This document shows, piece after piece, positions 1 to 64,000 of a stretch of 64,000 bases of DNA; the stretch's first letter is position 1, and every line of letters starts with the position of its first letter. The translations under genes were made by a program, and so were the position numbers. Origin of the DNA: Oscillospiraceae bacterium (GTDB lineage: Bacteria; Bacillota; Clostridia; Oscillospirales; Acutalibacteraceae); the NCBI GenBank assembly GCA_009779995.1, contig WRDW01000002.1, positions 1 through 64,000 of the forward strand. Reading direction: 5' to 3'. Below the pieces are notes generated by a model. The model saw only the letters and a program-made list of their open reading frames with translations, was not told the DNA's origin and ran no database searches.

Positions 1-108
1 AACGAGAAAACCAAAATCGAATCCGCCTCGAAAGTCCGCTCTCTCAACGGCTTGGTCGCGTTCATCGCTGTGCGCCTGGCTGCTGTGGCTCTGATTTTCT
101 ACTCGTGA
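1..108 (+). CDS. 3' end of a hypothetical protein with hydrophobic C-terminus (partial)
   Basis: Frame 1 is open from base 1 to a TGA at 106-108: NEKTKIESASKVRSLNGLVAFIAVRLAAVALIFYS*. Confidence 0.45.
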   Translation, partial: NEKTKIESASKVRSLNGLVAFIAVRLAAVALIFYS

Positions 109-167
109 TTGGCATTAGTAGTATAGAAAAAAAGAAAAGAAAGAAAATTTAGGGGGAAAAGAAAGAT

Positions 168-443
168 ATGGAAAAAGAAAGATTAGCGCAAGAGCTAGCG
201 GATTTTTGTCTTGCATACAGGATACTAAATACTAGATGCAGCGCAAAGGAAATAGAGCAAGGAATACAGAGGCAGCTGGATGATGTAGCATTCGTTGAGG
301 AGCTTATCCACGCTATTAATGTCAAAGCAAAATATTACAATGGCATTGATGCAGACAAACTGATTGAACTGCTTTCAGCGCTTGAACGCATCAGGCTGGA
401 GCATGAATATAGACCAGCGGAAACAATGGAGATGAAATGTTAA
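168..443 (+). CDS. hypothetical small protein in AT-rich accessory region
   Basis: 91-aa ORF preceded by a purine-rich stretch (agggggaaaagaaag); overlaps the next ORF by a few bases. Confidence 0.55.
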   Translation: MEKERLAQELADFCLAYRILNTRCSAKEIEQGIQRQLDDVAFVEELIHAINVKAKYYNGIDADKLIELLSALERIRLEHEYRPAETMEMKC

Positions 444-676
444 GCATCGTCAAAGAGATAAGCGGCTATGAATTAAAGGATGAGCTGTGGAGCGGAGCGC
501 TGGATAGGCTAGAGACTATTACCCAAGCGGATAAGCTGCATGATTTGATGGACTTGTTAGAAGAAATCTACCCGGAGCCAGTGGGTATTACGACAGTCAA
601 TGACTTGTTGTGGTTTGAAGAAGATTTTCTTTTTGAGCAATTAGAGCTTGGAGAACATGTCCAGAAAAGGCGATAA
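437..676 (+). CDS. hypothetical small protein
   Basis: 79-aa ORF translationally coupled to the preceding ORF and upstream of the recombinase. Confidence 0.5.
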   Translation: MLSIVKEISGYELKDELWSGALDRLETITQADKLHDLMDLLEEIYPEPVGITTVNDLLWFEEDFLFEQLELGEHVQKRR

Positions 677-697
677 ATAAGGCGTTTACTGGGGCAC

Positions 698-2177
698 TTG
701 GTTTATCTGATAGGTTACTGTATCGACAGAAGAACAGGCGCAGGAAGGATTTTCAATCCGTGCGCAAGAGCAAAAATTAAAAGATTATATCAGAATCAAG
801 GATTGGTCACTCTACAGGATTTATGCCGACGAGGGTATCAGCGGGAAGAACATCACGGAACGCCCCGCGATGAACGAGCTAATTGCGGACATCAAAGCGG
901 GAAAAGTAAAGAACGTACTGGTATTCAAAATAGACCGCTTGACCAGAAGCACGGCGGATTTGCTTTATTTGGTCGAACTTTTCAACGAATTTAACTGCGC
1001 TTTCAATTCTCTAATGGAAAGTATAGACACGCAGACCGCTTCGGGCAGAATGTTCTTAAAAATCATAGGAATTTTTGCGGAGTTTGAACGCGAGAACATT
1101 ATTGAACGTGTCAAATTGGGTTTGGAAAGAAAGGTAAAGGAGGGATACAGCCTAAGCACTGGCATATCCAGTTATGGCTACACAAGAGAAAAAGGCGAGA
1201 AGATACAGCAAATTGACCCAAAGGAAGCGGAGATTGTCCACAAGATTTTTGATATGTATGTTAATCAAGGGTATTCCCTATTGAAAATTGCTGAGACTCT
1301 GAATACTCTGAAAGTACCGACAAAGCTGAAAAACTCCACGTGGGCAGTTATGACAGTCCGAAACATACTCACAAACTGCAATTTAATTGGAAACGTCCGT
1401 CATCACGTTATTGATGGGAAAGCAGCTTGTGAATATGAAGGACAGCACGAGGCGATTATTTCAAACGAATTATTTATCGAAGCACAGCAATTGTTAGAAA
1501 AAAGGGAAAATATTTGCCGAACGAAACACCCTAAGGATGAAAATTATTTCACAGGTTTTCTTGTCTGCAAAAAATGTGGCCGCCGAATGACTACACACAA
1601 CTACCCAAGAACATTAGCAGATGGAAGCATTTCTTATCGCCGTTCTTATAAATGCCTAAACAAAGTCAAGAAGCTGTGCGAATCAAGTGAAGTTGGCCAT
1701 ACACAGGCGGAAAGAGCATTTCAAGAGTACATAGGCGCGATTGCAGAATTGGCAATGCCAAATGAAACACAACAGGAACAAGAGCAAAAAAAACAAGAAC
1801 AAGCAAAGCGAATACCAGTTTATCAGGATAGATTGAAGCAAATAGAAGCAAGAGGAAGAGAAATTTTAAACAGGTATGTGGATAATGAAATTGAGTTTGA
1901 TGTCTATAAGGCTATGACAAAGCGAATTGGAAGTGAAATAGGCATCATTCAATCAGAGTTAGCGCAGTTGGCACAGCCAGACCCAAGCGAAATTACCATA
2001 TCGCGAGAAGACATTATGAAAGAATTGAGCGAAAATTGGCAGTATTTAACTGAAAAAGAAAAGAGACTGTTTCTGGTGAAATTTGTAAGAGGCATTGTAA
2101 TACAGAATGAAAAGCAGGTAGGTACAAAGGCAAGGGGAACGGTCAGAATTTTCGATGTAGAGTTTCATTGTGAGTGA
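698..2177 (+). pseudogene. large serine recombinase (resolvase/invertase N-terminal, recombinase and zinc-ribbon regions), frameshifted near the N-terminus
   Basis: TTG at 698 gives MVYLIGYC. The resolvase sequence continues in another frame from 720 as VSTEEQAQEGFSIRAQEQKLKDYIRIKDW...GISGKNITERPAMNEL. The intact frame from 870 encodes FKIDRLTRSTADLL and FLVCKKCGRRM. Confidence 0.8.
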
Positions 2178-2483
2178 GTATGAACCAGATAAATAATAAC
2201 TTGCGTTGTCGCCAAAAATGTGCCATACTGGTTCCGGGACACTGCCAACACTGCAGCGCTGAGTTTTGGGCTCGCGCGTGAAACCCTGGCCCTGTGCGCA
2301 GAATCAGCGGGAAGGACTGCGACAAGACCGCCGAGGCCGGGCTTGTCGCGCGCGCTGAGGGCGATGCCGTTACAACGGGGATTGCCATCATATGTTTGTG
2401 GGGGAGATCGTGGGGGTGTATCAAAGAAAAGGAAAATGAAAAGGAAAATTAAAAAAACACTGGAAATCCCGCCGAACCTATGC

Positions 2484-2516
2484 TATACTATACTATGGTG
2501 TTATATACGCCATAGT
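2484..2516 (+). promoter_or_regulatory. putative -10 element plus operator-like inverted repeat upstream of the cysteine desulfurase
   Basis: TATACT at 2484-2489 with a weak TGGAAA 17 bp upstream, followed by ACTATGGTG-ttatata-CGCCATAGT (8/9 complementary) at 2492-2516. Confidence 0.5.
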
Positions 2517-2546
2517 ATTTTGTATTTGCGAAGGAGCCCCGCGTCC

Positions 2547-3740
2547 ATGTACGCCTATATGGATAACGCCGCCACCACCATGCTCGGCGCCGCCGCCAAG
2601 GCGGCCATGCTGCCCCTGCTGGACGAGAACTACGGCAACCCCTCCAGCCTGCACCGCTACGGCCAGCGGGCCGCCGCCGCGCTGCAAAGCGCCCGCGCGC
2701 GCGTCGCGGCGTGTCTGGGCGCCGACCCGCGGGAGATCACCTTCACCTCCGGCGGCAGCGAGGCCGACAACCAGGCCATCTTCAGTGCCGCCATGCAGGG
2801 GGCGAAGAGCAACAAGAAGCACCTCATTTCTACGAGCATCGAGCACCACGCCGTGCTGGCATATCTCAAGGGCCTGGAGAGCGAGGGTTTTACGATCACG
2901 CTGCTGCCGGTGGAGCCGGAGACGGGCCTGGTCTCTGTGCATGATCTCGAAAGCGCCCTCACGGACGGCACCTGCCTGGTGAGCGTCATGATGGCCAACA
3001 ACGAAATAGGGACAATCCAGCCTGTGGAAGAGATCGCCGGGCTATGCAGGGAGAGAAAAATCCCCTTCCACACCGACGCCGTGCAGGCCGTGGGGCATGT
3101 CCCCGTGGACGTGCGCGCCTTGGGGGCGGACATGCTCAGCCTGGCGGCGCACAAGTTCCACGGGCCCAAGGGCGCGGGCGCGCTCTATTGCCGCCGGGGG
3201 AGCCTCCCCCTGCGCCCGGTGCTGCTGGGCGGCGCGCAGGAGCGCGGCCGCCGCGCCGGCACGGAGAACCTGCCGGCGATTGTTGGAATGGCCGCGGCAC
3301 TTGAAGAAGCGATAAAAGAGTTGCCCGAAACGAGCGCGCGCATTGCCGGGTTTAGAGATCAACTGATCGAGGGCCTGTCAAACATCAGCCGCGCGCACCT
3401 CAATGGCGATAGGACGCGCCGCCTGCCGGGCAGCGTGAGCTTCTGCTTCGAGGGCCTGGAGGGGGAGTCCCTCCTGCTGCTGCTGGACGACCGGGGCATT
3501 GCGGCCTCCTCGGGCTCGGCCTGCACCTCGGGCTCCCTGAACCCCAGCCACGTGCTGCTGGCCATCGGCCGCCCGCACGAGATCGCCCACGGCTCGCTGC
3601 GCCTGAGCCTTTCGCGCTACACCACCCGGGAGGAGATAGACCACGCCCTGGCGGTCATCCCGCCGGTGGCGGAATACCTGCGGGGGATTTCGCCGGTGTG
3701 GGAGAGGATTTTGATGGAGGAGAGGAGGGAAGTTGGGTGA
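2547..3740 (+). CDS. cysteine desulfurase (NifS/IscS-like, class V aminotransferase)
   Basis: YMDNAATTMLG...NPSSLH, TFTSGGSEADNQAI, HTDAVQAVGHVPVD, LAAHKFHGPKGAGALY, SSGSACTSGSLNPSHVL motifs; start at ATG 2547. Confidence 0.93.
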   Translation: MYAYMDNAATTMLGAAAKAAMLPLLDENYGNPSSLHRYGQRAAAALQSARARVAACLGADPREITFTSGGSEADNQAIFSAAMQGAKSNKKHLISTSIEHHAVLAYLKGLESEGFTITLLPVEPETGLVSVHDLESALTDGTCLVSVMMANNEIGTIQPVEEIAGLCRERKIPFHTDAVQAVGHVPVDVRALGADMLSLAAHKFHGPKGAGALYCRRGSLPLRPVLLGGAQERGRRAGTENLPAIVGMAAALEEAIKELPETSARIAGFRDQLIEGLSNISRAHLNGDRTRRLPGSVSFCFEGLEGESLLLLLDDRGIAASSGSACTSGSLNPSHVLLAIGRPHEIAHGSLRLSLSRYTTREEIDHALAVIPPVAEYLRGISPVWERILMEERREVG

Positions 3741-3964
3741 GTGAGCCAGCTATGAGGCGAGACCCTTTTGACGCGCAGGAGGCGGAGTTTCGTGCGTATA
3801 TCAGGAGCGTAAAGGGCCGGGGCAGGCCTTTGGTCAGCCTTTTGGACAAAGAAGAGCATCTGGCGTTTTTGGATGCGTTTTTTGCGGAAGTCAACGCGAT
3901 AGAAGACGAGCCTTTAGATGGGATGCTGGAGAGGATCCCATTTCGACGGGAAATGATTGCTTGA
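3737..3964 (+). CDS. hypothetical small protein
   Basis: 76-aa ORF with GTG start after an AGGAGG-like site, overlapping the desulfurase stop. Confidence 0.4.
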   Translation: MSEPAMRRDPFDAQEAEFRAYIRSVKGRGRPLVSLLDKEEHLAFLDAFFAEVNAIEDEPLDGMLERIPFRREMIA

Positions 3965-3973
3965 CGCGCAAAA

Positions 3974-4048
3974 TGTAGGGGACGGCCTCCTGGACGTCCC
4001 TTACCTGAAAAAAACTATGCTTGGGACGTCGAGGGCGCCGTCCCCACA
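3974..4048. repeat. palindromic repeat family R2, copy 1
   Basis: TGTAGGGGACGGCCTCCTGGACGTCCC ... GGGACGTCGAGGGCGCCGTCCCCACA; related copy at 39481-39553. Confidence 0.75.
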
Positions 4049-4067
4049 GAATAAGGAGAACACCACC

Positions 4068-4520
4068 ATGGCCATGGGATATAGCGAAAAAGTGATGGAT
4101 CACTTCATCCACCCGCGCAATGTGGGCGAGATCGAGAGCCCTGACGGCGTGGGCGAGGTGGGCAACGCCCACTGCGGCGACATCATGAAAGTCTACCTCA
4201 ATGTGGAAAATGACATCATTGTTGATGTAAAATTTAAAACCTTCGGGTGCGCCTCGGCCATCGCAACCAGCTCCATGGCCACCGAGCTCATCCGCGGCAG
4301 GCCCGTGGGCGAGGCCCTGGCCCTGACCAACAGGGCCGTGGTGGAGGCCCTGGACGGCCTGCCGCCGGTGAAGATGCACTGCTCCGTGCTGGCCGAGGAG
4401 GCCGTGAAGGCCGCCATAAAAGATTACTACGACCGCAGCGGCGTGAGCTATGATCAGGCTTTGTTCGCCGATCTGGAACACGGGGATAAGGACGCGCACG
4501 GGGATTTGGTGGAGGAGTGA
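4068..4520 (+). CDS. IscU/NifU-like Fe-S cluster assembly scaffold
   Basis: YSEKVMDHFIHPRNVGEI, GNAHCGDIMKVYL, FKTFGCASAIATSSMATELI, KMHCSVLAEEAVKAAI motifs. Confidence 0.93.
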   Translation: MAMGYSEKVMDHFIHPRNVGEIESPDGVGEVGNAHCGDIMKVYLNVENDIIVDVKFKTFGCASAIATSSMATELIRGRPVGEALALTNRAVVEALDGLPPVKMHCSVLAEEAVKAAIKDYYDRSGVSYDQALFADLEHGDKDAHGDLVEE

Positions 4521-4531
4521 GGAATGAAGAT

Positions 4532-5467
4532 ATGACCCACGCCTACATGATCCTCGCCCACCACGAGTTCCCACTGCTGGGCCGCCTGGTCTCGGCTTTG
4601 GACTATCCCTGCAACGACATCTACGTCCACATCGACAAAAAAGTGGACGACGAGCTGTTCGAGCGGATAAAGGGCGAGCTGGAAGGCACGGTCAAACAGG
4701 CAAGCATTGCTTTCACCCCGCGCGTCAATGTCGTCTGGGGCGATTTCAGTATAATTGAGGCAGAGCTGCTGCTGCTGCGCGAGGCCAGCGCGACCCATCA
4801 CGACTATTATCATTTGCTCTCCGGGGTGGACCTGCCCATCAAGCCGCACAGCGAAATACTGCGCTTTTTTGAGGAAAACGCGGGCAAGGAGTTCATCCAA
4901 GGCGTCCGCTTCCCGCCGCGCGGCCTCACGCGCTGGCGCATACGTTATTATTTCCCCCTGCAGAAGCTCGTCGGGCATAATTTTTTCGGGCCGCTGGGCC
5001 TGTTGCAATGGCTGCTGCTCCTGCCGCAGATGCTGGTAGGCGTCAACCGCCTGCGAAAGCTGCCCGGCTTATCCGGGCAGCCTTCAGAGTTCTACAAGAG
5101 CAGCAACTGGTTTTCCGCGACCCACGGTTTCGTAACCGACCTGCTGGAATTCTACGGCCGCGAGGAAAACATCCGCCACTATCGCAGGAGCATGTGCGCC
5201 GATGAAATTTTTGTGCAGATGTACGCCTTCCACAGCAAATACCGCGAGCGCATCTTCCTGCATCAGAGATACCCCGGCAGCGAAGGGCTTTTTTACAACA
5301 ACATGCGGCGCTTCGTGTTTCAAAAAGGCCTCAAGGGTTCGCCCGTCACCTACACCATGGACGACCTTGCGCGGCTCACGCAATCCCGCCAGCTGTGGGC
5401 GCGCAAGTTCAGCTATGACAAGCACCCGGAGGTCGTCGACGCCATCATGGAAAGGATCGCCCCATGA
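4532..5467 (+). CDS. GT14-like (core-2/I-branching beta-1,6-N-acetylglucosaminyltransferase family) glycosyltransferase
   Basis: MTHAYMILAHHEFPLLGRLVSALDYPCNDIYVHIDKK, HHDYYHLLSGVDLPIK, ADEIFVQMYAFHS motifs. Confidence 0.82.
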   Translation: MTHAYMILAHHEFPLLGRLVSALDYPCNDIYVHIDKKVDDELFERIKGELEGTVKQASIAFTPRVNVVWGDFSIIEAELLLLREASATHHDYYHLLSGVDLPIKPHSEILRFFEENAGKEFIQGVRFPPRGLTRWRIRYYFPLQKLVGHNFFGPLGLLQWLLLLPQMLVGVNRLRKLPGLSGQPSEFYKSSNWFSATHGFVTDLLEFYGREENIRHYRRSMCADEIFVQMYAFHSKYRERIFLHQRYPGSEGLFYNNMRRFVFQKGLKGSPVTYTMDDLARLTQSRQLWARKFSYDKHPEVVDAIMERIAP

Positions 5468-7299
5468 CCCACGCCTACATGATCCTCGCGCACCACGAGT
5501 TCCCCCTGCTGGGCCGCCTGGTCTCGGCTTTGGACTACCCCTGCAACGACATCTACGTCCACATCGACAAAAAAGTCGACGACGAGCTGTTCGCGCGGGT
5601 AAAGGGCGAGTTGGAGGGCGCTGTGAAACAGGCAAGCATTGCTTTCACCCCGCGCGTCAATGTCGTCTGGGGCGATTTCAGCATGATTGAGGCGGAGCTG
5701 CTGCTGATGCGCGAGGCCAGCGCGGTCCATCACGACTATTATCATTTGCTCTCCGGGGTGGACCTGCCCATCAAGTCCCACGGGGAGATCACGCGGTTTT
5801 TTATCGAAAACGCGGGCAAGGAGCTCGTCGGGGGCCGCGAGATCGAGCGCCGGGCGCGCGCGCGCCTGCGCTACTATTACCCTTTGCAGCGCACGGTGGG
5901 GCACCACTATCTCCGGCCGCTGGGCCTATTGCAGTGGGCGCTGCTCCTGCCGCAGATGCTGGCGGGCGTCAACCGGCTGCGGAAGCTGCCGAAGGAGATC
6001 TACAAGGGCGGCCAGTGGTTTTCCGTCACCCACGATTTTGTGGCCGGCCTGCTGGAATTCTATGGCCGCGAGGAAAACCTGAAGCCCTACCGCAAAACCC
6101 AGTGCGCCGACGAAATATGGGTGCAGATGTTCGCCTACCACAGCAAATACCGCGAGCATATCTACGAGGCGCGATGGCAGGAGTGGACTTATCCCACCAA
6201 CCTGCGTTACGTCGACTGGGCGAAAAGAGGCGCCGCCAGCCCCATGACTATATCCATGGAAAACCTGGAATGGCTGCTGAAAAGCGAATGCCTGTGGGCG
6301 CGCAAGTTCAGCTGCGAAAAGCACCCCGACGCCGTGGACGCCGTGATGGAACGAAACGCCAAGGCCCCCGAACGCCCGCTCACAAGCATCGCCGCCATGC
6401 AGGACGAAATCCTGTATCTGAAGAAGGCCACCGATACCTGCGTCCTGGCCCACAGCTACCAGGCGCGGGAGATTCTCGAAATCGCCGACGTGACCGGGGA
6501 CTCCTTCGCGCTGAGCCAGCAGGCGGCCAAGCAGCCGCAGAAGAACATGCTCGTGTGCGGCGTGCGCTTCATGGCGGAGACCGTCAAGCTGCTCGCGCCG
6601 GAAAAAAATGTGCTGCTTTGCAATTCACAGGCGGGCTGCCCCATGGCCGAGCAGTTCGACAGGGCGGCACTGGAGGAGATCAAGAGGCAATACCCGGATT
6701 CTACAGTTGTAGCCTATATCAACACGACAGCCGAGCTGAAGACCCTATGCGATGTCTGCGTCACGTCCAGCTCGGCTGTGAAAATCGTCAGGGCGCTGCC
6801 GAACGAGAATATTGTATTCATCCCGGACTGCAACCTGGGGGCCTACGTTGCCTCGCAGGTGCCCGAGAAAAATATTGTGCTTTTGCAGGGCGGCTGCCCC
6901 ATCCACGCCGCCGTGACCGCAACCGAAGCCGAGGCCGCCAAGGCCGTTCACCCGGAGGCCCTGCTGCTTGTCCACCCGGAGTGCACCCCGGAAGTTACAG
7001 CTTTGGCCGATTATGTCGGCTCCACGGCGGGGATTATGGCGTTCGCGAAGGCCTCGGACGCCAGCGAGTTCATCATAGGCACGGAGAGCAGCATCGCGGC
7101 GCATCTGCAATATGAATGCCCGGACAAGCGCTTCTATCCCCTGAGCTACAAGCTCCTGTGCCCCGACATGAAGCTCACCACGTTACCCGATGTTCTGCTG
7201 GCATTGCAGGGCAGGGGGGGCGAGGCGATAGCGCTGGACGCGTATACCCTGCGTGAGGCGCGCAAGTGCATCGATAGGATGATCGAGATGGGGGAATAG
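5464..7299 (+). CDS. nadA: GT14-like glycosyltransferase fused in frame to quinolinate synthase A (NadA)
   Basis: Continuous 611-codon ORF. About 300 N-terminal residues are paralogous to the preceding gene; from MQDEILYLKKATDTCVLAHSYQ onward it is NadA-like, with Cys in MLVCGVRFMAETVKLL, DVCVTSSSAVKIV and LVHPECTPEV. Confidence 0.85.
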   Translation: MTHAYMILAHHEFPLLGRLVSALDYPCNDIYVHIDKKVDDELFARVKGELEGAVKQASIAFTPRVNVVWGDFSMIEAELLLMREASAVHHDYYHLLSGVDLPIKSHGEITRFFIENAGKELVGGREIERRARARLRYYYPLQRTVGHHYLRPLGLLQWALLLPQMLAGVNRLRKLPKEIYKGGQWFSVTHDFVAGLLEFYGREENLKPYRKTQCADEIWVQMFAYHSKYREHIYEARWQEWTYPTNLRYVDWAKRGAASPMTISMENLEWLLKSECLWARKFSCEKHPDAVDAVMERNAKAPERPLTSIAAMQDEILYLKKATDTCVLAHSYQAREILEIADVTGDSFALSQQAAKQPQKNMLVCGVRFMAETVKLLAPEKNVLLCNSQAGCPMAEQFDRAALEEIKRQYPDSTVVAYINTTAELKTLCDVCVTSSSAVKIVRALPNENIVFIPDCNLGAYVASQVPEKNIVLLQGGCPIHAAVTATEAEAAKAVHPEALLLVHPECTPEVTALADYVGSTAGIMAFAKASDASEFIIGTESSIAAHLQYECPDKRFYPLSYKLLCPDMKLTTLPDVLLALQGRGGEAIALDAYTLREARKCIDRMIEMGE

Positions 7300-7302
7300 G
7301 AC

Positions 7303-7408
7303 GCGGCGCTTCGCGCGTGCTCCGCACTTCCCCCTCGCTTCGCGGCCCCCCTTGGGGGGCCGGTGCGAAGCACCGAGGGGGAAGTGCAGGGCACTCGCGA
7401 AGCGACGG
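7303..7408. repeat. palindromic repeat family R4, copy 1
   Basis: GCGGCGCTTCGCGCGTGCTCCGCACTTCCCCCTCG ... CGAGGGGGAAGTGCAGGGCACTCGCGAAGCGACG with inner GCCCCCCTTGGGGGGC palindrome. Confidence 0.75.
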
Positions 7409-7454
7409 ACATTCCTGTTGCTCGCTCACATATAAAACGACTGGGGGAATAACA

Positions 7455-9062
7455 ATGGCAATCGGCGAAAAGATCAAGAAGGCCATCGGCATCGAGGGCA
7501 ACGTGAAGGAGACCGTGCTGCCCATGATCAACTACGCCTCGAAGAACATCGGCGACGCGGCGCAGTCACAGGTCATCGGGGACCACTACCTGGCCTTCGT
7601 GACGTATGTGGAGGGGCTCTCCACGGGCACGGCCACGGTGCTCTCCTTCCTGCGCAGCATCTGGGACGCCGTGATCGACCCCTTCATCGGCTACGCGGTG
7701 GACCACACGCGCTCGCGCTTGGGCAAGCACAGGATCTGGGTTATCATCGCGGCGGCGCCCGTGTGCGCCTCCTTCGCGATGCGCTTCACCTCCTTCGGCC
7801 TATCGGGAAAGGAGGGCGCCACAAGCCAGCTGCTGGCCTACCACCTTTGCATCGGGCTGGTGTACGCCCTGTTCAACAGCATCCTGGATATCTCCCACAG
7901 CGCCATGCTGCCCACCCTGGCCCCGGGCTACTTCGAGCGCACGCAGTACATGTCCATGCAGTACATCATGAACTCCGTGGGCATGGTGCCCGCCAACCTG
8001 TTCGGCGCGGCGATGGTGGGCATCGTGAGCACGAAGGACTACGACCCCTCCATGCGCCCCACGCTGTTCAAGCTGGCCCTGGTGGTGGGCCTGGTGGGCG
8101 TGTTCCCCATCCTCTACAGCGGCATCGCCACCAAAGAGCCCAGCTCCAAAAACGACGTGTTTCCGCCGCTGAACGTGAAGGACTTCCTCCACGAATTCAA
8201 GCTTGTCCTAAAGAACCGGGCCTTCCGCCAATATTTCTCCATGACCTTCCTGTATCTCTTCGGCTCCTCGTTTTTCAGCGTATCCAAGCCCTTTTTCCTC
8301 CGGGAGGTGGCCAATCGCTGGGACCTGCGCAGCCAGCTGGACATCTACCGCGGCGGCGTGGAGATGCTGATGTTCCCCGTGAACTACGGCCTCACAAAAA
8401 AATTCGGCAAGCAGAAAAACGCGCTGATCACCCTGCCGCTGCTGTTCGTCAGCTTCTTCATCGGGATGCTTATCGCGCCCCAGGCGGCCGGGAGCCGGGC
8501 GGTGTCCGTCGTAATTATGCTCTTCGCCCGCGAAATTTTCTATATCATCGGCTACTCCGGCTACGGCTTCATGGTGAGCAACATCTACCCCGACGTCACC
8601 GACGTGGACGAGCTCATCACCGGCCGCCGCCGCGAGGCGACGATTTCCACCTTCAACTCCTTCGTGAAGACCATGACCAGCGGCTTCATGGCCTCCGTCG
8701 TCGGCATTCTGCTCGAGTGGTTCGGCGTGGCGCAGGATAGCTCGAAGGTCTTCCTGTTCGACGCACGGGCGAAGAACATCTATGGCGGCTTCACGCCCGC
8801 CTTTGGCCTGAAGGTCTCCAACGCCTTTTTGCCCGTGGTGTTCATGGGGCTCGCGCTGCTATCCCTGCGCAAATACAAGATGACCCGGCAGGACCACGAG
8901 CTGATCCGCCGGGTGATCGGGCAAAAGCACGAAACGGGCGAGGCCGGGGTGACCGACGCCGAGCGCGCCAAGCTGGAGGAGATCGCCGGGCAGCCCTGGG
9001 ACGCCATGTGGATTGGCGGCGCGGCGGTTGAGGTGGGCGAACACGCGGAGATCAGGTTCTAG
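7455..9062 (+). CDS. GPH-type (glycoside-pentoside-hexuronide:cation symporter-like) MFS transporter
   Basis: Multi-TM protein with SIWDAVIDPFIGYAVDHTRSRLGKHRIW motif. Confidence 0.85.
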   Translation: MAIGEKIKKAIGIEGNVKETVLPMINYASKNIGDAAQSQVIGDHYLAFVTYVEGLSTGTATVLSFLRSIWDAVIDPFIGYAVDHTRSRLGKHRIWVIIAAAPVCASFAMRFTSFGLSGKEGATSQLLAYHLCIGLVYALFNSILDISHSAMLPTLAPGYFERTQYMSMQYIMNSVGMVPANLFGAAMVGIVSTKDYDPSMRPTLFKLALVVGLVGVFPILYSGIATKEPSSKNDVFPPLNVKDFLHEFKLVLKNRAFRQYFSMTFLYLFGSSFFSVSKPFFLREVANRWDLRSQLDIYRGGVEMLMFPVNYGLTKKFGKQKNALITLPLLFVSFFIGMLIAPQAAGSRAVSVVIMLFAREIFYIIGYSGYGFMVSNIYPDVTDVDELITGRRREATISTFNSFVKTMTSGFMASVVGILLEWFGVAQDSSKVFLFDARAKNIYGGFTPAFGLKVSNAFLPVVFMGLALLSLRKYKMTRQDHELIRRVIGQKHETGEAGVTDAERAKLEEIAGQPWDAMWIGGAAVEVGEHAEIRF

Positions 9063-9078
9063 GCGGCAGATGAAAGAC

Positions 9079-9106
9079 GCCGAGACGCACAGCCGTGCGT
9101 CTCGGC
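9079..9106 (+). terminator. hairpin at transporter 3' end (repeat family R6)
   Basis: Perfect 12-bp stem GCCGAGACGCAC-agcc-GTGCGTCTCGGC; no strong T-tract. Confidence 0.5.
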
Positions 9107-9165
9107 ATCAACGGGCATGAAAAAAGCGGCGGCTTTCGTCACCGCTGTTTTCAGCAGAATTTATG

Positions 9166-9348
9166 TCACGCCTCTTCCTTGTGCACAACCTGCCTGCCCT
9201 TGTACATGCCGCACTCGGGGCAAACGCGGTGCGGAACCTTCAGCGCGCCGCAGCCGCACCTGTCCAGCGCGGGCGCCTTGAGCTTCCAGACGTTGTTGCG
9301 GCGTTTGTCGCGCCGGGCGTGAGAAACTCTCCTCTTCGGGACTGCCAT
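9166..9348 (-). CDS. rpmF: 50S ribosomal protein L32
   Basis: MAVPKRRVSHARRDKRRNNVWKL...CGCGALKVPHRVCPECGMYKGRQV. Confidence 0.95.
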   Translation of the reverse strand: MAVPKRRVSHARRDKRRNNVWKLKAPALDRCGCGALKVPHRVCPECGMYKGRQVVHKEEA

Positions 9349-9384
9349 GGTTTCACTCCTTGCTTGGTCTAACTATTACTATCG

Positions 9385-9411
9385 CGGGCGGCAATACTGC
9401 CGCCCCTACAG
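9385..9411. repeat. palindromic repeat family R1 copy
   Basis: CGGGCGGCAATACTGCCGCCCCTACAG. Confidence 0.75.
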
Positions 9412-9924
9412 CAATTCCTGCAATGCGGCCCAACCGGGGCCCCCGGCGAATCCGGAGGATTCGTTGGTGTGGAAGCTCGGGCCGCCCTCGGGCCTGCATT
9501 GGCACGGGCCCTCGTTCAGGTTCGCGCCGCAGCGCCGGCACAGCCCCGCGCAGTCCGGCCTGCACAGCATTTTGGGCGGCAGGGAGAGCACGATGTCCTC
9601 CCAGGCCAGGGTATCGGGCGAGAAGCGGGTATCCTCCAGCAAAATGAGCTCGTCGCTGTCCTCGCGGTTGCGGCTGAGCACCAGGGTGTGCGCCAGGGGA
9701 ACCCGCGCGCGGTACTCGAAGCTTTCGGCGCAGCGGTCGCACCGGACGTCAAGCACAATGGACGCGCCGCCCTCCAGGGTGACAATGCCCGCGCGGTTTT
9801 TCACCTGCCCGGCGACGCGCGGCGACGCCGCGAAAGGCAGCAGCCCCCCGAAGCCCTCCAGGGCATAATCAAAAGGCAGGGAAAGCCCCGGGGTATTGAA
9901 AACGGACTCAAGCTCGAGGAACAT
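9406..9924 (-). CDS. DUF177/YceD-like protein
   Basis: VRCDRCAESFEYR ... LCRPDCAGLCRRCGANLNEGPCQC; directly upstream of rpmF as is usual for this family. Confidence 0.9.
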   Translation of the reverse strand: MFLELESVFNTPGLSLPFDYALEGFGGLLPFAASPRVAGQVKNRAGIVTLEGGASIVLDVRCDRCAESFEYRARVPLAHTLVLSRNREDSDELILLEDTRFSPDTLAWEDIVLSLPPKMLCRPDCAGLCRRCGANLNEGPCQCRPEGGPSFHTNESSGFAGGPGWAALQELL

Positions 9925-10010
9925 AGCGCCTCCCCGTCCGGCCGGGCCGAACACACGAAGAATAGTATACGCGCATTCGCGGGAATTGTCAAGTTTTTTT
10001 TTGCGTGCTA

Positions 10011-10039
10011 TTGCTTTTTTGCGCGATATGAGGTATAAT
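10011..10039 (+). promoter_or_regulatory. sigma70-like promoter for XRE-cupin gene
   Basis: TTGCTT (10011-10016), 17-bp spacer, TATAAT (10034-10039). Confidence 0.6.
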
Positions 10040-10072
10040 GCATACCAATCTTCGCTTAAGGGAGACGCCAAA

Positions 10073-10633
10073 ATGACATCCGAAGAAAAAGACACGAGGC
10101 AGATCGCCGGCAGGCTCAGGGAGATCCGCGAGGTCAGCGATTTTTCCGTGGACGAAATCGCCGCGCGCCTGCAGATTCCAACGGCGCAATACCTGGCATA
10201 CGAGGTGGACGGGGACAACATCCCCATCAGCGTACTGTATTCCCTGGCCAACGCCTACGGCGTGGACATCACCGAGCTGCTCACGGGGCGTTCCCCGCGC
10301 CTGAGCAACTACTGCGTGGTGAAGCGGGGGCAGTCCACCGGCGTGGACCGCTACCCCGGCTACCACTTCGAGTCCCTGGCCTACAACTTCAAGCGCCGCA
10401 TCATGGAGCCGCTGATGGTCACCGTGGAGCCCGACGAGAAAGAGACGGCTCTTGTTTCCCATGCGGGGCAGGAGTTTAATCTTGTCATAGAGGGCAGGGT
10501 GTCCGTGCTTATCGACGGCGAGGAGATCGAGCTCCAGGCCGGGGAGTGCATCTACTTCGACCCGACCTTGCCCCACGGCCAGAAGGCCGCGTGCGGCAGG
10601 GCGGCGAAGTTTTTGACGGTGATCGCGGAGTAG
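10073..10633 (+). CDS. XRE-family regulator with C-terminal cupin domain
   Basis: N-terminal HTH (GRLREIREVSDFSVDEIAARLQIPTAQYLAYE) plus cupin (HAGQEFNLVIEGRVSVLIDGEEIELQAGECIYFDPTLPHG). Confidence 0.88.
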   Translation: MTSEEKDTRQIAGRLREIREVSDFSVDEIAARLQIPTAQYLAYEVDGDNIPISVLYSLANAYGVDITELLTGRSPRLSNYCVVKRGQSTGVDRYPGYHFESLAYNFKRRIMEPLMVTVEPDEKETALVSHAGQEFNLVIEGRVSVLIDGEEIELQAGECIYFDPTLPHGQKAACGRAAKFLTVIAE

Positions 10634-10654
10634 GTGAGCTCCGCCGATAGCGCC

Positions 10655-10762
10655 CGGCGGGGCAATGCCTCGCCCTGCGAGGGTTCCGCCAATGGCGGAT
10701 GCGGATCGTGGGCGGGATTCGCCATTGGCGAAACGCTGGTAGGGCGAGGCATTGCCCCGCCG
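10655..10762. repeat. MITE-like inverted-repeat element R5
   Basis: Perfect 22-bp terminal inverted repeats CGGCGGGGCAATGCCTCGCCCT / AGGGCGAGGCATTGCCCCGCCG with inner TCCGCCAATGGCGGA and TTCGCCATTGGCGAA palindromes. Confidence 0.85.
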
Positions 10763-10793
10763 CTGACTTAACTACACGAAAGGATTGATACCT

Positions 10794-12452
10794 ATGCTTC
10801 TAAATAAATACCTCGAACGATCAGACTTCACCTCCTACGAGGATTTCAAGCAAAATTACAGGCTCAACATCCCGGAGAACTTCAACTTCGGCTTCGACGT
10901 CGTGGACGCCTGGGCGGAAACCGACCCGGAAAAGAAGGCCCTGGTGTGGTGCAACGACCATGGCGGCGAAAAAATCCTCACGTTTGCCGAAACGAAAGCC
11001 CTCAGCAACCGGGCCGCGAATTTCTTTACCGGCCTGGGGATTGTGAAGGGCGACAGGGTGCTGCTGATCCTCAGCCAGCGCTGGCAATACTGGCCCTGCG
11101 CCGTGGCCCTGCACAAGCTCGGCGCGATATTGATCCCCGCCTCCGTCCAGCTGACCGCGAAAGACGTGAAATACCGCTGCAACGCCGCCGGGGTGAAGGC
11201 GGTTTTGGCGATTGACGACGCCTATGTCATGGAACAGATCGAGCAGGCCCTGCCGGAATGCGCTTCGATTGAGCACAAGATGATTGTCGGGGAGGACAGA
11301 GAGGGTTGGCTCAACTACGATGCCGAAATCGCGAAATGCTCTGACAGGTTCGCGCGCCCCACGGGCGACGCCGCCACCCACAACCGCGAGATTTTTCTGA
11401 CCTACTTCACCAGCGGGACCACGGGGATGCCCAAGATGGTGGCCCACAACCACATCCACCCCCTGGGGCATATTTTGACTGCCCAATACTGGCAGCGCGC
11501 GCGGGACGGCGGCCTGCACTTCACCGTGCTCGCGGATTCCGGCTGGGCGAAGTTCGGCTGGGGGAAAATTTACGGCCAGTGGCTGTGCGGCGCGGCGGTG
11601 TTCGCCTACGACATGGACAGGTTCGTGCCGAAGCGCCTGCTGGATAAAGTAGTGCAATACAAGCCCGACACCTTCTGCGCGCCGCCCACCATGTTCCGGT
11701 TCATGATCCAGGAGGACCTGTCGCAATATGACTTGCGCTTCATCCGGCACTGTTCCACGGCCGGGGAGCCGCTTAACCCCGAGGTGTACAACAAGTGGAA
11801 GGAGCTCACGGGTTTGGATCTCTGCGAGGGCTTCGGGCAGACCGAGGGCCCCGTGCTGCTGGCCAACTTCGAGGGCTTCACCCCGAAGCCCGGCTCCATG
11901 GGCAAGCCCTCGCCCGATTACGACATCGACATCGTGGACGGCGAGGGGCGCTCCTGCGGCGTGGGCGAGGAGGGCGAGCTGGTGGTGCGGGGTATCGACA
12001 AGTACATGCCCGCCGGGCTCTTCGTGGAGGTCTACGGCGACCCGGAGGCGACAAAGCGCATCCTGGGCGGGGCGCTGTACCGCACCGGGGACATCGCCTG
12101 GCGGGACAGCAAGGGCTACTACTGGTTCGTGGGGCGCGGCGACGACATGATCAAGTGCTCGGGCTATAGAATTGGCCCGTTCGAGGTGGAAAGCGCCCTG
12201 ATGGAGCACCCCGCCGTGGTGGAGTGCGCCATCACCGGCGCGCCCGACCCCATACGCGGCCAGGTGGTGAAGGCGACCCTTGTGCTGGCGAAGGGCTTTA
12301 CGCCGGGCGACGCGCTTGTGAAGGAGCTGCAGGACCACGTGAAGAGGGTGACGGCGCCATTCAAATACCCCCGCGTCATCGAATTCGTGGACGCGCTGCC
12401 CAAGACCGCCAGCGGAAAAATCCGGCGGGTGGAGATACGGGAAAAGGGATAA
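10794..12452 (+). CDS. AMP-dependent acyl-CoA synthetase/ligase
   Basis: YFTSGTTGMPKMVAHNH, GFGQTEGPVLL, YRTGDIAW, KCSGYRIGPFEVE, PKTASGKIRR motifs. Confidence 0.92.
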   Translation: MLLNKYLERSDFTSYEDFKQNYRLNIPENFNFGFDVVDAWAETDPEKKALVWCNDHGGEKILTFAETKALSNRAANFFTGLGIVKGDRVLLILSQRWQYWPCAVALHKLGAILIPASVQLTAKDVKYRCNAAGVKAVLAIDDAYVMEQIEQALPECASIEHKMIVGEDREGWLNYDAEIAKCSDRFARPTGDAATHNREIFLTYFTSGTTGMPKMVAHNHIHPLGHILTAQYWQRARDGGLHFTVLADSGWAKFGWGKIYGQWLCGAAVFAYDMDRFVPKRLLDKVVQYKPDTFCAPPTMFRFMIQEDLSQYDLRFIRHCSTAGEPLNPEVYNKWKELTGLDLCEGFGQTEGPVLLANFEGFTPKPGSMGKPSPDYDIDIVDGEGRSCGVGEEGELVVRGIDKYMPAGLFVEVYGDPEATKRILGGALYRTGDIAWRDSKGYYWFVGRGDDMIKCSGYRIGPFEVESALMEHPAVVECAITGAPDPIRGQVVKATLVLAKGFTPGDALVKELQDHVKRVTAPFKYPRVIEFVDALPKTASGKIRRVEIREKG

Positions 12453-12503
12453 AATTGCCCGCAATTTGTCAGCCCGACAAAAAAATAAAGCGATAAACCG
12501 TTA

Positions 12504-12536
12504 AACCTCCCGGCTTTCAAAAGCTGGGAGGTTTTT
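12504..12536 (+). terminator. rho-independent terminator
   Basis: AACCTCCCGGCTTT-caaa-AGCTGGGAGGTTTTT. Confidence 0.8.
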
Positions 12537-12611
12537 CCCTTGTCAATTTCCATAATTTGTGCATTGCCGCGCGTTGCCTAGAACAATATGGGTTTAAAAC
12601 TTCCAATTCCC

Positions 12612-12640
12612 TTGACACCCCGGCGCAAACCCTTTATAGT
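12612..12640 (+). promoter_or_regulatory. sigma70-like promoter for pilin-like gene
   Basis: TTGACA (12612-12617), 17 bp, TATAGT (12635-12640). Confidence 0.65.
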
Positions 12641-12726
12641 AGCACCAGCGGCGCAGGGGAGCGCCTGACGAAATTTTTGCACGGAGCAAAAGACAAAAGA
12701 GAGAAAGAAAGAGGTAACAGGCACAA

Positions 12727-14850
12727 ATGAAAACGGAAAAGAAAGCAAGGCTACTGGCGATCCTCCTGGCGGTGCTCTTGGGGGCGAGCATGTTCGCGCC
12801 CCTGATGGCGCAGGCGGCCCCCCCCGACGACGGCGGCAAGCTCACCATCCACAAGTTCATCATGAAGGACCTGCGCGACGCCCTGGACCCCAACGACGGC
12901 AATGTCCTGGACGGCACGAGGCAGGCGCAGCTCGACGCGCTCATCGCTGCGGGCAAGGCGGCCCCGCTGGGCGGCGTCGTGTTCAAGGTGTATAAACTCG
13001 ACCTGTCCAGCTTCATCACGAGCACCAGCGCACCCGTGGACAACCCGAACCCAACCGACGGCCCCTGGGGGAGCCTGGGCGCGAACCCAGACTGGGAGGA
13101 CATCATCAAGGCGTTTGAAAGCGTGGCCTTCTCGCTGGACAATTACCTAGAACCCACGAAGATTGCACTGACCAGCGCCACAGGCGCCGCCGGCACCCTC
13201 TACAACTTCGCCCTGGTGATGGAAGCCGGCAAGGCCAAGGTCTTTGACGAAGTCACCACCAGCCTCACGGCCCCCGTCGGCGTGGTCACGACCAAGCAGC
13301 TGGAGAAGGGCTTCTACCTGGTGGTGGAGCAGCCCGGCCCCGTCGTGGGTAGCAACGGCTGTGTGGCCTCCATGTCCTTCCCCTTCATCGCGGCCGTACC
13401 CATGACCAACCCCACCGGCGACGGCTGGATCGAAAACGTGAACTGCTACCCGAAGAACGGCGACATCAACACCGAAAAATCGGTCGACCGCAACGCCGTG
13501 TACGTGGGCGAAAAGAAGACATGGACCATCAACGTGTCCGTGCCCCAGGACATCATGCACTACGAGCAGTTCTTCCTCACGGACGTGCTGGACGACGCCC
13601 TGAACTTCGTGCCGGGCAGCCTGAAGATCTATGCCCTGCCCGAAAAGGACGCGCTCAACAGCGCCGGCAGGATGATCCCCGTGGGCAGCGCCCCCATCCC
13701 CAACTACCGTGAGAGCCATAACGCCGCAACCAACGAGCTGATGGTGGAGTTCATCGTGGGCATCTTCGGCAAAGACTCGCTGGGCCGCGACACCGCCTCC
13801 TACACCGTGGACGGCCGCAACTGGCTGTTCGGCGACTTCAACGGCGACGGCAAAATTGCCGCCGAAGACAACGAATTCGTCATCAAATACATCCGCTTCG
13901 AGTTCGAGACCACGGTCAACGAGAAGATCCTCGACCGCCTGCATGCGTCCTATGCGCTGAACAATAAAGCGGACATCAACTTCAGGCACAGGTACGACAA
14001 CACGGGCCGCAAGCGCGAGAGCAACGGGATCGATCTCCATACAGCGGCGCTGATCTTCAACAAAATCAACGCGCACACCGGCGCGCAGCTCCCCGGCGCC
14101 GGCTTCCAGATCGCCACCACCGACGCCAAGGCCAGGGCGGGCCAGTTCCTGCGCAGGGTGCAGCACTGGGTATGCCTCGGCAAAACCCTGGCAGGGGCGG
14201 AGATCTACAGGCAGGTGTGGTCTATCCTTGACGTCGACGACGCGAACGGCTACACCTCCAGCGTCGGCTCCTTCACCTTCACCGGCGGCGTACCGAACGC
14301 CGATGGCACTCTGCCGGCAGGCGTCACCGCCGTACCCACCGCCGCGCTCACCTACGCCGCCAACGGCATCGTCTGGGAGGAGTTCAGCGTTCTGCACGAC
14401 GCCGACCCGGCGTCCACCTCCGTGGCCCAGGATTCCCTCCTCCCCCCGACGATGAAGAACGACTACAACTTCACCGGCTGGCCGGACTTCACCGCCAAGG
14501 CGGCGAACAAGGCCATCGTGCGCTTCGAGGGCATCAAGGAGTTCAACGGCAATTTCACCGACCCGAAGGGTAACGAGGACTACCGCTCCTACTACATCGT
14601 GGAGACCAAGGCCCCCGAAAGCTTCAACCTGCTGCTTGACCCGATCCGCATCACCTACAGCGCCACCGTCTCCACCGAGGAAAACTGGTACACCCTGGAC
14701 GGCGGCGCAGTGAACAACACCAACACCTTCATCCTGCCCCGCACCGGCGGCACCGGCACCATCCTGTTCACGGCCGGCGGCATCTCGCTGATCGGCGTGG
14801 CGGCTGTGTTGCTCCTGCTGGGCGCGAGAAGAAAAAAAGCAAAAGGCTGA
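12727..14850 (+). CDS. LPxTG-anchored pilin/isopeptide-forming surface protein (SpaA-like), with a dockerin-like calcium-loop motif
   Basis: Signal peptide; C-terminal ILPRTGGTGTILFTAGGISLIGVAAVLLLLGARRKKAKG; EKSVDRNAVYVGEKKTWTINVSVPQDI; internal GDFNGDGKIAAEDNEFVIKYIR. Confidence 0.85.
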   Translation: MKTEKKARLLAILLAVLLGASMFAPLMAQAAPPDDGGKLTIHKFIMKDLRDALDPNDGNVLDGTRQAQLDALIAAGKAAPLGGVVFKVYKLDLSSFITSTSAPVDNPNPTDGPWGSLGANPDWEDIIKAFESVAFSLDNYLEPTKIALTSATGAAGTLYNFALVMEAGKAKVFDEVTTSLTAPVGVVTTKQLEKGFYLVVEQPGPVVGSNGCVASMSFPFIAAVPMTNPTGDGWIENVNCYPKNGDINTEKSVDRNAVYVGEKKTWTINVSVPQDIMHYEQFFLTDVLDDALNFVPGSLKIYALPEKDALNSAGRMIPVGSAPIPNYRESHNAATNELMVEFIVGIFGKDSLGRDTASYTVDGRNWLFGDFNGDGKIAAEDNEFVIKYIRFEFETTVNEKILDRLHASYALNNKADINFRHRYDNTGRKRESNGIDLHTAALIFNKINAHTGAQLPGAGFQIATTDAKARAGQFLRRVQHWVCLGKTLAGAEIYRQVWSILDVDDANGYTSSVGSFTFTGGVPNADGTLPAGVTAVPTAALTYAANGIVWEEFSVLHDADPASTSVAQDSLLPPTMKNDYNFTGWPDFTAKAANKAIVRFEGIKEFNGNFTDPKGNEDYRSYYIVETKAPESFNLLLDPIRITYSATVSTEENWYTLDGGAVNNTNTFILPRTGGTGTILFTAGGISLIGVAAVLLLLGARRKKAKG

Positions 14851-14917
14851 GAACGCCGCGTAACCCTGCGTAAGCGCGGTCTGCGCGACCGAGAGCAAAA
14901 CCAAGGCAGAACAAATG

Positions 14918-14943
14918 GCCCGCCGGGCAGACGCCCGGCGGGC
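14918..14943 (+). terminator. strong GC hairpin after pilin-like gene
   Basis: GCCCGCCGGGC-agac-GCCCGGCGGGC followed by T-rich sequence. Confidence 0.7.
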
Positions 14944-15034
14944 TGGTGCGTTGTTTTGCCGCTCTATAGCAAGTTGCCGCTGTGCCTCTGCCGCCGGGGG
15001 CGGTCAGCCGCTCTCGGAGGCAATCATACAACCC

Positions 15035-15598
15035 TCACAACGGCCAAGCCGCGCGCTCGTCCCTGTTCACCAGGAAGGCGCGCTTCGCAAGCCCGGCCAG
15101 GGGGGCGTCCCGGAGGGAATCCGAGTAGAACTCCTCTATGTCCACCGAGCCGAAGGCCTCCCGCAGGCGGCGCAGCTTCTCCGGGCCGTAGCAGTCCGGG
15201 CCGATGAGGCGGCCCGTGCGCGGGTCCACGCGGGTGGCCACCAGGCGGATGCCCAGCCGCGCGCAGATGGGCCGCAGCAAAAACTCCGCCGAATCGGACA
15301 CGACGATGTCGTCAGGCCGCTTCTGCGCCAGATACCAGGGCCGCAGCAGGGTCTCGGCGTGGGCGTCCCAAAACAGGCGCACCTCCTCCTCCCAGTCCGG
15401 CAGGTCTTTCATGAAGAGATAAAACTCCGCCTTGAAGGGCTCGCCGCTCTCCCGGAAGACGCGGTGGCGGACGGCCTCCCGGCCGATGCGCGGCAGGTAA
15501 CGCCGCAGGCGGGGATGGCGCTTCATGCAAAACGTGACGAAGGTGATCCCCGCGTTGGGATAGACAATCGTCTCGTCGAAGTCATAGACATTGGGCAT
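15035..15598 (-). CDS. HAD-superfamily phosphatase (HAD-IB-like)
   Basis: MPNVYDFDETIVYPNAG (DxDxT), VVSDSAEFLL, DIEEFYSDSLRDAPL motifs. Confidence 0.85.
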   Translation of the reverse strand: MPNVYDFDETIVYPNAGITFVTFCMKRHPRLRRYLPRIGREAVRHRVFRESGEPFKAEFYLFMKDLPDWEEEVRLFWDAHAETLLRPWYLAQKRPDDIVVSDSAEFLLRPICARLGIRLVATRVDPRTGRLIGPDCYGPEKLRRLREAFGSVDIEEFYSDSLRDAPLAGLAKRAFLVNRDERAAWPL

Positions 15599-15667
15599 TA
15601 TGATGGCCTTTCATGCATCGAATAGGGACATTATACACGATTTTTTGGCGCTTGTCCAGCGAAAGGC

Positions 15668-15695
15668 TTGACTTTTTCCAGGGTTTTGGTATACT
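15668..15695 (+). promoter_or_regulatory. sigma70-like promoter upstream of metallophosphoesterase
   Basis: TTGACT (15668-15673), 16 bp, TATACT (15690-15695). Confidence 0.5.
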
Positions 15696-15710
15696 TGATG
15701 TAATATCATG

Positions 15711-15771
15711 CGGGTGGCTGTGGGCAGCCGCCCCTACATAAAAGCGGGTGGCAAGAATGCCACCCCTACAG
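15711..15771. repeat. two tandem R1 palindromic repeats
   Basis: CGGGTGGCTGTGGGCAGCCGCCCCTACA (15711-15738) and CGGGTGGCAAGAATGCCACCCCTACAG (15745-15771). Confidence 0.8.
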
Positions 15772-15782
15772 GACACAACTCT

Positions 15783-17051
15783 ATGCTCAAGCTGTGGCAT
15801 TTCACCGACCTGCACCTGCACCTGCGCGAGGACCCGGCGGATCTGGACGCCCGCCCCAACGTCACCGCCGTGCTGCACAGCGGCGCGATCACCGACGCCT
15901 GCCTCGCGGCCTTTTTGGACGAGCCTGGCTGCGGGATTCTGCTCATCTCCGGCGACCTGACGCAGCACGGCCACCCCGTCGAACTGCGCGAGATACTGCG
16001 AAAACTGGAGGCCGTCCAAGAGACCGGCAAGCGCGTGATCGCCATCACCGCGAGCCACGACCTGAAGACCGGGGGCGACGCATACGCGCATGAACTGCGG
16101 AAATTGTTCGCGCGTTTCGGCCCGGACGACGCCATCGCAAGCTTCGGCCAGGCCTTCGTCGTGCAGCTCGAACCCGGCCTGCGTTTATTGTGCGTGCATG
16201 ATCACGACAGAACAAGCCCGCCGCCCTGGCTGGACTGGGCCGTTGAGCAAATCAAGCAGGCGAAGGCCGAAGGGGAAAGCATCTTCGGCATGACGCATTT
16301 GCCCAGCCTGCCGCCCACGCCCATCTATCCCCTGCTCAGCCCCGGCGGCCTGGTGCCGGATCACCAAAATACCACGCGGGCGCTCGCCAACGCCGGAATG
16401 CCGTTTATGCTCACCGGGCACGCGCACATGCACAACATAGGGCACATGGTCACGCCGGAGGGCAGCGACTATTGGGACGTGAACACCTCGGCGTTGGTGG
16501 GCTATCCGGGGAAATTCCGCGAGCTCGTGTTCGAGGATGGCCGCGTACATATCACCAGCCGGGAGATTCCCCACATCCCCGCCTTCGGCGAACTGACCTC
16601 GCGCGAATACCTCAGACAGACCCTCGAAACCGTATGGCAAAACCTGTTCTACGGCATGGAGCACGATTTCGCGCTATTCTGCGAAAGCCTGGACAGGATG
16701 ATCCCGCCCGATCCCCTCTTCAAATATGAGCGTTACGTGCGCCTGGCCGGGAAGCTCCTCAATCACCGCCTGACCCTGGGACGCCTGGGCGGTCTGATGC
16801 TCTGTAAGCATAGGATTCCCAAGGATGCCAGGAAGCTGCTCCTGCGCGACGTGATCATCGAGCTCATGGCCAACACCGCCTCCGGGGAGGAGCCCCACGG
16901 GCCCGACACGGACATCGGCAGGGCCTTCATGGCCTACGGCAGGCGCTTGCAGTTCATCGGCAATAAGAGAGGCATCGCCGATTTCGCGGCGTGGTGGCTC
17001 TCGCTGGTGTATGACCCTGTTGACGACGACGAGGTTGTGATTGGGTTTTGA
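15783..17051 (+). CDS. metallophosphoesterase
   Basis: FTDLHLH, LISGDLTQHGHPVE, ASHD, LTGHAHMHN motifs. Confidence 0.87.
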   Translation: MLKLWHFTDLHLHLREDPADLDARPNVTAVLHSGAITDACLAAFLDEPGCGILLISGDLTQHGHPVELREILRKLEAVQETGKRVIAITASHDLKTGGDAYAHELRKLFARFGPDDAIASFGQAFVVQLEPGLRLLCVHDHDRTSPPPWLDWAVEQIKQAKAEGESIFGMTHLPSLPPTPIYPLLSPGGLVPDHQNTTRALANAGMPFMLTGHAHMHNIGHMVTPEGSDYWDVNTSALVGYPGKFRELVFEDGRVHITSREIPHIPAFGELTSREYLRQTLETVWQNLFYGMEHDFALFCESLDRMIPPDPLFKYERYVRLAGKLLNHRLTLGRLGGLMLCKHRIPKDARKLLLRDVIIELMANTASGEEPHGPDTDIGRAFMAYGRRLQFIGNKRGIADFAAWWLSLVYDPVDDDEVVIGF

Positions 17052-17082
17052 GCGCGGTGCGGTATGTATCGCACGAGGGGCG

Positions 17083-17288
17083 CGGCGCTTCGCGCGTGCT
17101 CCGCACAACCACCCCGGCCTGCGGGCCACCCCTCCACGGAGGGGAATTGGGGATTAGGCGCAAGCGTCATTTTCGGTTTTTGACTATGTGCTTGCACAAC
17201 CCGTGTATAGTTAAGCCCCCATTCCCCTCCGTGGAGGGGTGCCCCCGCAGGGGCGGGGTGGTTGTGCTGAGCACTCGCGAAGCGACGG
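17083..17288. repeat. palindromic repeat family R4, copy 2 (long nested inverted repeat)
   Basis: GCGGCGCTTCGCGCGTGCTCCGCACAACCACCCC ... GGGGTGGTTGTGCTGAGCACTCGCGAAGCGACG with inner CCCCTCCACGGAGGGGAAT / ATTCCCCTCCGTGGAGGGG. Confidence 0.8.
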
Positions 17289-17339
17289 CGATTCAGGCAA
17301 CCCTTCCTTGATATTGCATACAGAAAGAAGGCCCGGCCC

Positions 17340-18842
17340 ATGCCAAAACAAAAAAAAGAAAAACCCGGCGCGCTGCAGCACACCGTGCCGGCGAAGGAGC
17401 GCAAAAGCTACTACTGGGGCGGTTTCGGCCAGGGGATGATCTATGCCGTCATGTCCGGGTTCATCGCGGATTTCCAGCTCAACGTGCTGCGGCTCGACGC
17501 GATGTTCGTGCTGCTGCTCATGCTGCTCGCGCGCATCTGGGACGCGGTGAACGACCCCATCATGGGCGTCATCATGGACAGGGTGCAGCCCAAGGGGGGC
17601 AAGATGGTGCCCTACCTGTATGTGGCCCCCTGGCCCGCGGTGCTGCTGACGCTGGTGATGTTCCTGCCGCTCAATTACTTCTTCCCGGGCATCAGCCCCG
17701 TGCTGCTGATGGTGGTGGCCGCCGTGAGCTACGTCAGCTGGGACATGGTCTACACCGTGGGGGACGTGCCCTACTGGAGCCTGCCCAACGTGATGACGCC
17801 CGACCCCGCCGAGCGCGGGAACCTCGTGGCCATGAGCCGCATGATCAACGGCATAGGCAGCGCGATCCCCCAGGGGCTGTTCATGGGCATGGGCCCCCTG
17901 CTGATCGGCCTGGGGATGCAGGACGGCCTGCGGCTGGAGCAGACCCGCTACATGCTCATCGCGGGCATCGCCTGCGCCGTCGGCGGCGTGCTGTACTTCC
18001 AGACCGCCCTGCACGTGCGCGAGCGGGTGCCCATTCCAAAGCCCGCAAAGCGCAGCGCGGGGGAGCCGGGCGCGTTTGCCATGCTGCTGCGCAACAAGCC
18101 CCTGCTGCTGGTGATCCTCATGGGGATGCTCTCCGCCGGGCGCTACATGTTCAGCGCGGCGGCGGTGCACGTGGCCCGCTACAGCATCGCCGTACCGGGG
18201 CGGGACATACAGTCGAGCATCTCCTTCGTCTCGCTGGTGATGCAGCTGGCCCTGGGCGGCGGGCAGTTCCTCTCGATGTTCCTGCTGCCGAGGCTCATGG
18301 GGCGCTTCCGCTACAAGACCCTCGTAATCGGCACCGGGCTGCTGGGGGCCCTCTCGGGGCTCATCGTGTACTTTATCGGCTACGGCAACATCTACGTGCT
18401 CATCCCCTTCCTGTTTATCTGCGCGGTCCCCTTCGGCGTGATCAACACCCTGTGCTACGCCATGACGGGCGACACCCTGGACTACATGGAGTGGAAGACG
18501 GGCTTCCGCAACAACGGCATGGGGCAGGCCACCCAGACCTTCGTCAACAAGTTCGACAACGCCATCGCCACCTCCGGCGTGGTGCTGGCCTACATCCTGA
18601 TGGGCCTGGACGTCAACACCTTGATGGCCTCCTCCGGCGGGGCCGGCGTGAGCGCCCTGGACATGGCCCCCGGTATCCGGGGCGGCTTCTTCATGATGAT
18701 CTCCCTGATCCCGGCGGTCTCCCTGCTGCTGAGCATCATCCCCATTTTGTTCTATGACCTGGAGGGGGAGAAGAAGGAGCAGGTGACCAGGGAGTTGGCG
18801 GAGAGAAGGGCGAACACCCCCTCGGCCGCCGCGCCGCAATGA
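17340..18842 (+). CDS. GPH-type MFS transporter
   Basis: ARIWDAVNDPIMGVIMDRVQPKGGKMVPYL motif; multi-TM. Confidence 0.87.
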   Translation: MPKQKKEKPGALQHTVPAKERKSYYWGGFGQGMIYAVMSGFIADFQLNVLRLDAMFVLLLMLLARIWDAVNDPIMGVIMDRVQPKGGKMVPYLYVAPWPAVLLTLVMFLPLNYFFPGISPVLLMVVAAVSYVSWDMVYTVGDVPYWSLPNVMTPDPAERGNLVAMSRMINGIGSAIPQGLFMGMGPLLIGLGMQDGLRLEQTRYMLIAGIACAVGGVLYFQTALHVRERVPIPKPAKRSAGEPGAFAMLLRNKPLLLVILMGMLSAGRYMFSAAAVHVARYSIAVPGRDIQSSISFVSLVMQLALGGGQFLSMFLLPRLMGRFRYKTLVIGTGLLGALSGLIVYFIGYGNIYVLIPFLFICAVPFGVINTLCYAMTGDTLDYMEWKTGFRNNGMGQATQTFVNKFDNAIATSGVVLAYILMGLDVNTLMASSGGAGVSALDMAPGIRGGFFMMISLIPAVSLLLSIIPILFYDLEGEKKEQVTRELAERRANTPSAAAPQ

Positions 18843-18917
18843 ACGAAACGGCGGGTTTCGTTCGCGGCGGCAGCGCCCCCAAACACGCCCAAACAAAATA
18901 TCATAGGAGCTCATGTT

Positions 18918-19319
18918 ATGAACGAAAAAATCCCCGGTGCGGGCTCGCACCACATCGCGCTGGCCTCGGCCGATTTCGACAGGTCGCTGCGATTTTACAC
19001 CGAGGGCCTCGGGATGAGGCCCGCCGCCGCCTGGGGCGAGGGCGAAAAACGCGCGGCCCTGCTGGACATAGGCGACGGCTCGCACATCGAAATCTTCGCC
19101 AACGGAAGCGACGCGCCCCAGCAGAACGAGCGCTATGTGCATTTCGCCATCCGCACCGGCGACCCCGACGCGGCCTTCGCCAACGCCATTGCCGCCGGTG
19201 CGAAAGAAAAAATGCCCCCCACCACCCTCGAAATCCCCGCAAACCCGCCCATGCCGGTGCGCATCGCCTTTGTCTACGGCCCGGACGGCGAGGTGCTGGA
19301 GTTTTTTGAGGAGCTGTGA
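18918..19319 (+). CDS. glyoxalase/VOC-family protein
   Basis: SHHIALASADFDRSLRFYTEGLGMRPAAAW ... VYGPDGEVLEFFEEL. Confidence 0.85.
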   Translation: MNEKIPGAGSHHIALASADFDRSLRFYTEGLGMRPAAAWGEGEKRAALLDIGDGSHIEIFANGSDAPQQNERYVHFAIRTGDPDAAFANAIAAGAKEKMPPTTLEIPANPPMPVRIAFVYGPDGEVLEFFEEL

Positions 19320-19394
19320 GAGCAATGAATCCCCCGCGCCCCCTGGAGGGAGCTGTCGCCTTGGGCGACTGAGGGGATAGCGCGGAGCCCAAAT

Positions 19395-19434
19395 AATTCA
19401 GCATAAAGCATAAAGAATTAAGAATTCAGCATTA
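19395..19434. repeat. R7 repeat (AATTCAGCATTAAGAATTC-type)
   Basis: aattcagcataaagcataaagaattaagaattcagcatta; related array at 44273-44305. Confidence 0.6.
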
Positions 19435-19451
19435 GTAGAAGGAGGTCCCCC

Positions 19452-20312
19452 ATGCAAAAACCCGTCGTCATCACCACCGACAGCTCAGCCGACCTGCCGC
19501 CCTACGTCCTCGAACAGTATGGCATCCATATCATACGCATGTACATCAACGTGGAGGGCAGGACCGGCCGGGACGGCATCGAGATTCAGCCCATGGACAT
19601 CTACAACGCCTTCACCGAGCGCGGCGCGCTGCCCAAAACCGCCGCCCCCTCCATCGTGGAATACAGGGAATTCTTCGAGCAGTTCACAAAGCAGGGAGCC
19701 GCCGTGGTGCATATAGGGCTCAACCACAAGTTTTCCTCCGTTATCCACGTCGCTACCCTGGCCGCCCAGGAGGCCGAGGGCGAGGTCTACGTGGTCGACA
19801 GCTACCAGTTCTGCGTCGGCATGGGGATCATGGCCGTGAAGGCCGCGCAGTGGCGCGACGAGGGCCTCCCCGCAAGTGAAATCGCCGCGAAGGCGGAGAC
19901 AGAGCGCGCCAAGGTGCTCTCGCTGTACTACATGGACAACATGAAATTCCTCTCCAAGAGCGGGCGCTGCCCCCGTGTGGTGGCCATGTGCGCTACCCTG
20001 CTGGACCTCCACCCCCTGCTGAGCATCAGCGGCGTGACGGGCGAGGTGGTGGTCGGCAAGAAGTTCCGGGGCAAGAACGCCAGGGAGGACTGGCTGCGCC
20101 ACGTCACCGGGAAGTTCAACGAGCAGTGCGACCCCTCTCTTTCGTTTTTTATGCACAGCCCCGAAATCCCCCCCGAGGTATACGAGCCCATGAACCGCGC
20201 GGCAAAAAGCATGATGCCGGATTTTGCCAACATGGTGCAGGACGGCACGGGCTGCTCGGTGATCTCCCACGTGGGCGGCGGCTGCTACGCGATGATCGCG
20301 ATGATGAGGTGA
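19452..20312 (+). CDS. DegV family protein (fatty-acid binding)
   Basis: VVITTDSSADLPPYVLEQYGIHIIRMYI ... VVDSYQFCVGMGIMA ... VSHVGGGCYAMIAM. Confidence 0.9.
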   Translation: MQKPVVITTDSSADLPPYVLEQYGIHIIRMYINVEGRTGRDGIEIQPMDIYNAFTERGALPKTAAPSIVEYREFFEQFTKQGAAVVHIGLNHKFSSVIHVATLAAQEAEGEVYVVDSYQFCVGMGIMAVKAAQWRDEGLPASEIAAKAETERAKVLSLYYMDNMKFLSKSGRCPRVVAMCATLLDLHPLLSISGVTGEVVVGKKFRGKNAREDWLRHVTGKFNEQCDPSLSFFMHSPEIPPEVYEPMNRAAKSMMPDFANMVQDGTGCSVISHVGGGCYAMIAMMR

Positions 20313-20420
20313 GGACACCCCCCCTGCCCCTCTCGCAGGCGAGGGGGACTCTTCGTCATTTTGACGAAAATTTTGCGCTTATCGATAAACGATAATAGCG
20401 CGAAAATGGAAGGTGCGCAT

Positions 20421-20454
20421 AAACCCCCTGTTTTTGAACAAAAACAGGGGGTTT
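20421..20454. terminator. bidirectional rho-independent terminator
   Basis: Perfect 15-bp stem AAACCCCCTGTTTTT-gaac-AAAAACAGGGGGTTT between convergent genes. Confidence 0.85.
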
Positions 20455-20545
20455 GATGACATGTTCTCGGGTTTTTCGCGGGCCTTTTGCGGGGGAATTT
20501 TGCTGGCAATTTCTGTTGGGCAAATTGCACAAGGCTTCTCTTCGC

Positions 20546-21397
20546 TTACATCCACCACGTGAGCCACGACCAGATGATGGACGGGATCATATAGAGCAGC
20601 ATGAGCAGGAAAAACGGGCTCAAGTAGAGCCAAAAACCGACTCCTGCGAAGAAAGACCGTATCGCGTCCCACAGGGTATAATTGCTGCTGTAATCCGTCA
20701 CCGTGACGCTGTATTCGCCATCCACATAGCTGTAGACGAACAGGTAGTACGTCTTGCCCGCCTGAAGGGAAGGATAAACGACATAGCCGAAGCCTACACG
20801 GTCCAGATCGGCGTCCATGAGATGAAGAGCGCCGTACCAGTCCTCGCTGTCCGTCGTAAATCGGTAGTCCCCGCTCGTTGCCGGAGTGAAAGCAAATATC
20901 TTCCAGCCGTTCTCGGTTCCCTGGGCAGTTGACGCCTCGCCCAGCTTGAGCTGCGTAACCTGCTGCGATGCCATGAACCGCGCGAGGTAATCCGCAGGGA
21001 AATCGAAACTGGCCTGCGGCAAATCTGCGTCGTCTACATCCACGAGATTGGTATCCCAGTAGGTGAACGTCACGCGGCCCGCGTCACAGTCGAAATCATA
21101 ATACACGTGCCAATACCATTCCGCGGTTCTGGCATACCAGTAGCGCAGGACCTCCGGTTCACCCTCCTCGAAATAGACCGTAACCGTCACGTTTTCAGGA
21201 GTGAATTTTGGATCCAACCAGGAATCGAACAGGTACTCCCCGCTCCACTGGGCCTCGATGGCCGTGACGGCGGGGAGCTCGAACTGGAGGGACTGGGCCT
21301 CGATTGCGCCGGGCGCGGGCAGTGCCGCCGAAGCCCCTGCCGCGCAGCCGAAGCAGAGGATCAGGGCGGCCAGCAGGATGGATATGAGTTTTTTCAT
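20546..21397 (-). CDS. secreted protein with PPC-like beta-sandwich region and C-terminal TM segment (family S, paralog 1)
   Basis: Signal peptide MKKLISILLAALILCFGCAAGASA; WKIFAFTPATSGDYRFTT ... LQAGKTYYLFVYSYVDGEYSVTVT; hydrophobic C-terminus. Confidence 0.7.
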   Translation of the reverse strand: MKKLISILLAALILCFGCAAGASAALPAPGAIEAQSLQFELPAVTAIEAQWSGEYLFDSWLDPKFTPENVTVTVYFEEGEPEVLRYWYARTAEWYWHVYYDFDCDAGRVTFTYWDTNLVDVDDADLPQASFDFPADYLARFMASQQVTQLKLGEASTAQGTENGWKIFAFTPATSGDYRFTTDSEDWYGALHLMDADLDRVGFGYVVYPSLQAGKTYYLFVYSYVDGEYSVTVTDYSSNYTLWDAIRSFFAGVGFWLYLSPFFLLMLLYMIPSIIWSWLTWWM

Positions 21398-21501
21398 GGG
21401 ACGCCTCCTTTTTGTTTTTGTTTGCACGTTCATTTTACACAATTTTTCCGGGCTTGTCAAGAAATTTTTTGGGCGGGGGGCGTTCTGGTTTTCGGTTCTG
21501 G

Positions 21502-21625
21502 TTTTCGGCCGAGCGAAGCTCTGCCCTACGGGGATTCGGCCAAAGGCCGTGGAAAAGCGCATAATTTGTGCGTTTCCCTGGCCTCGGGCCATATCCCCGT
21601 AGGGCAGAGCTTCGCTCGGCCGAAA
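21502..21625. repeat. MITE-like inverted-repeat element R3, copy 1
   Basis: CGGCCGAGCGAAGCTCTGCCCTACGGGGAT ... ATATCCCCGTAGGGCAGAGCTTCGCTCGGCCG. Confidence 0.85.
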
Positions 21626-21677
21626 AACAAACGAAAACAAACGAAAAACAAACAAAACCCGAACATGCAAAAACTCC

Positions 21678-21706
21678 TTGCCAAGCCCCCCAAAGCCTGC
21701 TATAAT
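21678..21706 (+). promoter_or_regulatory. sigma70-like promoter for alkaline phosphatase gene
   Basis: TTGCCA (21678-21683), 17 bp, TATAAT (21701-21706). Confidence 0.65.
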
Positions 21707-21718
21707 GAGCATAGCGAA

Positions 21719-21752
21719 TTACAAGGTTCTGCCGAAAGGCAGGTTCTTGTAA
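21719..21752 (+). promoter_or_regulatory. structured 5' leader hairpin
   Basis: TTACAAG-gtt-CTGCC-GAAA-GGCAG-gtt-CTTGTAA: 7-bp and 5-bp perfect helices around a symmetric GUU/GUU internal loop, capped by a GAAA tetraloop. Confidence 0.6.
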
Positions 21753-21786
21753 TAAATAAAATAAACACACATAGGAGGCGACACCC

Positions 21787-22902
21787 ATGGCTATCCTGCA
21801 GCAATTCCTGGCGATCCTCTGCGCGCCGCTGGTGCTCTTCACCGGCTTCATCGGGCTGCGCGGCAACATCAGCGACGACTACAGCGAGTACAAGAACGTC
21901 ATTTTGCTCATCGGCGACGGCATGAGCCAGGTCCACGTGGACGCCGCCAAGGCGGACGGCGCGGAATCCCTTATCATGGAGACCATGCCCGTGCGCGGCG
22001 AGAGCCGCACCTGGGGCTGGCCCGGCATCATGCTGCCCGATTCCGCCTCGGGGGGCACGGCGCTGGCCTGCGGCATCGACAACATCATCAACCAGGTGAG
22101 CGTGTTCGCCCTGGACCCGCTCATGCTCATCGCCACGCCCGCCACCCTCGCGGAGCTCGCCATTGAAAACGGCAGGCTGGCCGGGGTGGTCACCACGGAC
22201 ACCACCAGCGGGGCCACGCCCGCCACCTTCAGCGCCCACGCGGGCACACGCAACAACGAGAAGAAAATCTCCGAGGACCAGATGGCCTCCGGGATCCACC
22301 TCATCTGGGGGGCCGCGAGCGAATCGATCACAGAGGCGGGCCTGGCGGCGGGCGGCTACGAATTGATCACCACCAGGACTGAAATGCTGGCCCTGGAGGA
22401 GGGCAGCTGGAGCTTCGCGCAGTTCGATTACGGCGAACTGGCCAACCTCAGCGACGAAAAGGACACCCCCACCCTGGCCGAGATGACCGTGAAGGCCATC
22501 GACCTGCTGGACGACGGCGCGGGCTTCTTCCTCATGGTGGAGGGCGCGCACATCGATAAGCACGCCCACAGCAACGACCTGGAGGCCACGGTGGCGCACG
22601 TGCTCGAGTTCGACCTGGCCGTGGCGGCGGCCCTGGCCTACGCCGCCGAGCACCCCGATACCCTGGTGCTCGTCACCGCCGACCACGAGACCGGCGGCCT
22701 GAAGCTCCAAAACGGCGCCTTCGTGTTCACCTCCACCGGCCACACCATGGCCAACGTGCCGGTGTTCGTCAGCGCAACCGACGCCGGCTTCACCGACGGC
22801 GGCGCGTGGAAGAACCGCCGCATCGGCGTGCAGCTGGGCCGCGTGATGGGCTTCGGCGCGGATGTGTTCCCGACGCCCGTGCTGCCGAGGCTGGGCGCGT
22901 GA
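21787..22902 (+). CDS. alkaline phosphatase family protein
   Basis: VILLIGDGMSQVHVDAA, LPDSASGGTALACG, TTDTTSGATPATFSAH, LMVEGAHIDKHAHSND, VTADHETGGL, STGHTMANVPVF motifs. Confidence 0.9.
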   Translation: MAILQQFLAILCAPLVLFTGFIGLRGNISDDYSEYKNVILLIGDGMSQVHVDAAKADGAESLIMETMPVRGESRTWGWPGIMLPDSASGGTALACGIDNIINQVSVFALDPLMLIATPATLAELAIENGRLAGVVTTDTTSGATPATFSAHAGTRNNEKKISEDQMASGIHLIWGAASESITEAGLAAGGYELITTRTEMLALEEGSWSFAQFDYGELANLSDEKDTPTLAEMTVKAIDLLDDGAGFFLMVEGAHIDKHAHSNDLEATVAHVLEFDLAVAAALAYAAEHPDTLVLVTADHETGGLKLQNGAFVFTSTGHTMANVPVFVSATDAGFTDGGAWKNRRIGVQLGRVMGFGADVFPTPVLPRLGA

Positions 22903-22922
22903 GGCGCACCCCTATCGCAAAC

Positions 22923-22950
22923 GCAGAGACGCACAGTTGTGCGTCTCTGC
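22923..22950 (+). terminator. hairpin (R6 family) at phosphatase 3' end
   Basis: Perfect 12-bp stem GCAGAGACGCAC-agtt-GTGCGTCTCTGC. Confidence 0.5.
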
Positions 22951-22970
22951 AAGCTTATGCAAGGCCATAT

Positions 22971-23810
22971 TCAGGAAAACAACATCGCAATCCACTGCCA
23001 AATAGCGAGCGGCAGTAAAATCGGGAGCATGTAAATGGTCAAAATGGCATCGAAAAACTTGTAGCCAAAATTGCTGAAGAATGATTTCCACCTGCTGTAT
23101 TCGGTTATCGTGACGCTGTAATCGCTGTCGGAATAGTTAAAAACGAACGCATAGTAGGTTTTGCCCGCTTCCAGGGAGAGGACGGGGCCGGTATTGCCGC
23201 TGACGATTTCGTTCATATCGGCGTCTCTGATAAAAAACACGCGGTCATATTGCCATTCGTCGCCGGCCAAAAACTGATATGTACCGCTCTTTGCCGGGGT
23301 GAAGGAGAAAAGCGTAAAGCTCTGCATCCTCCCGGGCGCCACCGGCGAGGCCTCACCGAGCTTGAGCAGGATCGCTTCCTGCGCTTCTGCAAACAGTTTG
23401 AGATAATTCTCAGGAAAATCGAAGCTCGCCTGCGGCAAATCCACAGCGTCGGTATCCGTCAAGTTGGAATCCATGTAGAGAATCGTCACGCTGTTTGCGT
23501 CCCAGTCATACTCATAGATTACATACCAGAACCATTCAGGGCTGCTGGCATTCCAGTGGGTCAGAACCTCCGGCTCACCCTCCCCGAAGTAGGCCGTGAC
23601 AGTCACGTTGTCGGGCGAAAAATATGGCTCCAGCCAACCATAGAGCAATACCTCCCCATTCCACTCGGCCTCGATGGCCGTCACCACGGGCAGCTCGAAT
23701 TGCAGAGCAGGCGTGAGCTGCAAACCGGGCGCAGGCAGCGCCGCCGAAGCGCACACCGCGCCGCCAAAGCACAGAACAACGGCCAACAGGGCGGACAACA
23801 GCTTTTTCAT
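22971..23810 (-). CDS. secreted protein, family S paralog 2
   Basis: Signal peptide; LQFELPVVTAIEAEWNGE, DLPQASFDFPENYL, FTLFSFTPAKSGTYQFL, LEAGKTYYAFVFNYSDSDYSVTITEYS shared with the 20546-21397 gene; hydrophobic C-terminus. Confidence 0.7.
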   Translation of the reverse strand: MKKLLSALLAVVLCFGGAVCASAALPAPGLQLTPALQFELPVVTAIEAEWNGEVLLYGWLEPYFSPDNVTVTAYFGEGEPEVLTHWNASSPEWFWYVIYEYDWDANSVTILYMDSNLTDTDAVDLPQASFDFPENYLKLFAEAQEAILLKLGEASPVAPGRMQSFTLFSFTPAKSGTYQFLAGDEWQYDRVFFIRDADMNEIVSGNTGPVLSLEAGKTYYAFVFNYSDSDYSVTITEYSRWKSFFSNFGYKFFDAILTIYMLPILLPLAIWQWIAMLFS

Positions 23811-23913
23811 GGGATTTCCTCCTTCAGAAATTTTTGTCTAGTTCATTCTACATAAAAATTCGGGGATTGTCAAGGTTTTTTTGGCGGGCTGCGTTTATTG
23901 CAACCGCAACCGG

Positions 23914-24133
23914 CATCGACGGGCACGAAGAGTGCCGCCTGCGGCGGCAGTGCTCCGCACCACCCCCTCGGTGCTTCGCACCGGCCCCCCAAGGGGAGCA
24001 TCCTGACGAGGCGGTAGGTTTCCCTCGCGACGAGAAGAAAACTATCCGAACCGTCAAAAGTCCCCCCTTGGGGGGACGCGAAGCGGGGGTGGTGCGGAGC
24101 ACGCGCGAAGCGCCGCCTTCGTGGACGTCGATG
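23914..24133. repeat. palindromic repeat family R4, copy 3 (long nested inverted repeat)
   Basis: CATCGACGGGCACGAAG ... AGTGCTCCGCACCACCCCC ... GGGGGTGGTGCGGAGCACGCGCGAAGCGCCGCCTTCGTGGACGTCGATG. Confidence 0.8.
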
Positions 24134-24161
24134 AGGGTTGACCTTTTTATCAAAAAATCCC

Positions 24162-24190
24162 TTGCCATCCCCCAAAATCCCTGCTATAAT
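24162..24190 (+). promoter_or_regulatory. sigma70-like promoter
   Basis: TTGCCA (24162-24167), 17 bp, TATAAT (24185-24190). Confidence 0.65.
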
Positions 24191-24222
24191 AAACAAAACA
24201 ATTAATAGAGGAGGCAACCCCC

Positions 24223-25089
24223 ATGAAAAAACTGCTCGCCCTGCTGCTGTCCGCCATCATTCTGTGCTCCTTCGGCGTTGGAGCAAATGCCGCGCCGCCG
24301 GATGAACTGCTCGAAGAAGGCCTCGAAGCCCAAATTATTAGCGCCGCGCCGCCGGATGAACTCACCCAGGAGGAACTCGATGCCCTGGGGCGCGAGCTGC
24401 TCATACAGACCATGGAGGACTTAAAGGGAAACTATACGATTCAGGGAAGTTTCCTTATCCCCTACGAGCGATTCGATTTCATAGAAGTGATTCATCGAGA
24501 TGACATGTTTGCATTTACTGATGAGGATAACAGACGTGATTTGCTCCTTTCGGATAGAATCTTGCGTGTCTATCCCAATTTCAATGCCTATCAGCTAATT
24601 TCAACCTCCAATGGCTCTGATTATTTGCCCTTGCTGGAATCAAAAGTAATTTCAGAAGATGCATCAGTATGTGTGGAAAGATTGAGTAGTAAATACATCC
24701 AAGTCTCATATGATGGAACTCGCTATTATTTTGACAACGGCTCACTGGATGCCATTAATGAGAACATAAGTCCACGCCCCAACATATGGATTTCAAGTTT
24801 TAACAAAGAGGCTAGTCAAAGCGCGTTTTCCATTGAGGGTATGCGGGAAGCCTCAGCGCAACAGATCAGGCTGTGGCAAATTTTAGAGCAATTGCCGGGC
24901 TTCATTTTGGGAGGCATCGGTTCTGTTTTGCGTTGGATAGGGAGCACTCTGCTAAATATTTTGCTGTGGCCGTTGAATTTTCTGTTCGCGGAAATTTTTT
25001 ACACGCCTATCATTGTCTGGCTGCTTATTTTGCCGCTCATGATCATTATGTTGCCCATTAACTTAATTCGCAGGCTTTTCAATCTGTAA
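24223..25089 (+). CDS. secreted/C-terminally membrane-anchored hypothetical protein
   Basis: Signal peptide MKKLLALLLSAIILCSFGVGANA; duplicated AAPPDEL motif; long hydrophobic C-terminal region ending in NLIRRLFNL. Confidence 0.65.
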   Translation: MKKLLALLLSAIILCSFGVGANAAPPDELLEEGLEAQIISAAPPDELTQEELDALGRELLIQTMEDLKGNYTIQGSFLIPYERFDFIEVIHRDDMFAFTDEDNRRDLLLSDRILRVYPNFNAYQLISTSNGSDYLPLLESKVISEDASVCVERLSSKYIQVSYDGTRYYFDNGSLDAINENISPRPNIWISSFNKEASQSAFSIEGMREASAQQIRLWQILEQLPGFILGGIGSVLRWIGSTLLNILLWPLNFLFAEIFYTPIIVWLLILPLMIIMLPINLIRRLFNL

Positions 25090-25119
25090 CTAAAAACAAT
25101 CACACAGGGAGGCCAAACC

Positions 25120-26115
25120 ATGCGCCAGCCCGATTTCACCCAGCTGCTGAAAGTGCTTGACCGAAAAGCGCCCGACAGGCCCGTGCTCTTCGAGCTGTTC
25201 ATCGACGGCCCGGCCATGCGCCTCGCCCAGGCGCGCGGCGCGCAAACCGCGCCCGAGGCCTACGCCCTGCTGGGCTACGACTACGCCAGCGTGGTGGCCT
25301 CAAATTTCGGTTTCCCCAGCACGCAGGGCAGCCGCCGGGGGGACGCCAAGACGTTCTCCCTCAACGATTCGCCGGTCATCACGGACAGGGCGAGCTTCGA
25401 CGCCTACCCCTGGCAAAATCCAAAAGAGTGCGATTATTCCCGCCTGGAGCAGGCGCTGCCGCCGGGCATGAAGCTCATGGCGCGCGGCCCCTGCGGCGTG
25501 CTGGAGAACGCCATCCGGCTGGTGGGCTATGACAATTTGTGCTTCATGCTCTACGACGACCCGCTGCTGGCCTCTGATATTTTTGAGAAAGTCGGCGGCA
25601 GCCTGCTGGAATATTACAAAATCGCCGTGCGCTATTACAGCGTGGGCCTGCTCATGTCCAACGACGACTGGGGCTTTAAATCGCAGACGATGCTCTCGCC
25701 CGCCGATATGCGCAAGTATGTCTTCCCCTGGCACAAAGAGATCGTGCAAGCCGCCTACACCCTGGAAAAACCCGCCGTGCTGCACTCCTGCGGCTGCTAT
25801 GCCGATATTTTGGACGACCTGTTCGCCATGGGCTTCGACGGCCGCCACTCCTTTGAGGACAACATCCTCCCCGTGGAACAGGCCTACGAGCAGCTCATGC
25901 CCGCCGCCGGGCGCCAGATGGCCGTGCTGGGCGGCATGGACTTGCACTTTTTGTGCACATCTACGCCGGAGGAGATCAAGTCCCGCGCCCGCGCCATGCT
26001 CGCCCGCGCGTCAGAACGTGGCGGCTACGCCCTCGGCAGCGGCAACAGCGTCCCCGATTACTGCCCCATCGAGAACTACCTCGCCATGATTTCCGTCATC
26101 CATGAGGAGGTGTAA
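25120..26115 (+). CDS. uroporphyrinogen decarboxylase (UroD/MtaA) family protein
   Basis: DRPVLFELFIDGPAM, VLHSCGCYADILDDLFAMGFDGRHSFE, YALGSGNSVPDYCPIENYLAM motifs. Confidence 0.8.
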   Translation: MRQPDFTQLLKVLDRKAPDRPVLFELFIDGPAMRLAQARGAQTAPEAYALLGYDYASVVASNFGFPSTQGSRRGDAKTFSLNDSPVITDRASFDAYPWQNPKECDYSRLEQALPPGMKLMARGPCGVLENAIRLVGYDNLCFMLYDDPLLASDIFEKVGGSLLEYYKIAVRYYSVGLLMSNDDWGFKSQTMLSPADMRKYVFPWHKEIVQAAYTLEKPAVLHSCGCYADILDDLFAMGFDGRHSFEDNILPVEQAYEQLMPAAGRQMAVLGGMDLHFLCTSTPEEIKSRARAMLARASERGGYALGSGNSVPDYCPIENYLAMISVIHEEV

Positions 26116-26116
26116 C

Positions 26117-28006
26117 ATGAAGCGTCTGCTATGCGTCCTGCTGGCCCTGGGCCTGGTGTTCTCTCTCGCGGCTTGCGGAGGAAGCCCAGTGGCGCCCGAA
26201 GAAACCACTGCGGAACCCACGACCACAATCGAAAGCGAAATAACAACTGAGCCATATATGGATGAGCCGGAAGAACCCATGCAGCCCTCCTATATCTTTA
26301 CGGATACGCATTTTTATGCTCTGACAGGGGGATTGCTGTATGCTCCGCTGGACAATCTGAGCCAAGTGAGGCGCATTCCACTGCCAGTATGTTATGGAAA
26401 CAAGTGGCTAGGGGTTCTTCGAATTGACGAGGTAAATAAAAAGTGGATTACCCTCACTGCACAAACAGGAGATAGGTATACGGAGAATGATGAAGTAGAA
26501 ATTGCTTATGTGCAAATGCGTATTGCCTTGGATACGTTCCTGTGCGAATTCCTGAGCGAAAGTGATACCCTGCCCTCTGCTGAATCCATAGCGGAAACGG
26601 AAAAGCCACCCTACAGTGATGCCGAAAATGCGTGGTTTGCCAACAACGCAAATATAGTTGACATCGTGACACTAGACGGAAAAAGCTATTGTATGGCGAA
26701 AAAGGAAGACGATGAGTATGCCGTATGCTTGTTTTCTCTTGAAAACGGCGTTATTGTAGACAATCTTATACCGAGTATTTGGATTGGAGGCATAAGAGTA
26801 ACTGGCGGTAAACTGGCGCTCTTAAATAATATGATCGTTTGGATAGATAGCAATGAGCGTGTGCTTATTCTATATGATCCTACAAGCGAAAAGGCGTTCT
26901 GCGGTTTTGACTACGAATACAGACTCGCGCAAAACGAGACGCGACCTAGACCGGACTATGAATTCACTTACTCTTACGCAAAAACCCCTACACATATCTT
27001 TGCTTCGCGAGATGGCGAACTCTATCGTATGCCACTGAACAATATCGCGAAACAGGAGAAGATTAACCTGCCGAAAAAATACGCCAATCTTGCGATAAGC
27101 GGTCTGACAGAACAATGGCTCTATGTCTCCGGCGGACGGATGGATGAGGAAGATGAACGCTATCTGCAACACGCTGTGACTTATCGGATCTCTCTAAAAA
27201 CCTTGGATGCAAAACAGGTGGGCGAAGGAGAAACAAGCGAATGGCCTCGCTATAATGTTGCGAGCAACTCACTTTTATATGTTTGCGGTCAAAACGTGGA
27301 AGCCCTGAGTTTTGACACCGGCAAGCGAGATATAGTCTTCGATTTTATTGATTATCACGGAAGTTATCTAAATGCCTGCGTCAGGGGTTGGTTCAATACG
27401 CCTGAGGGTGAAGTGGTTCTGGAAATCATGGGCGACTGGTGGGACGGCCCTATGAACTGCGTAGTTTTTGGTAAAGACAATACAGTTCGGATGCGGGACG
27501 GTTATGAGTTTTTCCGGCGTAGAAAGCAGCCGGAGCATATGCCCACCAAGGCCGAACAGGACTTGGAAAAGCGCAATGATATTGCGACCTATGTTGCCTG
27601 CGGCGAGTATATCTATTATGTACAAGAAACAGGCGAAACTGATAATTACCGCCACGTCAAGAATTTGTATCGAATGAAACTTGATGGCAGTGATAAAAAA
27701 TTACTGCGGGCAAAAACCAATATTTTCGAGTTGATGGCCGTCAATGGCAAGATCATTTGCCTGGCCAGTTTGCCCAACAACGATTTTGACCAGTTTGGTT
27801 TCTATGCCTTGGATGAAGACGGCAAAGTAGCCAAAACCATCTCCCAAGGATACGACGGAGAATGGGGAGGAAGCGGCTGGGAGCGCTTCGGCGATTTGAT
27901 TATGTTTAGTGATTATTTCCATGGATCAGCCGAGAGCACATTGTTGACCCTCTACGACCCAGCCACCACCGCCACCTTCCACGCCTACACCAAAGAAGGG
28001 AACTGA
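26117..28006 (+). CDS. AT-rich lipoprotein, hypothetical
   Basis: Lipobox MKRLLCVLLALGLVFSLAAC|GGS; 629 aa of probable beta-propeller-like repeats (inference); RBS gaggaggtg. Confidence 0.75.
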   Translation: MKRLLCVLLALGLVFSLAACGGSPVAPEETTAEPTTTIESEITTEPYMDEPEEPMQPSYIFTDTHFYALTGGLLYAPLDNLSQVRRIPLPVCYGNKWLGVLRIDEVNKKWITLTAQTGDRYTENDEVEIAYVQMRIALDTFLCEFLSESDTLPSAESIAETEKPPYSDAENAWFANNANIVDIVTLDGKSYCMAKKEDDEYAVCLFSLENGVIVDNLIPSIWIGGIRVTGGKLALLNNMIVWIDSNERVLILYDPTSEKAFCGFDYEYRLAQNETRPRPDYEFTYSYAKTPTHIFASRDGELYRMPLNNIAKQEKINLPKKYANLAISGLTEQWLYVSGGRMDEEDERYLQHAVTYRISLKTLDAKQVGEGETSEWPRYNVASNSLLYVCGQNVEALSFDTGKRDIVFDFIDYHGSYLNACVRGWFNTPEGEVVLEIMGDWWDGPMNCVVFGKDNTVRMRDGYEFFRRRKQPEHMPTKAEQDLEKRNDIATYVACGEYIYYVQETGETDNYRHVKNLYRMKLDGSDKKLLRAKTNIFELMAVNGKIICLASLPNNDFDQFGFYALDEDGKVAKTISQGYDGEWGGSGWERFGDLIMFSDYFHGSAESTLLTLYDPATTATFHAYTKEGN

Positions 28007-28011
28007 CCGAA

Positions 28012-29244
28012 ATGACCCAAGATGAAAAAATCCTGCGCCCCCTGGCCCAGGCCTATGCCCAGGCTGCCGCCGAGCCCCGCAACGCGGAGCGCCGGGCGCT
28101 GCACATCGCCTCCAACGACCTGCACATGGCCCGCCCGCTGGTGATGCTCGACGAAATCCCATGGCAGCAGATGGACATCGACGGCTCCCTGGCCTGCCGC
28201 TGCGACGACCCCGACCTCCACGGCGTGGAGTGGTGGATGCGCCGCCAGCTGTTCCAATACAGGCGCTTCCCCGGCGACATGTTCCTGCAAAATTACGTGG
28301 GCGTGGGCAAAGCAGTTCATTCTACAGGAATCGGCATGGAGGCCAAAGACAAAACAATCGCCTCCAGCCACGCCACGAACATCATCTCCCACGAATACGA
28401 GGATCAGCTCGAAGACGAAGCCGCCCTCGAACTGATTCACCTGCCCGAGCTCTTCTACGACGAGGAGGACACCCGGGAGCGCTGGAACGTCATCGGCGAG
28501 GCCATCGGCGACATCCTCCCCGTGCGCATCACCGGCGCCACCCAGTGCGGCGTCGCCAGCTGGGACGACATTTCGCGCTATCGCGGCGTTACGCCTATAT
28601 TGATGGACTTAATTGACAGACCGGAATACAGCCACAGGATTATAGAAAAAATCACTCAATGCAAGCTGGCCGATTTGGCCCAGCGGGAGGCCATGGGCCT
28701 GCTGGACGCCGACGGCCACGCCCTGCATTGCACGCCATATCTCACAGAAGACCTGCCCAAGCCCCAGGATGGGATTGTCACGCGCAAGAACATCTGGGGG
28801 CGCGGCACGGCGCAGATTTTCGGCTCCGTGAGCCGCGGGATGCACGAGGAGTTCGACCTGGAGTACCAGAAGCGCACCGTGGGCACCTGCGGCCTGGTCT
28901 ACTACGGCTGCTGCGAGCCCCTGCACAACAAGATCGACCTCGTGGAGAAAATCCCGAACCTGCGCAAAATCGGCGTCACCCCCTGGGCCGACATCGGCAT
29001 GGCCGCCGAGATCATCGGCCCGCGCTACGTGTTCTCCAGCAAGCCCAACCCCGCTTCGGTGGCCGTGCCCATTCTGAACGAGGACGCCCTGCGCCGCGAG
29101 CTCGGCGAGATTTTGAGCGCCTGCAAGCGGGGCGGCGTGCGCGGCCTGGACATCACCCTGAAGGACATCAGCACCTGCCACGGCAGGCCGGAGAATATCT
29201 TCCGTTGGGAGCAGATCGCGATGGAGATGGCGGAGGGGTGGTGA
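28012..29244 (+). CDS. UroD-like family protein
   Basis: GC-rich ORF of ~410 aa; NIWGRGTAQIFGSVSRGMHEEFDLEYQKRT ... LVYYGCCEPLHNKIDLVEKIPNLRKIGVTPWADI. Confidence 0.65.
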   Translation: MTQDEKILRPLAQAYAQAAAEPRNAERRALHIASNDLHMARPLVMLDEIPWQQMDIDGSLACRCDDPDLHGVEWWMRRQLFQYRRFPGDMFLQNYVGVGKAVHSTGIGMEAKDKTIASSHATNIISHEYEDQLEDEAALELIHLPELFYDEEDTRERWNVIGEAIGDILPVRITGATQCGVASWDDISRYRGVTPILMDLIDRPEYSHRIIEKITQCKLADLAQREAMGLLDADGHALHCTPYLTEDLPKPQDGIVTRKNIWGRGTAQIFGSVSRGMHEEFDLEYQKRTVGTCGLVYYGCCEPLHNKIDLVEKIPNLRKIGVTPWADIGMAAEIIGPRYVFSSKPNPASVAVPILNEDALRRELGEILSACKRGGVRGLDITLKDISTCHGRPENIFRWEQIAMEMAEGW

Positions 29245-29312
29245 GCGAAAGAGGCGCTGAGGCTCTGAAAATGGCTTCGAGCGCCATCAGTTGCGCTAAA
29301 AAACTTAAATTC

Positions 29313-29370
29313 CCGCATGGCCTAAAAGCTTGCGCAGGGGCTTGTTTTCACATGTGCTAATCCGACAGCA
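29313..29370 (+). repeat. direct repeat (left) flanking XRE/RHH cassette
   Basis: ccgcatggcctaaaagcttgcgcaggggcttgttttcacatgtgctaatccgacagca; imperfect copy at 29873-29930. Confidence 0.75.
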
Positions 29371-29566
29371 CAGGTTCCGGTATGCCGATTAGGGTGGCAT
29401 AACTTACTTTGTAAAAATGCGCCAATTTAACTATAAAGTCAATATTCAACCGTGTGCGGCCACTTTCGTAATAGGCATATGTGGAGCGGTCAATTTGCAG
29501 GTAGTCGGCCATTTGCTGCTGGGTTAGGTTTCTTTCTTTGCGTAATCTACGGATGGTGTCGTGCAT
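29357..29566 (-). CDS. small XRE-family HTH regulator
   Basis: MHDTIRRLRKERNLTQQQMADYLQIDRSTYAYYESGRTRLNIDFIVKLAHFYKVS. Confidence 0.9.
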   Translation of the reverse strand: MHDTIRRLRKERNLTQQQMADYLQIDRSTYAYYESGRTRLNIDFIVKLAHFYKVSYATLIGIPEPVLSD

Positions 29567-29599
29567 GGTCTTTGCCTCCTTTCCAGAGCATTATATCAC

Positions 29600-29625
29600 A
29601 TCTGCATTGCGATTGCAATGCAGAT
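29600..29625. promoter_or_regulatory. perfect inverted repeat in divergent promoter (putative XRE operator)
   Basis: ATCTGCATTGC-gatt-GCAATGCAGAT. Confidence 0.65.
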
Positions 29626-29682
29626 TTTTTGAAAATTTTAGCTCATACTATAAGCATTACAATTGTATTGCGTGGTGAGCGT

Positions 29683-29856
29683 ATGACTAACTTTAAAATC
29701 CCTTCCATCCCTCCAACAACAAACAAAACAATACGATTTCCAAACGATGTGATAGCCAGTGTAGAAGAGGCTATCAAAGGGAAGGATTGTACCTTTTCCG
29801 CGTTTGTGGTTTCGGCCGTTCGTGCTGCTTTAGAGGAAATAAAAGAAAATTTGTAG
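29683..29856 (+). CDS. small ribbon-helix-helix-like protein
   Basis: MTNFKIPSIPPTTNKTIRFPNDVIASVEEAIKGKDCTFSAFVVSAVRAALEEIKENL; divergent from the XRE gene. Confidence 0.65.
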   Translation: MTNFKIPSIPPTTNKTIRFPNDVIASVEEAIKGKDCTFSAFVVSAVRAALEEIKENL

Positions 29857-29872
29857 AGATACCTCTTCATCT

Positions 29873-29930
29873 CCGCATTGGCCTAAAAGCCAGCGCGGAG
29901 CTTGTTCTTTTATGTGCTATTCCGGCAGCA
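29873..29930 (+). repeat. direct repeat (right) flanking XRE/RHH cassette
   Basis: ccgcattggcctaaaagccagcgcggagcttgttcttttatgtgctattccggcagca. Confidence 0.75.
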
Positions 29931-29952
29931 ACAATCATTTGACCCCACCTCC

Positions 29953-29981
29953 TTGACATTTTTTAGCCTATATAGTACAAT
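29953..29981 (+). promoter_or_regulatory. sigma70-like promoter for GH4/GH38 operon
   Basis: TTGACA (29953-29958), 17 bp, TACAAT (29976-29981). Confidence 0.6.
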
Positions 29982-30022
29982 TATAAATGGATCAAGCGCA
30001 ATAAAGAACGGAGAGAACCACC

Positions 30023-31495
30023 ATGCCCAACATCACCATCACCTACATCGGCGGGGGCTCGAAGGCCTGGGCCCATGCGTATTTCGCCGACCTGCTCACC
30101 CAAAGCCAGCTCGAGGGCGAGCTGCGGCTGTATGACATCGACATCCCCGCCGCCGAGCGCAACCGGAAATTCTTCGACAAGCTCAAACAGACCAATGCCG
30201 AGAAAATCAAGAGCAGCTGGACCTGCACTGTACATGAAAACATCGACACGGCCCTGGCGGGCGCGGACTTCGTGATTATCTCGATTTTGCCCTACCAGCT
30301 GAAGAACATGTACGTGGACGTCCATTATCCCCAGAGATACGGCATCTGGCAGCCCGTGGGGGACAGCGCCGGGGCGGGGGGGTACTCCCGGGCGCTGCGC
30401 ACCACGCCGGCCTACATCTTCTTCGCGCAGAAGATCCGCGAGCACTGCCCGCAGGCCTGGGTCATCAACTACACCAACCCCATGACGCTGTGCATGAATA
30501 CTCTTTACAGAGAGTTCCCGGAGATCAAGGCATTCGGCTGCTGCCACGAGGTCTTCGGCACGCAGAATCTCATATGCCGCATCGCCGGGATGTATTTGAG
30601 CCTGTCAGCCGAAGGCAAGAAAGCGTTCATGAACGCCGATTTGAAGGCTGTCAAGGCCGAGCTTACGGCCCTGGGGAAAGATTTCAATGACATCAAGAGC
30701 CACGGCAAGTTCGGCCGACATGAAATCACGACGAACGTCCAGGGCGTCAATCACTTCACCTGGATCAACGAGGCCTCCTATCAGGGCCTGGATTTGATGC
30801 CCGTCGTCGCCGCCTACGCGAAAATGTTCGAGGAGAACGCCGTCACCTATCTCAAGGGCAAGAATCCCATACAAAAGCGTCTGCGCAACACGCACCACGT
30901 GAAGTACACTCTCTTGGAGAGATTCGGCGCGCTGGGCGCCGCGGGGGACAGGCACCTGTCCGAGTTCGTGCCGGAGCTCTTCCTGACAAGCAGGCACGTG
31001 CTCCAATACGGCTTCGAGCTCACCCCCGTGGCGGGCAGGATGCTCGTCAACAGGCTTTTGATGCTCATGACGGCGCTGGCCGCCACGCCGCTCTACAACC
31101 CGAAGATCAAGGGCTCGGGCGAGGAGGGCGTCAGGCAGATCACCGCCATCTGCGGCCTGGGCGACATCGTCACCAACGTGAACCTGCCGAACAGGGGCCA
31201 GCTGAAGAACATCGCCCAGGGCACCGCCGTGGAGACCAACGCCGCTTTCTCCCGCGACAGCGTGGTGGCGGTCGATTCCGGCGAGATGCCCCCCGCCGCC
31301 GCCGCCCTGGTGAACATCCACGCGCAGAACCAGAAAGATTTCACGGAAGCTTTCTTCAAAAAGGACAGAACCGCCCTGGAGGCCGTCTTCTGCCGCGACC
31401 CGCAGGTTGTGAGAATTGGGGTTGAGAAGGGGAAGAAGCTGTTTGCGGAAATGATTGATAAGAATAGGAAGTGCTTGGAGGATTTCTTAAAATGA
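30023..31495 (+). CDS. glycoside hydrolase family 4 (alpha-glucosidase/galactosidase-like)
   Basis: ITYIGGGSKAWAHAYFADLL, WVINYTNPMTLCMNTLY, FGCCHEVFGTQNL, VQGVNHFTWI motifs. Confidence 0.9.
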   Translation: MPNITITYIGGGSKAWAHAYFADLLTQSQLEGELRLYDIDIPAAERNRKFFDKLKQTNAEKIKSSWTCTVHENIDTALAGADFVIISILPYQLKNMYVDVHYPQRYGIWQPVGDSAGAGGYSRALRTTPAYIFFAQKIREHCPQAWVINYTNPMTLCMNTLYREFPEIKAFGCCHEVFGTQNLICRIAGMYLSLSAEGKKAFMNADLKAVKAELTALGKDFNDIKSHGKFGRHEITTNVQGVNHFTWINEASYQGLDLMPVVAAYAKMFEENAVTYLKGKNPIQKRLRNTHHVKYTLLERFGALGAAGDRHLSEFVPELFLTSRHVLQYGFELTPVAGRMLVNRLLMLMTALAATPLYNPKIKGSGEEGVRQITAICGLGDIVTNVNLPNRGQLKNIAQGTAVETNAAFSRDSVVAVDSGEMPPAAAALVNIHAQNQKDFTEAFFKKDRTALEAVFCRDPQVVRIGVEKGKKLFAEMIDKNRKCLEDFLK

Positions 31496-34400
31496 AAATC
31501 TTCACCATCGCCACCGCCCACTTGGATACCTCCTGGCTGTGGACCCTTGAGACCACCATCAAGTACCTCATCCCCAATACCATGCACAGGAATTTCAAGC
31601 TCTTCGAGGCGTTCCCCGACTACAAGTTCAACTTTGAGGGCGCATATCGTTATGAGCTCATGGAGGAGTACTACCCAGAGGATTTCCAGCGCGTGAAAGA
31701 GTACATCGCGCAGGGGAAATGGATCCCCACCGGGACCTCCTACGAGAACGGCGACGTGAACACGCCCTCCCCCGAGGCCCTGTTCCGGAGCATCCTCCTG
31801 GGCAGCGAATACTTCGAGAAAAACTTCGGCGTGCGCTGCGTGGACATCTTCCTGCCGGACTGCTTCGGCTTCGGCTATGCCCTGCCGGCCATCATGGCCC
31901 ACAGCGGGCTCTACGGCTTCACCACCTGCAAGCTCACCTGGGGCAGCGCGGCGGGCCGGCCCTTCGACATCGGCCGTTGGACGGGCGCAGGCGGCCACAC
32001 GGTGTTCGCCAGCATCAAAACCGGGCCCTACGCGGCCTCGCCGGGGAAGTTCCGGGGCGACGAGAGCTTACAGAGCAAGCTCAAAGAGAATATCGAGAAG
32101 CACGCCATGCCCTTCACCTGCCGCATGTACGGCACAGGCGACATGGGCGGCTCGCCTTCGCGCTACTCCGTCAGGCACGTGAGCCGCGAGCTGCAGGCGA
32201 ACGCCTCGAATGAGATACAGGTGCTGTCCTCGCGGGCGCGGGACGTCTTCGACGCCATCCTGAACGAGCTTACGCCGGCGCAGATCGCCGCCCTGCCGAC
32301 GCACGAGGGGGAATTCCTCCTCACCGACCACGGCGCGGGCAGCTACACCAGCAGGGCCACCGGCCACCGCTGGAACCGCCGGTGCGAGCAGCTGGCCGAC
32401 GCCGCCGAGCGCGCCCTGGCCGCCGCCGACTGGCTGGGCCTCGCCGAATACCCGGGGGAGCGCCTGACGGAGGCGTGGAAGCGCGTGCTGGCGCACCATT
32501 TCCACGACGACCTCACAGGGACGTCATTCCAGGTGTGCTACAAGCGCAACTGGAACGACTACATGCTCTCGCTGAACCAGTTCGCCGAGGAGTATGCATA
32601 CGCCAACCGCGCGCTCTCCTCGCAAATTGACACTTCGTTCGCCGCGGGCATTCCTGTCATAGTCAACAACACCCTGCAATATGCCCGCAGCGAAGCCGTC
32701 AGCGTCAAACTGCCCTTCGAGGCGCAGAGCGTCAGCGTTTTCGACAGCCGTGGCGTGGAAATCCTGGCCCAGATCTGTGATGGCACTGTGACCTTCCTGG
32801 CCGAACTGCCGGGGCTCTCCTGGAGGGCCTATGACATCCAACCAGCCCAATCGCAGCAGACAAACACGCTGAAAATCACAGAGCGCAGCCTGGAAAACGA
32901 GCATCTCATCGTCACGCTCGACGACAACGGCGATATAGCGAGCATATTCGACAAGAAGAACAGCCGGGAGGCGCTCTCGGCCCCGGTGCGCATGGCCGCC
33001 CTGCCCGACAGCTCCCCCGATTGGCCCGCCTGGGAGCTGCGCTACGGCGACGTGATGAGCGACAAAAAGCGCTATCCCTCTCAGGCAAAATTTGCGATTG
33101 CCGAGAACGGCCCGGCGCGCGCGGTGCTCGAAATCACGCGCTATTTGGGCAAGTCGAAGTTTACGCAGCGCGTGTCCCTCTATGCCGGGGCAGCCTATGT
33201 GCGCTGCGAGGACGAAGTCGACTGGCGCGAGACGGCCTCGCTGCTCAAGGCGGAGTTCCCCCTCGCTGTCTCCAACGAGAACGCCGCCTACGACATCGGC
33301 CTGGGCGTGCGCGAGCGCCCCACCAACACTGAAAAGCTCTATGAAGTGCCCCTGCAAAACTGGATGGACATCAGCGCTCCGAATGCTTCGTATGGCGTGT
33401 CGATTTTGAACGACTCCAGGTGCGGGGCCGACAAGCCCGCCGCCAGTACCCTGCGCCTGACCCTCATCCACACCCCCGCCAAGCCCTACCGCTGGGAGTC
33501 CTCCCAGCACCTGATGGACCAGGGCTTGAATCGCTTCGCGTTTGGGATTTATCCCCATTGCGAAGGCTGGCAAAATGGAACGCAAGCCGTTGCCGCGGCC
33601 TTCAACCAGCCCATGCAGGCCTTTGTGACCGAGAGCCATCCCGGCGCGCTGGGCAGCGAGTACAGCTTCGGCGCGCTGAGCGATCACAGCGTCATCCTGC
33701 GGGCCATTAAAAAAGCCGAAAATAGCAATAATCTCGTCGCGCGCTTTAACGAGGGCAGCGGCAAACCGGCCAAGAGTGTGCGCTTCACCCTGGGGGAGGG
33801 CATCGAGAACGCGATCGAAACCCTCGCCGACGAGAGATCCCTGCGCGGCGCGCATGTGGAGGACGGCGCGCTGGTCTTCGACATGAAATCCTTCGAGGTG
33901 AAGACCTTCGCCCTCACCCTGAAGAAAACGCAGCCGCCCGCCGAACAACCAAGGCAGGAGGCAATCCCGCTGCCCCATAACATGATCGCGATTACACCCA
34001 ATGGCCATTGGAATTGGAGCGATAGCTATACCATCCCAATGGAGCTATATCCGGATAAAATCACAAGCGGGGGCATACGCTTCATCACGCAAAAAGAGGG
34101 CATGAACGCCATGGCCTGCCAGGGGCAGGAAATTACACTGCCGGAGGGGGCGAAGCGTGCGCATCTGCTCATGTGCAGCCTGGACGAAGACAGAAGCGCC
34201 GATTTCATGGTGGGTGAGAGGGTTTTGAATATTACGGTGCAAGAGGCCTTCGAGGCCATCGGCGCGTGGGACATGATCGGCCTTGGCGAGACGGGACGCG
34301 TCAAGCCCGCCGCCCTCGCCTGGAACGCCACCCACACCCACGGCAAGGGCGTGCATCCCCACAGCAAAAACGGCGACATATGGGCAAAGCAGTTTTACCT

Positions 34401-34749
34401 GATCAAATACAGCATTGACCTGAACGGCGCGGCGAGCATCACCATGCCAATGGACGGCTCCCTCGCCGTCTTCGCCATGACGGCTGACTTCGACGGCGGC
34501 GTGTTCACCCCCGGCGGCCCGATGTTCGACCGCCTGGAGGCCCGCCCCTTCGACTACGAGATCGCCCCCGGCGACCTGGTGAAGGCCCGCCCCACCAAGC
34601 TGGAGCGCCTGCTGGATCTCTTCATATCCCGCGAGAGGCCCATCATCGTCAGCCTGCCGCACCTCAGCGGCGCGATGGGCATGGCGGACGTCTACGCCTT
34701 CTTCCGCCAGAAGGCGGCCAAGTGGAGGGAGAAAAAGAAAAAATCATGA
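31492..34749 (+). CDS. alpha-mannosidase-like protein (GH38 family)
   Basis: IATAHLDTSWLWTLETTIKYL, FLPDCFGFGYALPAIMAHSGL, LAHHFHDDLTGTSF; 1085 aa. Confidence 0.85.
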   Translation: MKIFTIATAHLDTSWLWTLETTIKYLIPNTMHRNFKLFEAFPDYKFNFEGAYRYELMEEYYPEDFQRVKEYIAQGKWIPTGTSYENGDVNTPSPEALFRSILLGSEYFEKNFGVRCVDIFLPDCFGFGYALPAIMAHSGLYGFTTCKLTWGSAAGRPFDIGRWTGAGGHTVFASIKTGPYAASPGKFRGDESLQSKLKENIEKHAMPFTCRMYGTGDMGGSPSRYSVRHVSRELQANASNEIQVLSSRARDVFDAILNELTPAQIAALPTHEGEFLLTDHGAGSYTSRATGHRWNRRCEQLADAAERALAAADWLGLAEYPGERLTEAWKRVLAHHFHDDLTGTSFQVCYKRNWNDYMLSLNQFAEEYAYANRALSSQIDTSFAAGIPVIVNNTLQYARSEAVSVKLPFEAQSVSVFDSRGVEILAQICDGTVTFLAELPGLSWRAYDIQPAQSQQTNTLKITERSLENEHLIVTLDDNGDIASIFDKKNSREALSAPVRMAALPDSSPDWPAWELRYGDVMSDKKRYPSQAKFAIAENGPARAVLEITRYLGKSKFTQRVSLYAGAAYVRCEDEVDWRETASLLKAEFPLAVSNENAAYDIGLGVRERPTNTEKLYEVPLQNWMDISAPNASYGVSILNDSRCGADKPAASTLRLTLIHTPAKPYRWESSQHLMDQGLNRFAFGIYPHCEGWQNGTQAVAAAFNQPMQAFVTESHPGALGSEYSFGALSDHSVILRAIKKAENSNNLVARFNEGSGKPAKSVRFTLGEGIENAIETLADERSLRGAHVEDGALVFDMKSFEVKTFALTLKKTQPPAEQPRQEAIPLPHNMIAITPNGHWNWSDSYTIPMELYPDKITSGGIRFITQKEGMNAMACQGQEITLPEGAKRAHLLMCSLDEDRSADFMVGERVLNITVQEAFEAIGAWDMIGLGETGRVKPAALAWNATHTHGKGVHPHSKNGDIWAKQFYLIKYSIDLNGAASITMPMDGSLAVFAMTADFDGGVFTPGGPMFDRLEARPFDYEIAPGDLVKARPTKLERLLDLFISRERPIIVSLPHLSGAMGMADVYAFFRQKAAKWREKKKKS

Positions 34750-35432
34750 CCATCCTGATTGCCCGCCACGGCGAATCCGTGAACAACCTGCCGGACGCCG
34801 CCCTGCATACCCTCGACCCCGGCCTGACCGACCGGGGCCTTGCGCAGGCGCGGCTGCTGGGCGAGCGCTGCGCGGGGATGCGCATTGACGCCCTGCTCTC
34901 CAGCCCGCTGCTGCGCGCCCTGCGCACCGCGCAGGAGATCTCTGTCAGAAAAGACGACATGCCCGTACAAATCCTGCACGAGCTTGTGGAAATCGGCACG
35001 GACTATGCCACGCTCACCCACGGCGAAGCGGTGAAAATCTGCCCCGCCGCATTGCCCTACGACCCCGCCCCCGGCGCGGGCGACTACGCAGACGGCTACG
35101 CCCTGGAGGTACGCGACCCCTACTATAGCCTGGCCCGTGCCTACAGGGTGATCAGCTTGATTCGCCAGAGCTGGCCCGAGGACGCCACGGTGCTGCTGGT
35201 GGGCCACGGCGCGTTCAACCAGCGCCTGATTGCCGCCGCGCTGCGCGCGGCCTTCCCGCCGGATTTCATCTTCTCCCAGGGCAACACGGGCCTGACCGCC
35301 GTGGACTACCGCCCCGGCGATACCGGCCATGAAATCACGCGCCTGGTGATGATGAACGACACCTCGCACCTGTACGGCACGCAATATGCCGGCGGCATAG
35401 CGCAGGCCGTGGCGGCGAACTGGCCGAGGTAG
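34746..35432 (+). CDS. histidine phosphatase family protein
   Basis: ILIARHGESVNNL, LSSPLLRALRTAQEI, VLLVGHGAFNQRLI. Confidence 0.88.
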   Translation: MTILIARHGESVNNLPDAALHTLDPGLTDRGLAQARLLGERCAGMRIDALLSSPLLRALRTAQEISVRKDDMPVQILHELVEIGTDYATLTHGEAVKICPAALPYDPAPGAGDYADGYALEVRDPYYSLARAYRVISLIRQSWPEDATVLLVGHGAFNQRLIAAALRAAFPPDFIFSQGNTGLTAVDYRPGDTGHEITRLVMMNDTSHLYGTQYAGGIAQAVAANWPR

Positions 35433-35470
35433 GCGCGGCCAAAAAACAAAACAAAACCCGAGGACGACAC

Positions 35471-36649
35471 TTGATCAACTACACCCGCACCGTGCGCACC
35501 TGCTATCTCTCCACCTGCACACAGGCGCTCATCGTCAACCTGCCGCCGCTGCTGTTCACGCTGTTTGAGCGCGACTACGGCATGAATTACGAGCGCCTGG
35601 GCCGCCTGGTGCTCATCAACTTCGTCACGCAGCTGATTGTGGACGCCATCGCCGCGCGCCTGGCCGACGGCGTGGGCTACCGGCGCTGCCTGGTGGCCGC
35701 GCATCTCGCGGCCGCGCTGGGCCTCGCGCTCTACGGCCTGCTGCCGCTGTTCCTGCCGAAGGACATGCTCTACGCCGGGCTGTGCCTTGCCACGGTCATA
35801 TTCTCCATGGGGGGCGGGCTCATCGAGGTGCTGGTGAGCCCCATCGTCAACGAGATCGGCGGGCACCTGGGCGCGGGCGCGATGACGCTCCTGCACTCGT
35901 TTTATTGCTGGGGGCAGATGCTCACGGTGCTGTTCTCAACGGTGCTGCTGCGCTTTCTGCCGGACGGCATGTGGCACGCCGTGCCCCTCCTGTGGACGGC
36001 CGTGCCCCTGGCGACCACCGCGGGCTTCGCCACATGCCCCATGGCCGAGCCCGGCATGTCCGAGACCCCCGCCATCCCGCTCTCCAGGCTGCTGCGCAAC
36101 GGGCCGTTCTGGCTGGCCGTGGCGCTCATGGCCTGCGGCGGGGCCTCGGAGATCGCCATGGCGCAGTGGGCCTCCCTCTTCGCCGAGCAGGGCGTGGGCG
36201 TGAGCAAGCTCGCGGGGGACCTCCTGGGGCCGTGCCTGTTCGCCGTGCTCATGGCCCTGGTGCGTATGCTCTACGGCAAATTCGAGAACAAGCTCCAGCT
36301 CGAAAAAATCCTGCGCTGGAGCGCCGTGGCCTGCATGGCCTGCTACTTCCTCGCGGCGCTGAGCAAAAACGCCGCCCTGGCGCTGGCGGCCTGCGCCCTC
36401 ACCGGCGCGACGGTGGCCCTGATGTGGCCGGGCATCCTCCACCGCAGCGCGGGGCGGTTCCCCGGCGGCGGCACGGGCCTGTTCGGGATGCTCGCCCTCG
36501 GCGGCGACGTCGGCTGCTCCCTGGGCCCATGGATGATAGGCCTCATAGGCGACAGAGCGGGCCTGCGCCCCGCCCTCCTGGCAGGCGCGGCCTTCCCGGC
36601 GGGCTTTTTGGCACTGATGTTCGTGGGCAGGCGGGAGGAGAAGGCATAG
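35471..36649 (+). CDS. MFS transporter
   Basis: 12-TM-like hydrophobic ORF with TTG start; LARADGVGYRRC-like loop region (ARLADGVGYRRCLVAAHLAAALGLALYGLLPLF). Confidence 0.8.
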   Translation: MINYTRTVRTCYLSTCTQALIVNLPPLLFTLFERDYGMNYERLGRLVLINFVTQLIVDAIAARLADGVGYRRCLVAAHLAAALGLALYGLLPLFLPKDMLYAGLCLATVIFSMGGGLIEVLVSPIVNEIGGHLGAGAMTLLHSFYCWGQMLTVLFSTVLLRFLPDGMWHAVPLLWTAVPLATTAGFATCPMAEPGMSETPAIPLSRLLRNGPFWLAVALMACGGASEIAMAQWASLFAEQGVGVSKLAGDLLGPCLFAVLMALVRMLYGKFENKLQLEKILRWSAVACMACYFLAALSKNAALALAACALTGATVALMWPGILHRSAGRFPGGGTGLFGMLALGGDVGCSLGPWMIGLIGDRAGLRPALLAGAAFPAGFLALMFVGRREEKA

Positions 36650-36682
36650 ACAGCACAGACGCAGGGGGTGCGTCTGTGCTGT
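36650..36682 (+). terminator. hairpin (R6-like) between convergent genes
   Basis: Perfect 13-bp stem ACAGCACAGACGC-agggggt-GCGTCTGTGCTGT. Confidence 0.6.
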
Positions 36683-36702
36683 AAGTTGCGCAAGGGGCAA
36701 TA

Positions 36703-38010
36703 TTACCTGCCGAACCAGAGCTGTTGCAGGAACAGCCATAGAAACAGTGCGGGGATGAGAATTGGCGCTAAAATGCCGGCTCCAACAGCCATAAGTAATT
36801 CCCACAGATTGAAGTCTATAATGTCATAAGCATACACAGCCTCCAACCTTGGCATCCAGAGAAAGCCGCCCAGCAGGTAGTAGCTCACCCATTGCAGTGG
36901 GCTGAATGTACATACGATGTCCACTGTGCCGAGCACGGTCTCGCCGTCGGCTGTTGTATAGGTCAGGGTCATAATTTTGCCGCGTTCAGTGCCCTCAACA
37001 TAAAAGCATGTTGCTGAGTCAAAATCATCATACAGCGGCTTCCCATTGACAAGCACGCCCTCGAAATCGTTCCAGTCAATGAACCAATGGGGGTATATAT
37101 ACTTATACGTGCCGTAGCGGATTTTGTATTCATTCTCGTACAGCCGGAATTCGGGATCGCCGGGCGGTTCCGCCGTCGTGACCGCCACCTTGTAGCCCCC
37201 GCCTCTGCCATTGTAGGAGTACGCACATAAATAGTACGTTTTGCCAGCCTTCAGCCATGCGGTCATCGAGAAATTCAAGTCTCCGCCGTCATCATTCTGT
37301 TTCATGAACTCGAATTTCGGGCCATACAGGTAGCCATAGGGGTCGCTCTCGCTGTTGTCCAGCGAATAGAAGCGATAGTACCCATCCTCCTCCGGCGTGA
37401 AGGCGAATACTTTTTGTTCTCCCTCCTCCAACGTGACCGCCTTGCTCTCACCGAGCTTCAGCTCGTCTGTATACAGGCTTTTGAAATACTGCTCCCGCAG
37501 GTCTATGGGCACTATGAATGTCGTCTGCGGCAGCGTAGCTCTGTAGTCCCTCCAGTTGTAGTCCTTTTCCGGGTCCGCAAGGGAATCGATGTAGGCTTTG
37601 TACAGGTTGGAATCTGAATAGTAGAGCGTAACAATACCGGTTTGTTCATTGTACCTGCTGAATACCTGCCACCACCAGCCGGGGCCCTCGGCCCACCAGC
37701 CGGTGAGCGTCTCCGACCCACCATCCTCGAAGGTGACTGTTACGGCCACGTTCTCAGCATTGAAGTAGGGGCCGTCCGACCCATAGAACAACCCATCGAT
37801 TTCGCCGTCCCAGACGGCTTCGATTTTGGTGACAGTGGGCAGCTCGAAGGTCAGGCTCTGCGAGAAAGCGGCCAGCGCGGGATCGAAGCTTTGGAACATG
37901 GAAGCGCCGGGGATGCCGGGTTCGGCCATGGGCTCCTTCGCCGCGAGGGGGCACACGCCGAGGCCGAGGGCCAGTGCAAGGGTCAGCAGGATGGACAGTG
38001 CTTTTTTCAT
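36703..38010 (-). CDS. secreted protein, family S paralog 3 (longer)
   Basis: Signal peptide; LTFELPTVTKIEAVWDGEIDGLFYG, KVFAFTPEEDGYYRFYSLDN, LKAGKTYYLCAYSYNGRGGGYKVAVTT shared with 20546-21397 and 22971-23810; hydrophobic C-terminus. Confidence 0.72.
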   Translation of the reverse strand: MKKALSILLTLALALGLGVCPLAAKEPMAEPGIPGASMFQSFDPALAAFSQSLTFELPTVTKIEAVWDGEIDGLFYGSDGPYFNAENVAVTVTFEDGGSETLTGWWAEGPGWWWQVFSRYNEQTGIVTLYYSDSNLYKAYIDSLADPEKDYNWRDYRATLPQTTFIVPIDLREQYFKSLYTDELKLGESKAVTLEEGEQKVFAFTPEEDGYYRFYSLDNSESDPYGYLYGPKFEFMKQNDDGGDLNFSMTAWLKAGKTYYLCAYSYNGRGGGYKVAVTTAEPPGDPEFRLYENEYKIRYGTYKYIYPHWFIDWNDFEGVLVNGKPLYDDFDSATCFYVEGTERGKIMTLTYTTADGETVLGTVDIVCTFSPLQWVSYYLLGGFLWMPRLEAVYAYDIIDFNLWELLMAVGAGILAPILIPALFLWLFLQQLWFGR

Positions 38011-38122
38011 GGGGAAACAGCTCCTTTTTATATTTGATTTGGTTTGCTTACTTGTTAGTCGAAATTCCGCCAAAAAATCCTCGCGGAAATTCCATGTTTT
38101 TAAAAAATTTTCTGTTTGGCCA

Positions 38123-38241
38123 CGGCCGAGCGAAGCTCTGCCCTACGGGGATGCGGCCAAAGGCCGGGGAAACCGCGCAGCTGTGGATCGCCTTTCCCTG
38201 GCCTCGGGCCATATCCCCATAGGGCAAGCTTTGCTCGGCCG
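38123..38241. repeat. MITE-like inverted-repeat element R3, copy 2
   Basis: CGGCCGAGCGAAGCTCTGCCCTACGGGGAT ... CATATCCCCATAGGGCAAGCTTTGCTCGGCCG. Confidence 0.85.
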
Positions 38242-38324
38242 AATTTGCAAAAATTCTATTTCCTTAAGTTTGTTGACATTGGCAGGCGAGGGGGAGGGGG
38301 GCCTCGCTTGCGTGCGGAAAAGTG

Positions 38325-39460
38325 TCACTCCGTCTTCCAGATTTTCACCACGCCCTGGTCGTTGAGCATCTTGACCATGATCAGCAGCAGGGGCAGCAGG
38401 AACATCCCCACGAAGCCGAACAGCTGCAGGCCGACGTACATGCCCATGAGCGTGACGATGGGCGGCAGGCCGAGGTTCGCGGCCACGAGTTTGGGCTCGA
38501 GGATCTGCCGGACCACGATCATCACCAGCCACAGCACCAACAGCCCCACCCCCAGGCCGATATTCCCCATGATGAAGCTGAACAGGTACCAGGGGATGAG
38601 CACCGTGCCCACGCCCAGCACGGGCAGGATGTCGATCAATGCGGTGACCAGCGCGATCCACAGCAGATACCTGCCGTTGTAGACCCCGATGAACTGCAGC
38701 AGCAGCAGGCCCAGCACCAGCTCGGTGAAGGAGACGCCGATGAGGATGGTGTAGGAGCGCAGCAGCTTGCCCATGGAGGAGAACATGATCTTCTTGGCGG
38801 CGGAGAGCGCGCGCCGGCGCTCGGGGCTCAGCTGGCGCTTGAGGAAGCGCGCGGTCCTGTCGTAGCCCGAGGCCATGAAGAAGCTGCTGATGATGGTGAT
38901 AACCACGGCCAGCGCCATCAGGGGGATTTTGCCCGCGATGCTCAGCACACCGCTCATTGGGGCCTTGAACCAGGCGAAATCCACCATGCCCAGCAGGTTG
39001 CCCGAGACGTCCCCCTCCAGCAGGCTCTTCGTGAAACCCGCCAGCGAGGCGTTCAGGCGCACCTCAGGCCGTCCGGCAGCCACTGCAGCAGGCGGTTGAT
39101 GCGCAGCTCCAGCTCCGGGATGAGCTCGGGCAGGTTCTTCACCTGGCCGGAGAGGTAATCGGCAAAGCTGCGCGCCGCGCTCCAAATGCGCGCGCCTATG
39201 AGCGCGACGACCAGGATAATCACCACGTAGAACAGCAGCACCAGCGCCACGGAGGTGAAGCTCTTCTTCAGCTTGAGCCTGCGCTGGGCGTAGTTCATGG
39301 GCCGCTGCAGCAGCGCCGCCACAAAGAAGGCGAACAGGAAGGGGAACGCCAGCCAGAAGGCGTACTGCATGAAGAGATAGAAGCCCACGAGGATGAGCAG
39401 ATAATACACGATATCGACGATGCGGGCCACGCGGGTTTGGGTTTTTTCGCTCAATTGCAT
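38325..39460 (-). pseudogene. AI-2E family transporter/permease, frameshifted
   Basis: N-terminal half MQLSEKTQTRVARIVDIVYYLLILVGFYLFMQYAFWLAFPFLFAFFVAALLQRP... ends ...LLQWLPDGLRCA*. The C-terminal half continues in another frame as EVRLNASLAGFTKSLLEGDVSGNLLG...LPVLGVGTVLIPWYLFSF; break near 39062. Confidence 0.8.
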
Positions 39461-39480
39461 AGATGCCTCCCTTCGCGCCG

Positions 39481-39553
39481 TGTAGGGGACGGCCTCCCGG
39501 ACGTCCCCGGCGGGAACGATTCGCTCGGGGCGTCGAGGACGCCGCCCCCTACA
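39481..39553. repeat. palindromic repeat family R2, copy 2
   Basis: TGTAGGGGACGGCCTCCCGGACGTCCCC ... GGGGCGTCGAGGACGCCGCCCCCTACA. Confidence 0.8.
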
Positions 39554-39659
39554 TGCTTTGCGCCCTACTAGTCTAAACTTTTTCACGCAAAAAAGCAAGC
39601 CCAATTTTGGCGCTTTTGTAAATTCCGCGTGAACATACAATAAATTATGATACGCCCCC

Positions 39660-39688
39660 TTGCTATTTGCAAAAAAACAAGGTATACT
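39660..39688 (+). promoter_or_regulatory. sigma70-like promoter
   Basis: TTGCTA (39660-39665), 17 bp, TATACT (39683-39688). Confidence 0.55.
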
Positions 39689-39729
39689 ATAAATTATTCA
39701 AAGCCAATTACATAAGGGGAGGCGCAACC

Positions 39730-41298
39730 ATGGGCAAGGCAAAGGCCGCGGATGGCAAACCGCGTCTGAATTACCCAAAGACGATTCTCACCGGCTTCGG
39801 ATTCATGGGCAGCTCCATCGCGTGGGCCATTTATGACCCCTACATCACGAAGATCCTCAACAAGTTCCTGTCGGCGTCCCCAATCGTCGCCGAGTGGAGC
39901 GCGCGGCTGGCGGATTCGCCCGTCATACGGCAGATGACGGAGACCCAGGCGAACGTCAACGACGTGGCCGTGGGCGCCGCCTTCACCCTGGTGCCGCTGT
40001 TCATCGGCATCATCATGACCTTCGACAACATCTCCGGTGTCATCTTCCAGCCCCTGTTCGGCAAAATCTCGGACGGCTTCCACTCGCGCCTGGGCAAGCG
40101 GCGGCCCTTCGTCATGGTAGGCGCGCCCATCTCCGCCCTGCTGTTCGCGCTCATCCCCCTGATGGGAACCCTGCCGGGCGTGATGGTGTGCGTGTGCCTG
40201 TTCGTGTTCGTGATGAGCCTGTGGCGCTCCCCCGTGGTGGCGCTCATGCCGGACCTGACGCCCCCCGAGCTGCGCAGCGACGGCAACGCCGTGATCAACC
40301 TCATGGGCGGCGTGGGCCTGCTGGCGGGCATGGTGGCCGGCACCATCGCCACGGCGCTGTATTCCCTGACCCATTCGGTCCCGAAGGGCCAGATTGACGA
40401 GTTCGACACCTTCCCCACGGTGTTCCTCATCGGCGCGGTGATCATGGTCGTCGGGATGCTGGTGGTGATGTTCTTCGTGAAGGAAAAGGACAGCCGCCTG
40501 CTGAGCGCCGGCGTGCTGGAGGCCCGCAACGACGCCGAGCGCAGGGCCGCCGAAAAGAAGGCGAAAGAGGAAGACAAACTGGCCCGCAAGGCCATGGTGC
40601 TCTCCAAGCCGGAGCGCAGGAGCCTGCTGTTCATGCTCGCCTGCCTGTTCTTCCTGTTCGGCGGCGCCAACGCCATCCAGACCTTCTTTTCCCTGTTCGC
40701 CGAGGAGATTCTGCACATCCAGACCGCGCAGGCGACGCTGCTCATGGCAATCTTCGGGCTGTGCAGCATGATCGCGGCCATCCCCTCGGGCAAGATGGGG
40801 CAGAAGCTCGGCCGCAAGAGGACAATCCTCATCGGGCTGGGGGTATTCCTCGGGGCCTTCGTGATTTTCTTCGCGGTGTTCCTGATTGCCCTGGGCGGCA
40901 GGGGGCTCACCATGGCGAGCTTCACCGCCCTCAACCAGAGCGACCCCGCCGCCGTGGCGGACATCACCAAGCTGCTGGGCGCGCTGATCTACCCCGTGAT
41001 GGTGCTGGCCGGCGCGGCGAACATGATGATCACCGTGAACACCCTGCCCCTGGTGCTGGAGATAGGCGGCATTGAGCGCGTGGGCACCTTCACCGGCTAC
41101 TACTACACCGCCACCTTCAGCGCGCAGATCGCCTCCCCCATCGCCTACGGCTTCTTCCGCATGTTCAGCGGCAGCTACATCTCGCTGTTCTACTACAGCC
41201 CCATCCTGTTCAGCCTGGCGGTGCTGTCTATCCTGTTCGTGCGCCACGGCGAGGCGATCCCGGAGGCATTGATAAAAGAGGCGGAAGAGGCGGGTTAA
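39730..41298 (+). CDS. GPH-like/MFS sugar transporter
   Basis: IMTFDNISGVIFQPLFGKISDGFHSRLGKRRPFVMVGAPISA; multi-TM. Confidence 0.85.
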   Translation: MGKAKAADGKPRLNYPKTILTGFGFMGSSIAWAIYDPYITKILNKFLSASPIVAEWSARLADSPVIRQMTETQANVNDVAVGAAFTLVPLFIGIIMTFDNISGVIFQPLFGKISDGFHSRLGKRRPFVMVGAPISALLFALIPLMGTLPGVMVCVCLFVFVMSLWRSPVVALMPDLTPPELRSDGNAVINLMGGVGLLAGMVAGTIATALYSLTHSVPKGQIDEFDTFPTVFLIGAVIMVVGMLVVMFFVKEKDSRLLSAGVLEARNDAERRAAEKKAKEEDKLARKAMVLSKPERRSLLFMLACLFFLFGGANAIQTFFSLFAEEILHIQTAQATLLMAIFGLCSMIAAIPSGKMGQKLGRKRTILIGLGVFLGAFVIFFAVFLIALGGRGLTMASFTALNQSDPAAVADITKLLGALIYPVMVLAGAANMMITVNTLPLVLEIGGIERVGTFTGYYYTATFSAQIASPIAYGFFRMFSGSYISLFYYSPILFSLAVLSILFVRHGEAIPEALIKEAEEAG

Positions 41299-41326
41299 TT
41301 GATTTTTTTGAAACGAGGACAACCCA

Positions 41327-42028
41327 TTGACTGACATCATCACCCTCAAGCGCCTGACCAAGGCCTACGGGCCCAAGGTCGTGCTTGAGAATATCGACCT
41401 GGCAATCCCCGCCGGGAGCATCGTGGGGCTCATGGGGCCCAACGGCTGCGGCAAGACCTCGCTGATGAAGATCCTCACCGGGATGATCAACGACTATTCC
41501 GGCATCGTGCGCGTGGGCGGCCAGAGCGTGGGGGCCTACAGCAAGTCCATCACGGCCTATCTGCCCGACAGGAGCTACCTGCCCGCGTGGATGACCGCCA
41601 AACAGTGCGTGAACTACATGGCGGATTTCTTCAAGGACTTCGACAGCCCGAAGGCCATGGACATGCTCGAGGCCTTCCAGCTAGAGCCCGGGCAGCGGGT
41701 GAAGACCATGAGCAAGGGGATGCAGGAGAAGCTCCTGCTGCTGCTGACCATGAGCCGCCGGGCGAAATTATACGTGCTGGATGAGCCTCTGGGAGGGGTA
41801 GACCCCTCCGCGCGCCAGTTCATCATGGATACCATCCTGCACAACCGCCCGGAGGGCAGCACCATCCTGCTTTCCACCCACATGATCTACGACATGGAGC
41901 GGGTGTTCGACTACGCGCTGATGATAGGCCGCAAGCAGGTGCTGCTGTTCGACTCCGTGCCGAATCTGGAGGCCCAGGGCAAGACGCTCAACGAACTGTT
42001 CCAGGAGGTGTTCCCCTATGTTTATTAA
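41327..42028 (+). CDS. ABC transporter ATP-binding protein
   Basis: Walker A GPNGCGKTSL; Walker B-like LYVLDEPLGGVDPSARQF; TTG start. Confidence 0.9.
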   Translation: MTDIITLKRLTKAYGPKVVLENIDLAIPAGSIVGLMGPNGCGKTSLMKILTGMINDYSGIVRVGGQSVGAYSKSITAYLPDRSYLPAWMTAKQCVNYMADFFKDFDSPKAMDMLEAFQLEPGQRVKTMSKGMQEKLLLLLTMSRRAKLYVLDEPLGGVDPSARQFIMDTILHNRPEGSTILLSTHMIYDMERVFDYALMIGRKQVLLFDSVPNLEAQGKTLNELFQEVFPYVY

Positions 42029-42863
42029 GCTGCTGAAGAACGACTTCATACAGACCGGGCGCATGTACCTGTGGCTGCTGGGCACGGGCGTGGCGGCCGG
42101 CGGCATAGGCGCGCTGTTCACCCTCAACCAGCAGATCGGCGCGGGGCAGCTGTTCGTCGCGCTGCTGTGGAACCTGCTGCTGATCCTCGGCGCGCTGGCG
42201 CTCTACGTGCTCTCCCTGGCGATCATCCTCGTGAGCACCAACCGCGCCCTGTTCACCGAGCGCGGCTACCTCACCTTCGCGCTGCCGGTGTCCAGCGCCC
42301 AGATGCTCGGCTCGAAGCTCATCACCAACATCGTCTTCGTGCTGCTGAGCATCGCCGAGGCGGCGGGCTTGGTCTACACCTCCTTCTTCAACATGCGCCG
42401 CCTGGTGGAGAAGGTCACCGAATCCATGGCGGAGCAAATAGGCATCGCGGACGTTAAGGACTCCTTCGCCACCATGGACATCGGCCTGCCCTCCTTCTCT
42501 GAGCTCATGCAGTTCCTGTCCTTCTTCCTGGTGGCGGCGGTGATGATCCTCGTGCTGGTGATGATGGTGTGCCTGTTCGTGCTCACCGTCAGCCACGTGC
42601 GGCCCTTCCAGGCGAAACCCGGCCTGTGGATCCCCGTCTTCCTGGCCGCCGGCGCGGCCGCCTGCATATGGATCGTCTCCGAGGCCCCGAAGCGCCTTGC
42701 GGAGAAGGGCTTCTCCATCAGCGTCACGCTGAGCATGGGCAGGATGTTCGGCGGCGAGAACCCGTCCATCAACATGGTGGGGCCCATCATCATGCTGGTT
42801 TTGAGCGCGGGGCTGTTCTTCCTGACCAACTGGCTGCTGAGCAGGAAGATTTCGCTCAAATGA
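42018..42863 (+). CDS. ABC transporter permease subunit
   Basis: Hydrophobic ORF overlapping the ATPase stop. Confidence 0.75.
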   Translation: MFIKLLKNDFIQTGRMYLWLLGTGVAAGGIGALFTLNQQIGAGQLFVALLWNLLLILGALALYVLSLAIILVSTNRALFTERGYLTFALPVSSAQMLGSKLITNIVFVLLSIAEAAGLVYTSFFNMRRLVEKVTESMAEQIGIADVKDSFATMDIGLPSFSELMQFLSFFLVAAVMILVLVMMVCLFVLTVSHVRPFQAKPGLWIPVFLAAGAAACIWIVSEAPKRLAEKGFSISVTLSMGRMFGGENPSINMVGPIIMLVLSAGLFFLTNWLLSRKISLK

Positions 42864-43945
42864 AAATAGGCATCTTCGGCGGCACCTTCAACCCGCCGCA
42901 TTTGGGGCATCTGCGCGCCGCGCTGTATTTTCAGCGCAGTTTATCGCTGGATGAGGTGCTGATTATCCCCGCGGGGGAGGCTCCCTTGAGGGACAGCCCC
43001 GGCTTCGTCTCCGGCGGTGACCGTTTCGCGCTGTGCGAGAAAACCTTTCCCTTCCCCGTGAGCGACATGGAGCTGCGCCGCCCCGGCGTGAGCTATACCA
43101 TCGACACCCTGCGGGCGCTGCGTGAGCAATACCCGGCTGCGAGGCTCTTCCTGCTCATCGGCGAGGACCAGCGCGAAAAGCTGCACCTTTGGAAGGACTG
43201 GCGGGAGGTTCTGCGGCTGGCGGAGCTTTTCGTCCTGCCCCGGAACGGGGCAGGGCCGAGGGCCGGGGAGGGCATCGAAGGCTTCACCCCCCTGGACATC
43301 AGCTCCACGCGGCTGCGCCTGAAGCTCCTGCTAGGGGAGGAATGCACTGAATTTTTGAGCCCCGAGGCCATACAATATATTGAGGCGCGGCGGCTCTATC
43401 AGCCGATGAAGCCCAAACGGCAGCACCACAGCCGCTGCGTGGCCGAGGCCGCCGAAATGCTCGCCCTGCGATATGGCGGGGAAAGCGCGCAGCGCCTAAG
43501 CGAAAAGGCCCGCCTGGCGGCACTGCTGCACGACTGCGCGAAGTCCATGCCCTTTGAAACGCAGGAGGCGCTGTGCGCGCGATACGGGAAGTCATTCACC
43601 GAGAACGAGCACAGCCTCCCCCAGGTGTGCCACGCCTTCGCGGGGGAGGCCTACCTGGCCCTGGAATGCGGCGTCACGGACGCGGCGGTGCTCGGCGCGG
43701 TGCGCTGGCACACGCTGGGCCACGCGGGCATGACGCTCCTGGAGGAGATTGTCTTCGTGGCCGATCTCGTCTCCGCCGACCGGGACTACCCGGACGTGGA
43801 GCACGTGCGCGCCCTGGCCTCGCGGGATTTACACGCGGCCAGCCAATATATCCTGGAATATATTTTCACGAAGCAGAGAAAAAAGGGCAAGCCCATCCAC
43901 CCGGATTCGCTGGCGTGGTATGGGGAATTGAAGGAGACTTTTTGA
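42860..43945 (+). CDS. nadD: nicotinate-nucleotide adenylyltransferase fused to YqeK-type HD-domain hydrolase
   Basis: MKIGIFGGTFNPPHLGHL, GVSYTIDTL, FLLIGEDQREKLHLWKDW (NadD), then HHSRCVAEAAEML...ARLAALLHDCAKSM...HTLGHAGMTLLEEIVFVADLVSADRDYP (YqeK/HD). Confidence 0.9.
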   Translation: MKIGIFGGTFNPPHLGHLRAALYFQRSLSLDEVLIIPAGEAPLRDSPGFVSGGDRFALCEKTFPFPVSDMELRRPGVSYTIDTLRALREQYPAARLFLLIGEDQREKLHLWKDWREVLRLAELFVLPRNGAGPRAGEGIEGFTPLDISSTRLRLKLLLGEECTEFLSPEAIQYIEARRLYQPMKPKRQHHSRCVAEAAEMLALRYGGESAQRLSEKARLAALLHDCAKSMPFETQEALCARYGKSFTENEHSLPQVCHAFAGEAYLALECGVTDAAVLGAVRWHTLGHAGMTLLEEIVFVADLVSADRDYPDVEHVRALASRDLHAASQYILEYIFTKQRKKGKPIHPDSLAWYGELKETF

Positions 43946-44289
43946 TGCAGCAGCTGGAATTGCTCAAAGCCCTGGCGGCCATCCTGGACAACAAAAAAGC
44001 GGTGGGCCTCACGGCCATCCACACCACCGAGCAGACGATTCTCTCGGACTATTTTTTGATCTGCACGGGCACCTCCACCACCCACGTGAAGGCCCTGGCG
44101 GAGGAGTTGGAATTCGAGATGAAAAACCAATACGGCATCCTGCCAAAGGGCGTGGAGGGCCGCGCCACCGGCTGGATCCTGCTGGACTACGGCACGGTGC
44201 TGGTGCATATCTTTTTGCAGGAGCAGAGGGAATATTATAATCTCGAACGGCTTTGGGAGGACGGGGAGAAAATAATGCTGAATTCTTAA
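43945..44289 (+). CDS. rsfS: ribosomal silencing factor RsfS
   Basis: LSDYFLICTGTSTTHVKALAEELEFEMK...EGRATGWILLDYGTVLVHIFLQEQREYYNLERLW. Confidence 0.95.
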   Translation: MQQLELLKALAAILDNKKAVGLTAIHTTEQTILSDYFLICTGTSTTHVKALAEELEFEMKNQYGILPKGVEGRATGWILLDYGTVLVHIFLQEQREYYNLERLWEDGEKIMLNS

Positions 44290-44305
44290 TGCTGAATGCT
44301 GAATG
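44273..44305. repeat. R7 repeat (AATTCAGCATT-type) at the rsfS stop
   Basis: taatgctgaattcttaatgctgaatgctgaatg; supplies the last RsfS codons and stop. Confidence 0.6.
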
Positions 44306-44323
44306 GTTTGGAGGATAGCCTCG

Positions 44324-44872
44324 ATGATTATCGAAAGCCCTGTGATTGACGCCATTTTGGCGCGGCAGACCATACGCGAGTATAGGCCGGAGCAGATTTC
44401 TTCTGACCAGCTGGAGACGCTGATGCTGGCGGCGCTGCGCGCGCCCAGCGGGCGCAACACACAGCCGATTCATGCGCGCTTTTGCCAGAACGGCGCCATG
44501 CTAAAAGAGATGCAGATCGATTTCAAGAACATCGTGGGCTGGGATACCCCCGTGCACACGCGCTCTGACACAAACCCCTTCTACCACAGGGCGCCGACCT
44601 TTGCGTTCCTCTTCGCCGAGGGCGACAGCCGCATGGAGGCCGGGCTGATGGCCGAGAATCTTTGCGTCGCCGCGCGGGGCCTGGGGCTCGCCACGGTGCT
44701 TGTGGGCAGCGTGGGGCCGCTTTTTTCGGACGACATTGCCGGCCCGAAGTGGAAGAAAACGCTGCAAATCCCCGAGGACTGGCTGTTCATGGTGGGCGTA
44801 GGGATAGGCCATCCAGACGAAGCGCCCGAGATGAAGCCGAGGAACGAAGAGCAGTTTATGGTGATAGGATAA
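44324..44872 (+). CDS. nitroreductase family protein
   Basis: AILARQTIREYRPEQISSDQLETLMLAALRAPSGRNTQP ... LGLATVLVGSV. Confidence 0.88.
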   Translation: MIIESPVIDAILARQTIREYRPEQISSDQLETLMLAALRAPSGRNTQPIHARFCQNGAMLKEMQIDFKNIVGWDTPVHTRSDTNPFYHRAPTFAFLFAEGDSRMEAGLMAENLCVAARGLGLATVLVGSVGPLFSDDIAGPKWKKTLQIPEDWLFMVGVGIGHPDEAPEMKPRNEEQFMVIG

Positions 44873-44873
44873 T

Positions 44874-44969
44874 CTGTAGGGGTGGCATTCTTGCCGCCCG
44901 CCGTTGCATTGCAAAAAAATTCGGGCGGCAATTCATAAAATTCGGGCGGCAAGGATGCCGCCCCTACAG
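44874..44969. repeat. composite of R1 palindromic repeats
   Basis: CTGTAGGGGTGGCATTCTTGCCGCCCG (44874-44900) ... CGGGCGGCAATTCATAAAATT CGGGCGGCAAGGATGCCGCCCCTACAG (to 44969). Confidence 0.85.
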
Positions 44970-44987
44970 TGAAGGGGTAAGCAAAGT

Positions 44988-46502
44988 ATGCGCTACACCA
45001 GCACGCGCGACGCGCGCGTTGACGTCACGTCCTCACAGGCCATCGCGAAGGGCATCTCGCCCGAGGGCGGGCTGTTTTTGCCCAAGACCATCCCCGCGCT
45101 GTCCCTGTGGGAGATCAAGGCCCTGGCCGAGATGGACTACGCGGGCCGGGCGGAGCACATTTTATCGAAGTTCCTCACCGCCGAGGGCGGCTGGACCCGC
45201 GACGAGCTGCAGGAGCACGTACGGGGGGCCTACACCGGCACGTTTGCCGATCCGGCCGTTACCCCGCTGGTGGACTTCGGCCCGGGCGCGGCACAAAATG
45301 CGCACATGAACGATGTGCACATTTTGGAGCTCTTCCACGGGCCCACCTGCGCCTTCAAAGACCTTGCGCTGCAGCTGCTGCCCCGCCTGCTGGGTTCCGC
45401 CGCGGCCAGGTCCACCGGCGGCGACAAAGAGATTCTCATCCTGACGGCCACCTCCGGCGACACCGGCAAGGCTGCCCTGGAGGGCTTTAAAGACGTGCCG
45501 GGCACGAAAATCATCGTGTTTTACCCCAGTGATGGGGTCAGCGCCGTGCAGAAGCGCCAGATGGTCAGCCAGGAGGGCTCGAACGTGCGCGTGGTCGGCG
45601 TCATAGGCAATTTTGACGATGCGCAGAACGGCGTGAAGGACATTTTCGCCAACCCGAGCATCGCCGCGGTGCTGAACGCGCGCGGAAGGGTTTTATCTTC
45701 GGCGAATTCTATCAACTGGGGCCGCCTGGCCCCGCAGATCGTCTACTACGTCAGCGCCTACTGCGACCTGCTGCGCGGGGAGAAAATCACCGCGGGGGAG
45801 TGCGTCAACTTCGTGGTGCCCACGGGGAACTTCGGCAACATCCTGGCGGCCTTTTATGCCAAGCGCATGGGCCTGCCCGTCAAGAAGCTCATCTGCGCCT
45901 CCAACAAAAATCGCATTCTCACAGACTTCTTCGAGACCGGCGTCTATGACCGCAGCCGGCCTTTCTATACGACAAGCTCTCCTTCGATGGACATATTGAT
46001 CTCCAGCAACCTGGAGCGCCTGCTCTATCTCGCCGCCCGGCGCGACGCCGAGCAGTGCGCGGGCTGGATGCGCCAGCTGGCCGCCGGCGGCCGCTACGCC
46101 ATTCCGCCGGAGATGCTGCGCACCCTCCAAACGGAGTTCGCCGCGGGCAGCTGCGACGAGCAGCAGTGCGCCGCCGCCATCGCGAAGGCGTGGACGAAGT
46201 GGGGCTACCTCAGCGACCCGCACACCGCCGTGGGCCTGCATGTGCTGGAGGAATACCGCGCCCGCACCGAGGACCCCACCCGCAGCGTTGTGGTCGCCAC
46301 GGCCAGCCCCTTCAAATTCGCGGGCAGCGTGCTGGAGGCCCTGGGAGAGCCCGCCCCCCCGGACGAATTCGCCGCCCTGGACGCCCTCCAGGCCGCCGCG
46401 GGCGTCCCATGCCCCATCCCCCTGCGCGGCCTGCGAGACAAACCCGTGCGCTTCAAGGAGACCTGCGCCCCGGCGCGCATGGCGGAGTATACGCGATGGT
46501 GA
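44988..46502 (+). CDS. thrC: threonine synthase
   Basis: MRYTSTRDARVDVTSSQAIAKGISPEGGLFLP, FHGPTCAFKDLALQLLP, LTATSGDTGKAALEGF, NSINWGRLAPQIVYY, VPTGNFGNILAAFYAKRMG. Confidence 0.95.
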   Translation: MRYTSTRDARVDVTSSQAIAKGISPEGGLFLPKTIPALSLWEIKALAEMDYAGRAEHILSKFLTAEGGWTRDELQEHVRGAYTGTFADPAVTPLVDFGPGAAQNAHMNDVHILELFHGPTCAFKDLALQLLPRLLGSAAARSTGGDKEILILTATSGDTGKAALEGFKDVPGTKIIVFYPSDGVSAVQKRQMVSQEGSNVRVVGVIGNFDDAQNGVKDIFANPSIAAVLNARGRVLSSANSINWGRLAPQIVYYVSAYCDLLRGEKITAGECVNFVVPTGNFGNILAAFYAKRMGLPVKKLICASNKNRILTDFFETGVYDRSRPFYTTSSPSMDILISSNLERLLYLAARRDAEQCAGWMRQLAAGGRYAIPPEMLRTLQTEFAAGSCDEQQCAAAIAKAWTKWGYLSDPHTAVGLHVLEEYRARTEDPTRSVVVATASPFKFAGSVLEALGEPAPPDEFAALDALQAAAGVPCPIPLRGLRDKPVRFKETCAPARMAEYTRW

Positions 46503-47125
46503 GCGCTGCAGGGGCAGCATTCTTGCCGCCCGCAAACAAAAACATCCAGTTCGAGCCCCTGGAGCTGCAATACATAGATCACGGCCCCGTCTGCGGCGTG
46601 GACGAGGCCGGGCGCGGCCCGCTGGCGGGGGACGTCTACGCGGCGGCGGTGATTCTGCCGGAGGCGTACGACCTGCCCGGCCTGAATGACTCCAAGCAGT
46701 GCACGGCGAAAACGCGCGAGGCACTCTATGAGGCGATTAAAGAGCAGGCAGTCGCCTGGGCCGTGGGTATTTCCACAGTAGAGGAGATCGCCCAAATAAA
46801 TATATTGCGGGCCGCGCTGCTGGCCATGCGGCGCGCCGTGGAGGCCCTGCCCGTGCCCGCCGCCTTCGCCCTGGCGGACGGCCTCCAGCGCCCGCCGCTT
46901 TCCATCCCCTGCGAGGCCATCGTGCGCGGGGACGCCCGCTGCGCGAGCATCGCCGCGGCGTCCATCATCGCGAAGGTATCGCGTGACCGCGCAATGGTCA
47001 AGCTTGACGAGCAATACCCCGGCTACGGCTTCGCCCAGCACAAGGGCTACGGCACGAAGGCGCACTACGAGGCCCTGGAGAAGCTCGGGCCCTGCTTTGT
47101 GCACAGGCTGAGCTTCTTGCATTAG
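46496..47125 (+). CDS. rnhB: ribonuclease HII with repeat-derived N-terminal extension
   Basis: CGVDEAGRGPLAGDVYAAAVIL, LNDSKQ, KVSRDRAM, YPGYGFAQHKGYGTKAHYEAL. Confidence 0.93.
   Translation: MVSAAGAAFLPPANKNIQFEPLELQYIDHGPVCGVDEAGRGPLAGDVYAAAVILPEAYDLPGLNDSKQCTAKTREALYEAIKEQAVAWAVGISTVEEIAQINILRAALLAMRRAVEALPVPAAFALADGLQRPPLSIPCEAIVRGDARCASIAAASIIAKVSRDRAMVKLDEQYPGYGFAQHKGYGTKAHYEALEKLGPCFVHRLSFLH
46506..46532. repeat. R1 palindromic repeat inside rnhB 5' coding end
   Basis: CTGCAGGGGCAGCATTCTTGCCGCCCG. Confidence 0.75.
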
Positions 47126-47160
47126 CAAACGACAATCGCTCGAAGCGCTCATATATACAC

Positions 47161-47190
47161 AGACGCACACCCGTGCGTCTTACTTTTTCT
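47161..47190 (+). terminator. R6-family hairpin followed by T-tract after rnhB
   Basis: AGACGCAC-accc-GTGCGTCT tactttttct. Confidence 0.6.
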
Positions 47191-47422
47191 CCGCCTTCCT
47201 CGTATACCCGCAGCCCTCGTTCAGGCACTTCACCGCCCCGCCCCTGTTTTGGAACAGGATTTTTTTCTTGCGTTTCCCGAACCGTATAATAGTCGGCTTC
47301 ATCTGTGCGCATCCTTCGCACAAATCCCATTCATCGTCCGATAAAATCACATCTTCCTGCGTCAGGTGGGTGTGGTTTAATTTGTTCCAGCAATCCAAAC
47401 AAAATTCAGCCATTGCAAACAC
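47180..47422 (-). CDS. small cysteine-rich (zinc-ribbon-like) protein whose C-terminus is a duplicate of the TopA C-terminus
   Basis: MFAMAEFCLDCWNKLNHTHLTQEDVILSDDEWDLCEGCAQMKPTIIRFGKRKKKI + LFQNRGGAVKCLNEGCGYTRKAEKK. Confidence 0.65.
   Translation of the reverse strand: MFAMAEFCLDCWNKLNHTHLTQEDVILSDDEWDLCEGCAQMKPTIIRFGKRKKKILFQNRGGAVKCLNEGCGYTRKAEKK
47187..47258 (-). repeat. duplicated topA 3' segment (distal copy)
   Basis: 72 bp, 69/72 identical by eye to 47824-47895. Confidence 0.9.
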
Positions 47423-47430
47423 CTCGAAAT

Positions 47431-47496
47431 ACGTTTATGTGACGTATTATACCACGGAAAGAGTGGTATAGTAAAGAGGCAACGTTACATAAACGT
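47431..47496. promoter_or_regulatory. symmetric divergent operator/promoter region
   Basis: ACGTTTATGTGACGT (47431-47445) / ACGTTACATAAACGT (47482-47496) 14/15 inverted repeat, enclosing perfect TATACCAC-ggaaaga-GTGGTATA (47448-47470). Confidence 0.7.
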
Positions 47497-47508
47497 GAGG
47501 TGCTTGGA

Positions 47509-47769
47509 ATGAAGAAAATTGAGTATAATGCCCATAAAAATGTTATATGCCAGCAACTGAAAAAAATCCGCATCGCGGCGGGCATGTCACAGAGCCAAAC
47601 AGCCGCCAAGATGCAGACCATGGGTATCAACATTGACCAGCAAATGATCAGTAAAATTGAAAATGATAATCGTATTGTGACTGACTATGAACTGGCTTGT
47701 TTTTGCAGAATTTTTAACGTGAAAGAAAAAGATCTCCTAAAGGATTTTTATGACAATCGCTATGAATAA
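47509..47769 (+). CDS. small XRE-family HTH regulator
   Basis: VICQQLKKIRIAAGMSQSQTAAKMQTMGINIDQQMISKIENDNRIVTDYELACFCRIF. Confidence 0.85.
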   Translation: MKKIEYNAHKNVICQQLKKIRIAAGMSQSQTAAKMQTMGINIDQQMISKIENDNRIVTDYELACFCRIFNVKEKDLLKDFYDNRYE

Positions 47770-47813
47770 GCCTCCTGCTCCCGCCAATCCCCTGGCTAAA
47801 TATTAACAATCCC

Positions 47814-49976
47814 CTATACCCCCTTCTCCGCCTTCCGCATATACCCGCACCCCTCGTTCAGGCACTTCACCGCCCCGCCCCTGTTTTGGAACAGGCTCTT
47901 GCCGCACTGGGGGCAGTTTTCGCCCGAGGGGGCGTCCCAGGTGGTGAACTGGCACTCCGGCCAGGCGGAGCAGCCGTAGAACACGCGCCCTGTCTTCTTG
48001 GCCTTGCGCTGCACCACGTTCTGGCCGCACAGGGGGCAGTGCGCCTTGGTCTCGGCCACAAGGGGCTTGGCGTTTTTGCACTCGGGGTAGCCGGGGCAGG
48101 CCAAAAAGCGCCCGTAGCGCCCGGTTTTGATCACCATCATGCGCCCGCAGTTCTCGCAGGGGATGTCCGTTTTATCTTCTTCAAGCTGAATCTTCACGCC
48201 CTCCATCTCGGCCTTGGCCTGGAGGAGGGTCTTTTCAAAGTCACCGTAGAAATCCCGCAGCACGGCCACATAGTCGCTCTTGCCCCGGCCCACCTCGTCC
48301 AGCCGGGTCTCCATCTGCGCGGTGAACTTCACGTTCACGATGTTGGGGAAGCGTTCTTTCAGCAGGCGCACCATGGCCTCGCCGAGTTCCGTGGGCAGCA
48401 GCTGCTTCTGCTGCCGCGTGACGTAGCCGCGCTGCAAGATCGTGTGGATGATGGTGGCGTAGGTGCTCGGGCGGCCCACGCCGCTCTCCTCCAGGGCCTT
48501 GATGAGGCTGGCCTCGGTGTAGCGCGGCGGCGGCTGGGTGAAGTGCTGCGCCGAGATGAGTTCCTTCAGGCTGAGTGCCTCGCCCTCCTTGAGCTCGGGC
48601 AACGCTTTCTCGCCCGCGGCGTCGTCCTCCTCGTCGGCGGAGGCCTCATAGAGCCTGGTGTAGCCGTCGAATTTCACGCTATACCCCGAGGCGTTGAACA
48701 CGAAGTGCTTTCCCGCGCGCTTGTCTTCGGCGTTCGTCGCCAAAATTGTAGCTTTGACCGTGTCCTGCAGGCAGGAGGCCATCTGGCTGGCGAGGAAGCG
48801 CTTCCATATCAGGTCGTAGAGCTTTTGCTGGTCGGGGGTCAGGCTCCCCTTGAGCTGGGCGGGGGTGAGCGAGGGCAGCACGGGGCGTATGGCCTCGTGG
48901 CCGTCCTGGGCCCCGGCGCGGGTTCTGTATACCCTCGGCTGGGCGGGGAGATAATTTTTGCCGTAGATGCCCGCGATATACTCGTTCGCCAAGCCGCGGG
49001 CCTCGTCGGAGATGCGCAGGGAGTCTGTGCGCATATAAGTGATCAAACCGGTGGGGCCGTGGCCGGGCACGTCCACGCCCTCGTAGAGCTCCTGGGCGGC
49101 CTTCATCGTGCGCTGGGCCTGGAAGCCCAGGCGGCGCGAGGCCTCCTGCTGCAAAGTGGATGTGTTGAAGGGCGGCGCGGGGTTTTTCTTGCGCGAGCCC
49201 TTTTTGATATTCGCTACGCGATACGCAGCGTTTTGCAGGCGGGTCAAGATTCCGTCCGCCTGACTTTTATTCTCCAAGGGGATTTTGCCTCTCTGGTCGC
49301 CCACAAACTGCGCCGTGAATTGGTTTCTCGCGGTGTTCAGGAGCTTGGCGTCTATCGTCCAGTACTCCTCGGGAATAAAAGCGCGCACTTCGAATTCCCT
49401 GTCGGCGATCAAACGCACGGCCACGCTCTGCACGCGCCCGGCGGAGAGCCCGCGCCGTATCTTCTGGCTGACAAAGGGGCTGAGCTTGTAGCCCACCAGC
49501 CGATCCAGGATGCGCCGGGCCTGCTGGGCGTTCACCAGGTCAATATCGACCTTGCGCGGGCTTGCCATGCCCTTCTGCACGCCGGTTTTGGTGATCTCGT
49601 TGAAGGTAACGCGATTCGCCTGCTTGAGGTCGAGGTCCAGCAGGGTGGCCAAATGCCAGGAGATGGCCTCGCCCTCCCTATCCGGGTCGGTGGCGAGGAA
49701 TATCTTTTTGCATTTCGCCGCCTGGGCCTGGAGGTCCTTGACGACCTTCTCCTTGTCTTTCATGACGGTGTAGCTGGGCGCGAAGTCCCGGTTGACGTCC
49801 ACGGCCAGGCGCGAGGCGGGCAAATCCCGCACGTGCCCCTTGGAGGAGGCCACCACGAAATCCGCGCCCAGGTATTTCTGGATGCTCTTGATTTTGGAGG
49901 GGGATTCGACGATGAGCAGGTTCAAATTTTGGTCCTCATGATTTTCAAATATTGACTCTATGTCACGGCGCGCCAT
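47814..49976 (-). CDS. topA: DNA topoisomerase I
   Basis: LLIVESPSKIKSIQKYLGADF, LATDPDREGEAISWHL, ALSAGRVQSVAVRLI-type region (GLSAGRVQSVAVRLI), ITYMRTDSLRIS, C-terminal zinc ribbons; start uncertain (ORF open to 50009). Confidence 0.95.
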   Translation of the reverse strand: MARRDIESIFENHEDQNLNLLIVESPSKIKSIQKYLGADFVVASSKGHVRDLPASRLAVDVNRDFAPSYTVMKDKEKVVKDLQAQAAKCKKIFLATDPDREGEAISWHLATLLDLDLKQANRVTFNEITKTGVQKGMASPRKVDIDLVNAQQARRILDRLVGYKLSPFVSQKIRRGLSAGRVQSVAVRLIADREFEVRAFIPEEYWTIDAKLLNTARNQFTAQFVGDQRGKIPLENKSQADGILTRLQNAAYRVANIKKGSRKKNPAPPFNTSTLQQEASRRLGFQAQRTMKAAQELYEGVDVPGHGPTGLITYMRTDSLRISDEARGLANEYIAGIYGKNYLPAQPRVYRTRAGAQDGHEAIRPVLPSLTPAQLKGSLTPDQQKLYDLIWKRFLASQMASCLQDTVKATILATNAEDKRAGKHFVFNASGYSVKFDGYTRLYEASADEEDDAAGEKALPELKEGEALSLKELISAQHFTQPPPRYTEASLIKALEESGVGRPSTYATIIHTILQRGYVTRQQKQLLPTELGEAMVRLLKERFPNIVNVKFTAQMETRLDEVGRGKSDYVAVLRDFYGDFEKTLLQAKAEMEGVKIQLEEDKTDIPCENCGRMMVIKTGRYGRFLACPGYPECKNAKPLVAETKAHCPLCGQNVVQRKAKKTGRVFYGCSAWPECQFTTWDAPSGENCPQCGKSLFQNRGGAVKCLNEGCGYMRKAEKGV
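47824..47895 (-). repeat. topA 3' segment (copy within topA)
   Basis: Near-identical to 47187-47258. Confidence 0.9.
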
Positions 49977-49995
49977 CGGCCCGCCGAATGCAAAG

Positions 49996-51234
49996 TCAGG
50001 CCTTCCCATACATCTTCCCCGGCGCCTGCTGTATGACCTCCTGCACCTCCAAATGCATCAGCGCCGCGAAGAGCTCGCCGTAGGGCGCGCCGGTCTCCTT
50101 CATGATGGCGTCGATGTGCAGGGGGGCGTTGGCGAGGAGGTGCAGGATTTGATTTTCGAGAGGGGAGAGGTCGGCGGATTTCACAGGCGCAGGGGCAGAC
50201 GCTGCGGCCTTTTGCACGGGCGGCAAGAAGCCGCCCTCCGGTCGTGTCGCCATATGGCGAGCCCCTACAGCAGGCTTTTTGACGACGACCTTCTCCGGCG
50301 CCACCGAGGGCCGCTCCAGGTCGCGCGCGGCGCGGCGCATGTCCAGCAGCTCCGGATAGAGCAGTTCGTACTCCTCCAGGATGTCCATGGCGGAGAATAC
50401 GGGCTTCGCGCCGTCGCGGATGAGCTTGTTGCCGCCGGTGTAGGTGGAGCCGAAGGCGTCCCCCGGCACGGCGAACACGTCGCGGCCCTGCTCGGCGGCG
50501 CAGCCCGCCGTGATCAGGGAGCCGCTCTTCTCCCCGGCCTCGATGACGATCGTCCCGGCGCACATGCCGGAGATCAGCCGGTTGCGTATGGGGAAATTCT
50601 TCGCGGCGGGGGCGGTGCCGAAGGGGAACTCCGTGACCACCGCGCCGCGCTCGGCGATTTTCGCCCGCAGGGGGGCGTTCTCCGCCGGGTAGTTGACGTC
50701 CAGCCCGCAGCCGAGCACCGCCACGGTGCTGCCCCCCGCGTGGAGCACGCCCCAGTGGGCCGCGCTGTCGATTCCCAGCGCCCCGCCGCTGACGACGGCG
50801 CAATTGGCATGAACCAGGTCAGCACTTAGGCGCGCGCAAATGTCCACGCTCTTGCGGCTGGCGCGGCGGGTGCCCACCACGGCCAGGGGCAGGCGCTCGC
50901 GCAGGCACTCAAGTGAACCGCGCGTGTAAAGCACGAGGGGGAAGCCCGTGATCTCCAGCAGCCGGGCGGGGTAGGCGGCGTCCTGCGGTGATAGGATATG
51001 CGCATTCTGGCGCGCGCATTCCTCCAGGATGCTTTCCGCTTGCCCCATAGGCGTGCCCCGCAGGCGCGCCAGCTGCGCGTTGGTGAACACCCCGGCCACC
51101 CTTCGGTCATAATCGGACGCCCCGTAAATCTCCTTCGCGCCGCCCGGGAAGGCGGCGAGGATCTCCCCCGTGCGCAGGGAGGGCGATACGCCCAGCGCGC
51201 ACTGGAGCCAGAGGTAGTATAACGTGTCGTGCAT
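49996..51234 (-). CDS. dprA: DNA processing protein DprA
   Basis: YPARLLEITGFPLVLYTRGSLECLRERLPLAVVGTRRAS, VVSGGALGIDSAAHWGVLHAGGSTVAVLGCGLDVNYPAEN, C-terminal winged-helix-like SPLENQILHLLANAPLHIDAIM. Confidence 0.93.
   Translation of the reverse strand: MHDTLYYLWLQCALGVSPSLRTGEILAAFPGGAKEIYGASDYDRRVAGVFTNAQLARLRGTPMGQAESILEECARQNAHILSPQDAAYPARLLEITGFPLVLYTRGSLECLRERLPLAVVGTRRASRKSVDICARLSADLVHANCAVVSGGALGIDSAAHWGVLHAGGSTVAVLGCGLDVNYPAENAPLRAKIAERGAVVTEFPFGTAPAAKNFPIRNRLISGMCAGTIVIEAGEKSGSLITAGCAAEQGRDVFAVPGDAFGSTYTGGNKLIRDGAKPVFSAMDILEEYELLYPELLDMRRAARDLERPSVAPEKVVVKKPAVGARHMATRPEGGFLPPVQKAAASAPAPVKSADLSPLENQILHLLANAPLHIDAIMKETGAPYGELFAALMHLEVQEVIQQAPGKMYGKA
50217..50270. repeat. R1-type palindromic repeat inside dprA coding sequence
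   Basis: CGGGCGGCAAGAAGCCGCCCTCCGGTCGTGTCGCCATATGGCGAGCCCCTACAG; encodes AVGARHMATRPEGGFLPPV on the minus strand. Confidence 0.8.
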
Positions 51235-51263
51235 GATACCCCGCATCTAAAGTCTTCTATAAA

Positions 51264-52007
51264 CTAATGTCTAAGCTCCCACATCAATATCGCCGCAGCC
51301 ACAGCCGCGTTGAGGCTTTCGGCGCTGCCCGGCATGGGGATCGTGATTTTGTGCTTGCAGGCATTGAGAGCCTCTTCTGAAAGCCCGTGCGCCTCATTGC
51401 CAATAACGATCACTGCACCCTGCGCAAAATCGCACTGGAATACAGGCGTCGCATCTCGATCCGGCACGGCGGCATAGCAGGGAAGAGCGCATTCGCGCAG
51501 GGCGGCTGGCAGATTGTCAACCTGCGTCACCGGCAGGCGCAGCAGCGCGCCCATGGAGGCCCGCAGCGCCTTTGGGTGGTACACATCGCAGCCGCCGCAA
51601 ACCAGCAGGCCGTCAAGTCCCAGAGCCTGCGCCGTGCGCGCGATGCCTCCCAGGTTGCCCGGGTCCTGGATTTTTTCTAAAGCAATGTAATTCCCGCTGG
51701 GTTTCCAGAAATCCTGTGCCTTGCCGTTTTGCCTTAAAAACACCCCGAACGCACCCTGGGGATTCTGCGTATCCCCCAGCTTCTGCGCCACGGGCTGCGT
51801 GATCTCAAACACCTGCGCGGCGGCCTGCTCCAGGGGGGCCGTGGGGTAGCGCTCCCGGGCCTGCGCGGTGAGGAACAGCTTCTCCGGCGCATAGCCCGAG
51901 GCCAGGGCGTCCGCGCACAGGCGGAAGCCCTCCAGGAGAAAGGTCTCCGAAGTGTCTTTCAGCGCGGCCTTGATATGGGGGTTGTCCCTGGAGGAGATGA
52001 GAATCAT
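51264..52007 (-). CDS. TrmH/SpoU-family RNA methyltransferase
   Basis: YIALEKIQDPGNLGGIARTAQALGLDGLLVCG ... VIVIGNEAHGLSEEALNACKHKITIPMPGSAESLNAAVAAAILMWE. Confidence 0.93.
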   Translation of the reverse strand: MILISSRDNPHIKAALKDTSETFLLEGFRLCADALASGYAPEKLFLTAQARERYPTAPLEQAAAQVFEITQPVAQKLGDTQNPQGAFGVFLRQNGKAQDFWKPSGNYIALEKIQDPGNLGGIARTAQALGLDGLLVCGGCDVYHPKALRASMGALLRLPVTQVDNLPAALRECALPCYAAVPDRDATPVFQCDFAQGAVIVIGNEAHGLSEEALNACKHKITIPMPGSAESLNAAVAAAILMWELRH

Positions 52008-52050
52008 ACCTGACATTATAAGCGCGGCGAGGGGGTTTGTCAAGTGCGCA

Positions 52051-52100
52051 TTTTTCCGGCCTCGTGCCATATCCCCGCAGGGCAGAGCTTGGCTCGGCCG
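52051..52100. repeat. half copy of R3 element
   Basis: tttttccggcctcgtgccatatccccgcagggcagagcttggctcggccg matches the right half of R3 copies 1 and 2. Confidence 0.7.
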
Positions 52101-52221
52101 TGATACTTGGCGGCAAAAGGGCAAATTTGCAGCAATAATGAAATTTCTCTTGCATATTCGGCCGGACTATAGTAAAATATGAAGGTAATAAAGTAGTATG
52201 GATTGCAAGAAAGGATTTTTC

Positions 52222-53415
<1,194 letters not shown>

Positions 53416-53425
53416 TCCCCTCTCC

Positions 53426-54022
53426 CTACGCCCGCCCCCGCCGCGCCCGCATCGCCTCCAGCTCCGCCTCCCGCTGCGCGAGGATCTCCTCCATGCCGCA
53501 GCGAAAACGCGCCGAAAACAATCGCATAAACGCCTGCGACAGGGCCGTTTGCTTTTCCGCAACTGCCCCGCCGCGGGTTTCGTATGTCTCGATGAAGGCC
53601 GCAAGCCGCCCGGCGTCGCGGGACACGGGGCCGTGGCAGCGCGCCTCAAAGTCCACGCCGTAGATTTTTTGGCCGTCATATAAAAAATTGCGCCCGTTGA
53701 CGTCCCCCCGGCATTCCCCCTCCGCGCCGGTCGGCGCGGGTGCGGCGGCGTAAAACGCGGCGAACCAATCGCAGAGGGCCAACGCCAGGGCATGGGGCTC
53801 GTACCCGCCGCCCTCGATGACTTCAGGCAGGGGCGCGCCCGGCAGGGTTTCCAGGACGAGCAGGTTTCCCCGGCAGGCGATCACCTCCGGCACGGCAACG
53901 CCCGCCCCGCGCAGCGCCCGCAGGATGGAGGCCTCCAGCGCGGCGGCCTGGGGGTCTTTGACTTGTTTATGGACGAGGTTGTCTTGCAGATAGACTTGAT
54001 TGCGTTTGGAAATGAAATTCAT
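53426..54022 (-). CDS. kinase-like (APH-type) protein
   Basis: LHKQ..., NLLVLETLPGAPL, RGDVNGRNFLYDGQKIYGVDFEARCHGPVSRDAGRLAAFIETYE (catalytic-loop-like). Confidence 0.65.
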   Translation of the reverse strand: MNFISKRNQVYLQDNLVHKQVKDPQAAALEASILRALRGAGVAVPEVIACRGNLLVLETLPGAPLPEVIEGGGYEPHALALALCDWFAAFYAAAPAPTGAEGECRGDVNGRNFLYDGQKIYGVDFEARCHGPVSRDAGRLAAFIETYETRGGAVAEKQTALSQAFMRLFSARFRCGMEEILAQREAELEAMRARRGRA

Positions 54023-54675
54023 TTCACGCGCACCTCCACCTGTGCCCCATCTGCGTAGCCCTCCAGCTCGCCCACGACGCCCAGCACGGCGTTGCGCAGG
54101 ATTTTCTGCACGAAGGGCACCATGCGTATCTCTTTTTCGCCTATTTTCAGCGTGACGTCTACACCGGCATCCGGATCACTCGGGTCGTAGCATTCCAGGT
54201 AGTCCGGCACGCTGGCCTCCAGGAAATCGCACAGGGCGGCGGGGGTTTCCAGGACGTTGAAGGCGGGCAGGCCTTGATGCTCTTCGATTTCCGCACCGAG
54301 CCTGCCCGAAACGCAGATCACCCCGTCACGCAGCTTGTCGAGCGTACAGATGACGGCGGGAACGGGCAGGTCGTCCACGCCCTCCAGGGCCACCCAGTCA
54401 TAGCCCCTGTAGTGCTTCAAAATCTCTTTCATAGCAAGCTTTTCCGGGTAGAGCAGGTCGGTCTCATGGTACCCCCGGGCAGTCACAAGGCGGGCCCCGG
54501 CGGCCCGGTGCCTGTGCGTATTGCTCGCCGGCGCGGGGTCGAGGGCGAAGGCCTCGTAATGTATCTCCTTCACGCTGCCGACCCTGTGCCCCCGGCGGGT
54601 GAGCTCGGCCACAACGGCCTCAATAACAGTCGTCTTGCCGCTGCCGCTGGTGCCTATGACAGTAAAAGCCTTCAT
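54019..54675 (-). CDS. MobB-like (molybdopterin-guanine dinucleotide biosynthesis protein B family) GTP-binding protein
   Basis: MKAFTVIGTSGSGKTTVIEAVVAELTRRGHRVGSVKEIHYEAFALDPAPASNTHRHRAAGA. Confidence 0.8.
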   Translation of the reverse strand: MKAFTVIGTSGSGKTTVIEAVVAELTRRGHRVGSVKEIHYEAFALDPAPASNTHRHRAAGARLVTARGYHETDLLYPEKLAMKEILKHYRGYDWVALEGVDDLPVPAVICTLDKLRDGVICVSGRLGAEIEEHQGLPAFNVLETPAALCDFLEASVPDYLECYDPSDPDAGVDVTLKIGEKEIRMVPFVQKILRNAVLGVVGELEGYADGAQVEVRVK

Positions 54676-55373
54676 ATGGCTATCCTCCACAAAACTTCGA
54701 TAGCTGACAGCCCTGCCGCCCAGGCGATCACGCCCGCGAGGGCCAGCCAGTCTTTGCTCTTCATATGCAGGGGAGCGTAGCTGCCGCGCTGTTCGTGGGC
54801 CCCGAAGCCCCGCAGCTCCATGGCCATGGCCAGCTTTTGGGCGCGCTGAACGCCCGCGGCTATCGTCGGCATGAGCAGGTAGGTGTATACGCGCAGACGC
54901 GCTTTCATCTTCAGGCGGCGGAAATCGACCCCCCGCAGCTGCATGGCGGTGAGAGAGTCTTTAAAGCTCTCGCTGAACTGGGGCACGAAGCGCAGGCCCA
55001 CGCTCACCATATAGGCCAGCTGGTAGGGCAGGCGCAGCTGTATCATGGCCTGCACCAGCGCGTGGCCGGGGTAGGCCGCCAGCATCGTCCCGCCGAGCAT
55101 CAGGATGACGAGGCGCTCCAGCACCGCCGCGCCGGTCAACAGGCCCGTGCGTATATCCCCGCTGAAGAGCGCCTGCAGCGCCGTGACGGACACGAGCGTG
55201 ATCCACAGGCCCGCCAGGCGGCGCAGCACCCGGCCCACGGGAGCCTTCCCCCAGAGGGCCGCTATCATGGCCGAGAGCAGCACCGGGGCGAGCTCCAGCG
55301 CCCCGCGCAGGACGACGCCGGCCGTGGACAGCAGGAGGACGAACAGGAGGGTGACGCGGGGGTCAGTTTTCAT
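54672..55373 (-). CDS. ECF transporter transmembrane component T (CbiQ-like)
   Basis: SVGLRFVPQFSESFKDSLTAMQLRGVDF and AMAMELRGFGA motifs; multi-TM. Confidence 0.85.
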   Translation of the reverse strand: MKTDPRVTLLFVLLLSTAGVVLRGALELAPVLLSAMIAALWGKAPVGRVLRRLAGLWITLVSVTALQALFSGDIRTGLLTGAAVLERLVILMLGGTMLAAYPGHALVQAMIQLRLPYQLAYMVSVGLRFVPQFSESFKDSLTAMQLRGVDFRRLKMKARLRVYTYLLMPTIAAGVQRAQKLAMAMELRGFGAHEQRGSYAPLHMKSKDWLALAGVIAWAAGLSAIEVLWRIAI

Positions 55374-56103
55374 GGACACCCCCCGCGCCTTCGCCGCTTC
55401 CCCCCTCGATCCACCCCAACGAATCTGCGGATTTGTCGGGGGCCCCGGAAGCGAGGGGGGCCTGGTTCAGCTGTTCCATGCGCACTTCTCTTTGGGCATT
55501 GGCTTTCACAAACGCCGCGTCGTGGCTGATGAGCAGCACGGAAATCCCGTCGCGCAACACCTCCCGTATCACACCGGCGAGGATCGCTTTGCGGCGGGCG
55601 TCCAGGCCGGTGGTGGGCTCGTCGAGGACGAGGGCTTCGGGCTTGTTCAGCAGCAGCCCGCAGATGGCCAGGCGCTGCTGCTCCCCCCGGCTGAGGGTCA
55701 GCACGCTGCGCCGCGCGAGCGAATCCAGCTCGAAGCGGGCGAGCAGCGCCATGGCCCGCGCTTCGGCCTCCCCCGGAGAGATGCCCTGCAATTCCTGCGT
55801 AAACATCAGGTCTTCCAGCACCGTCGGCGCGAAGAGCTGCCGCGCGGGCTCCTGGAAGAGATAGCCGATGCGCTGCCCGCGCCGCCCGAGGCTCCACTTC
55901 GCGGTGTCCTCGCCGTCGAAGAGCACGGCCCCGCCCTGCGGCTTCAGCAGGCCGCACAGCAGCTTGCCCAGGGTGGTTTTCCCGCTGCCGTTGGACCCTG
56001 TGAGTGCGGCGCACGCGCCCGGCCCCATAGAAAAATCCACCCCGCGCAAGGAAAAGCCTGTGCCGGGGTAGGTGAATGTTAGGTTTTTGGTTTCGATGGT
56101 CAA
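55363..56103 (-). CDS. ECF transporter ATP-binding protein
   Basis: GSNGSGKTTLGKLLCGLLKPQGG, LSRGEQQRLAI, LVLDEPTTGLDARRK, LISHD. Confidence 0.9.
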   Translation of the reverse strand: MTIETKNLTFTYPGTGFSLRGVDFSMGPGACAALTGSNGSGKTTLGKLLCGLLKPQGGAVLFDGEDTAKWSLGRRGQRIGYLFQEPARQLFAPTVLEDLMFTQELQGISPGEAEARAMALLARFELDSLARRSVLTLSRGEQQRLAICGLLLNKPEALVLDEPTTGLDARRKAILAGVIREVLRDGISVLLISHDAAFVKANAQREVRMEQLNQAPLASGAPDKSADSLGWIEGGSGEGAGGVHEN

Positions 56104-57632
56104 GCCTGGTTCCCCATCAATTCCTCCAAAATCAGCATGGCCACGCAGGAGAGCGAGCGCAGCTCGGCCACCTCCCTCGTGACTGCGCAGCCCTTCAGCT
56201 CCCCGTATAAAGCGCGCATCTCCCGCGCCGCAGCCGGCAGGCGTTCCCTGTCCGGGAAGACAAAAAAGGCCTCCTGCATGGCGGACTGGATTTGCTTGCG
56301 GCAGTTGACAGTTGACAGTTGACAGTTGACAGTTGACGGTTGCGCGAGCGGCTTCTCTATCAGAAAACTGTCAACTGTCAACTGTAAACTGTCAACTAGT
56401 ATGTCCTCCGCCGCCCGCCTTCCGAACACGAGCGCCTCTGGCAGGGAGTTGCTGGCCAGGCGGTTGCCGCCGTGCAGGCCCGTATGGGCGCACTCCCCGG
56501 CGGCGTAGAGCCCCGGGATGCTCGTGCGGCTGTGGAGGTCCACGTGCACGCCGCCCATGAGGTAGTGCTGGCAGGGGTACACCGGGATGAGGTCGGCGGC
56601 CATGTCGATCCCCCGGGCCTTGCAGGCGGCGAAGATGCCGGGGAACCGGTTCTCGATGAAACCGCGCTCTTTGTGGCGGATGTCGAGATAGAATTTGTCT
56701 CCGCCAGGGCCGTTGGCGGCGCCTATGCGCTTTTGTTCCTGAATGATTGCCCTGGAGACGACATCGCGCGGGGCGAGCTCCAGCCGGGGGTCGTACAGGT
56801 GCATGAAGCGCTCCTCATGGCAGTTGAGAAGATAGGCCCCCTCGCCGCGCACGGCCTCGCTGATGAGGAACTGCTCCTGCTCGCCGGGGGCGTTGAAGGC
56901 CGTGGGGTGGAACTGCACGAGGCTGATGTCCCTGATTTCCGCCCCCAGCTCGTGGGCGATGCGTATGCCGTCCCCGGTGGAGACCGCCGGGTTTGTCGTG
57001 TGCCGGTAGACCTGCCCGATGCCCCCCGTGGCCAGCAGCAGGTACCGGCAGGCGAAGCGCGCGGGGGCCTCGCCCACCAGGGCGTCAATTGTGAAAATAT
57101 CGCCGATCTTTTCGGCGGTGTAGGCCGTGGCCTCCAGCAGGGCGACGTTTGGAAGCGCGCGCACGTGGGGAAGGAGCTTGTCCACCATCTCCCTGCCCGT
57201 GCTGTCGGCGTGGTGCACGATGCGCCTGCGGCTGTGCCCGCCCTCCAGGGTCTTGGCGAGGTCGCCGCCGGGCGTGCGGTCGAACTCCACGCCCAGGGCC
57301 ATCACCCGGCGCACGTCCTCGGGCCCCTCGCGCACGAGGGTCTCCACGGCTTCCACGTCGTTGATATAGTTCCCCGCAGCCAGGGTGTCCTCCCGGTGCA
57401 GGGCGAAGCTGTCGTCGTCCGTTGTTCCGTGGACAGTGTCCTCCTCCAGCACGGCGGCCACGCCCCCCTGCGCCAGCGAGCTGCCGGAGACGTCCGGCGC
57501 CTGCTTGCTGAGCATGAGGACGGTCAACGGCTTTTCATTTTCCCCGCTGTGCAGGCACAGCGCGGCATAGAGCCCCGCCAGCCCGCTGCCGAGGATGATC
57601 ACGTCATAGGTTGTCTTCTCGGGAATGTTCAT
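56100..57632 (-). CDS. nadB: L-aspartate oxidase
   Basis: DVIILGSGLAGLYAAL, SSLAQGGVAAV, GGHSRRRIVHHADSTGREMVDKL, LATGGIGQVYRHTTNPAVSTGDGI, GECAHTGLHGGNRLASNSLPEALVFGRRAA. Confidence 0.95.
   Translation of the reverse strand: MNIPEKTTYDVIILGSGLAGLYAALCLHSGENEKPLTVLMLSKQAPDVSGSSLAQGGVAAVLEEDTVHGTTDDDSFALHREDTLAAGNYINDVEAVETLVREGPEDVRRVMALGVEFDRTPGGDLAKTLEGGHSRRRIVHHADSTGREMVDKLLPHVRALPNVALLEATAYTAEKIGDIFTIDALVGEAPARFACRYLLLATGGIGQVYRHTTNPAVSTGDGIRIAHELGAEIRDISLVQFHPTAFNAPGEQEQFLISEAVRGEGAYLLNCHEERFMHLYDPRLELAPRDVVSRAIIQEQKRIGAANGPGGDKFYLDIRHKERGFIENRFPGIFAACKARGIDMAADLIPVYPCQHYLMGGVHVDLHSRTSIPGLYAAGECAHTGLHGGNRLASNSLPEALVFGRRAAEDILVDSLQLTVDSFLIEKPLAQPSTVNCQLSTVNCRKQIQSAMQEAFFVFPDRERLPAAAREMRALYGELKGCAVTREVAELRSLSCVAMLILEELMGNQA
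56302..56399. repeat. in-frame palindromic tandem repeat inside nadB
   Basis: Array of CAGTTGA units (56302-56342) and its inverted counterpart ACTGTCA units (56364-56399). Confidence 0.9.
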
Positions 57633-57676
57633 GTGCTTATTATATACTCTTTTTGGGGGAAATGCAAATTGTTTTT

Positions 57677-60028
57677 TCACATCCCCCAAATCCCCTTGGC
57701 ATATTCCAGCACCGCCCTATCCGCCGCGAAACGCCCCGCGCCGCTGATGTTCATCAGGCTCATACGATTCCATTGCCGCGGGTCTTGATAGAGCTCGCAG
57801 GCCGTCTGCTGGGCGAAGCGATAGTCCGCGAAATCGGCCAGCACCATGTAGGGGTCCCAGTGGACGGTATTCCAGATTTCGCGGAACTCCTTCCCGGCCA
57901 CGCCCTGGTTGATAAAATCGATCACCCGGCGCAGCTCGGCGTTGTTCTGGTAGTAATCCATAGGTACGTAGCCGGGGCGCAGGCGTTTGACCTCCTCGGC
58001 GCGCAGGCCGAACAGCAGGATATTTTCCTCGCCCGCGGCCTCGAGGATTTCTACATTTGCGCCGTCCAGGGTGCCTATCGTGACGGCCCCGTTCATCATG
58101 AGCTTCATGTTGCCCGTTCCGCTGGCCTCGGTGCTGGCCAGGCTGATCTGCTCGCTGAGCTGCGCGGCGGGCACGAGCTGCTCGGCCATGGTGACGCTGT
58201 AGTTCTCCAGGAAACGCACCTGTAAACGCCCGTTTACGTCGGGATCATGATTGATTAGTTCGCCCAGGGCCGAAATAAATCGTATGATCTGCTTGGCGAT
58301 GAAGTAGCCCGGAGCGGCCTTGGCCGCGAACAGCCAGATGTGCGGCTGCACAAAATGCGCCGGGTCGTCTTTGAGGGCGAGGTATTCGGCCAGAATCGAA
58401 AAGGCGTTCAGGTGCTGGCGCTTGTACTCGTGCAGGCGCTTGATCTGCACGTCCAGCAGGCTCTCCGGGTCAATCACTATATTGCTTTGCCTTTTCAGGC
58501 GCTGTGCGAGCTCCCTCTTGTTCTCGAGCTTGATTTGCCCCAGGGCGTTGAGCACCTGAACGTCGTCGGCATATTTGCGCAGCTTTAGCAGCTCTTCGCC
58601 GTCATATATGAACTGATCTCCAATCAATTCTTTCAGGAGAGCGCTCAGTCTTGGATTTGCCTGGCACAGCCACCTGCGATGGGCAATCCCATTGGTGACG
58701 TTGCCGAATTTCCCGGGAAACACGGCGACGAAATCCGCGAAGAGCTCTTTTTTGATGAGCTCGCTGTGGAGGGCCGACACCCCGTTGACGCTGTGGCAGG
58801 CCGCGCAGCAGAGATTCGCCATGTATATCTTGCCGTCATGAATGACGGCTGTACTATGGGTTTTATTTTCGAAGCGATTGTCTATTTCTCTGATGATCTG
58901 CCAGATGCGCGGCAAAAGGCGTTTCACCAGGTCCTCCGGCCATTTCTCCAGGGCCTCGGGCAGCATGGTGTGGTTGGTGTACGCGAACGTGCGCGCGCAA
59001 ATGCCCCAGGCCGCCTCCCAGCCGTAGCCGCACTCGTCCAGCAGCAGGCGCATGAGTTCGGGAATCGCCATGGTGGGATGGGTATCGTTGATATGGATCG
59101 CCGCGCAGTCCGGCAGGGTGTCGGCGTTGCGGTGCTCGCGCAGGTGCCTGTGGACAATCTCCTGCATCGTGGCCGATACCAGGAAATATTGCTGGCGCAG
59201 GCGCAGGGCTTTCCCCTCGGGGTGGTCGTCGGTGGGGTAGAGGCCCTTGGAGATCATCTCGGCCATGGCGTTCTCCTCCACCGAGGCGAGGTAATCCCCC
59301 CGGATGAAGCTCTGCATGTCGATGTCCTGTTTTTTGGCGCTCCACAGGCGCAGGCGGCTGACGCCGACGCCGCCCATACCCGCCACCATCATGTCGAAGG
59401 GCACCGCCGTGACGGTCTTCGCGCCTACGAGCTGTACCTGGTGGTAGCCGTCCACCCAGCTCTCCTCCACCTGCCCCTCGAAGCGCACCGTCCGCGCCTG
59501 CTCCTCGTGTTCAACGAGCCACACCTTGCCGCCGGGCAGCCAGAAGTCCGGCAGCTCGCTCTGCCAGCCGTCGATGAGCTTCTGCTGGAAGATGCCGAAC
59601 TCGTACAAAATCGAGTAGCCCGTGGCGGGAATGCCCTGCGTGGCCAGGGCTTCGAGGTAGCAGGCCGCCAGGCGGCCCAGGCCGCCGTTGCCGAGGCCGG
59701 GGTCGGGCTCGCAGCCGTAGAGCTTTTCCAGCTTCACGCCGAAATCGGCCAGGGCCTCCCCGGCGAGCTGCGTCAACCCCAGGCTGAACAGCGCGGCCTT
59801 CAGCGAGCGGCCCATCAAAAACTCCATGCTGAGATAATATACTCTTTTGCGCTCGCGCGTATTTTCGGAAAATTCCGCGCGCATCCCGCCCAGCGCGTCA
59901 CGCAATATGCCCGCCAGGGCCTTGTAGTAGTGCGTATTGTCGGCGTCACGCGGCGTCACGCCCAGGTAGCGGCTCAGCCGTGTGGCCAGCTGCTCCTTGA
60001 GTTCCTGTTTGCTTTGAGGCAGTTGCAT
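57677..60028 (-). CDS. glycogen/starch/alpha-glucan phosphorylase
   Basis: VYYLSMEFLMGRSLKAALFSLG, GNGGLGRLAACYLEALATQGIPATGYSI, HINDTHPTMAIPELMRLL, EASGTGNMKLMMNGAVTIGTLDGANVEI. Confidence 0.96.
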   Translation of the reverse strand: MQLPQSKQELKEQLATRLSRYLGVTPRDADNTHYYKALAGILRDALGGMRAEFSENTRERKRVYYLSMEFLMGRSLKAALFSLGLTQLAGEALADFGVKLEKLYGCEPDPGLGNGGLGRLAACYLEALATQGIPATGYSILYEFGIFQQKLIDGWQSELPDFWLPGGKVWLVEHEEQARTVRFEGQVEESWVDGYHQVQLVGAKTVTAVPFDMMVAGMGGVGVSRLRLWSAKKQDIDMQSFIRGDYLASVEENAMAEMISKGLYPTDDHPEGKALRLRQQYFLVSATMQEIVHRHLREHRNADTLPDCAAIHINDTHPTMAIPELMRLLLDECGYGWEAAWGICARTFAYTNHTMLPEALEKWPEDLVKRLLPRIWQIIREIDNRFENKTHSTAVIHDGKIYMANLCCAACHSVNGVSALHSELIKKELFADFVAVFPGKFGNVTNGIAHRRWLCQANPRLSALLKELIGDQFIYDGEELLKLRKYADDVQVLNALGQIKLENKRELAQRLKRQSNIVIDPESLLDVQIKRLHEYKRQHLNAFSILAEYLALKDDPAHFVQPHIWLFAAKAAPGYFIAKQIIRFISALGELINHDPDVNGRLQVRFLENYSVTMAEQLVPAAQLSEQISLASTEASGTGNMKLMMNGAVTIGTLDGANVEILEAAGEENILLFGLRAEEVKRLRPGYVPMDYYQNNAELRRVIDFINQGVAGKEFREIWNTVHWDPYMVLADFADYRFAQQTACELYQDPRQWNRMSLMNISGAGRFAADRAVLEYAKGIWGM

Positions 60029-60059
60029 GAATTGACCCCCCTTTATCAGGTCTGTATCT

Positions 60060-60175
60060 CGGGTGGCAAGAATGCCACCCCTACAGATTGTATTCAATCA
60101 CACATTTCGTGTCGCGTATTGCTGTAGGGGCGGCACTTTTGCGAACCTTAGTTGCGCAAAAGCAGTTGCCGCCCG
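60060..60175. repeat. pair of R1 palindromic repeats
   Basis: CGGGTGGCAAGAATGCCACCCCTACAG (60060-60086) and CTGTAGGGGCGGCACTTTTGCGAACC...GCAGTTGCCGCCCG (60122-60175). Confidence 0.85.
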
Positions 60176-60176
60176 C

Positions 60177-61751
60177 CTATCCCTCCAGCACCGCCCACGC
60201 CCCCCTGATTCCGTCCACCGCCGCGGAGACAATCCCCCCGGCGTGGCCCGCGCCCTCCCCGAGGGGGTAGAGCCCGCGCACATTGGCCTGCCATGAGTCA
60301 TCGCGCGGGATGCGCACCGGCGAGGAGCTGCGTGTCTCCGGCCCGGTGAGGACGGCCTCGGGGTGGGCGAAGCAACTCAATTGACGCGCCAGCAGGGGCA
60401 GTGCCCGCGCCATGGCCGACGTTACGGCTTCGGGCAGAACCCGGCGCAAATCGCCCGGCACGGCCCCTGTGGGGATGCTGGGCTTCACGCCGCCGAACCG
60501 ACGGCCTGGCCGCGCGGCGAGAAAATCACCTACGGTCTGCGCCGGGGCCGCGTAATTGCCGCCCGCAAGAGAAAAGGCTGATTGCTCGATTTTTCTCTGC
60601 AGCGCGAATCCGGCCAGGGCATGGGGGCCTTCCATCGAAGGGTCAACCCCCACAAGCAGCGCAGCGTTCGAATTTTGCGCGCCGCGCGCGTGCTCGGACA
60701 TACCGTTCGTGACCACACCGCCCTCCTCGGAGCTCGCGCAGATCACAGAGCCCCCCGGGCACATGCAGAATGTGTAGACGCCAATGCCATTTTGGGTGCG
60801 CGAGGCCAGCTTGTAATCGGCAGAACCCAGCGCCGGATGCCCCGCAAAATTGCCGTACTGCGCCCGGTCGATCCATTCCCGGGGGTGCTCGATGCGCGCG
60901 CCCACGGCGAAGGGCTTCTGGCGCATCTCCACGCCGGCGCTGTGCAGCATCTCTATTGTGTCCCGGGCGCTGTGCCCGATACACAGCAGCAGGGCGTCCG
61001 CTTCGACTGCAAAGCGCTTTGCGTTTTGCGTATATGCCAGGCCTGTCAACCGGCTCTGCTCTATAAAAAGCTTGTCCAGGCGCGCGCCGAAACGCAGTTC
61101 CCCGCCAAGAGACTCGATTTCTTTTCTCAGGGAAGTGATCACACTGCCGAGCCTGTCCGTCCCCACATGGGGCTTGGCCTGCGTGCGTATCTCCGGCGGC
61201 GCGCCATGATTCGCTAACTCCTGCAAAACGAAGCGGCATAACGGGTCCTTGATCCCGGTGTTCAGCTTGCCGTCGGAGAAAGCCCCCGCGCCGCCCTCGC
61301 CGAACTGCACATTGCTCTCGGGGTCGAGCCTTTGCGCTGTGTTGAACTGCGCCACGTCCTTCGACCTTTGCCCAATGGGCTGCCCGCGCTCCAGCACGAT
61401 GGGCTTGTACCCCGCCCGAGCCAGGGTGAGCGCCGCGAAAATCCCCGCCGGGCCGAAGCCCGCTATAACAGGGCGCAGCGCGCTTTTTCGCCTGAACGCC
61501 GGTATTTCCAGGGGCGTCTCATGATATATCTCAACGCCCGGCCGGAGATATTTTTCCTCGTTCTCTATCTCAACAAGAATATGGCACACGAAATGCACAT
61601 TGCTTTTCTTGCGGCTGTCGATGGCCTGGCGCAGCAAACGCACGCTTCTAATAGCGCCGCTAGGGCAGCGCAGTTTTTCCCGCGCGGCCCGGATGAGGTT
61701 TTCGGTCAGGCCGCCGTCCAGGGGAACGGGCAGGGCTTGTAGGAGGAGCAT
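60177..61751 (-). CDS. FAD-dependent dehydrogenase/oxidoreductase (uncharacterised large family)
   Basis: LRPVIAGFGPAGIFAALTLARAGYKPIVLERG, VQFGEGGAGAFSDGKLNTGIKDP, GLYPLGEGAGHAGGIVSAAVDGIRGA. Confidence 0.88.
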   Translation of the reverse strand: MLLLQALPVPLDGGLTENLIRAAREKLRCPSGAIRSVRLLRQAIDSRKKSNVHFVCHILVEIENEEKYLRPGVEIYHETPLEIPAFRRKSALRPVIAGFGPAGIFAALTLARAGYKPIVLERGQPIGQRSKDVAQFNTAQRLDPESNVQFGEGGAGAFSDGKLNTGIKDPLCRFVLQELANHGAPPEIRTQAKPHVGTDRLGSVITSLRKEIESLGGELRFGARLDKLFIEQSRLTGLAYTQNAKRFAVEADALLLCIGHSARDTIEMLHSAGVEMRQKPFAVGARIEHPREWIDRAQYGNFAGHPALGSADYKLASRTQNGIGVYTFCMCPGGSVICASSEEGGVVTNGMSEHARGAQNSNAALLVGVDPSMEGPHALAGFALQRKIEQSAFSLAGGNYAAPAQTVGDFLAARPGRRFGGVKPSIPTGAVPGDLRRVLPEAVTSAMARALPLLARQLSCFAHPEAVLTGPETRSSSPVRIPRDDSWQANVRGLYPLGEGAGHAGGIVSAAVDGIRGAWAVLEG

Positions 61752-61760
61752 TGACGGGCC

Positions 61761-62525
61761 CTACTTCCGTTCAAACATATTCTTTCCCGGGTCAATCCCC
61801 GCAGCGGCAATCATGCGCGCCGCCCCTTCGTAATCGACGTCGGCCAGGCGGAAATGACAGTCACTGCCGATGGACAGGCTTACGCCCATGGACTGCAGCT
61901 GCGCCGCGTATTCCAGATAGCCATGCTTAAACTGCTGCGAAAGCGCAGGATGGAGCAGTATGGCCTCTATGTTGAGCTCGAAGGCGCAGTTGTTTTCCCT
62001 CAGAGCGTGAGCCAGCTCCAGCTTCATTGAACGCGGAATATCGGTGAAATCCGCAAAGGGATTTTCGGGCGATCTGCGCGTTCCGTGCCAAAGGTAGTGG
62101 GCCAGGATGTCCACCCCCGGGAGCGTGGCCAGAAACATGTTTTGCCGGTGATCGTCCCCGATCATATCAGCCTTTCCCCTGCTTTTGCAAAGCGGCCCAT
62201 GCGCCCCCGCGACGACATAGTCGACGCCCATTTCGTCCAGGAAAGCCCTGTCGGCGGCGACGGCGAAATGGCCGGCGGGCGAGAGAAAAACTGTGAGCTC
62301 GACGCCGAAGAAAAAACGGCCCCTAAGTGCCGGGTTTTCGGACAGCACGGCCAGATAGGCTTCCCGGGAACGCGCAAGATTGCCCAGGTTTTCCATTCTG
62401 TTCATATGGTCCGAAACACCGAAGCGCGTAATCCCCATCTGTTCCGCCTGCGCGGCCAGCTCCCGCATGGTCAGTTGGCCGTCGCTGTTGTGCGTGTGGA
62501 TATGCCAGTCGCTATGGATTTTCAT
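61761..62525 (-). CDS. PHP-domain phosphoesterase (histidinol-phosphatase-like)
   Basis: MKIHSDWHIHTHNSDGQLTMRELAAQAEQMGI, VVAGAHGPL, LSIGSDCHF. Confidence 0.85.
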   Translation of the reverse strand: MKIHSDWHIHTHNSDGQLTMRELAAQAEQMGITRFGVSDHMNRMENLGNLARSREAYLAVLSENPALRGRFFFGVELTVFLSPAGHFAVAADRAFLDEMGVDYVVAGAHGPLCKSRGKADMIGDDHRQNMFLATLPGVDILAHYLWHGTRRSPENPFADFTDIPRSMKLELAHALRENNCAFELNIEAILLHPALSQQFKHGYLEYAAQLQSMGVSLSIGSDCHFRLADVDYEGAARMIAAAGIDPGKNMFERK

Positions 62526-63652
62526 TCTTGTCCTCCGTCCTCCTCCAGTTTCGACATTGCCTCGTATTCCTCCGAGTAGCATGAATAATCCCCGAATTGA
62601 TCGGAATATTTCGATTTTTTCATCACGTGGATGTCGTCCGGGCCGAGGGAGATGCCTATCTCCTCGCCCACCCCGTGCTTTTCCGCACTCTGAATGAGCC
62701 ATTTAAAACCCCGGACGTCCACGATGCAGTCGTAGGCCGCGCCCTTGAAAGCGGCGCTGACGACCGCGCCGCGCAGCAGGTCTTCCCGGGGCGGCACGAT
62801 GTCCACGTCCTCCGGGCGCACGACAACATCGACTTTTTCGTTCTGCTCAAAGCCCCTGTCGACGCATTCAAAAATCATGTTCGCGAACTCCACGCGCAAA
62901 TCCTCAAGCATCACGCCGTCGAGGATATTGCTCTCGCCGATGAAATCCGCCACGAAGGCGTTCCTCGGCTCGTCGTAGACGTCCCTGGCGCTGCCGATCT
63001 GCTGGATGACGCCCTCGTTCATCACCACCACGGTGTCGCTCATGGACAGCGCCTCCTCCTGGTCGTGCGTCACATAGACGAAGGTGATGCCCGCGCGCTG
63101 CTGTATATTCTTCAGCTCCGCCTGCATTTCCTTTCGCAGCTTGAGATCCAAAGCACCTAATGGCTCGTCAAGCAACAGCACCCTGGGTTTGACAGCCAGG
63201 GCCCGCGCGATGGCCACGCGCTGCTGCTGCCCGCCGGAGAGCGAGGCCACGCCGCGCTTTTCAAAGCCCGTGAGGTTGACCAGCGCCAGCATCTCCTGCG
63301 CGCGGGCGGCAACTTCGGCCCCGGGGAGCCCGCGCAGCTTCAGCCCAAACGCCACGTTCTGCCGGACGTTCAGGTGGGGGAACAGCGCGCAGCGCTGGAA
63401 GATGGTGTTCACCTGGCGCTGATGCGGCGGCACGCCCCGCAGGTCCTCGCCGTCGAAGAGCACCTGCCCCTCCTCGGGCTCCACAAAGCCCGCGATGAGG
63501 CGCAGGGTGGTGGTCTTGCCGCAGCCGGAGGGCCCGAGCAGGGTGACGAACGCCCCGTTGCGGATGCTCAGGTTGAAGTTCTTCAGCACGGCCTCATCGC
63601 CATCGAAGCTGACGGTGATATTTTTCAGTTCGATGATGATGTCGTTTTCCAA
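62522..63652 (-). CDS. potA: spermidine/putrescine-type ABC transporter ATP-binding protein
   Basis: LLGPSGCGKTTTLRLIAGFVEPEEGQVLFDGEDL, LSGGQQQRVAIARALAVKPRVLLLDEPLGALDLKLRKEMQ, TFVYVTHDQEEALSMSD, TOBE-like C-terminus; TTG start inferred. Confidence 0.88.
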   Translation of the reverse strand: MENDIIIELKNITVSFDGDEAVLKNFNLSIRNGAFVTLLGPSGCGKTTTLRLIAGFVEPEEGQVLFDGEDLRGVPPHQRQVNTIFQRCALFPHLNVRQNVAFGLKLRGLPGAEVAARAQEMLALVNLTGFEKRGVASLSGGQQQRVAIARALAVKPRVLLLDEPLGALDLKLRKEMQAELKNIQQRAGITFVYVTHDQEEALSMSDTVVVMNEGVIQQIGSARDVYDEPRNAFVADFIGESNILDGVMLEDLRVEFANMIFECVDRGFEQNEKVDVVVRPEDVDIVPPREDLLRGAVVSAAFKGAAYDCIVDVRGFKWLIQSAEKHGVGEEIGISLGPDDIHVMKKSKYSDQFGDYSCYSEEYEAMSKLEEDGGQE

Positions 63653-63793
63653 TATCCACGCCCCCGGTTCAGGATTTGACGGGGGCGTCTTCCCCCCCAT
63701 TTTAGTATTTGCATTATACTCCAAAAATAGGGGGATGTCAAGGGGGTAACACACGCCCGTGCGCCTGTCCGGCAAAAATCGCGCTTATAGGAC

Positions 63794-63831
63794 AAAACCG
63801 TCCACGCATAGACATGTGCGGAGCGGTTTTT
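63794..63831. terminator. possible hairpin terminator near end of window
   Basis: AAAACCG ... CGGTTTTT with partial inner complementarity. Confidence 0.35.
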
Positions 63832-63965
63832 GCGTTGGCGCAATCTCATGAACCTATGCGATATTGCCCTGTTTTTTCTCCGCGCACACCAGCAGGATTG
63901 TCTTGACTGTAGGCTTTTTTAGAGCGAACATGGTAAGCAATGAATGCGCGAAAGGAGGGCCGCTT

Positions 63966-64000
63966 ATGCCAAAAGCAAAACCCCGCACGACGAAACCCGC
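63966..64000 (+). CDS. 5' end of an unidentified CDS (partial)
   Basis: ATGCCAAAAGCAAAACCCCGC... preceded by a strong Shine-Dalgarno aaaggaggg. Confidence 0.5.
   Translation, partial: MPKAKPRTTKP

Follow-up and report, generated by a model that had tools for sequence, protein, structure and literature searches.

A GT14 glycosyltransferase joined in frame to quinolinate synthase in an Oscillospiraceae genome: most probably a recent gene accident private to one species

The window analysed here – 64,000 nucleotides, positions 1-64,000 of contig WRDW01000002.1 (71.9 kb) – belongs to the MAG of an Oscillospiraceae bacterium (GCA_009779995.1; 1.79 Mb in 64 contigs, 66%-complete), the named relatives of which are uncultured Clostridia and Oscillospiraceae-type bacteria, chiefly from guts and rumen. 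Its forward strand carries an apparent operon in which an iscS-like gene, a nifU-like gene and a glycosyltransferase gene (GT14a) are followed by a second glycosyltransferase gene that runs on, in frame, into nadA (GT14b::nadA), and then by an MFS transporter gene (Table 1). A serine-recombinase-like ORF, judged from sequence, lies upstream of the operon (870-2177). The intergenic space between iscS and nifU holds an inverted-repeat element (3966-4045) with a related copy at 39481-39563, and a palindromic intergenic repeat (7304-7407) stands directly after the fused gene; copies related to the latter occur near 17081-17133, 17264-17294, 23949-23999 and 24062-24116, and it looks like a dispersed REP/MITE-like element. 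Further downstream, 12727-14850 encodes a pilin-like surface protein with a SpaA fold and an LPXTG anchor.

Table 1. Features of the window, with the basis on which each was assigned.
Feature	Position	Strand	Basis
IscS/NifS-like cysteine desulfurase, true start inside listed ORF	2220..3740	+	homology and synteny, named from sequence
NifU/IscU-like Fe-S scaffold, same apparent operon	4068..4520	+	homology and synteny, named from sequence
GT14a, tandem paralog of GT14b	4532..5467	+	homology; 71% aa identity to GT14b
GT14b::nadA fused gene, 611 aa	5464..7299	+	single ORF, Pfam Branch and NadA, two confidently modelled domains
GT14 (Core-2/I-branching) domain, residues 1-300	5464..6363	+	Pfam PF02485, alignment with 13 homologues, Foldseek
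Linker, residues ~301-308	6364..6387	+	coil and lower pLDDT (63) in model
ACA where relatives have the nadA start codon, Shine-Dalgarno upstream also missing	6382..6384	+	ungapped alignment; starts in ~110 loci; SD energy
NadA (quinolinate synthase) domain	6388..7299	+	PF02445, NCBIfam, PDB alignment, Foldseek, dN/dS
Internal ATG, Met312, without Shine-Dalgarno	6397..6399	+	aligned with initial Met of T. maritima NadA
MFS_2 sugar transporter	7455..9062	+	Pfam PF13347; synteny, follows nadA in nearest relative too
NadB-like FAD protein	56100..57689	-	TIGR00551 426 bits, below cut-off 452.75

The fused gene reads from ATG to TAG without an internal stop, and both of the domains that a preliminary description had placed in one frame of 611 codons are found there by Pfam. 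Where GT14a terminates (...VDAIMERIAP*) the fused copy continues (...VDAVMERNAKAPERPLTSIAAMQDE), and comparison of the two bears out the earlier claim that the junction (...ERNAKAPERPLTSIAAMQDE...) falls at the position of the upstream paralog's stop. It lies after GT14 homology ends and before NadA homology begins, which makes a chimeric join unlikely. Codon-position GC, GC3 included, is unbroken over the junction, and stops flank it on both sides in one alternative frame. That two domains, each complete and significant by HMM, share a frame, with codon-position GC continuous over the junction, takes the fused ORF beyond chance.

A critical question is whether two separate genes could have been made into such an ORF by an erroneous indel or by chimeric assembly of the contig. 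The fusion is known from a single MAG, and the tandem GT14 copies, with ~94% identity across the first 300 bases of each (4532-4831 and 5464-5763; the remainder is far less alike), could confuse assembly upstream of the junction. That repeat is ~600 bases away from the junction, however, and neither GC3 nor the pattern of codon-position GC and other-frame stops gives any sign of a frameshift. Moreover, a chimera would have had to join the two genes in the right frame and only a few codons from the limits of both domains, and the loss of both the nadA start and its Shine-Dalgarno (below) goes beyond what a single indel error explains. An artefact is in our estimation quite improbable.

The NadA half matches PF02445 at residues 315-608 (profile positions 2-295 of 295; 367 bits, cut-off 27) and exceeds the cut-offs of both NCBIfam NadA equivalogs, TIGR00550 and NF006878. 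Cys392, Cys478 and Cys566 (codons 6637, 6895 and 7159) align with cysteines of Thermotoga maritima NadA, in agreement with the three cluster ligands that had been proposed for this half; from what is known of the family we take them to ligate the [4Fe-4S] cluster. Between the window and its nearest relative NadA dN/dS is 0.15 (0.14-0.18 among unfused relatives), a value that averages over the whole branch and leaves the fusion undated, most of the divergence possibly predating it. The ratio suggests that the NadA half remains under purifying selection and supports a still-working NadA. The fused gene provides the sole NadA match in the 66%-complete assembly, the missing part of which could hold a second nadA. 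A NadB-like protein is encoded elsewhere in the window and NadC (PF01729) on a different contig (C6); together with NadA these would complete the de novo route to NAD.

The GT14 half matches PF02485 (Branch) at residues 4-262 (profile positions 2-236 of 250; 62.5 bits, cut-off 23.4). Its Glu217, presumably the counterpart of the catalytic Glu of C2GnT-L, is conserved in at least 90% of GT14 rows in an alignment with 13 homologues. Only two GT14 matches occur in the genome, GT14a and GT14b, and the stop of the former (TGA) and the start of the fused gene (ATG) overlap as ATGA (5464-5467). The likeness of the two at their 5′ ends points to a recent duplication or gene conversion of that part, the duplicate perhaps being a mosaic. 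In a tree of GT14 domains GT14a, GT14b and the GT14 of the nearest relative cluster together (support 100/99), the closest pair among the three not being separated; pairwise dN/dS values of 0.36-0.53 indicate that GT14 evolves faster than NadA.

An AlphaFold2 model of the fusion, built from 13 GT14 rows and four NadA rows (a model from one NadA row gave a poor NadA half and was replaced), has a mean pLDDT of 90.2, with high confidence in both halves. Confidence falls at the junction (mean 63 over residues 301-310), where in the model ~8 residues part the last GT14 helix (288-300) from the first NadA helix (309-322); pTM is 0.57, and the placement of the halves relative to one another is not to be taken from the model. 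Foldseek comparison with NadA crystal structures, among them that of the Thermotoga enzyme, gave a TM-score of 0.95 (target-normalised) to 6f48, with an rmsd of 1.6. The GT14 half matched C2GnT-L (3otk; E 1.5e-18, and 1.3e-16 in a second run) and xylosyltransferase 1. Like these enzymes the fusion has a GT-A fold, contained in its first 300 residues; unlike them it is a bacterial sequence, at ~20% identity, with NadA as a C-terminal domain.

Further insight comes from the arrangement of nadA in other genomes, for which one genome per species was used. Each of 13 other genomes of the genus has a NadA match – in one (G004) a fragment only, residues 520-610 – and none has the fusion. Across ~110 related loci NadA is separate, begins at a near-constant position with its own ATG, GTG or TTG, and often has a purine-rich Shine-Dalgarno upstream. 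No GT14–NadA fusion was seen among the matches listed for 392 class-level genomes, and a scan of viral contigs found no relatives. One apparent second case, an 832-codon frame flagged in genome G503, was ruled out: nadA and nadB share a frame there, with a stop between them. The search for the same fusion in related genomes, which the preliminary description had called for, found no second fusion in the congeners, in the ~110 loci or among the listed class-level matches. That description would have given up the fusion if relatives had separate genes and ribosome profiling showed initiation at 6397; the separate genes are there, but by themselves they are insufficient to refute it, because the window lacks the cognate nadA start and Shine-Dalgarno.

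The relatives also reveal the setting into which the glycosyltransferases came. In 14 of 111 locus records checked for upstream genes (some represent the same place twice) nifU is encoded on the strand of nadA and within 2.5 kb upstream of it, in many cases no more than 100 bases away. The stand-alone NadAs of iscS-nifU-nadA operons (L004, L007, L139, L089 and L091) are of the same family as the fused domain, at ~64-74% identity, with the same upstream neighbours; they differ in that nadA stands alone there, with a start of its own that a Shine-Dalgarno often precedes. Among the 111 records GT14 stands within that distance upstream of nadA only in the nearest relative, Co191P4bin15 (genome G010, locus L032), whose NadA is 81% identical to that of the window and which shares the order iscS-nifU-GT14-...-nadA-MFS. 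It differs in that its GT14 is a separate gene and its nadA has its own start and Shine-Dalgarno. This GT14 (954-2378 of that locus) bears a ~165-residue C-terminal extension, in which there is no Pfam match; between it and nadA lies a pair (2404-3055) encoding an MntA-like nucleotidyltransferase and a HepT-like RNase.

The two loci also differ at the nadA boundary. In the relative nadA begins CAGGAGGTCCGCCC ATG ACC ATC GCC, and the HepT stop overlaps that start as ATGA; at the same position the window reads CGCCCG CTC ACA AGC ATC GCC. On an ungapped alignment ACA (6382) now stands in the place of the start ATG, which may have been lost by substitution; on a gapped alternative 10 bases would have taken the place of a 6-base ATGACC, and this net gain (+4) would likewise bring an ATGA-overlapped gene pair into one frame, and we infer that the ancestral GT14 and nadA genes overlapped in just this way. 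The sequence does not tell these two routes apart. Loss of the start codon and Shine-Dalgarno would leave NadA to be translated as a C-terminal domain, and one polypeptide from 5464 is the simplest reading.

Fusion of the DNA need not mean that NadA is made only in fused form. Internal initiation at ATG 6397, or at GTG 6343/ATG 6346, could yield a NadA of ordinary length, either as well as the fused protein or as the main product. Starts of this kind that are independent of a Shine-Dalgarno exist, and since Met312 aligns with the initial Met of the T. maritima enzyme, a product begun at 6397 would be a complete NadA. But the predicted Shine-Dalgarno energy is only -1.4 kcal/mol at 6397 – which upholds the earlier observation that no clear site precedes this ATG – and -3.0 at 6343/6346, against -8.2 to -10.0 kcal/mol for nifU, GT14a, GT14b and the MFS gene. 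Nor was a promoter-like site found just upstream, or anywhere on the + strand between 4233 and 7720. Relatives without the fusion, moreover, also have a Met at this position (e.g. MQDEI), and hence it did not arise anew as a start. We regard separate production of NadA as unlikely.

The account that we favour, and consider probable, is of a real fusion that arose by entry of GT14 into an operon and a subsequent change at a gene boundary, with NadA now made only as a C-terminal domain and no functional cooperation between the halves. GT14 genes inserted into a conserved iscS-nifU-nadA operon, as synteny shows. A small boundary change would then have removed the stop of the last GT14 together with the start and Shine-Dalgarno of nadA; these are absent from the window, whichever route led there. 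NadA would thereafter have been translated only as the C-terminal part of a GT14–NadA protein begun at 5464, its gene probably coupled in translation to GT14a through their ATGA overlap. The NadA half is predicted still to provide the quinolinate synthase step of the de novo route to NAD, and the GT14 half probably retains its own predicted activity, the two being tethered by a linker of ~8 residues and presumably not cooperating. We infer that the fused protein is made and that NadA is active within it.

A more ambitious interpretation would see the fusion as a selected bifunctional protein, in which GT14 activity is coupled to NAD synthesis physically or quantitatively, for instance by fixed stoichiometry or localisation. 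Both domains appear intact, and elsewhere NadA does have a useful N-terminal partner: in plant SufE3 (At5g50210) SufE, a sulfur transferase required for NadA activity, precedes NadA in one protein (PMC5890173). The window resembles that case in having NadA as the C-terminal domain and a link to Fe-S assembly, through the cysteine desulfurase and scaffold genes of the same apparent operon; it differs in that the partner of NadA here, a glycosyltransferase, is not known to have any connection with Fe-S or NAD. The N-terminal half has no Pfam match to SufE, its domain being GT14. Selection for two linked functions is opposed by the fact that no relative shares the fusion, that no substrate common to the two reactions is known, and that in the one relative whose operon also contains GT14 the two genes are separate and a toxin-antitoxin-like pair stands between them. 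We consider a selected bifunctional enzyme very improbable. The corresponding broader proposition, that NAD synthesis is tied physically or translationally to a polysaccharide- or surface-branching glycosyltransferase in a so far undescribed coupling, strikes us as just as far-fetched, and nothing shows that the GT14 and NadA activities cooperate.

The fusion is so far known in one species and one MAG assembly. That every relative lacks the GT14–NadA join speaks against an association of long standing or broad use, and makes a recent gene accident, private to this species and near-neutral, the most likely origin, in preference to a new kind of enzyme system. We found no GT14–NadA fusion in the open-access papers searched: the domain architecture is new, although NadA fusions as such are already known. 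A fusion confined to a single species should not be read as a functional link, and the name given to the ORF in annotation should include both domains. The wider significance of the locus is as a traceable case in which a housekeeping enzyme is taken into an unrelated neighbouring protein as its C-terminal part: other genes insert into the enzyme's operon, and later the start of the enzyme's own gene is lost. NadA, if still active here, tolerates an N-terminal partner of 300 residues.

Follow-up and report, generated by a model that had tools for sequence, protein, structure and literature searches.

How does a pair of very small regulatory genes come to stand between unrelated genes, bracketed by direct repeats? 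The question is raised by positions 29313-29930 of the window (the whole 64,000-nucleotide stretch of Oscillospiraceae bacterium DNA analysed here). The module found there, cassette A, is about 0.5 kb long and AT-rich (41% GC, against 60% for the window) and contains no recombinase gene; it carries an XRE gene on the reverse strand and an RHH gene on the forward strand, arranged divergently with two palindromes in between. The features of the locus are as follows.

28012-29244, forward strand: upstream gene, 410 aa, no Pfam match
29313-29370: 58-bp repeat, left copy (duplicated target); left end of the cassette at the inner edge of this copy
29357-29566, reverse strand: XRE regulator with Cro/CI-type HTH, 69 aa (Pfam HTH_3, 59.9 bits against a cutoff of 23)
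29590-29618, reverse strand: predicted sigma-70 promoter of the XRE gene, TTGCAA-17-TATAAT (from a consensus scan)
29603-29622: op1, palindromic candidate operator TGCATTGC-N4-GCAATGCA, overlapping the -35 element of the predicted XRE promoter
29654-29671: op2, palindrome GCATTACAATTGTATTGC, upstream of the RHH start codon and 51 bp past op1
29683-29856, forward strand: RHH protein of the YlcI/YnfO family, 57 aa (NCBIfam NF041551, 50.1 bits against a cutoff of 30)
29873-29930: right copy of the 58-bp repeat
30023-31495, forward strand: family 4 glycosidase gene, the downstream neighbor

The original prediction, made from the letters and open reading frames, described imperfect direct repeats of 58 bp around a divergent XRE/RHH pair without a recombinase, and the HTH_3 and NF041551 scores together with the alignment of the repeats bear this out. 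The two copies are identical in 48 of 59 columns (81%, with 9 mismatches and 2 gaps), and their local alignment score is 59 against a maximum of 31 for shuffled sequence. A search of the whole genome (completeness 66%) with one copy returns the other as the sole further significant match (E 5e-8); neither copy is present in 59 relatives, and the viral contigs searched contain no match. A dispersed genomic or mobile repeat can therefore be ruled out, as can the end of a shared element, since the sequence is restricted to its own site and missing from those 59 relatives. The 58-bp repeats are duplicated target sequence and not element ends. The expectation that the repeat would turn up elsewhere as a shared mobile-element repeat around other cargo thus gives way to site-unique duplications of terminators or gene 3' ends. 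On the forward strand the right copy forms a strong predicted hairpin (-21.8 kcal/mol, z -2.3), the left copy shows no significant fold (z 0.5), and no RNA family scores above its gathering threshold in the region of cassette A. The stop and final codons of the XRE gene fall within the left copy, so that the two features overlap slightly, and the predicted promoter of the glycosidase gene (29953-29981) begins just beyond the right copy. The host gene that had its 3' flank duplicated is probably the one at 28012-29244. A search for an orthologous empty site of cassette A gave none: the GH4 relatives in genome G010, and the genome's own paralog, stand without the upstream gene.

By score the RHH protein is a member of the YlcI/YnfO family, and all 21 aligned members match NF041551, a family model with no function attached; for this family we found no description of an operator pair or of the cassette organisation. 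Its predicted structure has an extended N-terminus followed by two helices (pLDDT 72), and Foldseek returns weak matches only, HicB and Omega RHH proteins among them.

The same XRE-RHH pair recurs at an unrelated locus (L057) with 82% DNA identity over 462 bp (window 29396-29855). The homology begins beside the inner edge of the left repeat and stops at the cassette edges, beyond which the flanks are unrelated. Between the two copies dN/dS is about 0.09 for the XRE gene and about 0.036 for the RHH gene, values that point to purifying selection on both. Judged by such sequence comparison, the module of cassette A is mobile, and it is absent from the congeners listed. The earlier reading as a mobile two-gene regulatory cassette is upheld by these observations. 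That reading had named two things that would speak against it, repeats unique to the site and a module fixed in all relatives; the repeats are indeed unique, and the module is not fixed.

RHH relatives are present in 56 of 398 genomes of the family, spread over 42 of 135 genera; identity is 56-85% in about 42 genomes of the family other than that of the window. A scan of named genomes gives 62 RHH loci, in Christensenella-type genomes, Oscillospiraceae and other Clostridia. Spread by way of plasmids was considered and rejected, as 72,556 plasmid records contain no RHH match. More diverged relatives (about 60%; L177-L183 and L185) form reverse-strand islands among the tail genes of Clostridia phages. 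In three Oscillospiraceae genomes (L082, L084, L089) the cassette lies beside the same right-hand gene, acetate kinase-like, and is flanked by a nearly identical hairpin, a set that should be useful for dating insertions. At another locus (L047) two RHH genes and several XRE genes form a tandem array with repeats of about 90%, as if cassettes stack there.

The palindromes between the divergent genes are conserved. With at most 3 mismatches, op1 is found at 59 of 92 RHH loci against none of 920 shuffles, and the distance of 51 bp from op1 to op2 is fixed in 40 loci. The copy of op1 in cassette A is the only perfect match in its genome, and a genome-wide RHH regulon was dismissed because the genome holds no further good operator match. 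From this, and from the overlap of op1 with the XRE -35 element, we infer local autoregulation of both divergent genes. RHH dimers probably bind op1 and op2 cooperatively, repressing both divergent promoters, as conservation and position suggest; that the XRE protein acts as a cross-regulator in cassette A is the simplest guess.

The RHH gene and its operator pair are the constant part of this cassette family, and the divergent partner is exchangeable. The partner, most often a small zinc-ribbon protein (ZnR), is such a ZnR at 18 loci, CYC at 5, XRE at 3-4, VCPK at 2 and an AbrB-like protein at 1; further partners are of the PDYKEMY/EYKQPY type, among others. ZnR itself pairs with several types of XRE having different intergenic sequences. 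A third cassette of the window genome (L055, G000:C25:471-959) has a different XRE partner and a ZnR gene interrupted by a stop; its 82% DNA identity to the second cassette of the window is confined to the ZnR gene. Such small, putatively autoregulated pairs, with antitoxin-like RHH or XRE folds kept under purifying selection, might be read as toxin-antitoxin modules in which the RHH or XRE protein is the antitoxin, the small partner (for example the zinc ribbon with its hydrophobic tail) is the toxin, and addiction drives the spread. This is possible if somewhat doubtful, given that the genes are divergent and not operonic, that both members of cassette A look like DNA-binding proteins, and that Pfam, NCBIfam and PADLOC give no match between any partner and a known toxin; known defense or toxin-antitoxin families were also rejected as the identity of the partners. 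Such a reading concerns function only, and is compatible with mobility of the cassette.

For the mobile cassette itself, the flanks at other loci are informative. An alignment score of at least 42 between the two flanks is reached at 21 of 89 RHH loci, against 2 of 109 displaced anchors (p = 1.5e-6). Removing 5 of the 21 as paralogous genes or tandem arrays leaves 16 (flank matches discarded on these grounds include L047, L066, L073 and L116), and flanking duplication goes undetected in about three quarters of RHH loci. Among ZnR-XRE loci without RHH, 5 of 13 have duplicated flanks. The duplications are about 30-180 bp long and consist of a local terminator or of a host-gene 3' end; most show one terminator twice, with the same locus-specific stem. 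At L039 the end of an R3H-domain gene (named Jag-like by eye) is duplicated over 119 bp, and the ZnR tail is fused to the copy. At L035 and L049 the host end supplies the last codons, the stop or the terminator of RHH or its partner. In most loci the RHH start is separated from the edges of the cassette by 151 to about 208 bp, and these edges share no common terminal sequence. Every locus with a clear duplication belongs to a metagenome-assembled genome, although short reads easily resolve repeats of such a length. The flanks of L107 consist of a palindromic repeat of 290 bp (CAATCCCTCAGTCGGC...CTCCCTTTGCACAAGGGAG), by its appearance a dispersed element.

The second XRE cassette with flanking duplications that had been noted in the window is real and, as had been supposed, a relative of cassette A of the same type; it also holds a zinc-ribbon gene. 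This cassette B, one of the five duplicated ZnR-XRE loci, lies at the end of topA.

47180-47413, reverse strand: ZnR, small zinc-ribbon protein, 77 aa, with a copy of the TopA C-terminus as its tail
47187-47263, reverse strand: copy of the topA 3' end on the downstream side, joined to ZnR in frame
47509-47769, forward strand: XRE regulator, 86 aa, divergent from ZnR (HTH_3, 31.0 bits)
47814-50009, reverse strand: topA, DNA topoisomerase I, the host gene of cassette B
47824-47900, reverse strand: the same sequence as at 47187-47263, inside the intact topA

The repeats of cassette B are 94% identical over 77 nt; those of cassette A are either older or diverging faster. In 13 of 13 congeners the topA 3' end is single and free of a cassette. 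Within the window the two topA ends are much closer to one another than either is to that of any congener, so the duplication is local and arose in this lineage. Empty sites are seen for other cassettes as well. Genome G063 has a ZnR-RHH cassette flanked by a permease gene and a GNAT-like gene, one copy of a terminator standing on each side, and its sister species G419 has the same permease and GNAT genes with a single terminator and no cassette. Nine relatives of the L039 genome likewise have the end of the R3H gene only once and no cassette at it. A further empty site was sought for L035, whose host gene is missing from congeners.

Elsewhere in the window, positions 870-2177 contain an AT-rich open reading frame (40% GC), the visible part of which reads by eye like a serine recombinase; it stands beside a probable cysteine desulfurase gene (2364-3740) and is likely the end of an integrated element. 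At 4532-7002 a glycosyltransferase-like gene is duplicated in tandem (4532-5467 and 5464-7002), the first 300 nt being 94% identical.

It would appear, with fair probability, that cassette A is a moron-like, self-regulated and mobile two-gene cassette without a recombinase, and that it spreads through insertions at host-gene 3' ends. Such an insertion would leave a locus-specific duplication of the gene end, of the terminator or of both. The host gene would stay intact, and the duplicated end would lend a stop codon or terminator to a cassette whose genes would themselves lack any fixed stop codon or terminator. In the window the targets would be the flank behind the gene at 28012-29244 for cassette A and the end of topA for cassette B. 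If synthesis during replication or repair switched template to the cassette, and then back to a position upstream of the starting point, the insertion could result. A by-product of replication or repair is more likely here than the work of a dedicated transposase, because the edges vary and no terminal sequence is common to the copies.

The rival that a non-autonomous transposable element is moved by a trans-acting recombinase, leaving long staggered target duplications, does account for a defined unit inserted repeatedly with its target duplicated. We nevertheless consider it unlikely: beyond the lack of shared terminal sequence, the edges stand at varying distances from the RHH stop, the duplications range from about 30 to 180 bp, and partner genes are swapped at one end. 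Direct repeats at gene 3' ends also look like att sites, phages often carry XRE and RHH genes, and relatives occur in them; from these facts one could suppose a prophage or integrative element shrunk to its two regulator genes. This is very unlikely, however, since the same minimal cassette is found at many unrelated sites, with different repeats at each and no larger element between them. That the genes are ordinary resident regulators, and the repeats chance or convergent terminators (many are hairpins, and adjacent genes may have similar terminators), is scarcely credible when the repeats have locus-specific stems and gene ends in common (jag 119 bp, topA 77 bp) and lie far above shuffled, swapped and displaced controls, and when the module is missing from relatives, with the empty topA and permease sites contradicting it directly.

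The moron-like mobile cassette can be set beside several known systems. Phage morons, of which the pid moron in the late region of P22 is an example (PMC3573128), are likewise short self-regulated units with their own promoter, placed among unrelated genes and without a recombinase; a self-contained transcription unit between unrelated genes is just what is found here, and the RHH relatives among phage tail genes occupy the classical moron position. Unlike morons, the cassettes are mostly chromosomal, standing in the studied cases behind housekeeping genes, and consist of two divergent genes with an exchangeable partner; they also obtain stop codons and terminators from duplicated host ends, a feature that we did not find described for morons. 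No phage or prophage location was found for the cassettes of the window, whose neighbors are the glycosidase gene (A) and topA (B). With type II toxin-antitoxin modules having RHH or XRE antitoxins they share tiny proteins, autoregulatory operators (here predicted) and a patchy distribution, and differ in having no shared operon, no recognised toxin, and a constant regulator with several unrelated partners. Like non-autonomous transposons and MITEs they are short, lack a transposase and have target duplications on both sides; in contrast to MITEs and non-autonomous insertion sequences they have no terminal inverted repeats, variable ends, intact coding genes, and duplications many times longer than usual and of no fixed length. 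Integron gene cassettes and att-flanked elements differ in that here no recombination site is common to the copies, the repeats being unique to each locus. Arabidopsis genes transposed between flanking repeats and moved without a transposon (PMC2869330) offer an analogy for a repair-type mechanism only, in a eukaryote and on a different scale.

No description of such cassettes was found in the open-access literature, a scope outside which most subscription papers fall. More tentatively, they may constitute a distinct class of mobile unit: regulator cassettes without stops or terminators, carrying interchangeable partners, that colonize the 3' ends of Clostridia genes independently of a recombinase, duplicate the host end and borrow its stop and terminator.

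The cassettes bear on the question of how morons, and other gene units of very small size, move when they carry no recombinase. Their insertion can be studied by comparing strains, since it leaves traces that can be read in the sequence, namely host-end duplications of defined extent and empty sites. The constant core of RHH and operators with its swapped partners provides a testable system for uncharacterised partner families. A ZnR with the tail of TopA or of the R3H protein exemplifies a concrete route to new small proteins, in which a host gene gives a small protein a new C-terminus. The cassettes point to a hitherto undescribed way for very small genes to spread in gut Clostridia.
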